From Gammaproteobacteria bacterium (GTDB lineage Bacteria > Pseudomonadota > Gammaproteobacteria > UBA4575): a stretch of 47,520 bases of DNA. The translations under genes and the position numbers were made by a program. The stretch is from assembly GCA_026706595.1 (NCBI GenBank), contig JAPOYL010000012.1, forward strand, positions 1 to 47,520, read 5' to 3'. This document shows positions 1-47,520 of the stretch, in pieces; position 1 is the first letter of the stretch; every line of letters starts with the position of its first letter. The notes below the pieces were generated by a model. It was not told where the DNA came from, searched no databases, and saw nothing but the letters and a program-made list of their open reading frames with translations.

Positions 1-2212
1 CAAACCGCTGTTCCTCATCAACGACAATCAAACCAAGATTCTTGAACCTGATGTCCGCACTCAACAGCTTGTGCGTACCGATCACGATGTCAGTGCTCCC
101 ATCAGAGAGACTGTTTCGGGCGGCACTTTGTTTTTTGCCTGATACAAACCGTGAGACATGCTCGATCCGCACCGGCCAGTCAGCAAACCGGTCGCTGAAG
201 CTTTGAAAATGCTGCATGGCAAGCAGGGTGGTAGGCACAAGTACGGCGACCTGCTTTCCAGCCAAAGCGGCAACAAAGGCAGCGCGCATGGCAACTTCGG
301 TCTTACCAAAGCCGACATCACCGCACACAATGCGGTCCATGGGCTTTTTCGACTTCATGTCGTCTATGACATCGTCAATTGCCTTTTGCTGGTCCGGGGT
401 TTCTTCATAGGAAAAAGTGGATCCAAACAGATTCAACTCCTGATGGTTGATGACATACTGGTAGCCTTTCTTGGCCTCGCGCCGTGAGTAAATGTCGAGC
501 AGTTCGGCCGCCACGTCGCGGGTGCGTGCCACGGCACGGCGCTTTATATTTTTCCAGGCTTCGCCCCCCAGGCGATGAAGAGGTGCATTGTCTTCCGCAG
601 CCCCCGTATAGCGACTGACAAGATGAAGTGAAGACACCGGTACATACAGGAGGTCCTGATTGGCATACTCCAGCACCAGAAACTCGGTCTCCACTCCACT
701 GAGACTCAATGTCTTCAACCCCCGGTACCGTCCCACACCATGGTCTTCATGCACCATGGGCGCTCCTTGGGCCAGTTCTGAAAGATCCCGAATGAGTGCC
801 TCAGCATCCCGTATATGCCGCCTGTATTTCCTTTTCTGTTTTACGCGCGCACCGAACAGGTTGCTTTCCGTGATGATCGCAAGCCTGTTTTCCGGCAGAA
901 GCAGGCCTTCTTCCAGGGGTCCGACCGTGATTGCCAGGGAGGGTTCGGAGCCGATGAACTTATGCCAGTTTTTGACAACCTTGGGGTATATGCCGAACCC
1001 TTTCAGAACATCGCACAGGTACTCCCTCCTGCCGGGTGATTCGGCGAGGAACAGTATTTTGCAGTTGCTGGTTTCTATGAACTGATTGAGTTCCGTAGCC
1101 GGATTGCTTACCCGTGAATTTATGGCAAGGGCAGGGAGTGCCCGGGTATGAAAGTTGTGCTGGTCCTGGCGCGGGCGTTCGATCTTGAATTGCTGGATCT
1201 GGACGGTATTGAATTTCTGCAGACCGTTTTCAAGGTCTGCAGTGGAAATCCATAGTTGATCGGGATTTAACGGTGGACGTTCCGGATCGTGTTTTCGCTG
1301 CTCGTACCTTGAAAACACCTCACTCTCAAAATCCACTGCGGCCTCGATGCTGTTTTCAAACAAGACCAGCTGGCATTCGTCAGGGATGTAACTGAAAAAC
1401 GTACTGGTTTGCTCGAAAAACAATGGGAAGTAGTATTCCACTCCACGCGGCAGGTTGTGATTGCTGACTTCCCGGTAAATTACGCTGTTGTTCGGATCAC
1501 CCTCGATCTGAATCCTGTAGTTTTTTCTGAATCGTTTGACGGCGCTTTCGTCGGTGGGGAATTCACGTGCGGGAAGGATTTGAAACCTGTCGACCTGTTG
1601 TGCCGAGACTTGGGTGTCTGGGTTGAAGGTACGGATTGTGTCGATCTCGTCATTAAACAAGTCAATCCGGTAGGGTTGCAGGCATCCCATGGGGTACAGG
1701 TCGATAATGGAGCCGCGAATGGCAAATTCCCCGTGCAGCATGACCTGGGATACGTACTGGTAACCCGCCTTGGCCAGGGTTTCTCTGAAATCATCACAAT
1801 CAAGTCGGTCCCCAGTTGCAAGGTTCAGTATCTGGCCTTTTATGAACGATTCAGGGGAAAGCCGGCTCATGAAGGTCGCGACCGGGATAATCAGTATGCG
1901 GCAACGTGCATCAAGCAGCGAACGCAAGATGAGCAGCCGGTCCGAAATGATGTCCTCATGGGGGGGCAGCGCATCATATGGGAGGGTCTCGTAGTCCGGA
2001 AACAAAAAAATCTCAACGGAAGAGTCGCAGAAAAAGGCCAGTTCACTTTTCAGGGTGCCGGCTGTCTGGATGTCCGGTGTGATGATCAGGGTCATGCCTG
2101 AAAACCCTTCAATGGCTTTCGCAAGCGCCAGGCTTTTGCTACAGCCATAGGTTTGGCCCCAGGTTATTCGAGGGCAGGTTGTGTCTGGCTGTGGTGGATG
2201 AAAAACGTCCAT
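1..2212 (-). CDS. mfd: Transcription-repair coupling factor Mfd, N-terminal 737 residues (cut by window edge)
   Basis: Mfd is a cytoplasmic DNA translocase that removes stalled RNA polymerase and recruits UvrA to the lesion. The minus-strand frame stays open from an ATG at 2212 to the window edge. It begins MDVFHPPQPDTTC and runs through the UvrB-like N-terminal module (residues ~10-350), the RNA-polymerase-interacting domain (~470-550) and the start of the helicase. The Walker A stretch GDVGFGKTEVA lies near residue 630, and the DEEQRFG helicase motif II ends at the window edge. Length to that point matches E. coli Mfd (1148 aa), so about 410 residues are missing. No strong Shine-Dalgarno sequence precedes the ATG. 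It is divergent from the ccm operon across 225 bp. Several plus-strand frames over this interval are shadows. Confidence 0.95.
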   Translation of the reverse strand, partial: MDVFHPPQPDTTCPRITWGQTYGCSKSLALAKAIEGFSGMTLIITPDIQTAGTLKSELAFFCDSSVEIFLFPDYETLPYDALPPHEDIISDRLLILRSLLDARCRILIIPVATFMSRLSPESFIKGQILNLATGDRLDCDDFRETLAKAGYQYVSQVMLHGEFAIRGSIIDLYPMGCLQPYRIDLFNDEIDTIRTFNPDTQVSAQQVDRFQILPAREFPTDESAVKRFRKNYRIQIEGDPNNSVIYREVSNHNLPRGVEYYFPLFFEQTSTFFSYIPDECQLVLFENSIEAAVDFESEVFSRYEQRKHDPERPPLNPDQLWISTADLENGLQKFNTVQIQQFKIERPRQDQHNFHTRALPALAINSRVSNPATELNQFIETSNCKILFLAESPGRREYLCDVLKGFGIYPKVVKNWHKFIGSEPSLAITVGPLEEGLLLPENRLAIITESNLFGARVKQKRKYRRHIRDAEALIRDLSELAQGAPMVHEDHGVGRYRGLKTLSLSGVETEFLVLEYANQDLLYVPVSSLHLVSRYTGAAEDNAPLHRLGGEAWKNIKRRAVARTRDVAAELLDIYSRREAKKGYQYVINHQELNLFGSTFSYEETPDQQKAIDDVIDDMKSKKPMDRIVCGDVGFGKTEVAMRAAFVAALAGKQVAVLVPTTLLAMQHFQSFSDRFADWPVRIEHVSRFVSGKKQSAARNSLSDGSTDIVIGTHKLLSADIRFKNLGLIVVDEEQRF

Positions 2213-2437
2213 GATCTAGGAGATGCCGGGATAGGAGAGAAGCCTGGCTGTTGCTTGTGCATCATAGCCGGCCCTGTTCTTCCCGTTCGGTGTCTTTTGA
2301 AAGGCACAGGAGCCCCCGCATACCTGCCGCACACGCCCAATTCGCTCGTTTTTTTTAAGGCCCTGCATGTTAAGATTCTTTGCGCTCAATAAGTTAGCTG
2401 TGCCAGTTCTATATTTTACCTGATCAAGTTCGATGCG

Positions 2438-3070
2438 ATGCCTACTCCAGCACCAAGGGTACTCGAAGCACATGACCTGAAGTGTATACGAGGAGGCAAG
2501 GAACTGTTTTCCGGTTTGGGGTTCTCAATCATCTCAGGAGAAACCCTGGTGGTGAAAGGCAGCAATGGCAGTGGTAAGACCAGCTTGCTCAGGATTATAT
2601 GCGGATTTAGCCAGCCGGCAGCAGGTCGTGTGACCTGGTGCAGTGAATCCGTATACGGGCATGAGAATTACCGGCAGCAGGTGTCCTACGTAGGTCATCA
2701 GTCAGGTGTCAAACCAGACCTGACAGTACTGGAGAACCTTGTATTTATGCAGCGTCTGGCAGGTGAAAACAGCAAGGAGCCCGAAATCAAGGAAATTGTC
2801 CGTGCCGCTGGCTTGTTCGGGCAAAGAAACATGATGACGGGCAAGCTCTCTGCAGGGCAAAGGCGGCGCTTGGCGCTGGCCAAGCTGATGCTGCAACAAA
2901 GAACCGTCTGGGTGCTCGACGAGCCTCTTACGGCGCTGGACAAGGAGTTTATCGGTAGGTTCGAGCAGGTGTTGAAGGATCATCTCGAAAATAAGGGCAT
3001 GCTTGTGGTCACAACGCATCGCGAATTGAAGATTCCCGAGCACCGAGTAAAGCGAATCGGGTTGTCATAA
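2438..3070 (+). CDS. ccmA: Cytochrome c maturation ABC transporter ATP-binding subunit CcmA
   Basis: CcmA is the ATPase of the CcmABCD complex, which releases heme-loaded CcmE for System I cytochrome c assembly on the inner membrane. The 210-residue length is typical. Walker A GSNGSGKT is at 41-48, the ABC signature LSAGQ at 137-141, Walker B VLDEP at 159-163, and the switch histidine is in the TTHRE stretch near the C-terminus. Another ATG lies at 2433 in a different frame; 2438 gives the family N-terminus. It is the first gene of a nine-gene operon; ccmB starts 2 bases after its stop codon. Confidence 0.96.
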   Translation: MPTPAPRVLEAHDLKCIRGGKELFSGLGFSIISGETLVVKGSNGSGKTSLLRIICGFSQPAAGRVTWCSESVYGHENYRQQVSYVGHQSGVKPDLTVLENLVFMQRLAGENSKEPEIKEIVRAAGLFGQRNMMTGKLSAGQRRRLALAKLMLQQRTVWVLDEPLTALDKEFIGRFEQVLKDHLENKGMLVVTTHRELKIPEHRVKRIGLS

Positions 3071-3072
3071 TC

Positions 3073-3741
3073 ATGCTGGGCGCATTTATTTCCATAATCC
3101 AACGCGATTTGCTGCTGGCGTACCGCAGGCGCGCGGATCTGATGAATCCGGTTCTGTTCTACGTGATCGTGGCAACCCTTTTCCCTCTGGGGGTCAGTCC
3201 GGACGCCGAATTTCTGGGCAGACTGGCACCGGGGCTCGTGTGGGTTACCACATTACTGGCGGCCCTGATCTCCATGGAGAGTATTTTCAGGCAGGATTTT
3301 GAAGATGGCAGCATTGAACAGTTGCTCCTGAATCCCCATCCTTTCTCGTTGCTAATACTCGGGAAAGTGGTCGCACACTGGCTGATTACGGGAGTCCCCA
3401 TGCTGCTGATTGTGCCGGTGATGGCGATGCTTCTGCACATGCCTGTGCAGGCTGTCCCGGTTCTGTGGATCACGATTTTGCTGGGTACACCGATACTGAG
3501 TCTGATCGGTGCTATCGGTGCTGCACTTACTGCAGGCTTCCGTGGCGGTGGAGTATTGTTGGGCCTTCTCGTGTTGCCACTTTATGTCCCGGTTTTGATA
3601 TTTGCGTCATCAGCGGTTAGTGCCGCCGCGGATGGGCTTGCTGTTTCGGGACAACTGGCAATGCTGGGATCGGGTTTGATACTGGCACTGGTACTGGCGC
3701 CGCTCGCCATCAGTGCCTCATTGAAAATTAGCATGAGCTGA
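3073..3741 (+). CDS. ccmB: Heme exporter subunit CcmB
   Basis: CcmB is the integral membrane partner of CcmA. The 222-residue product is almost wholly hydrophobic, with about six predicted membrane segments (for example ~20-40, 50-66, 95-120, 128-150, 158-180 and 197-217). It has the family N-terminal stretch IIQRDLLLAYRRRADLMNP and the QDFEDGSIEQLLL segment near residues 75-87. It lies between ccmA and ccmC with only a few bases on each side, so it is surely co-transcribed with them. Recognition rests on sequence, length and context together. Confidence 0.95.
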   Translation: MLGAFISIIQRDLLLAYRRRADLMNPVLFYVIVATLFPLGVSPDAEFLGRLAPGLVWVTTLLAALISMESIFRQDFEDGSIEQLLLNPHPFSLLILGKVVAHWLITGVPMLLIVPVMAMLLHMPVQAVPVLWITILLGTPILSLIGAIGAALTAGFRGGGVLLGLLVLPLYVPVLIFASSAVSAAADGLAVSGQLAMLGSGLILALVLAPLAISASLKISMS

Positions 3742-3744
3742 GCG

Positions 3745-4482
3745 ATGTGGAAATTTCTGTATAGGCTGTCTTCGCTGAAGTATTACTATGAGTGGTCCGG
3801 GAAATGGGTACCCTGGCTGCTGGGCAGTACTGCAGTTTTGATGCTTGTGGGGCTTTACTGGGGGCTTGTAGTCGCACCATCTGATTATCAGCAAGGTGAG
3901 TCTTATCGAATCATATATGTCCATGTCCCGTCTGCATGGATGTCAATGTTTGTGTACGTCGTGATGGCTGGCGCAGGCTTTATCGCCATTGTGTGGAGGA
4001 CCAAGCTCTCGGAGATCGTGGTGTCGGAGTGCGCGGTAATCGGTGCGATGTTCACGGCGCTCGCACTGGTCACCGGCATGCTGTGGGGCAAACCGACCTG
4101 GGGTACCTACTGGCAGTGGGATGCAAGATTGACCTCGGAGCTGATCCTGCTGTTTTTATATTTCGGGATCATCGCGGTCCATTCCGTCATCGAAGAGTCC
4201 CGCACTGCGGCCCGCGTGGCAAGTATCCTGGCCATCATCGGGGTAATCAATATACCCATCATTCACTATTCTGTAACATGGTGGAGTTCGTTACATCAGC
4301 CCAATATGCTACTGGTTTCAAAAACACCTTCTGTGCACCCGAGCATGCTCTACCCGCTGCTGGTGATGGCAACCGCCTTCCAGCTGTATTTCGTGAGCCT
4401 GTTGTTCATTCGCATGCGAAATGCGATCTTGCACCGGGAGCGTCTTACCAGTTGGGTTCAGGATATTTCGACAAGGAATTGA
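3745..4482 (+). CDS. ccmC: Heme handling protein CcmC
   Basis: CcmC binds heme at the periplasmic face of the inner membrane and, with CcmD, loads it onto CcmE. The 245-residue product has six predicted membrane helices. Its tryptophan-rich WWD-type loop WGTYWQWDARLTS is at 119-131. The two conserved heme-ligand histidines are visible: His60 in the YVHVPSAW stretch and a second near residue 184 in IHYSVTWW. The ATG at 3745 follows the ccmB stop by 3 bases, and ccmD starts 2 bases after the ccmC stop. Confidence 0.96.
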   Translation: MWKFLYRLSSLKYYYEWSGKWVPWLLGSTAVLMLVGLYWGLVVAPSDYQQGESYRIIYVHVPSAWMSMFVYVVMAGAGFIAIVWRTKLSEIVVSECAVIGAMFTALALVTGMLWGKPTWGTYWQWDARLTSELILLFLYFGIIAVHSVIEESRTAARVASILAIIGVINIPIIHYSVTWWSSLHQPNMLLVSKTPSVHPSMLYPLLVMATAFQLYFVSLLFIRMRNAILHRERLTSWVQDISTRN

Positions 4483-4484
4483 TT

Positions 4485-4634
4485 ATGCAGGAATTCTTTT
4501 ACATGGATGGCAAGGCATTCTATGTCTGGGGCTCCTACGGAATCACGTTGGCAGCACTGGCCGTGGGTCTGGCACTCGCACGCCTGCGCAAGAAAAAGAT
4601 CCTCAAGGAAATTGGAGAGAGCCTGGAACGGTAG
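4485..4634 (+). CDS. ccmD: Heme exporter protein CcmD
   Basis: This 49-residue gene sits inside a longer open frame that begins within ccmC; the ATG at 4485, 2 bases after the ccmC stop, gives the expected product. CcmD is a small bitopic membrane protein that stabilises CcmABC-CcmE and helps release holo-CcmE. The sequence has an aromatic N-terminus (MQEFFYMDGKAFYVWGSYG), one membrane helix at about 15-35 and the basic tail RLRKKK followed by an acidic end, the normal CcmD layout. Its place between ccmC and ccmE is the standard one. Confidence 0.92.
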   Translation: MQEFFYMDGKAFYVWGSYGITLAALAVGLALARLRKKKILKEIGESLER

Positions 4635-4645
4635 CTCAAGACAGT

Positions 4646-5116
4646 ATGCGCGCGCAAAGAAAACAACGCATGATTTTTACAGTTGTCCTTTTGGTAGGTC
4701 TCAGTTGTGCTGTGGCCTTGGCCCTGTATGCAATGCGCCAGAACATCATGCTGTTTCACACACCGTCCGAGGTCGTTACAGGTGAGGTGCCCGGAAACCG
4801 GCTGTTCCGGCTCGGCGGGCTGGTGGTAGCTGGCAGCGTGATCAAGGCAGACGATGGGCTGACCACGGATTTTGGTCTGACCGACCTGAACCAGTCCATC
4901 ACGGTACGCTACACGGGTCTGCTGCCCGACTTGTTTCGGGAAGGTCAGGGCATTGTCGCGCAGGGTGTCCTGAATGAGGAGGGTGTGTTTGTTGCGCAGG
5001 AAGTGCTGGCCAAGCACGATGAAAATTACATGCCTCCCGAAGTGGCGGCCAGCCTGAAGGAGTACCGTGACTCACTTCCGGGAAGCATGGCAGAGTATGG
5101 CTATGAAGCCCCGTGA
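4646..5116 (+). CDS. ccmE: Periplasmic heme chaperone CcmE
   Basis: CcmE binds heme covalently through a histidine and carries it to the CcmF/H ligase. The ATG at 4646 gives 156 residues: a short basic cytoplasmic start, one membrane anchor (~10-29) and a beta-rich periplasmic domain. The heme-binding histidine is His124 in the LAKHDENYMP motif, followed by the conserved Tyr128. The frame is open further upstream, but that part overlaps ccmD and is not CcmE-like. The TGA stop overlaps the GTG start of ccmF by 4 bases, which suggests translational coupling. Confidence 0.96.
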   Translation: MRAQRKQRMIFTVVLLVGLSCAVALALYAMRQNIMLFHTPSEVVTGEVPGNRLFRLGGLVVAGSVIKADDGLTTDFGLTDLNQSITVRYTGLLPDLFREGQGIVAQGVLNEEGVFVAQEVLAKHDENYMPPEVAASLKEYRDSLPGSMAEYGYEAP

Positions 5117-7113
5117 TTCCTGAAATCGGCCATTTTGCCCTGATCATCGCCTTTTGTCTGGCATTCGTACAGACTCTGGTGCCTCTACTGGGTGCCCAGA
5201 CACACACCGCCCAGTGGATGGCCGTGGCTAAGCCTGCGGCCCGCGGACAGCTTTTGTTTATTGCCATCTCCTACGCTTGCCTGACCTACAGCTTCATCAT
5301 CGACGATTTCTCCGTGCTGTATGTCGCAAACAATTCCAATACGGCACTGCCGCTTCATTACAAGGTTTCAGCGGTTTGGGGTGCACACGAGGGCTCCTTG
5401 TTGCTCTGGGTTTTGATGCTCGGAATCTGGACTGTTGCGGTGACGGTTTTCAGTTCCAGCTTGCCCAGGGACATGGTTGCCCGTGTTCTGGGGGTCATGG
5501 GCTTTGTAAGCGTCGGGTTTCTGCTATTTACACTGCTGACCTCGAACCCCTTCGAGCGCATTTTCCCGACTCCTGCCGAGGGCAGGGACCTGAACCCCCT
5601 GTTGCAGGATCCAGGTCTGGTGATTCACCCCCCCATGCTATACATGGGGTATGTGGGGTTTTCGGTAGCCTTTGCCTTCGCCATTGCAGCCTTGCTGGGA
5701 GGCAAGCTGGATTCCATATGGGCGAGATGGTCCCGGCCCTGGGTGATCTCCGCCTGGGTGTCCCTGACCATCGGCATCACCCTGGGAAGCTGGTGGGCAT
5801 ACCATGAGTTGGGCTGGGGCGGATGGTGGTTCTGGGACCCCGTGGAGAATGCTTCGTTCATGCCCTGGCTGGTGGGCACGGCGCTGGTTCATTCCCTGGC
5901 GGTGACAGACAAGCGATCGAGCCTGAAAAACTGGACCGTGCTGCTTGCCATTCTTGCCTTTTCACTGAGCCTTCTGGGAACCTTTCTCGTTCGTTCAGGG
6001 GTGCTGGTGTCGGTGCATGCGTTTGCCACGGATCCCGCACGTGGACTGTATATCCTGATATTCCTTGCGGTAGTCGTCGGCGGCTCATTGATCCTTTATG
6101 CGATACGTGCGCCCTACATCAAGTCTTCGGGGCAATTTGAAATCTTCTCCAGGGAGACCGCGTTGCTGATCAATAACGTGCTGCTGCTGGTGGCCACGCT
6201 GACGATCCTGGTGGGCACCCTGTACCCCTTGTTCGTCAGTGCCCTTAACTTACCGTCGCTGTCTGTTGGCAAACCCTATTTTGACCTGGTGTTTTCAGCT
6301 TTGACCCTGCCGCTGGTGCTCGTCGTCGGTATCGGGCCCTTCATGCGCTGGAAAAGCACACCCATAAACCAGGTATCCAAGCGCTTGCTCAAGATTGCTG
6401 CAATCGGGCTTGCCATTGGGCTGGTACTGCCTGTGATGGTTGCGGGGAGAAATACCATCCTTGTCACACTGGGTGCTGCACTGGGAGCATGGTCCATCAT
6501 GTCTGCCGTGTACTACCTGTTCAAGAACATCCGCCTGACAGAGCATGGCACGCACATTCTCCATCGCATCCGGAAGATCCCGCATGCAATCTGGGGCATG
6601 TCGGTGGCACATCTGGGGGTCGGGGTATTCGTGCTTGGTGTGACATTTGTCAGCGCATTTGAACAAGTACGAGAGCTGCCCATGCAAGTCGGACAAGAAG
6701 CAGAGCTATCGGGCTACCTGTTCCGGTTTGACGGAGTCAGGGATGTGCAGGGTCCGAATTATTTTTCCAAACAGGCCTCCGTACGGGTTTCCAAAAACGG
6801 CGAGCCGGTCGCGTTGCTCTTGCCGGAAAAACGCACCTATCTTGTCCAGCAAAACCCCATGACAGAAGCGGGTATTGACAGCGGGTTTCTACGCGATGTG
6901 TACGTGGCACTTGGCGAGCAGATCGACGATCGGACATGGGGCATGCGCCTGTACTACAAACCCTTTGTGCAGTGGATTTGGCTTGGAGCCATGCTGATGG
7001 CAGCCGGCGGGGTTCTCGCAGCATCGGACCGCCGCTACCGCCTGAAACTGAAACGGCGCAGAAAGGCCGAAGCGCAGGACTTTCATGAGCAGCAGGTTAC
7101 GGCTGTTTCGTGA
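5113..7113 (+). CDS. ccmF: Cytochrome c heme ligase subunit CcmF
   Basis: CcmF is the large membrane subunit of the ligase that attaches heme to apocytochrome c. The start is GTG at 5113, inside the end of ccmE. The 666-residue product is polytopic. The tryptophan-rich WWD domain lies at 231-253 (HELGWGGWWFWDP then VENASFMPWL), with flanking heme-ligand histidines at about 172 (VIHPPMLYMGY) and 260 (ALVHSLAV). A periplasmic domain follows near 540-640, then a last helix and a basic tail. ccmG begins inside its 3' end. Confidence 0.97.
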   Translation: MIPEIGHFALIIAFCLAFVQTLVPLLGAQTHTAQWMAVAKPAARGQLLFIAISYACLTYSFIIDDFSVLYVANNSNTALPLHYKVSAVWGAHEGSLLLWVLMLGIWTVAVTVFSSSLPRDMVARVLGVMGFVSVGFLLFTLLTSNPFERIFPTPAEGRDLNPLLQDPGLVIHPPMLYMGYVGFSVAFAFAIAALLGGKLDSIWARWSRPWVISAWVSLTIGITLGSWWAYHELGWGGWWFWDPVENASFMPWLVGTALVHSLAVTDKRSSLKNWTVLLAILAFSLSLLGTFLVRSGVLVSVHAFATDPARGLYILIFLAVVVGGSLILYAIRAPYIKSSGQFEIFSRETALLINNVLLLVATLTILVGTLYPLFVSALNLPSLSVGKPYFDLVFSALTLPLVLVVGIGPFMRWKSTPINQVSKRLLKIAAIGLAIGLVLPVMVAGRNTILVTLGAALGAWSIMSAVYYLFKNIRLTEHGTHILHRIRKIPHAIWGMSVAHLGVGVFVLGVTFVSAFEQVRELPMQVGQEAELSGYLFRFDGVRDVQGPNYFSKQASVRVSKNGEPVALLLPEKRTYLVQQNPMTEAGIDSGFLRDVYVALGEQIDDRTWGMRLYYKPFVQWIWLGAMLMAAGGVLAASDRRYRLKLKRRRKAEAQDFHEQQVTAVS

Positions 7114-7654
7114 TGTCGGCATGTCCAAGTATCTTCTACCAGTAATCCTGTTTTTCGTACTGACAAGCTTTCTGTTTGTCGGCTTGTACAGGGATCCTAC
7201 CGAGGTATCCTCCCCGCTGGTCGGCAAGCCCGTTCCCCAATTTTCACTGCCACGGCTTGACAACAGCGAGGCTTTGTTTTCAGAGCGTGAATTTCTGGGC
7301 AAGGTGAGCCTGCTCAATGTCTGGGCCAGCTGGTGCGTTGCATGCCTGGAGGAACATCCCGTATTGAGCGAACTGGCAAATCGCAATGCGATCATCATAT
7401 ATGGATTGAACTACAAGGACGATGTCACCAAGGCACGCCAGTATCTGGTCAAGCATGGAAACCCCTACCTGGTAAATGCAGTGGATGCATCCGGTCGGGT
7501 CGGGATCGAGTGGGGAGTGTACGGGGTTCCCGAAACGTTCGTGGTCGACAAGAAAGGCGTCATCCGTTACAAGCACATTGGTGTAGTCACGCAGCAGGAT
7601 GTCGATGAGAAGTTGCTGCCGCTGATAGGCCAGTTGCAGAGCGAGGTCCTGTAG
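7085..7654 (+). CDS. ccmG: Thiol:disulfide interchange protein CcmG/DsbE
   Basis: CcmG is a membrane-anchored thioredoxin-fold protein that reduces apocytochrome or CcmH disulfides in the periplasm. The 189-residue product has an anchor at ~15-34 and the active site WCVAC at 83-87 in NVWASWCVAC. The family stretch YGVPETFVVDKKG is near 141-153. The ATG at 7085 overlaps ccmF by 29 bases and has an AGGA element about 7 bases upstream. An in-frame ATG at 7121 lacks one and would shorten the cytoplasmic tail by 12 residues. Confidence 0.94.
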   Translation: MSSRLRLFRDVGMSKYLLPVILFFVLTSFLFVGLYRDPTEVSSPLVGKPVPQFSLPRLDNSEALFSEREFLGKVSLLNVWASWCVACLEEHPVLSELANRNAIIIYGLNYKDDVTKARQYLVKHGNPYLVNAVDASGRVGIEWGVYGVPETFVVDKKGVIRYKHIGVVTQQDVDEKLLPLIGQLQSEVL

Positions 7655-8104
7655 ATGCGAAAAGCCTTTTGCCTGATCGCCTTTTTTCTGCTTTGCTTTG
7701 CGGCGCTGGCGCAGCCCGGTGGCATGGCTCCGGAACATGAAAAACGCTACTACTCCCTGCTGGACGAGTTGCGTTGTCTGGTTTGTCAGAACCAGACCAT
7801 TGCAGAATCCGATGCAGAACTGGCCAAGGACCTGAGGGTTGAGGTCAGGAAAATGCTGCAGGCAGGAGCCACGGATTCTGAAATCACGGAATTCATGGTT
7901 AGCCGTTATGGTGATTTCGTGCTGTATAGGCCTCCGGTCAAGCCCAGGACATGGTTGCTGTGGTTTGGCCCTCTCATCTTTCTTGTGATCGCACTGATGG
8001 TGCTGTCCCGGCTGCTGGGCAAGCAGAAAAGGGCGGGCAGCACGGCACTGACTGAAGATGAGCAGGCAAAAGTTGATTCGATCCTGAGCCGCACCGAGGA
8101 ATAG
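7655..8104 (+). CDS. ccmH: Cytochrome c maturation protein CcmH (N-terminal, thiol-reductase type)
   Basis: This is the redox-active CcmH of organisms where CcmH and CcmI are separate genes. The 149-residue product has a signal peptide (cut near LAQ, residues 18-20) and the RCLVCQNQ motif at 40-47, whose two cysteines reduce or hold apocytochrome. The family element GDFVLYRPP and a single C-terminal membrane helix near 106-125 follow. The ATG comes directly after the ccmG stop. ccmI starts 4 bases downstream. Confidence 0.95.
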   Translation: MRKAFCLIAFFLLCFAALAQPGGMAPEHEKRYYSLLDELRCLVCQNQTIAESDAELAKDLRVEVRKMLQAGATDSEITEFMVSRYGDFVLYRPPVKPRTWLLWFGPLIFLVIALMVLSRLLGKQKRAGSTALTEDEQAKVDSILSRTEE

Positions 8105-8108
8105 CCCG

Positions 8109-9359
8109 ATGCTTGCGTTCTGGATCATCAGCGCACTCTTGGTAGTGGCCGCACTTGCCATTGTATTGCCGCCTCTGGTTGCAGGAGGCCAGCGGACGGA
8201 TGACAGCCGCCAGGCCATGAATCGGGCAGTATTCGACCGAAAACTCAGGGAGCTTGACGAGGACCTCAAGAGAGACCTGATTGGCAGGGAACAATTTGAG
8301 GCTGCCCGCGCCGACTTGAAGCGCACCCTGATTGATGATCTTGCGGACTACAGCCAGCCTGTTTTCAAAAAAAGCAGTAAGGCGATGGCCGTTACAGTCT
8401 TGCTGGCTGTTCCCGTGATTTCCGTGTTTATGTACCTGAAGACCGATAACGGCCTTGCTTCACTGTCAGATGAATTTCAGGCAGAGGTCTCGGGCCAGGA
8501 CAGGATGCTTACTGTAGAGCAGGCAATCAGAACTCTCGAGGTGAAACTGAGGGATGATCCGGACGATTTGACAGGCTGGTCCATGTTAGGCAGGTCTTAC
8601 CTGGCGCTGGGCAACTTCGGCAGGGCTGTCGATGCCTATGAAAGGGCTTATACCCTGTCAAAGGGCGCAGATGCCGACATACTTGTGGGCTATGCCGAAG
8701 CGCGAGCGCTGGCTGCAGGTCAGCGATTCGACGAGGACACGCTGGCGTTTTTCGTGCGGGCCGTGCAAATTGATCCGTATCACGATCGTGCGCTGTGGTA
8801 TGCAGGTTATGCCGCGTACCACCTGCATGATTACCGGAGCTCTGTGGAGTACTGGGAGAGGCTGTTGCGCCAGGTGCCGGATGACCAGCCGGAAGCACGA
8901 TCTGCGCTGCAGGTTTATCTGAATGATGCCAGGCAAAAAGCGCACCCTGGAATTCCGACTGCTGGGCAGGAAACCGGGGAAGCGGTAACTTCGGACAAAA
9001 AACCGGAAACCGCAGCTTCCATCGACGTGCTCGTCTCGCTCAGTGCGGCATTGCGGGGTGATGTTGCTGACTCCGACACGCTGTTTGTGTATGCACGTGC
9101 ACTTCAAGGCCCACCGATGCCGCTGGCGTTGGTAAGAATGAATGCGACTGCGCTCCCGGCGAGGGTTACCCTGGATGACACGGTTGCAATGATTCCGGAG
9201 ATGGCCCTGTCAAGCATGGAACAGGTGGAGGTCGTTGCAAGGATCTCCAAATCCGGGCAGGCAAGAATGCAGGCAGGCGATCTCTATGGAAGTGTACAGC
9301 CGGTCAAGACCAGCGGTTCAGGACAGGTCGCCGTTGTGATCAGCGAGGTGGCCCCTTGA
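8109..9359 (+). CDS. ccmI: Cytochrome c maturation chaperone CcmI
   Basis: CcmI holds apocytochrome c and presents it to the CcmF-CcmH ligase. The 416-residue product has an N-terminal membrane helix (~4-24), a charged cytoplasmic loop rich in Arg/Asp/Glu, a second helix (~94-114) and a periplasmic region. That region contains TPR-like repeats from about residue 150 (LTGWSMLGRSYLALGNF) to 270 and then a beta-rich C-terminal domain. This is the typical two-part CcmI. It closes the operon; no clear hairpin with a T-run was seen in the 82 bp before the convergent mazF. Confidence 0.9.
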   Translation: MLAFWIISALLVVAALAIVLPPLVAGGQRTDDSRQAMNRAVFDRKLRELDEDLKRDLIGREQFEAARADLKRTLIDDLADYSQPVFKKSSKAMAVTVLLAVPVISVFMYLKTDNGLASLSDEFQAEVSGQDRMLTVEQAIRTLEVKLRDDPDDLTGWSMLGRSYLALGNFGRAVDAYERAYTLSKGADADILVGYAEARALAAGQRFDEDTLAFFVRAVQIDPYHDRALWYAGYAAYHLHDYRSSVEYWERLLRQVPDDQPEARSALQVYLNDARQKAHPGIPTAGQETGEAVTSDKKPETAASIDVLVSLSAALRGDVADSDTLFVYARALQGPPMPLALVRMNATALPARVTLDDTVAMIPEMALSSMEQVEVVARISKSGQARMQAGDLYGSVQPVKTSGSGQVAVVISEVAP

Positions 9360-9441
9360 ACTTCCGGCCGATGAACAAGTAAGTTGGACCGTCAATGATT
9401 TCTCGTCAAGTGGCAGAATCAGGGACTGCATGGCACCAAAG

Positions 9442-9768
9442 TCACTTAGTGATAATTTGTGCCAATTCGGTCACTTTGTTAGTGGTTGCTGGCGGAGCTT
9501 TTTCGATTAACTCAATATCTCTGTTCTCGAAGTCCAGGGACTTCATCTGATAGATAAGAATTGCGCCTTCTGTCTCAACACCTTTCAGCTCAACTTCAAG
9601 CTTGATCCCTCTAACGGTGCTTGTGATGGGTGCCATGATGGCAAAGCCAGTATGCTCATTAAATGCTTTTCTGGAAATCACAAAGGCCGGACGGCGTTTT
9701 GTGATTTCTCTCCCCGCGCTGGGCTCAAAGTTCAGCCAGACAATATCCCCCTTGTCTGGAATATACAT
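9442..9768 (-). CDS. mazF: MazF/PemK-family mRNA interferase toxin
   Basis: This is a cytoplasmic endoribonuclease toxin that cuts mRNA and is held inactive by the product of the upstream gene. The 108-residue product shows the family N-terminus YIPDKGDIVWLNFEPSAGREITKRRP in outline, with the GDIVW strand, the RRPAFVISRKAFN segment and the GAILIYQMKSLD segment near residues 70-80. The ATG at 9768 overlaps the antitoxin stop codon (TGATG), with GGAG placed upstream inside the antitoxin gene; the TTG one codon earlier is less likely. Its closest type is ChpB/MazF; the cut site cannot be read from sequence. Confidence 0.93.
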   Translation of the reverse strand: MYIPDKGDIVWLNFEPSAGREITKRRPAFVISRKAFNEHTGFAIMAPITSTVRGIKLEVELKGVETEGAILIYQMKSLDFENRDIELIEKAPPATTNKVTELAQIITK

Positions 9769-10022
9769 CAAGACTCCTTACCAACAGGCTTGGCATCTAT
9801 CCAATCGCGGTCTTCATCCGTGATGCGGAAATTCTCGCGAGGACTGCCAGCCAGTAGTTCTTCCAGACTTGTTTTTTTCACCACGGGATTGAGCACGATC
9901 CTGTTATCAACGATCGACAAGTCCAGTTCAGAGCCAACATGGAGGCCCAGGGCTTTTCCGATCGCTTTGGGAATGCTCACAATTTCAGCTCCGCCTGATT
10001 GGCGTACGGTAACGGTGGTCAT
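9768..10022 (-). CDS. mazE: MazE/ChpS-type AbrB-fold antitoxin
   Basis: This 84-residue antitoxin pairs with the MazF toxin and represses their shared promoter. The N-terminal half (~1-48) is an AbrB/SpoVT swapped-hairpin DNA-binding domain: the SIPKAIGKALGLHVGSELDLS stretch in outline, followed by NRIVLNPV. The acidic C-terminal tail (EELLAGSPRENFRITDEDRDW in outline) would wrap the toxin. The ATG at 10022 has a GGAG about 9 bases upstream. The stop overlaps the toxin start by one base. A palindromic operator lies 28-61 bases upstream. Confidence 0.93.
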   Translation of the reverse strand: MTTVTVRQSGGAEIVSIPKAIGKALGLHVGSELDLSIVDNRIVLNPVVKKTSLEELLAGSPRENFRITDEDRDWIDAKPVGKES

Positions 10023-10049
10023 GGTAATTACTCCGAATCAAGCGATGAT

Positions 10050-10083
10050 TGTTATATTCAAGTATAACATCTACAGTTATACT
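10050..10083 (-). promoter_or_regulatory. Palindromic operator and promoter of mazEF
   Basis: Three evenly spaced half-sites are present: GTTATA at 10051-10056, TATAAC at 10063-10068 and GTTATA at 10076-10081. They form two overlapping perfect dyads: TGTTATA/TATAACA (10050-10056 with 10063-10069) and AGTATAAC/GTTATACT (10061-10068 with 10076-10083). On the minus strand the middle site lies in TGTTATACT, an extended -10 element. A MazE-MazF complex bound here would cover the promoter. The dyads are seen directly; the regulator is inferred from known mazEF autoregulation. Confidence 0.72.
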
Positions 10084-10279
10084 CATGTAAAACATCATTT
10101 TTTTGACAACTTTGGGGAAAATTTGGAAATGATGGAAAAACGATAGGACCTGAATATGGTATATTTTCATTTAAAATCAAATGCTTATTCGAAATACTCA
10201 GTTGGCTTTGATAACGTAATTGATTCTTTAAAACAGACGCTCGTAACTGCAACACCTAAATCTACAGTGAGATATTCCC

Positions 10280-10522
10280 GTGGATGTTGAACTGACACGC
10301 AGTGTGCTGGGCTGGTGTGCTTTGGCCAACATTGGCCTGTTCCTTACCTGGTTTCTGGTTTTCACGGTAGCCCATGATGCCGTGTACAAACTGCATTGCA
10401 TCTGGTTCCCAATGTCGAAAGAGGCGTTCGACAGGGCCCACTACATCATGATGGGCGTGTACAAGCTGATCATCGTCTCTTTTTTCGTGATTCCCTATCT
10501 GGCAATGCAGGTGCTGGCATAG
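10280..10522 (+). CDS. Small two-helix membrane protein (DUF6868-like)
   Basis: The 80-residue product starts at GTG 10280 (MDVELTRSVLGWC) and has two hydrophobic helices, about 8-31 and 55-78. Between them is an amphipathic loop with the pattern HDAVYKLHCIWFPMSKEAFDR, in outline. It resembles a family of short gammaproteobacterial membrane proteins that I recall as DUF6868; its function is unknown. The codon pattern and aromatic-rich loop look like a real gene. The start is uncertain because the upstream GTGAGA is a weak ribosome site. Its last 53 bases overlap the 3' end of aguB on the other strand. Confidence 0.68.
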   Translation: MDVELTRSVLGWCALANIGLFLTWFLVFTVAHDAVYKLHCIWFPMSKEAFDRAHYIMMGVYKLIIVSFFVIPYLAMQVLA

Positions 10523-11417
10523 GATCACGCGGTGCATCCACAGATCTTTTACTGATATTGCCGTAGGCATCGATGCGCCTGTCCTGCAAATAGGGCCACA
10601 CCTGTCGGCAGCGTTTCGTCTCGCTGAGGTCAACTCTGGCATGCAAGGTCTCTGCAACATCGGCGGGTCCCTGGGTCGTAATTTTGCCGAACGCATCCGT
10701 AACAAATGAATGTCCCCAGAAATCAATGCCCCGGGTTGTACCGGAGAGATCCTTTTCGTGCCCTGTACGGTTTGTGCAGATGACCGGGAGGTTGTTTGAA
10801 ATTGAATGGCTTTGCTGGATGATTTGCCAAGCCTGCATTTGGCGCTGTTTCTCTTCGTCATCGTCTTCCGGATCCCAGCCGATTGCAGTCGGGAATATCA
10901 GGACCTCTGCGCCGCCAATCGCCATCAGGCGAGCAGCTTCCGGAAACCACTGGTCCCAGCAGACCATGACCCCGAGTTTCCCTATGCTTGTCTGAATCGG
11001 AACGAAGCCTGTGTCCCCGGCCACGAAATAGTATTGCTCATGGTAACCGGGGCCGTCAGGGATGTGCATTTTTCGATAAATCCCCGCCAGGCTGCCGTCC
11101 CGCTCCACCACCACTGCGGTGTTGTGATACATCCGCCGGGCCCGCTTCTCGAAGACCGAGCCTACGATCACGACGCGGTTTTTTCGCGCGGCAAGGCTCA
11201 GCTGGCGGGTAAGTGGCCCGGGTATCTGCTCGGCAAGCCTGAAATGCCGGGCAGACTTCTCCTGGCAAAAATACAAGCTGGTATGCAATTCACACAGCAC
11301 GACCAGGTCAGCTCCTCTGCGTGCGGCCATCTGCACCTGGGCAAGGCTGACTTCAAGGTTGGCCCGGGTGTCGGCTTGCATAGACTGCTGTACCAGTGCA
11401 ACGTTGATGGTGTTCAC
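10470..11417 (-). CDS. aguB: N-carbamoylputrescine amidase AguB
   Basis: AguB hydrolyses N-carbamoylputrescine to putrescine, CO2 and ammonia, the last step of the arginine decarboxylase/agmatine route. From the GTG at 11417 the product is 315 residues. The nitrilase-fold catalytic triad is visible: Glu43 (VLCELHTS), Lys116 (IYRKMHIPD) and Cys153 (VMVCWDQWFPE). The frame extends upstream to a TTG at 11453, but that region codes for the end of aguA. GTGA overlaps the aguA stop, so the two genes are coupled. The C-terminus has a basic, proline-rich tail longer than most relatives. Confidence 0.93.
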   Translation of the reverse strand: MNTINVALVQQSMQADTRANLEVSLAQVQMAARRGADLVVLCELHTSLYFCQEKSARHFRLAEQIPGPLTRQLSLAARKNRVVIVGSVFEKRARRMYHNTAVVVERDGSLAGIYRKMHIPDGPGYHEQYYFVAGDTGFVPIQTSIGKLGVMVCWDQWFPEAARLMAIGGAEVLIFPTAIGWDPEDDDEEKQRQMQAWQIIQQSHSISNNLPVICTNRTGHEKDLSGTTRGIDFWGHSFVTDAFGKITTQGPADVAETLHARVDLSETKRCRQVWPYLQDRRIDAYGNISKRSVDAPRDPMPAPALPDRESRKKRR

Positions 11418-12445
11418 GCGATGAAACCCTCGGGTATTTGCATGGCAGCACAATGCAGACCGCCGCGCTCGTGAATCAAGGCGCTGCTTTCAATATCGAT
11501 GATCTCCCGATCCGGAAATAACTCGTCCATCAGCTTGAGGGTACAGTCGTCTTGCCGGTCCTGGAAGACCGGTACCAGGACGCAGTTGTTCGTGATCAGA
11601 AAGTTGGTGTAGGTGGCAGGCAGTTGCTGTCCATTCAGGAAGATCGGGTCAGGCATAGGCAGCGGGACGAGTTCAAACCTGTTGCAGCCTTGTTTGTTTA
11701 TTTCAGAAAGCTGTATCGAGAGTCGGCCAAGCGCTTCATGATTGACGTCTTTGGGGTTACGGGAAGCGGAGTAGGTAATGATGTCATTGGTACAAAATCG
11801 TGCAAGTGTGTCGACATGTCCACAGGTGTCATCGCCTGCAAGCTGTATCCGGTCCAGCCAGTGGACTTTGCGGCACCCCAACCAGTGCTCGAACTGTTCC
11901 TCGAGTATTGTAAACTCCGTATCCGGCAGTGGGCGGTTGCGCTCGAAGCAGGCCCTTGAGCACAGCAACTCGCCTTGCCCGTTGATTTCGATGTTGCCAG
12001 CTTCAAGCACCTGATCGATGTACTGGTATGAGGCACTGAACCTCAGATCCTTGACCAGATCCGCAGTAACGGCATTATCCAGTTGCCAGTTGTATCTTTG
12101 TCCCCACCCATCGAATTGAAAGTCGAGCAAGAATTTTCTGTGCCCGGATACTGCGCACACAGGGCCATAATCACGTATCCAGGTATCATTCGTGGGGATG
12201 TTCGCAAAGCTGACATTTTCACAATCTGCGTCAGCCGCGCTCAACTTGTCTTTGATGTTTTGCGCATGAGCGTCGTTGTAGGCAATCAAGATGATAGCCT
12301 GGTGCCTGCCAACATATTTGCATATTTGCAGATAAACGGATTCGATCTGTTCCAGCCTGGGTGCCCAGTCCGAGTATGGATGGGGCCAGACGATCACGAT
12401 GGCATCCTGGCGCCCCCATTCGGGAGCTAATCTGCTTGCACTCAC
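11414..12445 (-). CDS. aguA: Agmatine deiminase family protein AguA
   Basis: AguA converts agmatine to N-carbamoylputrescine and ammonia. The 343-residue product belongs to the guanidine-modifying (PAD) superfamily. The TNDTWIRDYGP motif is at 85-95, EAGNIEING holds the usual Glu-Asn pair (relatives mostly have EGG), GDDTCGHVDTLARF supplies the catalytic His and Asp, and the nucleophile is Cys332 in RGGLHCAAMQ. It pairs with aguB, whose GTG overlaps its TGA. The pair makes putrescine without ornithine decarboxylase. Substrate specificity is inferred mainly from the aguB partner. Confidence 0.92.
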   Translation of the reverse strand: MSASRLAPEWGRQDAIVIVWPHPYSDWAPRLEQIESVYLQICKYVGRHQAIILIAYNDAHAQNIKDKLSAADADCENVSFANIPTNDTWIRDYGPVCAVSGHRKFLLDFQFDGWGQRYNWQLDNAVTADLVKDLRFSASYQYIDQVLEAGNIEINGQGELLCSRACFERNRPLPDTEFTILEEQFEHWLGCRKVHWLDRIQLAGDDTCGHVDTLARFCTNDIITYSASRNPKDVNHEALGRLSIQLSEINKQGCNRFELVPLPMPDPIFLNGQQLPATYTNFLITNNCVLVPVFQDRQDDCTLKLMDELFPDREIIDIESSALIHERGGLHCAAMQIPEGFIA

Positions 12446-12530
12446 AGCGGTGATTCAGGGTCGTATCAAGAGTTGTGACTCGATGGTTTTGAAGATTTGC
12501 CGGTTTGCAGGATGGCGCACACCCCCTCGG

Positions 12531-13049
12531 CTATAGCCTTGGCATCAGTTCTACCAGGTTGCATGGACGGGTACGGTAATCCAGTTGATGCGAGATAAGC
12601 TTGTCCCACGCCTCGGCGCATGCTCCACTTGAGCCGGGCAGGCAAAAAACGTATGTCCGGTTGGCGACTCCTGCAAACGCCCGGGATTGCAGGGTAGAGG
12701 TTTTTATGGTTTCAAATGAGAGTACCCGGAACATTTCGCCAAAGCCTGAAATCTCCTTGTCCAGCAGCGGTTTGACCGCCTCAGGAGTTCCGTCCCTTCC
12801 GGTGACGCCCGTGCCCCCGGTAGTGAGTATGACGTCAGGTTTGGGTTCTGAGATCCAGGGGGACACCGCGGCCCTGATTCTGTATTTGTCATCCGGGACA
12901 ATGACTTTGCCATGAACATTGTGACCCGCGGATTGCAGTCGATCACACAGGATTTTTCCGGACTTGTCGTCTTTTTCTGTACGTGTATCGGAAATTGTCA
13001 GTACGGCAATATCCAGAGATATGAAGTCACGCTTTTTTTCATCACCCAT
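12531..13049 (-). CDS. moaB: Molybdenum cofactor biosynthesis protein MoaB
   Basis: MoaB has the MogA/MoaB molybdopterin-binding fold and acts in molybdopterin adenylylation, or as a MogA counterpart. The ATG at 13049 gives 172 residues beginning MGDEKKRDFISL. An AGGA about 10 bases upstream supports it over a TTG at 13067. The signature TTGGTGVTGRDGTPE is near residues 75-89, and the family PGSSGACAEAWD segment is near 138-149. It is divergent from moaE, with 97 bp between them. Confidence 0.93.
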   Translation of the reverse strand: MGDEKKRDFISLDIAVLTISDTRTEKDDKSGKILCDRLQSAGHNVHGKVIVPDDKYRIRAAVSPWISEPKPDVILTTGGTGVTGRDGTPEAVKPLLDKEISGFGEMFRVLSFETIKTSTLQSRAFAGVANRTYVFCLPGSSGACAEAWDKLISHQLDYRTRPCNLVELMPRL

Positions 13050-13146
13050 ATTCTTGCATCCTGCCAATGGTCATCACCTGTCATGTACAGTAGTATTTTA
13101 TGGATAATGCAGTCAAACACACGGTTATCAAGAGAATCAGGCGGGC

Positions 13147-13593
13147 ATGAAAATCGAGATTCGTGATGCTGCATTCGATCCTTGGCGGGAAGTCCAGGAC
13201 TATCAGGAGCAGTGCCTGGCAAAGCCGGGAAAATATGGGGCGACAGCGGTATTTGTAGGTACCATGCGGGATTTCAATGCCGGTGAGCAGATCCATTCGA
13301 TGTATCTGGAACATTATCCGGAAATGACCCAGGGGCATCTGCAGCAGATTGCGCAGGAGGCCGCCCGTAGATGGGAAATACTGGATGCACTGCTGCTACA
13401 TCGTGTAGGCCAAGTGTTTCCAGGCGATCCGATTGTATGTGTTGCTATCTGGTCAGCGCACCGGGCCGCTGCCTATGAGGCCAACCGCTTCATCATGGAA
13501 GACCTGAAATCCAAATCCCCGATCTGGAAAAAAGAGCATTTGGCGGGCCGGCAACGCTGGCTTACAGGCGATGAAGGAAAATCCTGCTCATGA
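13147..13593 (+). CDS. moaE: Molybdopterin synthase catalytic subunit MoaE
   Basis: MoaE, with the sulfur carrier MoaD, turns cyclic pyranopterin monophosphate into molybdopterin. The 148-residue product shows GATAVFVGTMRDFNAG near 31-46, LEHYPEM near 54-60 and the catalytic lysine region LKSKSPIWKKE near 120-130. moaD, which normally precedes moaE, is not here, and neither are moaA or moaC. They must be elsewhere if the pathway works. The region after moaE leads straight into the convergent end of moeA. Confidence 0.95.
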   Translation: MKIEIRDAAFDPWREVQDYQEQCLAKPGKYGATAVFVGTMRDFNAGEQIHSMYLEHYPEMTQGHLQQIAQEAARRWEILDALLLHRVGQVFPGDPIVCVAIWSAHRAAAYEANRFIMEDLKSKSPIWKKEHLAGRQRWLTGDEGKSCS

Positions 13594-13677
13594 CCTTGGC
13601 ATTTCCTTGCAGCTGAATGGCTTTTCCTGCGAAGCCACGTACCCGGAAAAGTTCAGACTCAAGTCGCGCCTGACAGC

Positions 13678-14961
13678 CTAGACAATTGTCTCAAATGGCA
13701 ACACCCTGACCTCATCGCCTGCCTCGACACCTGAGGATTCCATCGGCAGAATGATGAAGCAGTTTGCATCGGACATGGAGCGCAATACCCCGGATCCCTG
13801 TGGACCTGTTTTGGATACCCTGTAACTGTGACCCGACGAACCGCCGTCTTTTTCCCAGGTCAAAATGCCCCGCTGGTACTCGACGCGGCCCGCGCGCTTG
13901 CGCAGACTGGAGGAGCAGGTGGCTGTGACTGTCAAGGGCTCTTGGTGGGGATTTCCCATCATTTTCCTTAACGCCGGCAGCACGAAGACATAGAAGGTCA
14001 CCATGACGGAGACCGGGTTCCCCGGCAGGCCAAAAAACCATGCATTGCCAATCTTCCCGAATGCAAGGGGCCGCCCCGGTTTCATGGCTACTTTCCAGAA
14101 ATGAACTGTACCGTGCTGTTCCAGTATTTCCTTTACGAAATCGGCTTCGCCGACAGACACGCCTCCGGAAGTAATTACAACGTCAGCCTTGGCCGCAGCG
14201 TCCGAGAAGACCTGCTCGATCGCATTTCTTTCATCCCCGATGACGCCCAGATCGGTGATTTCGACTCCCAGGCGAGACAGCATGCCGTACAGGGTGTAGC
14301 GGTTGCTGTCATAGATCTGGCCTTTTTGCAGCTTGGAGCCGATGGGCCGCAGTTCGTCACCCGTAGAGAAGAAAGCAACCCGCAACTTTTTGTACACGGT
14401 GACCTCGCCAATACCGGTGGAAGCCAGCAGCCCGAGTTCCGCCGGGCGGATGTGCTTGCCGCTTTCCAGAACGATCTCGCCGGCCTGGATATCCTCACCT
14501 GCCTGGCGAACGTTTTGCCCGGGCTTGTTGTTGCTGTCAAGGCTGATCGTATCGCCGTTTTTCTCGACACGCTCTTGCATCACCACCGTATCGGAGCCAT
14601 CTGGCATGGCAGCGCCCGTCATGATACGCACACATTCTCCGGACCGGATGGATTCAGTAAACGGTCGTCCGGCCCAGGATGTCCCGATCACAGACAGCAC
14701 AGCCTGTTCACGTGCAGGAATGTCTTTACCGCAAATTGCATACCCATCCATCGCAGAATTTGTATGGCCGGGTACGTTGATCCTCGAACGTGACTCACTG
14801 GCGATTACGCGTCCTAACGAATCCTGGATCGGCACGGTCTCGACCTCATGCGGTCGGGTTACAGTGTTGATAATTTGCGTTAACGCCTGTCCTGCATCCA
14901 GGGATGCCGGGTCAAAGTCATCCATGCAACTGGGATCATAGTGTTGGCTGGTGGAAGTCAT
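13678..14961 (-). CDS. moeA: Molybdopterin molybdenumtransferase MoeA
   Basis: MoeA inserts molybdate into adenylylated molybdopterin. The ATG at 14961 (MTSTSQHYDPS) gives 427 residues, close to the usual ~410, and has an AAGG element 8 bases upstream. The frame stays open to 15114, but the extra 51 residues are not MoeA-like. Domains in order: the N-terminal linker with VPGHTNSAMDGYA, the region with RIMTGAAMPDGSDTVVMQE in outline, the MoCF-biosynthesis domain with TSGGVSVGEADFV near residue 258, and GLPGNPVSVMVTF near 310, then the C-terminal domain. It is convergent with moaE and divergent from the fadE-like gene. Confidence 0.95.
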   Translation of the reverse strand: MTSTSQHYDPSCMDDFDPASLDAGQALTQIINTVTRPHEVETVPIQDSLGRVIASESRSRINVPGHTNSAMDGYAICGKDIPAREQAVLSVIGTSWAGRPFTESIRSGECVRIMTGAAMPDGSDTVVMQERVEKNGDTISLDSNNKPGQNVRQAGEDIQAGEIVLESGKHIRPAELGLLASTGIGEVTVYKKLRVAFFSTGDELRPIGSKLQKGQIYDSNRYTLYGMLSRLGVEITDLGVIGDERNAIEQVFSDAAAKADVVITSGGVSVGEADFVKEILEQHGTVHFWKVAMKPGRPLAFGKIGNAWFFGLPGNPVSVMVTFYVFVLPALRKMMGNPHQEPLTVTATCSSSLRKRAGRVEYQRGILTWEKDGGSSGHSYRVSKTGPQGSGVLRSMSDANCFIILPMESSGVEAGDEVRVLPFETIV

Positions 14962-15135
14962 ATGCGCACCTTGAGGCTCTGATGCACTATTATAATCGGC
15001 GCCGGTTCGCAGAATGAAGCCGGGCTTGCAGATGCTGCTTCGACAGCCCTGGAGCACGGTATGAAGTCCCTGTTGGAGTACAATACAGGTAGGTGGTGCC
15101 TTGTTTTTGGGCATGGCTGAGATAAAGGAGTTTTG

Positions 15136-17643
15136 ATGACATTCATTGTTTGGTGCCTGGTGCTGGGTGGCCTGGTGTTTGGTCTGAGCAGGGCCACGTG
15201 GTCATTTTCCGTGTGGATCCTGATATCTGGCGCTGGTCTGCTGATACTGACCTTGTTTGGTTTTGTGTCCATAGTGGGAGGCATTGTCCTGTGGGTGCTG
15301 TTCGTTTCTCTGGCACTGCTCAACTCGCCTGATCTGCGCATCACGTTTTTAAGCAGACCCATGTATGCCTACATACGAAAAGTGCTGCCGCCATTGTCAG
15401 ATACGGAGCGCGAAGCTGTAGAGGCTGGGACCTCGTGGTGGGAAGCGGAATTGTTCCAGGGAAACCCTGACTGGAAAAAACTGCTGGAGCACAAGACCTC
15501 GGTGCTTTCTGACGAGGAACAGGCATTCCTGGATGGGCCGGTAGACGAGTTATGCCGGATGATCAATGACTGGAAAATGACCAGCGAACTGAATGATCTT
15601 TCCCCCGAGGTCTGGGAATTCATCAAGAAAAACAAGTTTTTCGGCATGATCATACCGAAGAAGTACGGGGGTCTTGAATTTTCTGCCGCCGCACACTCTT
15701 CTGTGGTCATGAAAATCGTGAGCCGCAGCAGCAGTGCGGCTGTCACTGTGATGGTGCCGAATTCGCTGGGACCCGCTGAGCTCTTGCTGCACTACGGTAC
15801 GGAGGCGCAGAAAAGTCATTACCTGCCAAGGCTTGCCGCGGGGGAAGAGATTCCCTGTTTCGCCCTGACAGGTCCCGATGCCGGGTCCGATGCCGGCGCG
15901 ATGCCGGATACCGGCGTGGTATGCCGAGGCATGTTCGAGGGAGAGGAAGTTCTGGGTCTGCGTTTGAACTGGGCAAAACGCTATATCACATTGGGGCCTG
16001 TTGCGACCGTTCTTGGGCTTGCCTTCAAGGCCTATGATCCGGACGGTCTGCTTGGCGAACGGGAGAGCCTTGGTATCACCTGTGCCCTGGTTCCCACGAA
16101 TACACCCGGGGTGCGTATAGGCACCCGGCACAACCCGCTAAACGCTACCATCCAGAATGGCCCGAATTGGGGAGAGGACGTATTTATACCAATCGATTGG
16201 GTCATCGGAGGACAGGACCAGATTGGGAAGGGTTGGCGCATGCTCGTGGAATGTCTCTCCGTAGGGCGCGGTATCTCGCTGCCTGCCTTGAGTTCGGGCG
16301 CAGGAAAATACATCAGCTACATGAGTGGCGCCTATACCCGAACCCGCAGACAATTCGGCATCCCGATCGGCAAGTTCGAGGGTGTGCAGGAGGCCCTGGC
16401 CAGGATCGGGGGACTGACCTACATGATGGAAGCCGGGCGCAGACTGACCGCCTCGGCCATCGACCATGGAGAGAAACCGTCTGTCGCAACGGCGATGCTC
16501 AAGTATCACAATACGGAAAGCGTGCGCAGGGTGATCAACGATGCCATGGATGTGCACGGGGGCCGCGGAATCTGTCTGGGACCGAGCAACTACCTTGCGC
16601 AGATTTACCAGTCCATGCCTATGAGTGTCACGGTTGAGGGTGCAAACATCCTGGTCCGCAGTCTGATCATCTTTGGGCAGGGGGCGATGCGCTGCCATCC
16701 TTACCTCATGGCCGAGATCAACGCAGTATCGGACCCCGATCGCGAGGCCGGGCTGAGAGAATTCGACCAGATCCTGTTCCAGCATCTGGGCTATACCGCC
16801 TGCAACGGTGCGAGATCATTCTTGTATGGTGTGACCCGGAGCCGGCTTGCACCAAGCCCCGTGCAGGGACCCACCCAGGGATACTTCAGGTGCTTGGCAA
16901 GGATCAGTGCAAGTTATGCGTTTGTTTCCGATTTTGCGCTGCTGTTTTTGGGAGGAAACCTCAAGCGCAGGGAAAAACTTTCCGGTCGATTTGCGGATGT
17001 CCTGGGTTACATGTACCTATGTTCGGCGATTCTGAAGCACTACCAGGAGACAGGAAGACCCGCAACAGATCTCCCGCTGGTGGAGTGGAGTGCAAAGTAC
17101 TGTCTGTACTATGCCCAACACGCCCTGGATGAAATCATGCGGAATTTTCCCTCGCGAATCGTTGGGCAACTCCTGCGCGCCATCGTGTTTCCCACAGGAA
17201 GAAGTCTGCACTATCCCGATGATGCGCTGGGACAACGTGTTGCCGAGATCCTCATTGAGCCGTCTGCAGCCCGGGATCGGCTGACCGAGGGAATCTTCAG
17301 GAACACTGACCCCGAAGATGCCACAGGGCGGGTACAACATGCATTAGCCGCCGTGATCGCCGCAGAGGGGGCAGAACGCAAGCTTGCGAAAGCAGGTATC
17401 TCCGCCCCGGAGAGGGGACGTCCAGAGGACTGGTTAGGCAATGCAGTTGCACAAGGTATCGTCACGCAAAACGAAGCTGAACTTGTTGAGCAGGCGCGTA
17501 TCGCAACGCAGGCGGCAATCGCAGTTGATGATTTTCCGTCGAGCATGGAAGCGCACCGTCCGGTGAGCAAAGCACGGGAAAACACAGGCAACCACGCTGA
17601 GCAGGCGGATACAAGCCAAATGCCGGACGGATTGTCCCGGTGA
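15136..17643 (+). CDS. fadE: FadE-type acyl-CoA dehydrogenase
   Basis: This enzyme oxidises acyl-CoA to trans-2-enoyl-CoA with FAD in the first step of fatty acid beta-oxidation. The ATG at 15136 is preceded by AAAGGAG and gives 835 residues (E. coli FadE has 814). Two to three membrane segments occupy residues 1-63. The dehydrogenase core has FALTGPDAGSDAGAM at 242-256, the TRRQFGIPIGKFEG stretch near 400 and the HGGRGICLG and VEGANIL stretches near 475-500. The FadE-specific C-terminal domain follows, with a hydrophilic tail. It stands alone between moeA and an Smr gene on the opposite strand. Confidence 0.94.
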   Translation: MTFIVWCLVLGGLVFGLSRATWSFSVWILISGAGLLILTLFGFVSIVGGIVLWVLFVSLALLNSPDLRITFLSRPMYAYIRKVLPPLSDTEREAVEAGTSWWEAELFQGNPDWKKLLEHKTSVLSDEEQAFLDGPVDELCRMINDWKMTSELNDLSPEVWEFIKKNKFFGMIIPKKYGGLEFSAAAHSSVVMKIVSRSSSAAVTVMVPNSLGPAELLLHYGTEAQKSHYLPRLAAGEEIPCFALTGPDAGSDAGAMPDTGVVCRGMFEGEEVLGLRLNWAKRYITLGPVATVLGLAFKAYDPDGLLGERESLGITCALVPTNTPGVRIGTRHNPLNATIQNGPNWGEDVFIPIDWVIGGQDQIGKGWRMLVECLSVGRGISLPALSSGAGKYISYMSGAYTRTRRQFGIPIGKFEGVQEALARIGGLTYMMEAGRRLTASAIDHGEKPSVATAMLKYHNTESVRRVINDAMDVHGGRGICLGPSNYLAQIYQSMPMSVTVEGANILVRSLIIFGQGAMRCHPYLMAEINAVSDPDREAGLREFDQILFQHLGYTACNGARSFLYGVTRSRLAPSPVQGPTQGYFRCLARISASYAFVSDFALLFLGGNLKRREKLSGRFADVLGYMYLCSAILKHYQETGRPATDLPLVEWSAKYCLYYAQHALDEIMRNFPSRIVGQLLRAIVFPTGRSLHYPDDALGQRVAEILIEPSAARDRLTEGIFRNTDPEDATGRVQHALAAVIAAEGAERKLAKAGISAPERGRPEDWLGNAVAQGIVTQNEAELVEQARIATQAAIAVDDFPSSMEAHRPVSKARENTGNHAEQADTSQMPDGLSR

Positions 17644-17723
17644 GCGTATCCTCCGGGCAGTCAGGTACAAGTGAGCAGCTACACCTCGGGGTACCGGGTC
17701 TGCATCCTGGGCGTAGGCCGGCC

Positions 17724-18275
17724 TCAGTTCAGGGATTTGAGCAATACGTACACAGCTCCGGTGCCGCCATCTACGGGTCGTGCAGAGCAAAAGGCCAGTA
17801 TCTCCTCTCTTTTTTGCAGCCACCGGTTGACCATGGGCTTTAATTTTGGCCCCCGGTTGCTCGAACCATGTCCTTTACCATGGATAATCCGCACGCACCG
17901 TATGTTTTTTTCACGTGAGGACTGAATGAAGTCCACAAGTGAAAGCTGGGCTTCGGCAATGGTCAAGCCGTGCAGATCGAGCTCAGCCCCAATGCTGTAC
18001 TGCCCCTTCTTGAGTTTTCTGAACGCATTTTTGCGGACCCTGTCGTTGCGGAATGACAGGCTGTCGCCTGGCTGCATGTCTTCGAACTCCAGGCTGGTGT
18101 CCAGCGACTCTTCCAGGACACGCCCGTGGTCTTTCATGGTTTCCAGGGGCAGGGCACTTGGCTTGGGCGTATTGTCTTCAGTTCGGTTTGAGTGGTCCGA
18201 GTGCAGCGGCCGTACACCCTTTACAAGGTCTGCGAAGCGGGCTTTCTTACCTGAACAACTTCCTTGCTTGGACAT
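17724..18275 (-). CDS. Smr domain protein (SmrA/SmrB-like nuclease)
   Basis: Smr-domain proteins of this type are RNA or DNA endonucleases; E. coli SmrB cuts mRNA between collided ribosomes. The 183-residue product has a charged, disordered N-terminal region (1-90) and a C-terminal Smr domain. Visible motifs are LDLHGLT at 99-105, IIHGKGHGS at 131-138 and GGTGAVYVLLK at 170-180. The HGKG and GGTGAVYV elements look closer to SmrA (YdaL) than to SmrB, but I cannot settle this from sequence alone. It is divergent from surE. Confidence 0.88.
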   Translation of the reverse strand: MSKQGSCSGKKARFADLVKGVRPLHSDHSNRTEDNTPKPSALPLETMKDHGRVLEESLDTSLEFEDMQPGDSLSFRNDRVRKNAFRKLKKGQYSIGAELDLHGLTIAEAQLSLVDFIQSSREKNIRCVRIIHGKGHGSSNRGPKLKPMVNRWLQKREEILAFCSARPVDGGTGAVYVLLKSLN

Positions 18276-18370
18276 GTTTGCATTCCATTTCGGTGTATTA
18301 TTTTGCTACGATTCCTGACCGGGCGCTTGGTCAATTCTACTTCCCACAGCGGCAGATTTCAGTAGCAGCG

Positions 18371-19126
18371 ATGCATCTATTACTTAGCAACGATGACGGA
18401 ATTCGATCCGAAGGACTCAAGGCCCTGGCCGATGCACTCTCTCCACTGGGAAAAATTACCGTTGTCGCGCCGAGCCGGGATCACAGTGCTTCCAGTAATT
18501 CCCTGACACTGGACGCACCAATTCGTGCACACTGTATTGCCGAAAACTGGTACAGCGTGGACGGTACGCCCACCGACTGCGTGCATCTGGCTATCACTGG
18601 CCTGATCAAGGATGAGCCGGACATCGTGATCGCAGGCATCAATCTGGGAGCCAATCTTGGAGATGATGTGATTTATTCGGGTACGGTGGCCGCAGCCATG
18701 GAAGGACGATTCCTGGGGCTGCCGGCGGTGGCCATTTCGGTAAATTCTCACCGCCCGCATGATCTGCAGGCCTGTGCCAGGGTCAGCCATGAAATCATCT
18801 CCAAACTTACCGGGCAACAGTTACCCCAGGATTTGATCATCAATGTCAACATACCCGACTTGTCGATGCAGCAGATAAAAGGCATGGAAACTACCCGCCT
18901 GGGCAGCCGGCACAAGGCAGAACCGGTCATTGAGTCTGCTGACCCACGAGGGGATACGATCTACTGGGTGGGTGCGGCCGGCCCTGAACAGGATGCAGGC
19001 CCTGGCACCGACTTCCATGCCATCAGAAATGGCTGCGTTTCCGTAACCCCCCTGCACCTCGATCTGACTCACTACAAGGCTATGCAGCCGATCGAGCAAT
19101 GGGTCTCGGCATGCAAATTCACCTGA
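18371..19126 (+). CDS. surE: 5'/3'-nucleotidase SurE
   Basis: SurE is a stationary-phase metal-dependent nucleotidase and exopolyphosphatase. The ATG at 18371 gives 251 residues beginning [15 protein letters not shown], with the metal-binding Asp8-Asp9, then the SASSNSLT phosphate loop near 38-45 and [20 protein letters not shown] near 95-114. The frame is open upstream to 18053, but that part is antisense to the Smr gene and unlike SurE. It starts the surE-pcm-yqaA-nlpD run; pcm follows after 16 bases. Confidence 0.96.
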
Positions 19127-19142
19127 GCTGGAAGCTTCTGCA

Positions 19143-19820
19143 GTGATTCTGAAACCGGAACAGCACGAAGGCATTGGCATGACTTCGCAGCGAACGAGGG
19201 ACCGCCTGATCTCACGTTTGCGCGACCGGGGTATCCGCAACAGACAAGTCCTGCAGGCATTGCGCGTAATACCAAGACACCTGTTTGTTGACGAGGCACT
19301 GGCTTCCCGCGCCTATGAAGATACGGCCCTGCCAATTGGCCACAAGCAGACAATTTCGCAACCTTACGTCGTGGCCTGCATGACAGAGGCTGTTTTGCAG
19401 GGCGGGGTGCCGGAAAAGGTGCTGGAGGTCGGGACCGGGTCCGGGTACCAGGCTGCAGTACTGTCCGGGCTGGTTGAAAAGGTGTATACCGTTGAGCGAA
19501 TTGAAGCTCTCTATCAGCAGGCGCGCAAGCGCGCAATGCAACTTGGCCTTCGCAATATACAGTTCAAGCTGTCCGATGGCTCATGGGGCTGGGAAAGTTA
19601 TGCGCCATATGATGCCGTGGTGGTCACTGCGGCTTCGGATGAAATTCCATCGGCTCTGATTGACCAGTTGGCGGATAACGGCCGCCTGGTCATTCCGGTG
19701 GGGCAGCCGTCAGGAGCACAGGATCTTTTGCTGTTGCACAAGAATGGTAATCAGGTGGAGCAGGAAAACCTCGGCAGTGTCAGTTTTGTGCCACTTGTAC
19801 AGGGAAATGTATATACATAG
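19143..19820 (+). CDS. pcm: Protein-L-isoaspartate O-methyltransferase Pcm
   Basis: Pcm repairs L-isoaspartyl sites in damaged proteins by SAM-dependent methylation. From GTG 19143 the product is 225 residues; an ATG at 19179 would give 213, the length of many homologues starting MTSQRTR. Both have purine-rich sequence upstream, and the GIG before MTSQRTR recurs in relatives as far as I recall, so the longer form is kept. Motifs: the [19 protein letters not shown] stretch in outline, the SAM-binding [15 protein letters not shown] near 100, and a C-terminal FVPLVQG. Confidence 0.95.
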
Positions 19821-19829
19821 TGATCTGCA

Positions 19830-20411
19830 ATGAAACTGTTCACCCGGCTTTATGCAAGCGTGATGACCTGGGCCCGTCACCCCCGTGCCGGGTATTACCT
19901 GGGGGGAGTGAGTTTTGCGGAGTCCTCTTTTTTCCCGGTGCCACCGGATGTGTTGCTGATTCCGATGGCGGTGGCAAGGCCTGACCGTGCCTGGTGGTTT
20001 GCGTTTCTCACAACGGTCACTTCTGTGGCGGGAGGGGTGCTGGGTTATTTCATCGGGGCGTTCGCCTTCGAGTATATCGAGCCCTGGCTGCAGGCTTCTT
20101 CCTACTGGCCGGAATTTGAAACCACAAGGGCATGGTTTGGTGAATGGGGGGTATGGGTTATATTCGTGACCGGGTTTTCCCCCATTCCCTACAAGTTGTT
20201 CACGATCACGGCCGGGTTACTTTCCCTGGGGATGCTTCCGTTTGTGCTGGCTTCATTCGTTGGCAGGGGTGCCCGCTTTTTTCTGGTGGCCGGGCTGCTC
20301 AGGTACATGGGTCCAAGGTTTGAGCCATGGGTCAGGAAATATGTGGAGCGGATCGGCTGGGCCACGGTGCTCGCACTCGTAATCATTCTTGTTTATCTCA
20401 GATATCTTTGA
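19830..20411 (+). CDS. YqaA-family DedA-type membrane protein
   Basis: The 193-residue product belongs to the SNARE-associated/DedA membrane protein superfamily, YqaA branch. Members are probable lipid or ion transporters, and their exact job is unsettled. It shows the family ESSFFPVPPDVLLIPMA stretch near 31-47, the re-entrant-loop element TGFSPIPYKLFTITAG near 114-129 and GRGARFFLVAGLLRYMG near 144-160, plus several hydrophobic helices. Its TGA overlaps the ATG of the nlpD-like gene by one base. In many gammaproteobacteria a gene of this type lies between pcm and nlpD. Confidence 0.9.
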   Translation: MKLFTRLYASVMTWARHPRAGYYLGGVSFAESSFFPVPPDVLLIPMAVARPDRAWWFAFLTTVTSVAGGVLGYFIGAFAFEYIEPWLQASSYWPEFETTRAWFGEWGVWVIFVTGFSPIPYKLFTITAGLLSLGMLPFVLASFVGRGARFFLVAGLLRYMGPRFEPWVRKYVERIGWATVLALVIILVYLRYL

Positions 20412-21157
20412 TGACTGCCTTCATACGACTGGCTGCTGCAGGAATTTTTTTCTTCACGCTGGGCGCATGTGTTTCGTATCCGGAAAGACCGGTCTACTAC
20501 AAGTATGTACTGGATGATCACAAGGTACTGAGGGGCGAGACCCTGTATTCAATCGCATACCAGCACGGTCTGGACTATCGCGAGCTGGCAGCCTGGAACC
20601 GTATTTCCAAACCCTACACGATCTACCCGGGACAACGGCTGCGAATCAAGGGACCCAAAGTTCCCGTGAACGCCCGTACCACGGCCTCCGCCTCTGCAAA
20701 AAAACGGTCCAGCGCGAAACAGCCTCCGTCATACGCGAAGAAAAAGACTACGGCATCCAAGAAGTCCAAGCCGTCCAAGTCCGCAAGGCATGCATGGGTG
20801 TGGCCAACCCGCGGGAAAGTGATCCAGAAATATTCTTCGAAAGGAAGGGGCAACAAGGGAATTGATATTGCCGGCAAGGCCGGACAGCCTGTGCTTGCAG
20901 CATCTTCGGGAAAGGTCGTGTACAGCGGCGATGGGCTGCCAGGCTACGGCAACCTGATCATCGTCAAGCACAGCGAGCAATACCTGAGCGCCTATGCACA
21001 CAATCGCAAATTATTGGTAAGGGAAGGGCGAGCAGTGACGCGGGGGCAAAAAATTGCCGAGATGGGCAGTACGGGGGCACAATCTCCGAGGTTGCATTTT
21101 GAGATCCGCCGCCACGGCAAACCTGTCAATCCGCTTCGTTACTTGCCTAAATACTGA
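20411..21157 (+). CDS. nlpD: NlpD-like murein hydrolase activator lipoprotein
   Basis: NlpD activates the septal amidase AmiC during cell separation. The ATG at 20411 gives 248 residues. A lipoprotein signal ends in the lipobox LGAC (Cys at residue 18). A LysM domain follows at ~40-80 (VLRGETLYSIAYQHGLDY in outline), then a Ser/Lys-rich linker (~90-130) and a degenerate M23/LytM domain (~135-245). That domain has GNKGIDIAGKAGQPVLAASSG and RLHFEIRRHGKPVNPL in outline. The HxxxD and HxH zinc ligands of active peptidases are changed (NKGID; LHFE), as expected for an activator. rpoS does not follow. Confidence 0.92.
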   Translation: MTAFIRLAAAGIFFFTLGACVSYPERPVYYKYVLDDHKVLRGETLYSIAYQHGLDYRELAAWNRISKPYTIYPGQRLRIKGPKVPVNARTTASASAKKRSSAKQPPSYAKKKTTASKKSKPSKSARHAWVWPTRGKVIQKYSSKGRGNKGIDIAGKAGQPVLAASSGKVVYSGDGLPGYGNLIIVKHSEQYLSAYAHNRKLLVREGRAVTRGQKIAEMGSTGAQSPRLHFEIRRHGKPVNPLRYLPKY

Positions 21158-21162
21158 GCCTG

Positions 21163-21537
21163 TCAGTCCGGAAAAATAAGTGCCGCTGCAGCCCTGCGGC
21201 CTTCCGCGACCAAGATTCCGTAGGTTCTGCAGGCGGCCGTCATGTTCATGCACTCCAGGCCGACCTTTTGCCGGGCAAGCCAGGCAAGAACTTCTCCCTC
21301 GGGGAATATTCCTGGCTCGTCCGAGCCCACCAGAATGATTTCCGGCTGTACATCGAGAATGGTTGAGAGGCGGTCCTTGTCCAGTTGCCGGATGCTGGTA
21401 ATGTCCCATGCGGTAATCAGTCGTTCCGGGGAGACAACGAGGCTTTTTGAATACGGCTTGTCATTTACCAGTACACGCCCCGTCTGGTAGCCGGTGATCA
21501 CAAAGCTTGAATCAGCGAAATCCTGAGTTAGGTCCAT
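21163..21537 (-). CDS. Mth938/DUF498-like domain protein
   Basis: The 124-residue product matches the Mth938-like (DUF498) fold shared with the mitochondrial complex I assembly factor NDUFAF3. Visible family features are an N-terminal beta region with FVITGYQTGRVLVN, the SERLITAWDITS-like segment, EIILVGSD near 65-72 and the KVGLECMNMTAACRTYGIL stretch near 89-107. The bacterial role is unknown. It is convergent with nlpD (5 bases between stops) and divergent from alaC. Confidence 0.88.
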   Translation of the reverse strand: MDLTQDFADSSFVITGYQTGRVLVNDKPYSKSLVVSPERLITAWDITSIRQLDKDRLSTILDVQPEIILVGSDEPGIFPEGEVLAWLARQKVGLECMNMTAACRTYGILVAEGRRAAAALIFPD

Positions 21538-21559
21538 CTGTTGGCCGGGCGCTCGGGCA

Positions 21560-21588
21560 TAGGCAGCCTATATTGAATCACGTATTAT
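21560..21588 (+). promoter_or_regulatory. Possible sigma-70 promoter for alaC-hom-thrC
   Basis: TAGGCA (21560-21565, four of six matches to the -35 consensus) and TATTAT (21583-21588, five of six) are separated by 17 bases. This would start transcription about 22 bases before the alaC ATG, and an AGGA element lies in that leader. The match is by eye, and no operator was recognised. Confidence 0.45.
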
Positions 21589-21616
21589 ACGCTGTCCCGG
21601 TTAGGATGATTCGTCT

Positions 21617-22792
21617 ATGGAAGACTTTGCAAGAATTTCCCGTTTGCCTCCCTACGTATTCTCGATCGTAAACGAGCTGAAATCGAATGCCAGGTCCCGT
21701 GGCGTGGACATCGTGGATTTCGGTATGGGCAACCCGGACCAGCCCCCGCCCCGGCACATTCCGGAGAAGCTTGCGGAAGTCGCGCTGCGGGAAGATACGC
21801 ACCGCTATTCGCTTTCCCGCGGAATTCCCAAGTTACGCCACGCGGTAGCCAACTGGTACAGGCGAAAATTCGATGTTGATCTTGATCCTGAAACCGAAAC
21901 CATTGTGACGATTGGCTCAAAAGAAGGGCTGGCGCATCTGGCCCTGGCTACCTTGGGGCCCGGCGATGCCGTACTGGTACCCAATCCCGCCTATCCGATC
22001 CATCCATACGGCTGTGTCATTGCAGGGGCAGACATCATTTACGTGCGATTGGCCGAGGAGGAGGATTTCTTTTCTGAACTGGAAAAGGCCATACAGGACT
22101 CTTGGCCTCGCCCGAAAATGCTGATTCTCAACTTTCCGTGCAACCCCACGACCCAGTGCGTGGACCTGTCTTTCCTGGAAAAAGTCGTCGCCATCGCAAA
22201 GGAGCATTCCATGTGGCTGGTGAACGACATCGCATACGCGGAAATCACATTCGACGGCTATGAGGCACCTTCCGTGTTGCAGGTGCCGGGCGCGAAGGAA
22301 ATTGCTGTCGAATTTTATTCCTTGTCCAAGACGTATAACATGCCGGGCTGGCGGGTTGGTTTCATGTGCGGGAGTCCGGCCCTGGTGGCAGCCCTGTCGA
22401 GGTTGAAGTCCTATGTGGACTACGGCATTTTCACGCCGATACAGGTTGCATCCATTGCTGCCCTAGATAGTCCGGATGAAGTGATCGAGCAGGTTCGCAC
22501 CACCTACAGGAACCGGCGTGATGTATTGTGCGAGGGGCTGGAAAATGCAGGATGGGAGGTCAAGAAGCCACAGGCTACGATGTTCGTCTGGGCAGAGATT
22601 CCCGAACCTTATCGAGAAGCAGGCTCGCTGGAATTCTCTAAAAAAATGCTGGAAGAGGCACAGGTGGCCGTATCCCCGGGAATTGGATTTGGCCAGTATG
22701 GTGATTCTCACGTGCGCTTCAGCCTGATTGAAAATGAGCATCGGACCCGGCAAGCTGTGAGAAGCATTCGCAGAATGCTGAAGACTACATGA
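21617..22792 (+). CDS. alaC: Alanine transaminase AlaC
   Basis: AlaC is a PLP-dependent class I aminotransferase that makes alanine from pyruvate and glutamate. The 391-residue product has [11 protein letters not shown] near 35-45, [10 protein letters not shown] at 123-132, LNFPCNPTT at 171-179 and the PLP lysine Lys238 in [16 protein letters not shown]. Most bacterial AlaC proteins share this exact set. An AGGA element lies in the leader upstream of the ATG. It is followed after 16 bases by hom and then thrC, a common arrangement that links aspartate-family and alanine synthesis. Confidence 0.94.
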
Positions 22793-22808
22793 AGTTGAGA
22801 GTGAAAAC

Positions 22809-24122
22809 GTGCTGGAAGCGGTAAAAGTAGGTGTACTCGGCCTGGGAACGGTAGGCAGTGGTGCGGCAAGCATCCTGTCACGCAACGCAGATGAGATTGC
22901 TCGTCGGGCAGGTCGTGGTATCCAAATCTCTGTTGCGTGCGTGCGCGATACCAAAAAGCCGCGTGCCTGTGACATTTCCAATGTAGTACTGACCGAAGAT
23001 GCGAACCAGGTCGTTTGCAGTACAGATATTGATATCGTGCTCGAGTTGATGGGCGGTACTGAGAAGGCCCGGGAGCTGGTACTCAAGGCAATCGATCACG
23101 GCAAGCATGTGGTAACGGCAAACAAGGCGCTGATTGCATACCACGGCAATGAGATTTTCCAGCGTGCACAGGAAAAGGGAGTATCAGTAGCTTTCGAGGC
23201 TGCGGTCGCCGGAGGTATCCCTATTATCAAGGCCTTACGTGAGGGACTTGCAGCCAATTCTATTGAATGGTTGGCCGGGATCATCAATGGCACCGGCAAT
23301 TTCATTCTTACAGAAATGGGAGACAGGGGCAGGGATTTTGGTGCTGCGCTCAAGGATGCACAACAGCTTGGTTATGCGGAGGCAGATCCTACTTTCGACA
23401 TCCAGGGCACCGACGCTGCACACAAGCTGACTATCCTGGCCTCGGTTGCTTTCGGTGTCCCGCTGCAATTGGAAAAGGTCTACACCGAGGGCATTGCCGA
23501 GATTACAGCCAAAGATGTTTCCTATGCGGCTGAACTTGGGTACCGGATCAAGCATCTGGGCATCGCCAAGCGCACCGCCCAGGGCCTTGAACTCCGTGTG
23601 CACCCCGCTTTGATACCGCAGCGGCGCCTGATAGCCAACGTGGACGGTGTGATGAATGCCGTAGTGGTAAAGGCAGATGCCCTCGGGCCCAGCCTGTACT
23701 ATGGTCCAGGGGCAGGGGCAGAGCCAACCGGGTCGGCCGTGGTGGCTGATCTGGTAGACGTTGTTCGGGCGCTCACTTCAGACCCGGAGAATCGTGTGCC
23801 TCACCTGGCATTCCAACCGGATGCCTTGTCCGATATTCCGGTACTGTCCATGGATGATGTTTCCACGGCCTACTACCTGCGCATACATGTTCTGGATCGA
23901 CCGGGTGTACTGGCCGATGTTACGCGGATATTTGCCGTGCACACCATCAGTATCGAGGCAATCATCCAGAAGGAGCCCCAGTCTGATCTTGCCAGTGTGC
24001 CGATCGTGATCCTCACGCACCAGGTGAATGAGCAAAACATGAAGTGTGCAATTTCCGAGATCGAAGAACTTGAAACCGTGACTGGTGAAGTCATGCGTAT
24101 TCGACTGGAAACACTTTCCTGA
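22809..24122 (+). CDS. hom: Homoserine dehydrogenase
   Basis: The enzyme reduces aspartate semialdehyde to homoserine with NAD(P)H, the branch point to threonine and methionine. The start is GTG at 22809 and the product has 437 residues. Domains: a Rossmann fold with [12 protein letters not shown] at 7-18, a catalytic domain with [10 protein letters not shown] near 159-168 and [18 protein letters not shown] near 192-209, and a C-terminal ACT domain from about 358 ([15 protein letters not shown]). The ACT domain is the usual site of threonine feedback. It is monofunctional, with no aspartokinase fused to it. Confidence 0.96.
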
Positions 24123-24136
24123 ATTTCGGGTGCAAT

Positions 24137-25243
24137 ATGGACAAAGAACGCTACACTGGGCTGATTGACCGGTATCGCACTATCTTGCCCCTTGCCAAGG
24201 ACAGCCAGGCGATCAGTCTTTGCGAGGGGAACACCCCGCTGGTCCTGTGCCGTAATCTCGAGCAGGTCAACCGCAAGGGGATCAAGCTGTATCTCAAGTA
24301 CGAGGGCCTGAACCCCACCGGTTCATTCAAGGACCGCGGTATGACAGTGGCGGTCACCCAGGCTGTCCACGAGGGAAGCCGGGCGATTCTTTGCGCCTCC
24401 ACAGGAAATACCTCGGCATCCGCGGCAGCCTATGCAGCGAGGGCCGGAATCAGGGCATTCGTGCTGATCCCGGAGGGCAACATTGCGATGGGCAAGCTTG
24501 CGCAGGCCATGATGCACGGGGCGATCATTTTGCAGATCCGCGGCAATTTCGATGACGGGATGCGTCTGGTGAAGGAGGTCGCTGAAAAGGCACCGGTGAA
24601 TATCGTCAATTCCATCAACCCGTACCGCCTGCAGGGCCAGAAGACAGCCGCCTATGAAATTGTCGAAGCACTGGGCTGTGCGCCGGATTTCCACTGCATA
24701 CCGGTCGGCAATGCCGGCAATATTTCAGCGTACTGGATGGGCTACAGCGAACTTGCCGAAGATGTCCACAACCAGGGCACACGGGCTGTTACGGCATCCG
24801 GGCTGGCCGCAAGGCCCAGGATGCTGGGCTACCAGGCAGCAGGTGCTGCACCTTTCATCTCCGGAAAACCTGTGGAGAAACCGGAAACAGTCGCAACGGC
24901 AATCCGTATCGGGCACCCCCAGAGCTGGGACCTCGCGCAGGCTGCGGCGAAAGAGTCAAACGGCTGGTTCAACGCATTTTCTGACGAGGAAATCCTGGCC
25001 ACGCAAAAGCTTCTGACGGCCAATGAGGGAATATTTTGTGAGCCGGCATCTGCGACATCGGTGACGGGTGCACTGCATGACATTGAGCGTGGCAAGATAT
25101 CGGAGGGCAGTACCGTAGTCTGTACCTTGACCGGACACGGCTTGAAGGACCCGGATATTGCGATCCAGCAAAGCAGTACCGAACTCATCAACATTGATGC
25201 TGAACTGGATTCGGTCAAGCGTGCGATATTGAAAAATTTATAA
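24137..25243 (+). CDS. thrC: Threonine synthase
   Basis: ThrC converts O-phosphohomoserine to threonine with PLP. The 368-residue product is the shorter class of threonine synthase. The substrate loop CEGNTPLV is at 29-36, the PLP lysine is Lys65 in [11 protein letters not shown], then [18 protein letters not shown] near 87-104, the PLP-phosphate glycine loop [12 protein letters not shown] near 190-201, and TGHGLKDPD near the C-terminus. It follows hom after 14 bases. The 192 bp between it and the convergent aldehyde dehydrogenase hold only a weak dyad (ACCTGT/ACAGGT at 25254-25276) without a T-run. Confidence 0.96.
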
Positions 25244-25435
25244 GTCAGGTATCACCTGTCAAACTGTTGTACAGGTTCAGTACCTACGACACTTGGGGAT
25301 CAGGTGGCCGTGTAGAATCAATGGTCTTCCAGCAGAATCCAGTGTTGTTTGAAGTATGCCCATCGTTCACTGCGAAGATACCTAGGGATTTGTCCAGGAT
25401 ACGAGTGCCGGAGCAGTATCTCCAGTGATCTCACC

Positions 25436-26863
25436 CTAACTGCTGTAGCCTACAACTGCTTTTGTCTCAAGAAATTCCTCAAGGCCGTACCGGCCCCATT
25501 CACGGCCGTTGCCGGACTGCTTGTACCCGCCGAATGGCGCCCTGCTGTCCGGTAATGCTCCGTTGAGATAAATGCTTCCTGCCCGGAGGTGGCGTGCAAC
25601 GGTACGCGCACGTGCAGGGTCCCCCGAGGATATGTAACCGGACAATCCGTAGACTGTGTCATTGGCAATCTGCACGGCATCTTCCTCGTCAACATAACTG
25701 ATCATGGAAAGTACTGGACCGAAAATTTCCTGTTGTGCAATCTGCATGTCATTGGTGACATGGGAAAACACCGTGGGCTTTACATAAAAACCAACGCTCA
25801 AGCCTTCAGGACGTCCGAGACCGCCTGTCACCAGTTGTGCACCTTCATCGATGCCTGAGCGAATCAGGTTTTGAATCCGCTCAAACTGCGATTTGGAAAC
25901 CACGGGACCTATCTTTGTGCCTATGACATCCGGATGACCTACCTTGATTTTCTCTGCAGCTTTTTTGGCAACTGACGCTGCTTCATCCATGCGTTGCCGG
26001 GGTATCAGCATCCGTGACGGAGCAATGCAGGACTGGCCTGAGTTCGTGCATAGCCGGGAAACATCACGTGCTACGACTTTTTCAAAGTCAGCATCTTCAA
26101 GAAGGATATTGGCGGATTTGCCACCCAGCTCCTGTGCTACCCGTTTCACTGTAGGTGCGGCATTTCGGGCCACCTCGACTCCGGCCCGCGTCGAGCCGGT
26201 AAACGACACCATGTCAATATCGGGGTGAGAAGAAAGTGCGGTACCGACGGTAGGCCCATCGCCCTGTACCAGATTGAAAACACCTGCCGGCACACCTGCA
26301 GCATCCAGGATTTCAGCAAACAGGACTGCGTTGAACGGAGCGATCTCGGAGGGTTTCAAAACCATGGTGCAACCTGCGGCAAGGGCGGGTGCAACTTTGC
26401 ATGTGATCTGGTTGATGGGCCAGTTCCAGGGGGTGATGAACCCACAAACGCCTACAGGCTCACGCATGACACGGGAGGAGCCGATATCTTCCTCAAACTT
26501 GAACGTCCGCAAGACATCGAGCGTTGTAACCAGGTGATCCAGTCCCATGGGGGCCTGTTGCGAATGTGCAAGATTCTTTGGGGCGCCCATTTCTTCGCTG
26601 ATTGTCTCCGCCATGTCAGCCATGCGGGACCTGTAGTGCTCGATGATTTCTTCCAGCAGTTCAACCCTTTCTTTCTGAGTCGTCCTGGAATAGGAAACAA
26701 AGGCCATTTTGGCGGCAGCCACTGCCTTGTCCAGGTCTTTTGGACTGCCCATCGCTACACAGTCAATTACCTCTTCCGTGGCAGGATTGATGACATCTGC
26801 GGTTTGATCCGTTGAGGGTTTGACCCATTTGCCATTGATATAGAACCGAGTCCGGTTTCCCAT
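25436..26863 (-). CDS. Aldehyde dehydrogenase family protein
   Basis: This NAD(P)-dependent enzyme oxidises an aldehyde to its acid. The ATG at 26863 (MGNRTRFYING) has GGAG 8 bases upstream and gives 475 residues; the ATG at 26881 would add six. Key residues are in place: Asn147 in TPWNWPINQ, Lys170 in LKPSE, Glu245 in ELGGKSAN, catalytic Cys279 in NSGQSCIAPSR, and EIFGPVLS near 380. The substrate cannot be told from sequence. It stands alone, convergent with thrC. Confidence 0.93.
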   Translation of the reverse strand: MGNRTRFYINGKWVKPSTDQTADVINPATEEVIDCVAMGSPKDLDKAVAAAKMAFVSYSRTTQKERVELLEEIIEHYRSRMADMAETISEEMGAPKNLAHSQQAPMGLDHLVTTLDVLRTFKFEEDIGSSRVMREPVGVCGFITPWNWPINQITCKVAPALAAGCTMVLKPSEIAPFNAVLFAEILDAAGVPAGVFNLVQGDGPTVGTALSSHPDIDMVSFTGSTRAGVEVARNAAPTVKRVAQELGGKSANILLEDADFEKVVARDVSRLCTNSGQSCIAPSRMLIPRQRMDEAASVAKKAAEKIKVGHPDVIGTKIGPVVSKSQFERIQNLIRSGIDEGAQLVTGGLGRPEGLSVGFYVKPTVFSHVTNDMQIAQQEIFGPVLSMISYVDEEDAVQIANDTVYGLSGYISSGDPARARTVARHLRAGSIYLNGALPDSRAPFGGYKQSGNGREWGRYGLEEFLETKAVVGYSS

Positions 26864-27259
26864 AACATTTCTCCGGTACATGCAAATACTTCATGGGTTG
26901 CATGGAATAAATAGCCGCACAAAATACACAGGGTATCTGGCATGACTTCCCGTGGATTAATGATTACCCGTGGCAAGCGATAAACGCAAGAGGATAAAGA
27001 GTGGGCAGGGTAGCCTGGCAGGGCAAGTTATCAAAAATATATGTCTGTGCAAAAAGTGGATTGTAAATCAAACTGCGAACAAACCCGGGTATTGGCAGTT
27101 TCTGTCTCCCTGTAGTGAGTTTTACTGATATAATCCGCGTGGTTTGATGGAAGTCATGCATGCAAGATTTTTTGAGGGTTTTTCAATGCAGGTGGATCAA
27201 CAGCGCGTGTGACTGATTGATGCCAGCCTGGGTATCCAAATTGTGAAATGGGGTGGTAA
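26864..27259. other. 396-bp intergenic region between aldehyde dehydrogenase and signalling operon
   Basis: This divergent region carries the ribosome site of the aldehyde dehydrogenase at its left end and the promoter-like element at 27126-27134 at its right. Short open frames on the minus strand (for example 26964-27161) lack a convincing ribosome site and do not look protein-like. Nothing else was recognised; the ~120 bases between the promoter-like site and the GTG start form an untranslated leader of unknown role. Confidence 0.5.
27126..27134 (+). promoter_or_regulatory. Extended -10 promoter for the phosphatase-kinase operon
   Basis: The sequence TGATATAAT is a perfect TGn extended -10 joined to a consensus TATAAT (27129-27134). 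No good -35 hexamer stands 16-18 bases upstream, which extended -10 promoters tolerate. Transcription would start near 27141, about 120 bases before the GTG start at 27260. Confidence 0.55.
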
Positions 27260-28417
27260 GTGAGCGATGATCATGTCCGGATACTCGTTGTCGATGACGA
27301 GGTGGACTTAGAGCAGCTGATGCTGCAGAAAATGAGGCGGGAAGTCCGCCGCGGTCGTTACATTTTTGAGTTTGCACACAACGGTGCTGAAGCCCTGAAG
27401 CTCCTGCGTGAGAATGGCAAGTATGACATCGTGCTGTCTGATATCAATATGCCTGTCATGGACGGACTGACCTTGCTGGCACAAATACCGGACGTCGATC
27501 CTGACATACGTGCGGTGATGGTTTCTGCATACGGGGACATGGAAAATATCAGGACTGCAATGAATCGAGGTGCGTTTGATTTTGTCACCAAGCCCATCGA
27601 TTTCACGGACCTGAAGGTCACCATCGAGCGCACGATTGAAAATCTTACGCTGTGGCGTCAGGCGCTGAGCACACGCGACAAGCTGGTCGCGCTTCAGAAC
27701 GAACTCGATGTTGCCAGGAAGATGCAACAGAGCATTCTTCCCATGTCGTTTCCCAGTTCTGAAGAATTCAATCTCTACGCAAGTATGGTGCCGGCACGCT
27801 CCGTGGGCGGCGATTTTTTTGATGTGTACGAATTCTCTGATGGCCGGATCGGTGTGGTGATCGCTGATGTGTCCGACAAGGGAGTACCGGCTGCAATGTT
27901 CATGATGGCCAGCCGTACGCTGCTAAAGGCCTGTGCTGCAACTTCCAGTTCTCCAGCCAATGTATTACAGCAAGTGAACGGAATGCTGGCAGACAATAAT
28001 GCCGACATGACCTTTGTGACCCTGTTATACGGCATTTACGACCCCCAGACGAAAGAGCTTGTGTATTCAAACGGTGGGCACAACTTGCCTGTGGTTGTAA
28101 AACCGGACGAGACCATTGAGTTGCTGGAGTCAACGGAAGGAACTGCTCTGGGTGTCATGCCGGATTTGGAATATCAGGAAAAAACGGTTGCTCTGGAATC
28201 CGGCTCGATGATCGTATTCTATACAGACGGGGTTTCGGAAGCGGAGAAGGACGATGGCGAACTGTTTGAGATGGACAGGTTTTTCGAGGTTTTTCGAAAC
28301 AGTTCATTCGGGAGCGCCAAGGATGTAACCGATACGGTGTTCCAGTCGGTCAGGGAGTATGCAGGAGAGACCCCCCAGTCCGACGACATCACTTGCCTTG
28401 TTCTGCGGGTCACCTGA
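27260..28417 (+). CDS. Response regulator with PP2C/SpoIIE-type serine phosphatase (RsbU-like)
   Basis: The 385-residue product joins a receiver domain (1-125; phosphorylation site Asp61 in LSDINMP, Ser89, Lys111 in TKPID) through a coiled-coil linker (~125-160) to a PP2C domain (~170-385). The PP2C metal residues are present in GGDFFD at 183-188, DVSDKG at 203-208 and SDD at 374-376. Such proteins dephosphorylate STAS antagonists when the receiver is phosphorylated; Pseudomonas HsbR is a related design. The start is GTG 27260 with GGGTGG just upstream. The RsbW-like gene follows after 15 bases and a histidine kinase lies two genes further on, so both input and target are encoded nearby. Confidence 0.92.
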   Translation: MSDDHVRILVVDDEVDLEQLMLQKMRREVRRGRYIFEFAHNGAEALKLLRENGKYDIVLSDINMPVMDGLTLLAQIPDVDPDIRAVMVSAYGDMENIRTAMNRGAFDFVTKPIDFTDLKVTIERTIENLTLWRQALSTRDKLVALQNELDVARKMQQSILPMSFPSSEEFNLYASMVPARSVGGDFFDVYEFSDGRIGVVIADVSDKGVPAAMFMMASRTLLKACAATSSSPANVLQQVNGMLADNNADMTFVTLLYGIYDPQTKELVYSNGGHNLPVVVKPDETIELLESTEGTALGVMPDLEYQEKTVALESGSMIVFYTDGVSEAEKDDGELFEMDRFFEVFRNSSFGSAKDVTDTVFQSVREYAGETPQSDDITCLVLRVT

Positions 28418-28432
28418 AAAAGCCGGAGTAGA

Positions 28433-28852
28433 ATGATGCAAGCTTCACGCACACTGGTTGTTGCCAATCGAATGGAGGAGATTCGCACGATCGAGACGGC
28501 GCTGGAGGAATTTGGCGAGCAGCACGGATTTCCCATGGATGCGCTGCTTCAGATTCAGCTTGCGCTGGAGGAACTTTTTACGAATGTAGTCAGCTATGCT
28601 CATGATGATGACCAGGAGCATGAAGTTGAGATCAAGCTCTCAAGGGAGGGTGATACCATCACTGTCGAGATCACGGATGATGGATTTCCCTTTGACCCAT
28701 TGCATGATGCGCCTGAGCTGGATATTGAAAGCTCACTTGAAGAACGCAGTGTAGGCGGTGCTGGCATCAGACTGGCCAAGGAGCTGATGACGGAGTTGCG
28801 CTACCAGCGCAACGGTGAACGCAACCATTTAACCATGGTCAAGAAGATCTAA
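28433..28852 (+). CDS. RsbW-like ATP-binding protein (anti-sigma factor / serine kinase family)
   Basis: The 139-residue product is a lone HATPase_c domain of the GHKL superfamily. The N box LALEELFTNVV is at 43-53 (Glu46, Glu47, Asn51), the G1 box TDDGFPFDP at 81-89, and the G2 region VGGAGIRLAKELM at 107-119. Relatives phosphorylate a STAS protein on serine and bind it, or a sigma factor, in turn. It is placed between the PP2C gene and the periplasmic binding protein gene, 4 bases before the latter. Two ATG codons stand in tandem (28433, 28436) after GGAG. The partner it restrains is unknown; no sigma factor lies in the window. Confidence 0.88.
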   Translation: MMQASRTLVVANRMEEIRTIETALEEFGEQHGFPMDALLQIQLALEELFTNVVSYAHDDDQEHEVEIKLSREGDTITVEITDDGFPFDPLHDAPELDIESSLEERSVGGAGIRLAKELMTELRYQRNGERNHLTMVKKI

Positions 28853-28856
28853 TAAA

Positions 28857-30083
28857 GTGCAGGCTCTGCGCAGACTATCTCCCAGAAAAGCCTTTACCAC
28901 ACTTTTTGCTGCAATATTTGCAAGTGCTGCAGCTGGAGAGGTCGAGGAAAGCATAATCACTACACCTGGCGTAAACAGTGAACGCATCCTGTTTGGGCAA
29001 TCCGCCGCTTTCAGCGGCCCTGCAGGCGAACTTGGTAAAAGCATGAAGGCGGGGATTCTTGCAGCTTTCAAAGAAGTCAATGACAGAGGTGGCGTCAATG
29101 GACGCCGTCTGGAATTGCACTCGCTGGACGATGCCTATGAACCTGAAGCAGCAGTTGCAAATACACAGGAGCTAATCGAAGAGGGCATTTTTGCTCTTAT
29201 AGGTGCGGTAGGTACACCTACTTCCCAGTCGGCGGTCCCGGTCACCGAGGCAAACGATGTGCCCTACCTGGCCCCTATGACAGGTGCGGAATACCTGCGT
29301 GACAATACCCGTCATACCGTCATCAATCTCCGGGCCTCGTACTACCAGGAAACCGAGGAGATGGTGGAGCGACTGACCACTGACATGGGATACGATCGCA
29401 TTGCCATCCTCTACCAGGATGACTCCTTTGGGCGTGCAGGATTGCAAGGTGTTCTCCTGGCCCTTGAGCGTCGTGAACTTTCCGCTGTTGGTACGGGTGT
29501 GTTTCCCCGAAACACAATTGCAGTGAAAACGGCACTTCTCGATCTGCGAGCGACGGAGCCGCAGGCTGTGATCATAGTGGGTCCCTATAAACCAACAGCA
29601 ACCTTTATCAAGTGGGCGCGACGTCTTGGCATGGATCCAATTTTCATGACACTGTCTTTTGTTGGCAGCAATGCCCTGGCAAAGGAATTGGGTACCGAGG
29701 GTTCAGGCGTTTTGGTGACACAGGTTGTGCCCTTTCCGACAGGGGATGCGATAAACGCATCGGCTTTGTATCGTGCAGCACTAAAAGCCTATGATCCGGC
29801 TGCTGAGCCTGGTTTCATATCGTTCGAAGGATATCTGGCAGGACGTCTAGCGGCTTACGTGGTTTCACAATGTGGCAAGCGGGTCAACCGCGATTGTATC
29901 AATTCAGTACTGAGAACCGATGACAGCATCAGTCTGGACGGGTTCAAATTGCGTTACGGCAAGAATGACAACCAGGGTTCGGACAGGGTCTTTCTGACGG
30001 TAATTGGCCCCAATGGCCAGTACTCGCCCGTGACATCATTAACCTCTGTAGCATCGCTGACAGGGGTTTCGCATTCGCAATGA
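28857..30083 (+). CDS. Periplasmic ligand-binding protein (branched-chain amino acid/Peripla_BP_6 type)
   Basis: The start is GTG at 28857 and the product has 408 residues. A basic N-terminus and hydrophobic core (~12-27) form a signal peptide, likely cut after ASAAAG. The mature part is a type I periplasmic binding fold: FGQSAAFSGPAGELGKSMKAG in outline near 46-66, VNDRGGVNGRRLELHSLDDAY in outline, ALIGAVGTPTS near 115-125 and AILYQDDSFGRAG near 182-194. No ABC permease or ATPase genes accompany it. Its place between signalling genes suggests a role as the sensor's ligand receptor, as TorT serves TorS. The ligand is unknown. Confidence 0.88.
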   Translation: MQALRRLSPRKAFTTLFAAIFASAAAGEVEESIITTPGVNSERILFGQSAAFSGPAGELGKSMKAGILAAFKEVNDRGGVNGRRLELHSLDDAYEPEAAVANTQELIEEGIFALIGAVGTPTSQSAVPVTEANDVPYLAPMTGAEYLRDNTRHTVINLRASYYQETEEMVERLTTDMGYDRIAILYQDDSFGRAGLQGVLLALERRELSAVGTGVFPRNTIAVKTALLDLRATEPQAVIIVGPYKPTATFIKWARRLGMDPIFMTLSFVGSNALAKELGTEGSGVLVTQVVPFPTGDAINASALYRAALKAYDPAAEPGFISFEGYLAGRLAAYVVSQCGKRVNRDCINSVLRTDDSISLDGFKLRYGKNDNQGSDRVFLTVIGPNGQYSPVTSLTSVASLTGVSHSQ

Positions 30084-30099
30084 ATTTGAGATAAGCGGA

Positions 30100-32304
30100 A
30101 TGCCTGCAAGACTCTGGAGTCGAATTTCCACACAGCTTTATGTCGGTTTCGGCGGTGCCGTCGCACTGATCATCGTGATCAGCCTGCTTGCCCTCTTCAT
30201 TCTTGATTACATTGGAAAAATCCAGCAAAACGTCAGTGAGAAAAGTGTCCCCGAGATGACATCCGCGTTCGCGATTGCCCAGCAAACATCATCGCTTGTT
30301 GCAGCAGTGCCACGCCTTACAACGGTGGCTACACCGGAAGAATTCGAGACCATCGCTGCAACAACAGGCTGGCAGGCAGATGCATTCGAGGCACAACTCT
30401 CGATCATGCTGGAAAACCAGGGGAGAGATGCAAGGGCGCAACAGATTCAGTCAGGTGGGATTGGCATTGTACAAAATATTGACCAGGTCAAACTGCTTGT
30501 CAGGGAACGCTTCGATGTTCGCCAGAAAATTATCGATCTCAGGGATGAACTCCAGGTGGTTCAGGGCAAGTTGACAACCCTCTTGATCGAAGAGATCGAT
30601 GACCAGATGTTCTACACGATGACAGGCTACAGGTCTCTCGATGAGGAACGGTCACCACTTTCTGTTCATTTTTCAGAGCAGGAATTCCAGACATATCGCC
30701 GTCTGGTTGAGCTGCGTGAAGCGGCTGCCATCGCCACGGAGCTGCTGGCGACTGCGTTCACGGTAACTGATGAAGCGTTGCTGGAACCCTTGCGGGAGCG
30801 GTTTGAAGCTACCGTCGGCCATGCGGGCCGGTCGCTTGATGCGCTTGAAAACACAGCTGTTCATGGCCGGTTATCGACGGCTTTTTCTGACCTGTTATCG
30901 GTTGGCAGAAGGGAAAACAATGGATTTGATTTGCGTTTCAGGGAACTTACAGTTGATGAGGAACTGGCGGATCTGCTGAACGACAGCCAGATTCTTGGAA
31001 TTGACGTCGTTGCACAGGTAGAGAGCTTTGTAGATGACTCCAGCATGGCTGCTGGAGAGATGGCCGACAAGGCAACCCAGGCGACGACTACCAGCACAAC
31101 GATATTGCTTGTTGTCAATCTTGTGAGTATCGGTGGTGCATTCCTGTTTGTCTGGTTACTCGTACAACGCCGCTTGATCAGGCGTTTGGATCGAATTTCA
31201 AACCAGATGCAGCAAATGGCTGGCGGCGATCTGGAAGTTGCCATTGACGTTGATGGTCGCGATGAGATTGCGCAGCTAGCCAAGGCACTGGATGTTTTCA
31301 GGAACAATGCGCTGGAGGTGCAGCGTCTTAACCTCGTGGAAACGCTCGCGGAAGAGCTGAAAGGGAAAAACGAGGAACTGGCAAGCACCAATGAGGAATT
31401 GGAGCGTGCACAGGATCAAATTGTGATGCGTGAGAAGCTTGCTGCACTTGGTCAATTAACGGCAGGGGTAGCACATGAAATCAAGAACCCAATGAACTTC
31501 ATCATGAACTTTTCAGAGGTCTCGCAAGAGCTCCTCGAAGAGCTCCTCGAAGAAGTGGCCAAGGGCAAAGCCGGGGAAGGAAATGGAGAAGATGACTACG
31601 ATCCGGAATTCGTCGAGGAAGTGGCCGGGGACCTTACCGGAAATCTGCAGCGCATTCACGAGCATGGTAAGCGTGCAAACCGGATTGTAATGGACATGCT
31701 GAAAATGGGTCGTGGTGGCGGGGACTGGCAGGAAACCGACCTGAACATACTGTTGAATGATCATGCGCTGCTTGCATTTCATAGTGCCCGTGCCGCTGAC
31801 ACGGAATTTCAGCTGGAAATTCAGGAGGACTATGAGGAAGGGTTGCGGGAAATCATGGTACGCCCACAAGATCTTGGCCGGGTATTCCTGAATTTGGTGA
31901 CCAATGCCTGTTATGCCACTGATGAAAAAAGAAAAGCTCTGCTGGAGAAAGGCGGTGATGCCGGCAAGGAGTATCAACCGATACTCAAGCTGAGCACGCT
32001 GCAGGTCGGAGACCATGTAGAGGTACATGTCCGGGACAATGGCAACGGTATTCCCGAATCAGCGTTGGAACGTATTTTCAATCCATTCTATACAACTAAG
32101 CCGCCGGATAAGGGCACCGGCCTGGGACTGTCACTGTCCAGTGACATCATGCGCGAGCATGGTGGTGAAATCCGTGTGGACACCAAGGAAGGTGAATACA
32201 CCGATATGATCGTTGTTCTACCTGTGGAGCAGGTCAGCCATGAGGCAACGGGAACTACCGAAGAATCTGCAGATGGAGAAGATGTCGCTGTTGCACCACC
32301 CTGA
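30100..32304 (+). CDS. Membrane sensor histidine kinase with large helical periplasmic domain (TorS-like input)
   Basis: The 734-residue product has a membrane helix at ~14-37, a mostly helical periplasmic region (~38-332), a second helix (~333-355), HAMP (~355-408), a coiled coil and a HisKA domain with His459 in AGVAHEIKNPMNF. The ATPase domain follows, with N-box FLNLVTNACYA near 596-606, DNGNGIPE and the GTGLGLSLS lid. There is no receiver or HPt domain. A loop of about 45 residues, including a tandem ELLE repeat and an acidic stretch, separates the two DHp helices, as in a known kinase subfamily. It closes the four-gene operon and probably phosphorylates the REC-PP2C protein. Confidence 0.92.
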   Translation: MPARLWSRISTQLYVGFGGAVALIIVISLLALFILDYIGKIQQNVSEKSVPEMTSAFAIAQQTSSLVAAVPRLTTVATPEEFETIAATTGWQADAFEAQLSIMLENQGRDARAQQIQSGGIGIVQNIDQVKLLVRERFDVRQKIIDLRDELQVVQGKLTTLLIEEIDDQMFYTMTGYRSLDEERSPLSVHFSEQEFQTYRRLVELREAAAIATELLATAFTVTDEALLEPLRERFEATVGHAGRSLDALENTAVHGRLSTAFSDLLSVGRRENNGFDLRFRELTVDEELADLLNDSQILGIDVVAQVESFVDDSSMAAGEMADKATQATTTSTTILLVVNLVSIGGAFLFVWLLVQRRLIRRLDRISNQMQQMAGGDLEVAIDVDGRDEIAQLAKALDVFRNNALEVQRLNLVETLAEELKGKNEELASTNEELERAQDQIVMREKLAALGQLTAGVAHEIKNPMNFIMNFSEVSQELLEELLEEVAKGKAGEGNGEDDYDPEFVEEVAGDLTGNLQRIHEHGKRANRIVMDMLKMGRGGGDWQETDLNILLNDHALLAFHSARAADTEFQLEIQEDYEEGLREIMVRPQDLGRVFLNLVTNACYATDEKRKALLEKGGDAGKEYQPILKLSTLQVGDHVEVHVRDNGNGIPESALERIFNPFYTTKPPDKGTGLGLSLSSDIMREHGGEIRVDTKEGEYTDMIVVLPVEQVSHEATGTTEESADGEDVAVAPP
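31528..31551 (+). repeat. Tandem 12-bp duplication inside the histidine kinase gene
   Basis: The 12-base unit GAGCTCCTCGAA occurs twice head to tail and encodes ELLE twice in the loop of the dimerisation domain. It keeps the frame and lengthens an acidic helix by four residues. Confidence 0.85.
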
Positions 32305-32308
32305 AGTG

Positions 32309-32659
32309 TCAGTTGTGTGCCGCGTGGATTGCTTCAGGAAGTGATTCTTGTATCTCGATAATCTTGTCAAAGCCAGAAGTACGTATAACCTGCAGGGCTA
32401 GTTCCGGCAGTGAAGACAACATAAATTTCTTATTTCTGTCTCTGGATATTTTTGCAGCCAGCAAGATTGAATGCAGCCCAGCACTGCTGATGTATGTCAG
32501 TTTCTTAAAATCCAGGATAACGGGGCCATCTATGTTCTGAATCCTATGCTCAAGATCGTTTCGGAATTCTTGGGCATTAACACCATCAACATGGCCTCCT
32601 ACGTGGATTACTAGAACGCCTTCAATCGTCTCGTCTGCCAAGTGCAGTTCCCGGATCAC
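32309..32659 (-). CDS. STAS-domain anti-sigma factor antagonist (paralogue 1)
   Basis: The 116-residue product is one STAS domain of the SpoIIAA/RsbV family. The strand VILDFKKLTYISSAGLHSIL (residues 47-66) carries Ser58-Ser59; by alignment with SpoIIAA, Ser59 is the likely phosphorylation site. The usual Asp before that Ser is Ser here. The start is GTG 32659 with GGAGAA about 10 bases upstream. It faces the kinase operon tail to tail with 4 bases between the stops. With the second STAS gene it forms the expected target of the PP2C and RsbW-like pair. Confidence 0.9.
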   Translation of the reverse strand: MIRELHLADETIEGVLVIHVGGHVDGVNAQEFRNDLEHRIQNIDGPVILDFKKLTYISSAGLHSILLAAKISRDRNKKFMLSSLPELALQVIRTSGFDKIIEIQESLPEAIHAAHN

Positions 32660-32853
32660 AGTTGCAATTTCTCCAGTGGTGGGAAGTTTGATTCTGCGAT
32701 GCCGGTTCAGCCTTGCGATAGACTTAGCAAAATTGGTATGTGCTGCCTATCCTTCATGAGTGTTCTTAACCCTGAGTACCAGCAGCAATTTGGCATTTCC
32801 ACTCAGGCAGGGGGCGACAGCTGTGCCGTCACTTGGATTTTTCGGTAACGACC

Positions 32854-33210
32854 CTAACCCTTGATCGCTTCTACTGCTGCGGTTCGAGATTGAAGTACAT
32901 CAATGATCTTGTCAAAACCTGCAATCTCAACGATTTCTTTTATGGGCTCAGGCAGGGAGCAAAGCATGAACTTTGTATTCTTGCCCTTGAGTGTTTTTGC
33001 AATAAGCAGGATTGAACGTAACCCTGCACTACTGATGTAGGACAGATTCTCCAGATCCAGTACTACTGGATTGTCAGAGCCATCAATTTCCTTGTTGAGG
33101 TTATTGTAAAATTCCTGAGCGTTCACACCGTCAATACGGCCCGTCACGCTTATAATTAGTGCAGTCCCTTCAACCTGATCGACCTGCAATTCTACTTGGT
33201 GATTTTGAAT
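32854..33210 (-). CDS. STAS-domain anti-sigma factor antagonist (paralogue 2), probable ATT start
   Basis: This second STAS domain shares IDGVNAQEF-like and YISSAGLRSILL stretches with paralogue 1, so the two arose by duplication. The first ordinary start codon is TTG 33189, which has no ribosome site. An in-frame ATT at 33210 stands 7 bases after GGAG and gives 118 residues, equal to paralogue 1 in N-terminal length. Ser60-Ser61 is the phosphosite pair. A gap of 194 bp separates it from paralogue 1, so the two may have separate promoters. Confidence 0.86.
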   Translation of the reverse strand: MQNHQVELQVDQVEGTALIISVTGRIDGVNAQEFYNNLNKEIDGSDNPVVLDLENLSYISSAGLRSILLIAKTLKGKNTKFMLCSLPEPIKEIVEIAGFDKIIDVLQSRTAAVEAIKG

Positions 33211-33221
33211 GGTACTTCTCC
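33208..33221 (-). promoter_or_regulatory. Shine-Dalgarno and ATT start of STAS paralogue 2
   Basis: On the minus strand GGAG (33221-33218) is followed by AAGTACC and then ATT (33210-33208). The spacing is right for initiation, and no ATG, GTG or TTG occupies that place. It resembles the GGAGAA before paralogue 1. Confidence 0.55.
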
Positions 33222-33538
33222 GAAGATATTTGTTGGCACAGACTATACAAAATTTATTGTACCTTATCTATCAAATTTTCACTATTGCAGGCGCCCCTTC
33301 TGGCACTAAAACAACCGGCCATACCATGGCCCGGGGCACACAAACTCTCCGTGGAGACTGAATCCTGCGGAGTGCAGGCCAGGGCAGGCTGGGAGCCCCA
33401 TTCACGGCCACTTCAACTGCCCCGGATGAGCAAGCGATTCAATCGAGCCCGGCAGCAAAAGCTTGCTGCCAATTTCCTATTAACCAGTGCGAGTGTACAA
33501 TGCCACTCATACTGTGAAGCGAAATAGAGATTAAGCTA
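33211..33538. other. 328-bp divergent region between STAS gene and squalene synthase gene
   Basis: It contains the ribosome site of STAS paralogue 2 at the left, an AT-rich stretch at 33240-33290 that may hold its promoter, a perfect hairpin at 33451-33470 and a TACAAT hexamer at 33496-33501. The TACAAT could be the -10 of the squalene synthase gene, with a poor -35 (TTTCCT) 17 bases upstream. No tRNA or small RNA fold was recognised, and frames here do not look coding. Confidence 0.45.
33451..33470. repeat. Perfect 8-bp hairpin upstream of squalene synthase gene
   Basis: GGCAGCAA (33451-33458) pairs perfectly with TTGCTGCC (33463-33470) around an AAGC loop. No T-run follows on either strand, so it is not a standard terminator. 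It could be a protein-binding dyad. Confidence 0.5.
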
Positions 33539-34603
33539 ATGGTGTCCGCCTTGAGTGGGTTGACGAACGATGACTTTGCCTATCAGGCAGAGGCTTTGCA
33601 GGGGGTATCTCGCACATTTGCCTTGACCATTCCACAGCTTCCGGATGGGCTATGTGATGTCGTAGGCAATGCATATCTTTTATGCCGGATCACGGATACT
33701 ATCGAAGACGAACCCGCACTCTCTGCAGAACAAAAACGTGAGTTCTCTGAGCGTTTTGCCGAGATTGTTGCAGGTCGGCAGGAGCCTGATTCCTTTGCTC
33801 AAGATCTCGGTGAGCTATTGTCTTCGTCAACGACAGAAAGTGAGCACGACCTGATTGCACATACTGCTCGAGTGATTCGTATCACGAGGGGATTTAGTGA
33901 TACTCAGCGCAATGCGCTTGAGCGCTGCGTGAAAATCATGTCGCGAGGAATGGCAGAATTTCAGCAAAGGGCAACGGTAAAGGGCCTGAATGACCTGCCT
34001 GACCTTGATCAATACTGTTATTACGTTGCCGGGGTCGTAGGCGAGATGCTCACCGAGTTGTTCTGTGATTATTCAGAAAAAATCAATGAGCGACGTGAGG
34101 AGTTGCTTGCGCTTTCAGTTTCTTTTGGCCAAGGTCTGCAGATGACAAATATACTGAAGGATATATGGGATGACCAACGACGTGGGGCGTGCTGGCTGCC
34201 ACGGGATGTTTTTCTTGCGGCAGGTTTCGAGTTGAGTTCCCTGTCTTCCGCGCAGCGCGACCCGGGCTTTACCAAAGGGCTGTTTGAGTTGGTAGCCATC
34301 GCCCGGCATCATCTATCGAATGCATTACGATTTATAATGATTATCCCTCCTCGCGAAACCGGCATTCGTCTTCATTGCCTATGGGCGTTGGGGATGGCCA
34401 TATTGACCTTGCGCCGAATCCACGCGACTCCTGCATACAGGAGTGGTCAAGAGGTGAAGATTTCGCGTCGCAGTGTGTGGATGGTTACTATTGTGACCAG
34501 TGTAGTAGGGCGGTCTAATCTGGCTTTGAGATTGCTATTCGGGATATTAACTTACAATCTTCCGCGAGTTGAAGGAAGGCATCTTGAGCAGGCAAGCCCA
34601 TAA
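33539..34603 (+). CDS. Squalene/phytoene synthase family protein (probable squalene synthase)
   Basis: The enzyme condenses two prenyl diphosphates head to head; farnesyl diphosphate would give squalene, geranylgeranyl diphosphate phytoene. The 354-residue product has QGVSRTFALTIPQLP at 21-35, the first aspartate motif DTIED at 53-57, YCYYVAGVVGEMLT near 159-172 and the second motif NILKDIWDDQRRG at 204-216. The C-terminal helix with NLALRLLFGIL may touch the membrane. The QGVSRTFALTIP start and overall length favour the eukaryote-like squalene synthase branch over bacterial HpnD or CrtB. No hopene cyclase or carotenoid gene is nearby. ispH follows and supplies the precursors. Confidence 0.87.
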   Translation: MVSALSGLTNDDFAYQAEALQGVSRTFALTIPQLPDGLCDVVGNAYLLCRITDTIEDEPALSAEQKREFSERFAEIVAGRQEPDSFAQDLGELLSSSTTESEHDLIAHTARVIRITRGFSDTQRNALERCVKIMSRGMAEFQQRATVKGLNDLPDLDQYCYYVAGVVGEMLTELFCDYSEKINERREELLALSVSFGQGLQMTNILKDIWDDQRRGACWLPRDVFLAAGFELSSLSSAQRDPGFTKGLFELVAIARHHLSNALRFIMIIPPRETGIRLHCLWALGMAILTLRRIHATPAYRSGQEVKISRRSVWMVTIVTSVVGRSNLALRLLFGILTYNLPRVEGRHLEQASP

Positions 34604-34680
34604 AAATGCATGTTGGCAATGAAAAATCACTGGCCACGATTTTTGCAGAACTGTGAGCAAAACTAGTTGAGAACATACTC

Positions 34681-35673
34681 ATGAATGGATTACCACAAGT
34701 GAACCCTGATAGTCCGGATCGGGAGAGGCAGAAAATACGTGTGATTTTGGCACAGCCACGTGGCTTTTGTGCTGGCGTAGACCGTGCAATCGCGATTGCA
34801 GAAGGAGCACTGAAACTTTACGAGCCTCCCGTTTACGTACGACATGAAATCGTCCACAACCGCAGAGTCGTTGAAAACCTGAAAGCGAAGGGCGTACGGT
34901 TTGTAGAAGAAATCCATCAGATTCCAGACAATGCAATTGCCGTGTTCAGCGCTCATGGTGTGTCAAAAAAGGTTCAGCAAGATGCGTCGGAGCGTGGCCT
35001 TGAGTCACTTGATGCTACTTGCCCGCTGGTTTCCAAGGTGCACAAGGAAGGCCAGCGTTATGCTGCAAAAGGCTACGATGTGATCTTGATTGGTCACGAG
35101 AATCATCCTGAGGTTGAGGGCACACTGGGCCAAATTCCAGGACCTGTCCATCTTGTCAGCGATGCCCAAGACGTTGAGATGTTGGAAGTGGGTGACCCGG
35201 ACAAGGTCGCTTATGTGACCCAGACTACCCTGTCGGTTGATGATACACGGGATATCATCAAGGCATTGAAGCAGAAGTTTCCAAACATTGCAGGTCCTAA
35301 TACCAAGGACATCTGCTATGCGACCCAGAATCGACAAGCTGCTGTACGTGCTCTTGCCGCTCAGGTTGACTTGATGCTGGTGGTAGGAGCCCACAACAGT
35401 TCCAATTCAAATCGCTTATGCGAAGTCAGCAATGACAGCGGTACACCGAGTCACTTGGTCGAAGACCCGGCAAAAATCGATCCTCTGCTGTTACAGGGAG
35501 TTGAGGCAGTCGGAATCACGGCAGGTGCATCGACACCTGAAGAACTGGTGCAGGAGTTGATTGGCAAGCTGAGGGAATTTGCCGACCTGGAAATCTCGAA
35601 TATGGATGGTATCGTCGAGAATGTACGTTTTGGTCTTCCACCCTCCTTGCGGAGCGTCATCGAAGCTGGATAA
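34681..35673 (+). CDS. ispH: 4-hydroxy-3-methylbut-2-enyl diphosphate reductase IspH
   Basis: IspH is the iron-sulfur enzyme of the last MEP-pathway step, giving IPP and DMAPP. The 330-residue product has the three cluster cysteines Cys30 (RGFCAGVDRA), Cys114 (DATCPLVSK) and Cys212 (DICYATQNRQ). The substrate residues are in VRHEIVHN, FSAHGVS, GHENHPEV and VGAHNSSNSNRL. The N-terminus is about 18 residues longer than E. coli IspH. The gene follows squalene synthase on the same strand after 77 bp, placing isoprenoid supply and use together. Confidence 0.96.
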   Translation: MNGLPQVNPDSPDRERQKIRVILAQPRGFCAGVDRAIAIAEGALKLYEPPVYVRHEIVHNRRVVENLKAKGVRFVEEIHQIPDNAIAVFSAHGVSKKVQQDASERGLESLDATCPLVSKVHKEGQRYAAKGYDVILIGHENHPEVEGTLGQIPGPVHLVSDAQDVEMLEVGDPDKVAYVTQTTLSVDDTRDIIKALKQKFPNIAGPNTKDICYATQNRQAAVRALAAQVDLMLVVGAHNSSNSNRLCEVSNDSGTPSHLVEDPAKIDPLLLQGVEAVGITAGASTPEELVQELIGKLREFADLEISNMDGIVENVRFGLPPSLRSVIEAG

Positions 35674-35758
35674 TCAGGTGTCTGGATGCTTCGGCCAGCC
35701 ATCCGGGGTCGTGGCGGTCCTTTGGCTGTGTACTTTCAAGCCTTAGCCGTAAGCTTGG

Positions 35759-37015
35759 TTAAAAGTTGTAGTTCAGGCGAAATTCTAAAAAGCTATCACG
35801 TCGGATGGGGTCAAACTGAGTATCCTTTTTTTCTACATTGAACAGTGAAAAAAGTTCAAGATTTGCGGACCACTGGTCAGAAATCCGGCGGTTAAACTCA
35901 ATCACAAAGGCACTTGTGGAATAGTCCCGATCTCTCAGAAGACTGGAGAAAATCTCTGTATTTTGGGTGTCATTGAATGCGACGCGTATGCCGATGAGTA
36001 GATCATCGTCAAAAATGTTCGTTGCGTCCTTGCCCCGTTCATCGTAACACCATTCACCAAGTACACCAAAGTCAGCCGCCGTCCCGAGTATAGAATAAAA
36101 CGTGTACTCCGCACCGACCACAAAAGCGGCATAGTCCTCCTCCACATAGCGCAAATTCTGGGAATCAGCGCGGTGAATGGCTTCGAGCTTGAACAACCAT
36201 TCATCGGTAGTCAGCTGTGCATCAATACCAAACTGGCGTATTTGCTCATAATGCGGGACTAACACCAGTTCCCCATTGCGCTGTTCGCTGACTTGGGGCT
36301 GTAGAAGGGGGTCCCTGCTGGTGCCGTCAAAAAAACTCACGCCTATATCGAAAGGTCCGAAGTTCTGACTGTATCGAACTGCAAAATCCATGTGCCATTC
36401 CTTCGCTCCGCTTTCGTAGGAAGGATGGTCGTCATCCACGACAAGTGATGAACGCAGGCGCCCCTTGCGCCCTGGATAGGTACGCTCCCGATGGTGCGGG
36501 AGGATAAATAGCTCAGCTGCACCAAAATTCCCGGACCAAGTGGCATGTGCCATGAGTTGGCCCAGTTCGACTTCTTCATCAGGATGCTCAATCAAATCGG
36601 TCTGGTTTATGATATCCACCAGGTGATGTGACTCAACGACCCCCCAGAACACCCGGTCCACGCCAAGGCGCAATTCCCACTCACCATCTCCAATTTCACC
36701 AAGCAGCAGGAAGTACGCCTCACGCAAGTCTGCATGGCTGCGATCAGGATCTGCGCTGTCATGACGCAAGAATGGAATTAGGGTGAAACTCCAGCCCTCG
36801 ACACTCTCGAAATAGAATTCCGGTTCCAGAACGATCCCGCTGGCAAGGTCTGGTTGACCTGGGTAGGCAGCATTTTCAGGGTACCAGCGATTTTCGAACC
36901 TGACCTGCCCGAAGACCTCGTGGTCAATTTCACTGCCTGCACATATTTGTGCACCCAGGGCCATGGTCAAAAACCAGGCAGCGCGGGTCAGGACTTGCAG
37001 GGGACTGCGCAGCAC
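35759..37015 (-). CDS. Predicted outer-membrane beta-barrel protein
   Basis: The frame starts at GTG 37015, 4 bases after the stop of the LolA-like gene. The 418-residue product begins with a signal peptide (basic start, hydrophobic core, probable cut after CAGS). The rest shows alternating short hydrophobic and polar strands with many aromatic girdle residues, and ends in RLNYNF; a terminal phenylalanine is the usual BAM signal of barrels. I do not recognise a specific family. Relatives of such barrels often accompany LolA-like proteins and RND/MMPL exporters, so it may be an outer-membrane component of lipid or hydrophobic compound transport. That role is inference from the neighbour. Confidence 0.75.
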   Translation of the reverse strand: MLRSPLQVLTRAAWFLTMALGAQICAGSEIDHEVFGQVRFENRWYPENAAYPGQPDLASGIVLEPEFYFESVEGWSFTLIPFLRHDSADPDRSHADLREAYFLLLGEIGDGEWELRLGVDRVFWGVVESHHLVDIINQTDLIEHPDEEVELGQLMAHATWSGNFGAAELFILPHHRERTYPGRKGRLRSSLVVDDDHPSYESGAKEWHMDFAVRYSQNFGPFDIGVSFFDGTSRDPLLQPQVSEQRNGELVLVPHYEQIRQFGIDAQLTTDEWLFKLEAIHRADSQNLRYVEEDYAAFVVGAEYTFYSILGTAADFGVLGEWCYDERGKDATNIFDDDLLIGIRVAFNDTQNTEIFSSLLRDRDYSTSAFVIEFNRRISDQWSANLELFSLFNVEKKDTQFDPIRRDSFLEFRLNYNF

Positions 37016-37019
37016 GACA

Positions 37020-37841
37020 TCAACGTATTCGTCTCAGCCCTGTTTTCGTGAAGTCACGATTATCTAGGTCAGTTTGAAACTGATAATCCGTCCAGGTAAT
37101 CACTGTACTTTTCCCAGTCAAATGATTCACCATCGTCATCTCGCTAGCACGCCAGTAACGATCTAGATATAGCTTGTAGCCTGTCAGGGTAAGCGTTTTC
37201 AGGTGCGCGTTCTTGCGGTCGTAGTACTCGATTTTCTGTGCCCGCAAAGCGTCTTTGTCTTGCCAGATCACTTGGCGGCTGTAACTCGATTTTCTATTGA
37301 CCGGGTACCGTTCCATGACCGTGCAGGTCAAATTCCCACAAGGCTCATCGCGCAGGTACATGTACGTGAATTTTTCTACCTCCGGGCTGCTCATGTCTTC
37401 ATAGGCAAACTCGCTTCCCATGAAAGAACCGGACTGGTTCGAAGAACTGATGCGTTTTACGCGCTTCAAGGCAGGCAAATAAAGCCATTGGTCGTCCGAG
37501 GTATCCTTGTGTCCGTGTATAAGCAATGCAGTCCCCTGGACGTCACGAGGGTTGTCAAAAACAAACAAGCTTTTGTCCCCGTCTTCAAGTACTTCCAGGA
37601 TCTTTACTCGAAGCTGGCGCTGGCTCTCTTGCCCCTGCTTGTTGCGAAGAGTCATGGTTTGCTGGGCCGTTAAATTGCCAAAACCCTGGTCGCGTGCTTG
37701 AGTATCCTGCGCAATTTTCAAACCTATTTCCTCCGGGGTCAGTGATTCCGAGTACACAGGCACTCCGTAAAAGGCGGACAGGATCAGGTAGAGGACAGCC
37801 AGTCGAAACAATGATCGCAGGCGAGGGTAAGCACCAGTCAT
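37020..37841 (-). CDS. LolA-like outer membrane lipoprotein-sorting family protein
   Basis: The ATG at 37841 gives 273 residues and is preceded by a strong ribosome site (GGAGG, 5 bases away); an upstream start at 37892 lacks one. The N-terminal signal peptide ends near YSES (residues ~28-31). The mature part matches the LolA-like PF17131 group: RNKQGQESQRQLRVKILE, SLFVFDNPRDVQGTALL and DDQWLYLPALKRVKRISSS in outline, then GSFMGSEFAYEDM. This group is distinct from the true LolA encoded at 44895-45527. Members usually lie beside an RND/MMPL transporter and a barrel; here only the barrel is present. It probably carries a lipid-like molecule across the periplasm. Confidence 0.86.
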   Translation of the reverse strand: MTGAYPRLRSLFRLAVLYLILSAFYGVPVYSESLTPEEIGLKIAQDTQARDQGFGNLTAQQTMTLRNKQGQESQRQLRVKILEVLEDGDKSLFVFDNPRDVQGTALLIHGHKDTSDDQWLYLPALKRVKRISSSNQSGSFMGSEFAYEDMSSPEVEKFTYMYLRDEPCGNLTCTVMERYPVNRKSSYSRQVIWQDKDALRAQKIEYYDRKNAHLKTLTLTGYKLYLDRYWRASEMTMVNHLTGKSTVITWTDYQFQTDLDNRDFTKTGLRRIR

Positions 37842-37950
37842 GAGTTCCTCCAATAGAGCGCAGTCAGCGATGCAGTGTGTGCGAGGAGGCACGAAAAGTT
37901 CATTGACCGCAGCATAGCAATGTCAAATATCAGCATCAGCTTGGTTAGTT

Positions 37951-39129
37951 TCACCACTCGCTTGATTTTGATGCAAGTACATGGTCGGGCATCTTATAGC
38001 TCACACCGATCTCGTCGTATTGGGAAGCGTTGAGAAGCTGGAGAAAATTCTCTGACTTGATCAACTGTACATCCTTTGTCAGTCGCATGCTAAGCTGCTT
38101 TGCGCGATACATGTGCAGAACTCCCGTGCTGCTGCTTTTCGGGAACTGCAGCTGGTTGGCAAGCTGGCTCCCCACCAGGGCTCTTGAAATACGGTATGCC
38201 AGGTCCCTCATGGAATCCTGTTCATCGAGATCGGACAGTCCTGCGACTAGCGGGATGGATTGTATCAGGGCGTTTGATATGGTTGCAGCATCTGCATCCG
38301 GAGGCGGTTCGCACATGAAGCCGATTTTGAACAGTTCATGCGCCTCTTGCTGGGTGCTAAACAGGATTGTTTCAGGCACACCCATGAGATGACCCACATA
38401 GCGCCATAACTCGAAGATGCTGTCCTTTTCGGTCTGGTTGTAGTTGGCACCTACTGACGTCGAGTGCTCCAGCAGTCTATGTGAAAACAAGGCGGTGGAA
38501 AAACCCATGTGTGCCGCACTTATCGGGGTACCCCAGGCCTTTGTGTCCCATTCGTCTGCAGTTTTTATCAGCTGCCTCACCCGCGCATGAATGAAGCGGA
38601 TGCGCACGGACAATTTCCATCCGTCACCTTTTCTCTGCAGCCCACCGGGGAAAAATATTTCCAGCAAATGCCGGTTGACTTGCTTCAATTGCCTGATGCT
38701 GACATCTGTTTCTTGCAACATGCGGCCCGTGATACCGAATGGCTTACTCATCAACGTCGAAAAGCCTTCGACCAGCACCCCGGTAACCAGTGCAAGCAGT
38801 ATGTCACTTGCTTTGGTGTAGAACGCCTGAATAGCCGGATCAAAGGCCTTGTAGTCAAGCCAGGAAGGGGGTTCATTGATCCGCTCAAAAGCATCACGCA
38901 ACGCTTGGGGTGCGGCACGCAAGACTTCTGTCTGCTGTTCGATTCCGGCAGCGATGAACTGGTGCAGGTCTTCGCTGGGAAGGGCGGAGATTTCTTCCAT
39001 CACCGGATCCAGCTCGGGATCACCTATGCAGGTATGCTTGATGTAATTGTCTGCGGTGGCAAGGTCATGCAGACGAGCCGAGACATAACCTTCGGTGTAG
39101 GCAGAGGGTGCTGGCTGCATTTTCACCAC
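37951..39129 (-). CDS. MpaB/latex-clearing-like oxygenase family protein (DUF2236)
   Basis: The 392-residue product resembles the DUF2236/MpaB family, which includes heme-b rubber oxygenases (Lcp) and fungal MpaB. Visible family elements are LALVTGVLVEGFSTLMSKP near 111-130, the VRIRFIHARVRQLI helix near 175-188 with its conserved Arg and His, and WGTPISAAHMGFST near 201-214, whose His is a candidate heme ligand. No signal peptide is seen. The start is GTG 39129, 7 bases after GGAG; an ATG three codons on is also possible. Function and substrate are unknown. It lies apart from the genes on both sides. Confidence 0.72.
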   Translation of the reverse strand: MVKMQPAPSAYTEGYVSARLHDLATADNYIKHTCIGDPELDPVMEEISALPSEDLHQFIAAGIEQQTEVLRAAPQALRDAFERINEPPSWLDYKAFDPAIQAFYTKASDILLALVTGVLVEGFSTLMSKPFGITGRMLQETDVSIRQLKQVNRHLLEIFFPGGLQRKGDGWKLSVRIRFIHARVRQLIKTADEWDTKAWGTPISAAHMGFSTALFSHRLLEHSTSVGANYNQTEKDSIFELWRYVGHLMGVPETILFSTQQEAHELFKIGFMCEPPPDADAATISNALIQSIPLVAGLSDLDEQDSMRDLAYRISRALVGSQLANQLQFPKSSSTGVLHMYRAKQLSMRLTKDVQLIKSENFLQLLNASQYDEIGVSYKMPDHVLASKSSEW

Positions 39130-39328
39130 AAAGATTCTCCGGTCAACACACTGGCAAGCAGTATACAGCGACCCGTCCAGTGTTTCTCCAGACCACCGGT
39201 ATGATTTTGCGGGTAATTCTAGCAGTGTACATTATTGCTGTCAGATACATGTTGGCATGCGGACTGAAGAATGCTCGGGATCATAGAGAGCACTGGTGCA
39301 TATCCATGTTTTTTGAAAGGATTCCTTG

Positions 39329-40057
39329 CTACGACTTCCAGTTTGCGATATCGATGCTGTTATCCAGTTCCCACGTGAAGTTGGTCAGTTTTTCATCACA
39401 CAGAGGTGTCATGGTCCTTATGTAGTCCCTTCTTGATATGGCCTCGGCTCCAAGGCTCAACAAGTGGGATGAGGGCAGTTGGCAGTCCAGCAACGGGCAC
39501 CCCCAGCTGTACAGGTGGCTGACAATGTAGGTGAGGGCAACTTTGGAGGCGTTCGTCTGGAAGCTGAACATGGACTCGCCGAAAAACATTTTCCCAATCA
39601 TGACCCCGTACACGCCACCAATTAAACGTTCTTGGCAATCCCATAATTCAACTGAATGCGCACAGCCAAGTTGATGCAAGGCTGTGTAGGCTTCTGTCAT
39701 TTCGTTGGTAATCCATGTGCCCCTTGCATAACTTCGAGGTGCAGCACATGCAGTAACCGTCTTTTTGAAATCACCATCAAATGTGACTGTCCATTCATGC
39801 TTGCGCAAAATTTTTCTCAGGCTGGAAGAAATTCTGAATTTTTGCGTATACAGAACGCCTCTTGGGTTTGGAGACCACCACAGGATCGGTTGGCCGTCTT
39901 CATACCAGGGAAAGATGCCTTTACGGTATGCGTTCAGCAGTCGCGTAACGCTCAGGTCTCCTCCCGCCGCAAGTAGGCCATCAGGGTTTTGCAGGGCCTT
40001 CTCTACGTCAGGAAATGGAGCGTTGCAATTGGAGGGGTCTAGCCAGTGAATGTCCAT
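39329..40057 (-). CDS. aat: Leucyl/phenylalanyl-tRNA-protein transferase Aat
   Basis: Aat adds leucine or phenylalanine to proteins with N-terminal Arg or Lys and so marks them for ClpAP through ClpS. The 242-residue product has FPDVEKAL, DGLLAAGGDLSVTRLLNAYRKGIFPW in outline near 26-51, ILWWSPNPRGVL near 58-69, SYARGTWIT near 109-117 and GGVYGVMIGKMFFGESMFS near 147-165. It lies near trxB-ftsK-lolA-rarA as in E. coli, although infA and clpA are not seen. The 199 bp to the next minus-strand gene hold nothing recognisable. Confidence 0.96.
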   Translation of the reverse strand: MDIHWLDPSNCNAPFPDVEKALQNPDGLLAAGGDLSVTRLLNAYRKGIFPWYEDGQPILWWSPNPRGVLYTQKFRISSSLRKILRKHEWTVTFDGDFKKTVTACAAPRSYARGTWITNEMTEAYTALHQLGCAHSVELWDCQERLIGGVYGVMIGKMFFGESMFSFQTNASKVALTYIVSHLYSWGCPLLDCQLPSSHLLSLGAEAISRRDYIRTMTPLCDEKLTNFTWELDNSIDIANWKS

Positions 40058-40078
40058 TTCATCACAACGAAAATCGTT

Positions 40079-42284
<2,206 letters not shown>

Positions 42285-42440
42285 CTAACAATTTAGCCGA
42301 CGATTTTACTATACTCTGGAGGTTGAACCGGCAGTATTGCCTTTGGCCCATGGGGGCGGATTTTACATGAGTTGGGGCAGTATTGCTGTACAATAAAAGC
42401 TCAATGATGGGGCTTGAGTAAAATCCACGATGCAAAAATG

Positions 42441-42466
42441 TTGAATTATAGTTTCAATTAATTCAA
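42441..42466. promoter_or_regulatory. AT-rich perfect dyad upstream of ftsK
   Basis: TTGAATTA (42441-42448) and TAATTCAA (42459-42466) form an 8-bp perfect inverted repeat with a 10-base spacer, 51 bases before the ftsK start in an AT-rich stretch. It could be an operator or simply part of the promoter region. No known regulator site was recognised. Confidence 0.4.
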
Positions 42467-42516
42467 TATCTTAAATAGATAATTTGAGAGTAAGTGATTA
42501 GATTGGCCGAGCTGTC

Positions 42517-44799
42517 TTGAAAAAGCCATCGAAATCCAGTGATCGGGCTTCCTTGCCCAGGGGTCTGCGTGAAAGCGTACTGCTGGTACTGGCTGCACTG
42601 GGTGCCTATCTGATGCTGGCGCTACTCACGTATCAGCAGTCGGACCCCCGCTGGACCCAGGCGGGCCATGACCTGGTTGCAAACAATCTTGGCGGTAGGG
42701 CCGGCGCCTGGTTTGCGGACCTGTTTTTTTTCCTGTTTGGCTACCTCTCATACCTTGCCCCCGTCATGGTGGCCTACAGCGGATGGCTGTTATACCGAGG
42801 TGGAACGGATACACAAGCTGTCGATTACCGGACACTGGGAGTACGCTGGGCTGGTTTCTTGCTGACTTTGGCGGCAGGCTGTGGACTGGCGGCTCTGCAT
42901 TTTCAGTCAGGCTTTCTTCCACATACCGCAGGTGGCGTTCTAGGTGATATTGTCGGTACGGGCTTCCTGGCCGTCTTCAATTTTGTCGGTGCCACTTTGC
43001 TGCTGCTGGCACTGTTTTTTGCCGGTATCACGGTGTTCTCGCATTTCTCATTGTTATGGCTCCTGGACACAACCGGGAAATACATTCTGAAGATCAGTTC
43101 ATGGCTTTGGAGATTGATCAGCCTGCTCAAGGAGAGGCACCTGAGCAAACAGGCAAGAACTGCTCGGGAAAAAGTGGTCAAGGCCAAAAAGGTGAAAATC
43201 CAGAAATCCCCGCCACGCATCGAGCCAACTGTGGAAGAGATCACGCCAAGCAAGCGGGCTGAACGGGAACGCCAGATCCCGCTGTTCGATTCAGTGGAAA
43301 CCGCCTTGCCCCCAACATCCATGCTGGACAACGTTGCCGATGACACCAAGGGATATTCGGACGATGCGCTGGAGGCAATGTCGCGCCAGGTAGAACTGAA
43401 ATTGCTCGACTTCGGAATCGATGCCTCGGTGGTTGAGGTTCATCCAGGTCCTGTAATCACGCGCTTTGAACTACAGCTAGCAGCAGGTATCAAGGTGAGC
43501 AAGGTCTCAAACCTGGCCAAGGACCTTGCCCGCGCACTTTCCGTGGTGAGTGTGCGGATTGTCGAGGTGATTCCGGGCAAATCCAACGTTGGGCTTGAAA
43601 TTCCCAATGAATACAGGGAGCTGGTCGTACTGAGCGATATCCTGCGTTCCGAGACCTACGATGCGTCCTCATCCATCTTGACCCTGGGCTTGGGCAAGGA
43701 TATCAGCGGGCGTCCCATCGTGGTGGATCTTGCAAAAATGCCCCATCTGCTGGTCGCAGGCACTACCGGGTCCGGCAAGTCGGTAGCCTTGAACGCGATG
43801 CTGTTGAGCATATTGTATAAAGCTACACCACAGCAGGTGCGCATCATCCTGATTGATCCCAAGATTTTGGAATTTGCAGTGTATGAAGGGATTCCGCACC
43901 TGCTTTCACCGGTCGTCACCGATTTGAGAGAGGCAGCCAATGCCTTTCGCTGGTGCGTGGCCGAGATGGAAAGACGGTATCAGCTGATGTCGGCGCTCGG
44001 GGTTCGCAGTATCCAGAGCTATAACACGAAGGTGAAGCAGGCCATCGACAAAGGCAGCCCCATACCTGATCCCTTTGCCAGTCAGCAGGAGGGCGGTGAG
44101 CTAGAGGGCAGCCCGGTAGAAACACTGAATCCGTTGCCAAGCATTGTCATCATAGTGGATGAGCTGGCTGACATGATGATGGTTGTTGGCAAGAAGGTCG
44201 AAGAACTCATTGCACGAATTGCACAAAAGGCCCGGGCGGCTGGCATTCACCTGATCCTGGCTACCCAACGTCCCTCGGTGGATGTCATCACTGGCCTTAT
44301 CAAGGCGAACATCCCTTCCAGGATTGCCTTCCAGGTCTCTTCGAAAGTCGATTCACGAACCATCCTGGATCAAATGGGTGCCGAGCAGCTATTGGGCCAT
44401 GGCGACATGCTGTACCTGCCTCCGGGGACCTCCCTTCCCGATCGCATTCATGGTGCATTTGTCTCAGATGAAGAAGTGCACAAGGTGGTTGCCTTCCTGA
44501 AGCAAAAAGGAGCTCCAGCCTATCTGGATGAAGTCACTCAAGATCCCGAGGATGGCAAAGATGTAATACCTGGGCTGGAACCCATTGATAGTCAGGACGG
44601 CGAACTCGATCCACTTTATGATGAAGCGATTGCAATCGTTACAGAAACCCGCAAAGCCTCGATTTCCTATTTGCAGCGAAGATTGAAAATCGGCTACAAC
44701 CGTGCAGCAAGGATCATAGAAGAGATGGAAAACAGCGGTGTTGTCAGTGCTGTTTTATCTAATGGCAGTCGAGAAGTCATTGCTCCTCCACCGGTATAG
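42517..44799 (+). CDS. ftsK: DNA translocase FtsK
   Basis: FtsK is a septal DNA pump that clears chromosome ends and activates XerCD at dif. The start is TTG 42517 ([13 protein letters not shown]); an in-frame stop at 42499 rules out long extensions. The 760-residue product has four N-terminal membrane helices (~18-185), a basic linker (~190-260) much shorter than in E. coli, and the RecA-like motor. Walker [14 protein letters not shown] is near 413-425 and Walker [12 protein letters not shown] near 544-554. The gamma winged helix is at ~695-760 ([21 protein letters not shown] in outline), which reads KOPS. lolA and rarA follow, as in E. coli. Confidence 0.97.
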
Positions 44800-44894
44800 T
44801 CACACCGATTGTGCCGGGACCGGCGTGACGCAGGATTGAGCATCGCCAGGCGCCATCAAATTTATCTTGCCAGAGAGTTCGAATAGGGCAGCGA

Positions 44895-45527
44895 GTGATA
44901 CGGATCTGGAAATCATTTTTGGGCAGTGTACTGCTGTTGTTTTCTCTGGCCTGTCCGGGCAGTGAGGCTGTGGGCTTGCTGAATACATTTTTTGCAGAGG
45001 TAAGCTCTTTTCAGGGAAGTTTTCTACAAACCGTCTGGAGTGAAGATGGCAAGCTGGTTCAGGCAGCACGAGGGTCCGTTGCCCTGAGCCGACCAGGCAG
45101 GTTTCGCTTTCAATATGCACAACCTCACAGGCAGCTCATCCTTGCGGACGGAAAGTACCTGTGGGTCTACGACGAGCAATTACAGCAAGCAGTAGCTAGG
45201 CCCATCATGGAAGCATTGGGCAGTGCGCCAATCATGTTGCTGATGAACGCCCGTGTCCTGCAAGATGATTTTGAGATTTTTTCAGCCCCGGATCGAGAGA
45301 ATCTCAGCTGGGTGGAGTTGGTTCCTCATGTTCAGGACACCGAGTTTCACAGCGTGCAGATAGGCCTCGATGAAAAAGGTATCCGAAAAATGGAGTTGCA
45401 CGACCAGTTTTCTCAAAAAACCGTCGTTGAATTCAAGCACCTTGAGCTGAATGTGAGCTTTCCGGATGGATATTTCGTGTTCAAAGCGCCACAGGGTGTG
45501 GATGTCGTGGGTTTTCCGGCAAAGTGA
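44895..45527 (+). CDS. lolA: Outer-membrane lipoprotein carrier protein LolA
   Basis: LolA carries lipoproteins from LolCDE across the periplasm to LolB. The start is GTG 44895 with a weak GGGCAG site. The 210-residue product has a signal peptide (~1-24) and a half-barrel with VSSFQGSFLQTVWSEDGKLVQAARGSVALSRPGRFRFQY in outline (~37-75), LWVYDEQLQQAV near 95-106 and a C-terminal FPDGYFVFKAPQGVDVV. The conserved Arg near residue 59 that gates lipid binding is in place. It lies between ftsK and rarA in the classical order. Confidence 0.93.
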   Translation: MIRIWKSFLGSVLLLFSLACPGSEAVGLLNTFFAEVSSFQGSFLQTVWSEDGKLVQAARGSVALSRPGRFRFQYAQPHRQLILADGKYLWVYDEQLQQAVARPIMEALGSAPIMLLMNARVLQDDFEIFSAPDRENLSWVELVPHVQDTEFHSVQIGLDEKGIRKMELHDQFSQKTVVEFKHLELNVSFPDGYFVFKAPQGVDVVGFPAK

Positions 45528-45613
45528 GAAAGGTCGGCATGCAGGCCTTCTGTCCACACCCGGGGCCTGCTGGGTGGCTTCGGGCAAATTGAGCTGCCAG
45601 CATCCGCACATGT

Positions 45614-45628
45614 GAGGAGACAGTCATT
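45614..45628 (+). promoter_or_regulatory. Shine-Dalgarno and ATT start of rarA
   Basis: GAGGAG (45614-45619) is followed by ACAGTC and then ATT (45626-45628), in frame with rarA. The ATG at 45701 has no ribosome site, and no ATG, GTG or TTG lies in frame between the stop at 45590 and 45701. Confidence 0.6.
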
Positions 45629-46972
45629 CCAAGCGCACCTGCCAACCAGAGTACTGACCTGCTAGATCGCACGGAGGGCTATCGCCCGCTTGCAGATCGC
45701 ATGCGCCCGGTCACCCTGGCTGAGTTTGTAGGTCAGGCACACCTGTTATCCGGTGACAAGCCGCTGCGTCAGGCGATTGAGCAGGGCAGGTTACATTCCA
45801 TGGTTTTCTGGGGGCCGCCCGGCACGGGCAAGACCACGCTCGCACGCATCATCGCCAACACTTCACGTGCACAGTTTCTTGCACTGTCCGCCGTGCTGTC
45901 CGGGGTCAAGGAGATCCGCCAGGCGATCGAACAGGCCAGGCTGCACAGCCAGGAACACGCTTCCAGTACGGTGCTGTTTGTTGATGAAGTACATCGATTC
46001 AACAAGGCCCAGCAGGATGCGTTCCTGCCGCACATCGAGAACGGCACATTTTATTTTATTGGTGCCACCACGGAAAATCCTTCCTTTGAACTCAACAATG
46101 CGCTGTTGTCCAGGGCACGGATTTACGTCTTGAAGCGGCTGACAGAACAAGATGTCAGCCAGTGTATTGACAATGCCCTTCAGGATGACGAGCGTGGTCT
46201 AGGTCGCAGGCAGATCGAGGTCGATCAGGATGCCAGGGACCTGCTTGCTGCAGTAGCAGATGGGGATGCGCGGCGTGCATTAAACTTCCTGGAAATTGCT
46301 GCGGACTGGATTGGTGAGAGTGCAGAGGAAAATACGATCACCTGCGACATTGTCAAGGAAGTCACCGCACAGGGAATCCGGCGCTTTGATAAGAGAGGCG
46401 AATATTTCTATGATCAGATTTCCGCATTGCACAAGTCAGTACGTGGATCCGATCCCGATGCCGCGCTGTACTGGTATTGCAGGATGATCGATGGAGGCTG
46501 TGATCCCTACTACGTAGCGCGTCGCGTACTGAGGATGGCAGTTGAGGATATTGGCAATGCAGATCCCCGTGGCCTGCAGATCGCAGTGAGTGCCTGGGAT
46601 ACCTATGAACGCCTCGGCTCTCCGGAAGGTGAACTGGCCATTGCCCAGGCCATCGTGTATCTGGCCTGCGTACCAAAGAGTAATGCCACGTACCGTGCGT
46701 ATGGCCTGGCCATGAAAGATGCCAAAGACCATGGCAGCCAGGAAGTGCCGATGCATCTGAGAAACGCGCCCACCAAGCTAATGAAAGACCTTGGCTACGG
46801 ACGGGACTATCGTTATGCTCATGATGAACCTGATGCCTATGTGCAGGGTGAGTGCTACTTTCCCGAAATACTGCGGGGGACACGCTATTACGAACCCGTA
46901 GATCGAGGGCTCGAGATCAAGATCAAGGAGCGGATGCGCAGGCTTCGGAACAAGGTCGAAAATCGGAATTGA
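45626..46972 (+). CDS. rarA: Replication-associated recombination protein A (RarA/MgsA), probable ATT start
   Basis: RarA is an AAA+ ATPase of the clamp-loader type that acts at stalled replication forks. Starting at ATT 45626 the product is 448 residues (E. coli 447) and includes the family N-terminus YRPLADRMRPVTLAEFVGQ, of which the ATG at 45701 would keep only the part from MRP. Walker A WGPPGTGKTT, sensor/Walker B VLFVDEVHRFNKAQQD, IGATTENPSFELNNALLSRA in outline, the DGDARRALN stretch and the C-terminal ISALHKSVRGSDPDAALYWY in outline are all present. It is preceded by GAGGAG at 6 bases. Confidence 0.94.
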   Translation: MPSAPANQSTDLLDRTEGYRPLADRMRPVTLAEFVGQAHLLSGDKPLRQAIEQGRLHSMVFWGPPGTGKTTLARIIANTSRAQFLALSAVLSGVKEIRQAIEQARLHSQEHASSTVLFVDEVHRFNKAQQDAFLPHIENGTFYFIGATTENPSFELNNALLSRARIYVLKRLTEQDVSQCIDNALQDDERGLGRRQIEVDQDARDLLAAVADGDARRALNFLEIAADWIGESAEENTITCDIVKEVTAQGIRRFDKRGEYFYDQISALHKSVRGSDPDAALYWYCRMIDGGCDPYYVARRVLRMAVEDIGNADPRGLQIAVSAWDTYERLGSPEGELAIAQAIVYLACVPKSNATYRAYGLAMKDAKDHGSQEVPMHLRNAPTKLMKDLGYGRDYRYAHDEPDAYVQGECYFPEILRGTRYYEPVDRGLEIKIKERMRRLRNKVENRN

Positions 46973-46993
46973 ATACAAATTGAGGCACACAAC

Positions 46994-47278
46994 ATGGACC
47001 AGCTGAGACTGTCAAGGGAACTTATCGAGGAAATTCAGAAAGTACTCACCGAAGCAGACGAGCGTGCTGCCAATCCAATACTGGCGGGTCAATACCTGGC
47101 TGCCATCACAGGGTTTGTTATAGGGAACCATGATCTGCCGACAGGTGAAAAAAATGAGATCATGAATGAGATTGTTGCCTTTGCAAAATATGTCTATGAG
47201 GACATTACACGGCAAAGACAAGCCAGCATGCGTCCAAAAGGCGAGGCGTTCGGGATCTGGAAACCTGGAGATCCCTGA
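46994..47278 (+). CDS. Conserved-looking small protein of unknown function downstream of rarA
   Basis: The 94-residue product (MDQLRLSRELIEEIQKVLTE at the start) is predicted to be mostly helical and soluble, with charged helices at ~4-22, 28-45 and 51-75 and a C-terminal GEAFGIWKPGDP. There is a GAGGCAC purine stretch about 7 bases before the ATG. It follows rarA by 21 bases and is probably co-transcribed. I do not recognise a named family. In E. coli serS stands at this place. Confidence 0.72.
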   Translation: MDQLRLSRELIEEIQKVLTEADERAANPILAGQYLAAITGFVIGNHDLPTGEKNEIMNEIVAFAKYVYEDITRQRQASMRPKGEAFGIWKPGDP

Positions 47279-47372
47279 TTCAAATCACCGATGTCCTACT
47301 TGTCAGCGACTGTCTTGAATATCGCAAACCTTGACCAGCCACCAGTCGACCCAGGGATTATCGGCCTCCGCG
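47279..47372. other. Short spacer after the rarA operon
   Basis: There is no clear terminator or promoter in these 94 bases. A minus-strand frame through 47310-47375 reads ADNPWVDWWLVKVCDIQDS before a stop; it looks protein-like but is too short to support. Confidence 0.4.
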
Positions 47373-47520
47373 CTAGTTGCCAGGGTGGGTCGCGACGAAC
47401 CCGCCCTTCATCGTGTTGGTCTCAAAGACGCCGCCGACCGTGTTCGCGTTCGTCCCCGCCGTGGTGCCGTAGTTGCGGAAGGTGCCCGCGATCGTCCGGC
47501 CGCCGGAGTTGTCCGAGAAC
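47373..47520 (-). CDS. C-terminal fragment of a glycine-rich, beta-barrel-like protein (cut by window edge)
   Basis: A minus-strand frame enters from the right edge and ends with TAG at 47373. Its 48 residues read FSDNSGGRTIAGTFRNYGTT, then AGTNANTVGGVFETNTMKGG and FVATHPGN. The pattern of short Gly/Thr/Asn strands ending in GGVFE and GGFVA resembles the C-terminal barrel of transferrin-binding-protein-like or Slam-dependent surface lipoproteins. The match is by eye only. The stretch is clearly richer in G and C, with Cs and Gs at third positions, than the rest of the window, which may mean a transferred gene or a chimeric end of the assembly. Confidence 0.5.
   Translation of the reverse strand, partial: FSDNSGGRTIAGTFRNYGTTAGTNANTVGGVFETNTMKGGFVATHPGN

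Follow-up and report, generated by a model that had tools for sequence, protein, structure and literature searches.

What does a secreted solute-binding protein do when its gene stands beside a sensor kinase instead of a transporter? The question is raised by a stretch of 47,520 nucleotides (the window) from a contig of a gammaproteobacterium of the UBA4575 lineage (JAPOYL010000012.1). The sequence-only reading of the window had paired an orphan binding protein with a TorS-like histidine kinase. Both open reading frames were confirmed at the positions given for them and the pair is real, but that account missed the genes upstream, for a response regulator with a phosphatase domain (RR-PP2C) and an RsbW-like protein, as well as the STAS output module (Table 1).

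The Locus

The genes for RR-PP2C, the RsbW-like protein, the binding protein, and the kinase form a tight run with gaps of 15, 4, and 16 nt. The two STAS genes lie on the opposite strand and face this run. Scans for promoters and terminators returned about as many sites as shuffled sequence did.

Table 1. Features of the locus, with positions in the window
Feature	Position	Strand	Evidence
RR-PP2C: response regulator, receiver + SpoIIE/PP2C serine phosphatase, 385 aa	27260..28417	+	PF00072 7.2e-24, PF07228 3.2e-55
RsbW-like anti-sigma/serine kinase, 139 aa	28433..28852	+	PF13581 3.8e-28
Binding protein, LivJ class (branched-chain-amino-acid type), predicted secreted, 408 aa, GTG start	28857..30083	+	PF13458 1.6e-52
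Orthodox sensor histidine kinase, TorS-type periplasmic domain, 734 aa	30100..32304	+	PF21689, HAMP, HisKA, HATPase_c
Kinase sensor region as modelled, residues 30-340, TorS sensor domain	30187..31119	+	Pfam, PDB profile, predicted fold
STAS anti-sigma-factor-antagonist-like protein 1, 116 aa, convergent	32309..32659	-	PF01740 7.6e-17, YISSAG phospho-site motif
STAS anti-sigma-factor-antagonist-like protein 2, 111 aa	32854..33189	-	PF01740 2e-19, YISSAG phospho-site motif

A Binding Protein without a Permease

The assignment of the binding protein to the branched-chain amino acid type held: it is a Peripla_BP_6 protein (179.7 bits). Its only Pfam matches are PF13458, PF01094, and PF13433, which places it outside the TorT-class family. 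The N-terminus, proposed to be a signal peptide, resembles one by eye. The nearest solved structure to the predicted one (pLDDT 92.9) is 4kv7, a binding protein of Rhodopirellula baltica (Z 53.2, rmsd 1.4 over 354 residues, 36% identity), and 3lop and LivJ/LivK are also among the structural or profile matches. TorT is missing from the VIA structural list for this protein, an absence that carries no weight. In a profile alignment to LivK (2lbp), read by eye, the position of LivK Glu226, which we take to be the acidic residue that binds the amine of the amino acid, faces the invariant Ser of SFVGS.

The claim that the protein has no permease now extends from the neighborhood to the genome, which is 92.28% complete and contains no match to the LivH/LivM-type family PF02653. 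As a positive control, the same search found permeases in 12 of 14 control genomes. ABC ATPase genes were not evident by eye among the open reading frames of 22-40 kb, and a second relative of the binding protein was not found in the same genome. The protein is more likely a receptor than a transport component.

The TorS-Type Sensor

Two hydrophobic segments of the kinase, roughly residues 9-42 and 335-353, leave some 293 periplasmic residues. This part had been described as mostly helical, and its predicted structure is almost entirely so. The likeness to TorS was borne out by a profile search with the sensor alone, which scores 31.1 bits against TorS_sensor_domain (PF21689, cut-off 27); the full 734-aa kinase reaches 21.5 bits, below the cut-off. 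Among 41 homologues, 34 match the same family, and no other Pfam family, which might have pointed to an unrelated domain, is matched by more than one. TorS also comes first in a profile search of the PDB (3o1h, 1.1e-7, whole domain), and the predicted structure (pLDDT 92) finds its best matches in TorS-TorT complexes (Z 19.6, 256 residues, rmsd 2.6). By sequence and predicted fold, then, the sensor is a TorS sensor domain, and its most conserved stretch is DDQMFYTMTGYR, residues 167-178.

The similarity to TorS spans this one domain. The kinase carries its catalytic motifs (HEIKNP from residue 459, and the N/G/F/G-box). Receiver and Hpt domains make TorS a hybrid kinase, whereas a Pfam search of the kinase here matched neither Response_reg nor Hpt, so its architecture is orthodox. 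TIGR02956 scores 137 bits against it, with an equivalog cut-off of 676.5. As in TorT-TorS, which senses TMAO (3o1h, 3o1i, 3o1j, 3i9w, 3i9y), a helical TorS sensor is accompanied by a separate secreted binding protein encoded beside the kinase. However, the binding protein here is of the LivJ class, unlike TorT, and the predicted output is a PP2C partner switch rather than a DNA-binding regulator.

The Predicted Output Switch

RR-PP2C has its receiver aspartate (Asp61) in LSDINMP and the PP2C motifs GGDF, DVSDKG, TDG, and SDDIT; the roles of Asp61 and of the PP2C motif residues are presumed. It is the sole PF07228 match in the genome. The RsbW-like protein is likewise the sole above-cut-off match of its type, with two weaker ones below the cut-off in frames of 473 and 791 aa, and the two STAS genes are the only stand-alone ones found. 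Candidate phosphorylated residues in the STAS proteins are Ser58/59 and Ser53/54. All the partner-switch parts found in the genome sit at this locus, and no other such switch was seen.

A receiver-PP2C phosphatase, a separate RsbW-like kinase, and a STAS protein with a phospho-Ser site make up the gene set of the Rba type, as in the Rhodobacter capsulatus system RbaVWY and the Bacillus cereus system RsbK-RsbY-RsbVW. Unlike RsbK, a hybrid kinase, and unlike Rba, the switch here has a binding-protein-linked TorS-type kinase inside the operon. The RbaY architecture is given as REC plus PP2C in PMC3999984, where a figure legend describes the Rba sensor kinase as not known. PMC6482189 (for CrsR-CrsA and HsbR-HsbA) and PMC12826045 (for SypE-SypA) describe receiver-controlled PP2C and RsbW-like activities that act on a STAS protein. 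In CrsR, HsbR, and SypE, the receiver, PP2C, and RsbW share one polypeptide, whereas here they are divided between two genes. The input to HsbR comes by way of HptB. In AioX-AioS, LuxP-LuxQ, and others, a binding protein is the first component of a two-component system, according to PMC5908839, but the classes of both binding protein and sensor differ from those found here.

Conservation among Relatives

A scan seeded by the binding protein alone collected 80 loci. A gene for a TorS-like sensor lies directly downstream of the binding protein in 60 of them, or in 66 if chemoreceptors are counted, and the pairing is near-exclusive in close relatives. Of these 60 loci, 56 have RR-PP2C, 54 RsbW, 48 STAS, and 46 all three. 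Cassettes, defined as the kinase plus PP2C and/or RsbW, occur at 57 of the 80 loci, labelled as 11 phyla. Co-occurrence with permeases in relatives, which would have spoken for transport, was seen once: Liv permeases (LivHMGF-type genes) adjoin one locus of the 80, L108, where a TorS-like sensor follows as well. No ABC permeases were seen in the stretches around 13 more distant copies from a class-wide search. In 12 of the 80 loci, with solo or tandem copies, the contig continues past the binding protein but no sensor comes directly after it, so the family can also act without the kinase.

In the same genus, the gene set is kept in all four relatives found with the kinase, being complete in two and broken by contig ends in two, and STAS protein 2 is 79-100% identical in the four. 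No part of the cassette is more conserved than the binding protein (mean pairwise identity 64%, versus 40% for the sensor; 53 loci). Its sequence includes a lipobox at 15 of 21 loci of Actinomycetota or Chloroflexota but at none of the 33 loci labelled as other phyla, the pattern expected if the protein must stay outside near the kinase. Patristic distances of six parts correlate at 0.78-0.94 in all 15 pairs, and in each pair none of 500 permutations was as high. The parts of the cassette are co-inherited, and inheritance as a block would yield correlated trees even without contact between the parts.

Proposed Mechanism and Alternatives

Together, the binding protein and the TorS-type kinase probably form a two-part receptor wired to the partner switch. 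The gene content, catalytic motifs, TorS fold, pairing, joint inheritance of the parts, and failure to find a second such switch in the genome are established directly; we infer the docking, the control by ligand, the phosphotransfer, the direction of the steps, and the target. The secreted LivJ-class type I binding protein, serving no transporter, would bind a small solute as its ligand and dock on the helical sensor domain, as TorT does on TorS. Its state would alter the output of the kinase through HAMP, and phosphate would pass to Asp61 of the neighboring response regulator. The PP2C domain would then dephosphorylate one or both STAS proteins, opposed by the RsbW-like kinase, which would phosphorylate them, and free STAS and RsbW would release or hold a downstream target.

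One alternative is direct sensing of a small ligand by the helical domain, as in the HBM domain of McpS, with the binding protein in a separate or modulatory role. McpS, with a similar bimodular helical fold, and PilJ domains are indeed among the next structural matches of the sensor (VIA Z about 14-15), but they fall below TorS by fold, and TorS is first by sequence. None of the 41 homologues matches the HBM (McpS-type) family at E<=0.01. The conservation of the binding protein, and the fact that it keeps the same sensor partner whatever the output, also make direct sensing unlikely. We give very little credence to the idea that the protein is a scavenging component of ABC transport, with its permease elsewhere or shared and the kinase adjacent by chance. 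Its LivJ class and the genes at L108 would fit, but a transport role was rejected on the lack of a PF02653 permease in the genome (92% complete) and its near-absence in relatives, where Liv permeases are near 1 of 80 loci versus a sensor directly downstream in 60.

Doubtful, but to be taken more seriously, is an ordinary output behind a TorT-TorS-like input, namely a switch that sets a sigma factor free, on the pattern of SigB in Bacillus or CrsR-RpoS in Shewanella. The RsbW-like and STAS components would fit such a switch, and homologous systems act on sigma factors according to PMC6482189. However, the only three region-2 sigma factors found in the genome read by length and sequence as RpoD, RpoH, and RpoE types. 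No RpoS-, FliA-, or SigB-like factor was found in the genome, about 8% of which is missing, and the operon has no sigma gene. An output through RpoS or FliA, as in CrsR/HsbR, was rejected on this ground.

The preferred reading, a two-part receptor feeding the partner switch, unites two textbook modules, TorS-type sensing gated by a binding protein and partner switching through RsbU/RsbW/STAS, whose joint description was not found in the literature searched. It puts forward the TorS-type kinase as a specific type of sensor for REC-PP2C systems that lack a known input, such as RbaY. On this reading, a protein that named genomes list as "ABC transporter substrate-binding protein" would more likely be a receptor.

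Distribution and the Possible Ligand

The recurrence of this gene set across many bacteria that are only distantly related suggests a receptor common to them, responding to a small molecule. Many cassette-bearing bacteria apparently come from marine sponges. Phyla are mixed in the tree, with 15 changes against a minimum of 10 (quick tree, LG+G4), and a bin labelled "Desulfurellaceae" sits among Binatota. Such mixing is not proof of transfer, as a bin may include contigs of other organisms and some labels may be incorrect.

Gene context offers a faint hint that the ligand may be a nitrogenous amide or ureide, and to the same slight degree favors the amino acid, amide, or urea-like compound proposed from the sequence alone. 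Ammonium transporter genes occur near 12 of 56 cassettes versus 1 of 24 other loci (Fisher p 0.09), and genes for circularly permuted ATP-grasp proteins near 16 of 56 versus 1 of 24 (p 0.016), p values that are loose because related cassettes share ancestry. The single "other" locus in both comparisons, L072, is a cassette too, complete except for a recognised PP2C. Neither gene occurs at the studied locus as far as it is annotated, and the three ammonium transporters of the genome are all on other contigs.

Tentatively, and with less than even confidence, the cassette (STAS, receiver-PP2C, RsbW, LivJ-class binding protein, and TorS-type kinase) may be a mobile one that has spread over at least 11 phyla living together in marine sponges, all reading one nitrogenous small molecule derived from the holobiont, with the same input joined, outside sponges, to chemoreceptors and a nucleotide cyclase. 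A common ligand, if there is one, would open a first way to study a signal that many phyla of the sponge microbiome share.

Chemoreceptors and Distant Copies

In alphaproteobacteria, the same input is predicted to drive chemoreceptors. At all seven loci with a chemoreceptor directly downstream of the binding protein, that chemoreceptor carries the TorS-like sensor (L117 is already counted among the 60), and the four other chemoreceptor frames in those loci all lack it. The class-wide search (E<=1e-45) found 13 loci in 12 of 368 other genomes. Only one has the cassette, in G197, a genome from a different family, and there with three STAS genes. The neighbors of the remaining copies are chemoreceptors, hybrid kinases, a HAMP-PAS protein, or Cache proteins, with no evident partner in some cases, and the sensor profile recognised none of the seven partner or neighbor proteins tested.

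Relatives of the binding protein also occur in 67 plasmid records, every one at less than 60% identity. A cassette on plasmids was considered and rejected, given that all five records examined have a chemoreceptor downstream and that no PP2C gene is named for these five in the PLSDB table, which is itself incomplete. The sensor profile recognises two of the five plasmid chemoreceptors, so the sensors of the other three are too far or different. A binding-protein gene with a chemoreceptor gene beside it is present in Terrarubrum flagellatum 7MK25 (L8F45_RS30600/RS30605) and in Ruegeria sp. TM1040 (TM1040_RS01290/RS01295). Chemoreceptor versions exist in cultured strains, which makes the ligand findable.

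Architecture of the locus

The evidence supports reading the locus as a TorT-TorS-like receptor with a partner-switching output that is widespread and co-inherited. It differs from TorT-TorS in the class of its binding protein and in that output. The sequence-only reading had proposed a TorT-TorS-type pair at 28857-32304; the coordinates of both genes are exact, and the interpretation is supported, and is extended by the partner switch and the co-inheritance. The gaps in the four-gene run are 15, 4, and 16 nt, in gene order. To judge from sequence, the motifs expected of a functional kinase, of a receiver, of a PP2C phosphatase, and of a phosphorylation site in STAS proteins are all in place. 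The genome containing the window (1.56 Mb, 92.28% complete) has one SpoIIE phosphatase and one RsbW-type match above the cut-off. Its STAS domains number three, two in stand-alone genes and one in a protein reading as a SulP-like transporter, so that every switch part found is at the window locus.

Genes of the locus and a neighbor
Feature	Position	Arrangement
Receiver-PP2C phosphatase	27260-28417	First gene of tight run
RsbW-like kinase	28433-28852	Second gene of tight run
Binding protein	28857-30083	Third gene of tight run
Sensor kinase	30100-32304	Fourth gene of tight run
Two STAS genes	32309-32659 and 32854-33189	Convergent to run
MPAB/Lcp-type oxygenase	37951-39129	Close to cassette

The STAS paralogues diverge unequally over four congeners: that at 32854-33189 is 79-100% identical and that at 32309-32659 about 46-75%. 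The oxygenase has relatives close to the cassettes of five Acidimicrobiia contigs and of locus L072 as well. At L057 (3126) and L058 (3222), an extra frame with receiver-like as well as STAS-like matches lies upstream of the phosphatase and adjoins two more STAS genes.

The sensor is a TorS domain

The sensor of the window kinase is a TorS domain by Pfam, TIGR02956, structure profile, and predicted fold. The full kinase scores 21.5 bits against the Pfam TorS domain, below the cut-off of 27, and the sensor domain by itself scores 31.1 bits. When 41 sensors (the window's own and 40 picked from relatives) were matched individually, 34 hit TorS_sensor_domain at E<=0.01 and 40 hit TIGR02956, bearing out the earlier reading of a TorS-like kinase. 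Against solved structures, the profile of the 41 sensors finds TorS first (1.1e-7, with nearly the whole domain aligned), whereas syntaxin and coiled coils, the hits that come next, do no better than 0.002. Structure prediction (pLDDT 92.2) agrees, with TorS first in Foldseek, where all six matches at E<=0.001 are TorS, and first in VIA-align 2 (Z 19.6, 256 residues, rmsd 2.6). The VIA-align 2 runners-up, Vc1313, McpZ, McpS, and PilJ, reach Z of about 14-16 in a comparison in which helical bundles score freely. TorS consists of two stacked four-helix bundles and has TorT and TMAO as partners, according to a review (PMC8534201). The best-conserved stretch of the sensor family, DDQMFYTMTGYR (residues 167-178), lies where a 65-residue helix ends, probably at the membrane-distal tip.

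A binding protein without its transporter

The binding protein is of the LivJ class (PF13458; predicted structure pLDDT 92.9), with 4kv7 as the closest solved structure. A search for PF02653 permeases that was positive in 12 of 14 control genomes found none in the window's genome (92.28% complete); nor was a second relative of the binding protein found there. Permeases beside the relatives had been named beforehand as evidence against a receptor. A species-genome scan, for which 16 aligned binding proteins were the sole seed, yielded at least 573 confirmed stretches, and the neighbor genes of the best 80 were classified with phmmer; all locus counts below refer to these 80. Liv permeases occur in just one. 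This locus, L108 (2468-9215), has LivHMGF-type genes beside the binding protein and then a gene whose product combines a TorS-like sensor with a nucleotide cyclase domain; it is the sole one of the 80 with both transporter genes and receptor.

In 60 of the 80 loci, the gene directly downstream, in the orientation of the binding-protein gene, encodes a TorS-like sensor; receiver-PP2C accompanies it in 56, RsbW in 54, STAS in 48, and all three in 46. In six further loci, the binding protein is directly followed by a chemoreceptor that resembles the sensor profile in its N-terminal part, for a total of 66 paired loci. Counting L117, one of the 60, all seven directly downstream chemoreceptors match the profile, compared to none of the four chemoreceptor frames that these loci have besides. 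Two of the 14 unpaired copies (L048 and L115) are within 130 nt of a contig end, and the other 12, of which 11 were inspected, are solo or tandem copies. The sensor thus occurs with a kinase and partner switch, a chemoreceptor, or a cyclase, making the input modular.

Relatives also occur in 67 plasmid records. In all five that were opened (Ruegeria sp. TM1040, Phaeobacter inhibens, P. piscinae, Thioclava sp., and Terrarubrum flagellatum), the relative bears the annotation of an ABC substrate-binding protein, and the gene after it encodes a chemoreceptor. Two of these five chemoreceptors match the sensor profile, that of Terrarubrum strongly and that of Ruegeria weakly. Ruegeria's other nearby chemoreceptor does not match. 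The Ruegeria pair lies on a megaplasmid (L146, 5929-9855), and its "ABC substrate-binding protein" is likely a misannotated receptor; the strain is a tractable one.

Co-inheritance and spread

When the distance sets of the six parts, each covering the window together with the loci, are compared two by two, all 15 correlations lie between 0.78 and 0.94, and none of 500 permutations was as high. In the 53 loci that have the five main parts, the binding protein averages 64% identity between pairs, the PP2C protein 61%, the kinase core 60%, RsbW 42%, and the sensor 40%; STAS averages 49% over 47 loci. Cassettes with the kinase plus PP2C and/or RsbW number 57 of the best 80, and carry labels of 11 phyla (two are unlabelled). 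In a concatenated tree of 56 rows, the phyla are intermixed, with 15 label changes compared to a minimum of 10. The row closest to the window among the matches listed, L047, is labelled Dadabacteria; its cassette proteins are 67-79% identical, and none of the window's other genes surround the cassette on its contig. Transfer is likely but falls short of proof, because bins can be impure. At 9533-13214, L047 also carries another, partial copy of the kinase (199 aa) and one more STAS gene, as if the cassette end had been duplicated, and by eye a transposase-like gene at 11967-13214.

Nearer the window, the kinase is present at high similarity in four congeners and in none of 14 other genomes searched of the same family. 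The gene set is complete in congeners G002 and G004, kept as far as the contigs extend in G001 and G003, and also present in G197, a genome from outside the family. With start codons picked by a simple rule, a binding-protein lipobox was seen in 15 of 21 loci from the single-membrane phyla Actinomycetota and Chloroflexota, compared to 0 of 33 from other labelled phyla and one of two unlabelled.

Bin names of the "jk18x" kind mark 12 of the 57 cassettes and the names RHO, COS, CAR, IRC, or APA mark 11; SB06xx, p16x, 277c, and OX/OY labels are probably for the most part sponge sets. None of the seven chemoreceptor-type loci bears the sponge-type labels. Since 15 of the 16 remaining loci share label kinds with the cassettes, this contrast is with chemoreceptor loci and not with every other copy. 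The "jk18x" names are used in an Ircinia sponge paper (PMC9531527), and the second group appears to be initials of sponge hosts in PMC8163846.

Output, novelty, and ligand

In related switches, the targets are sigma factors or other proteins, according to three papers (PMC6482189, PMC3999984, PMC12826045). In the window's genome (1.56 Mb, 92% complete), only three region-2 sigma factors were found, typed by length and eye as RpoD-, RpoH-, and RpoE-like, which makes RpoS or FliA unlikely as a target. Full-text searches of open PMC papers gave none whose listing describes a PP2C/RsbW/STAS switch fed by a kinase under the control of a binding protein. The combination is provisionally undescribed, since subscription journals mostly lie outside the literature searched.

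In an alignment read by eye, an invariant serine of the binding protein faces the amine-binding glutamate of LivK, a hint that the ligand may be something other than a simple L-amino acid. Ammonium transporters lie near 12 of the 56 receiver-PP2C cassettes compared to one of 24 other loci; for genes of the circularly permuted ATP-grasp type, the corresponding numbers are 16 and one. Amidases adjoin solo copies L099, L101, and L107, and solo copy L102 has a carbon-nitrogen hydrolase, an amidohydrolase, and a cytosine/purine/allantoin-type permease nearby. The best guess, held loosely, is a nitrogenous amide or ureide. The ATP-grasp genes are found at L049 (11015-12448), L054 (661-2103), and 15 other loci of several phyla; they co-occur with an ammonium transporter in seven receiver-PP2C loci, and that of L054 is accompanied by a transglutaminase-domain protein.
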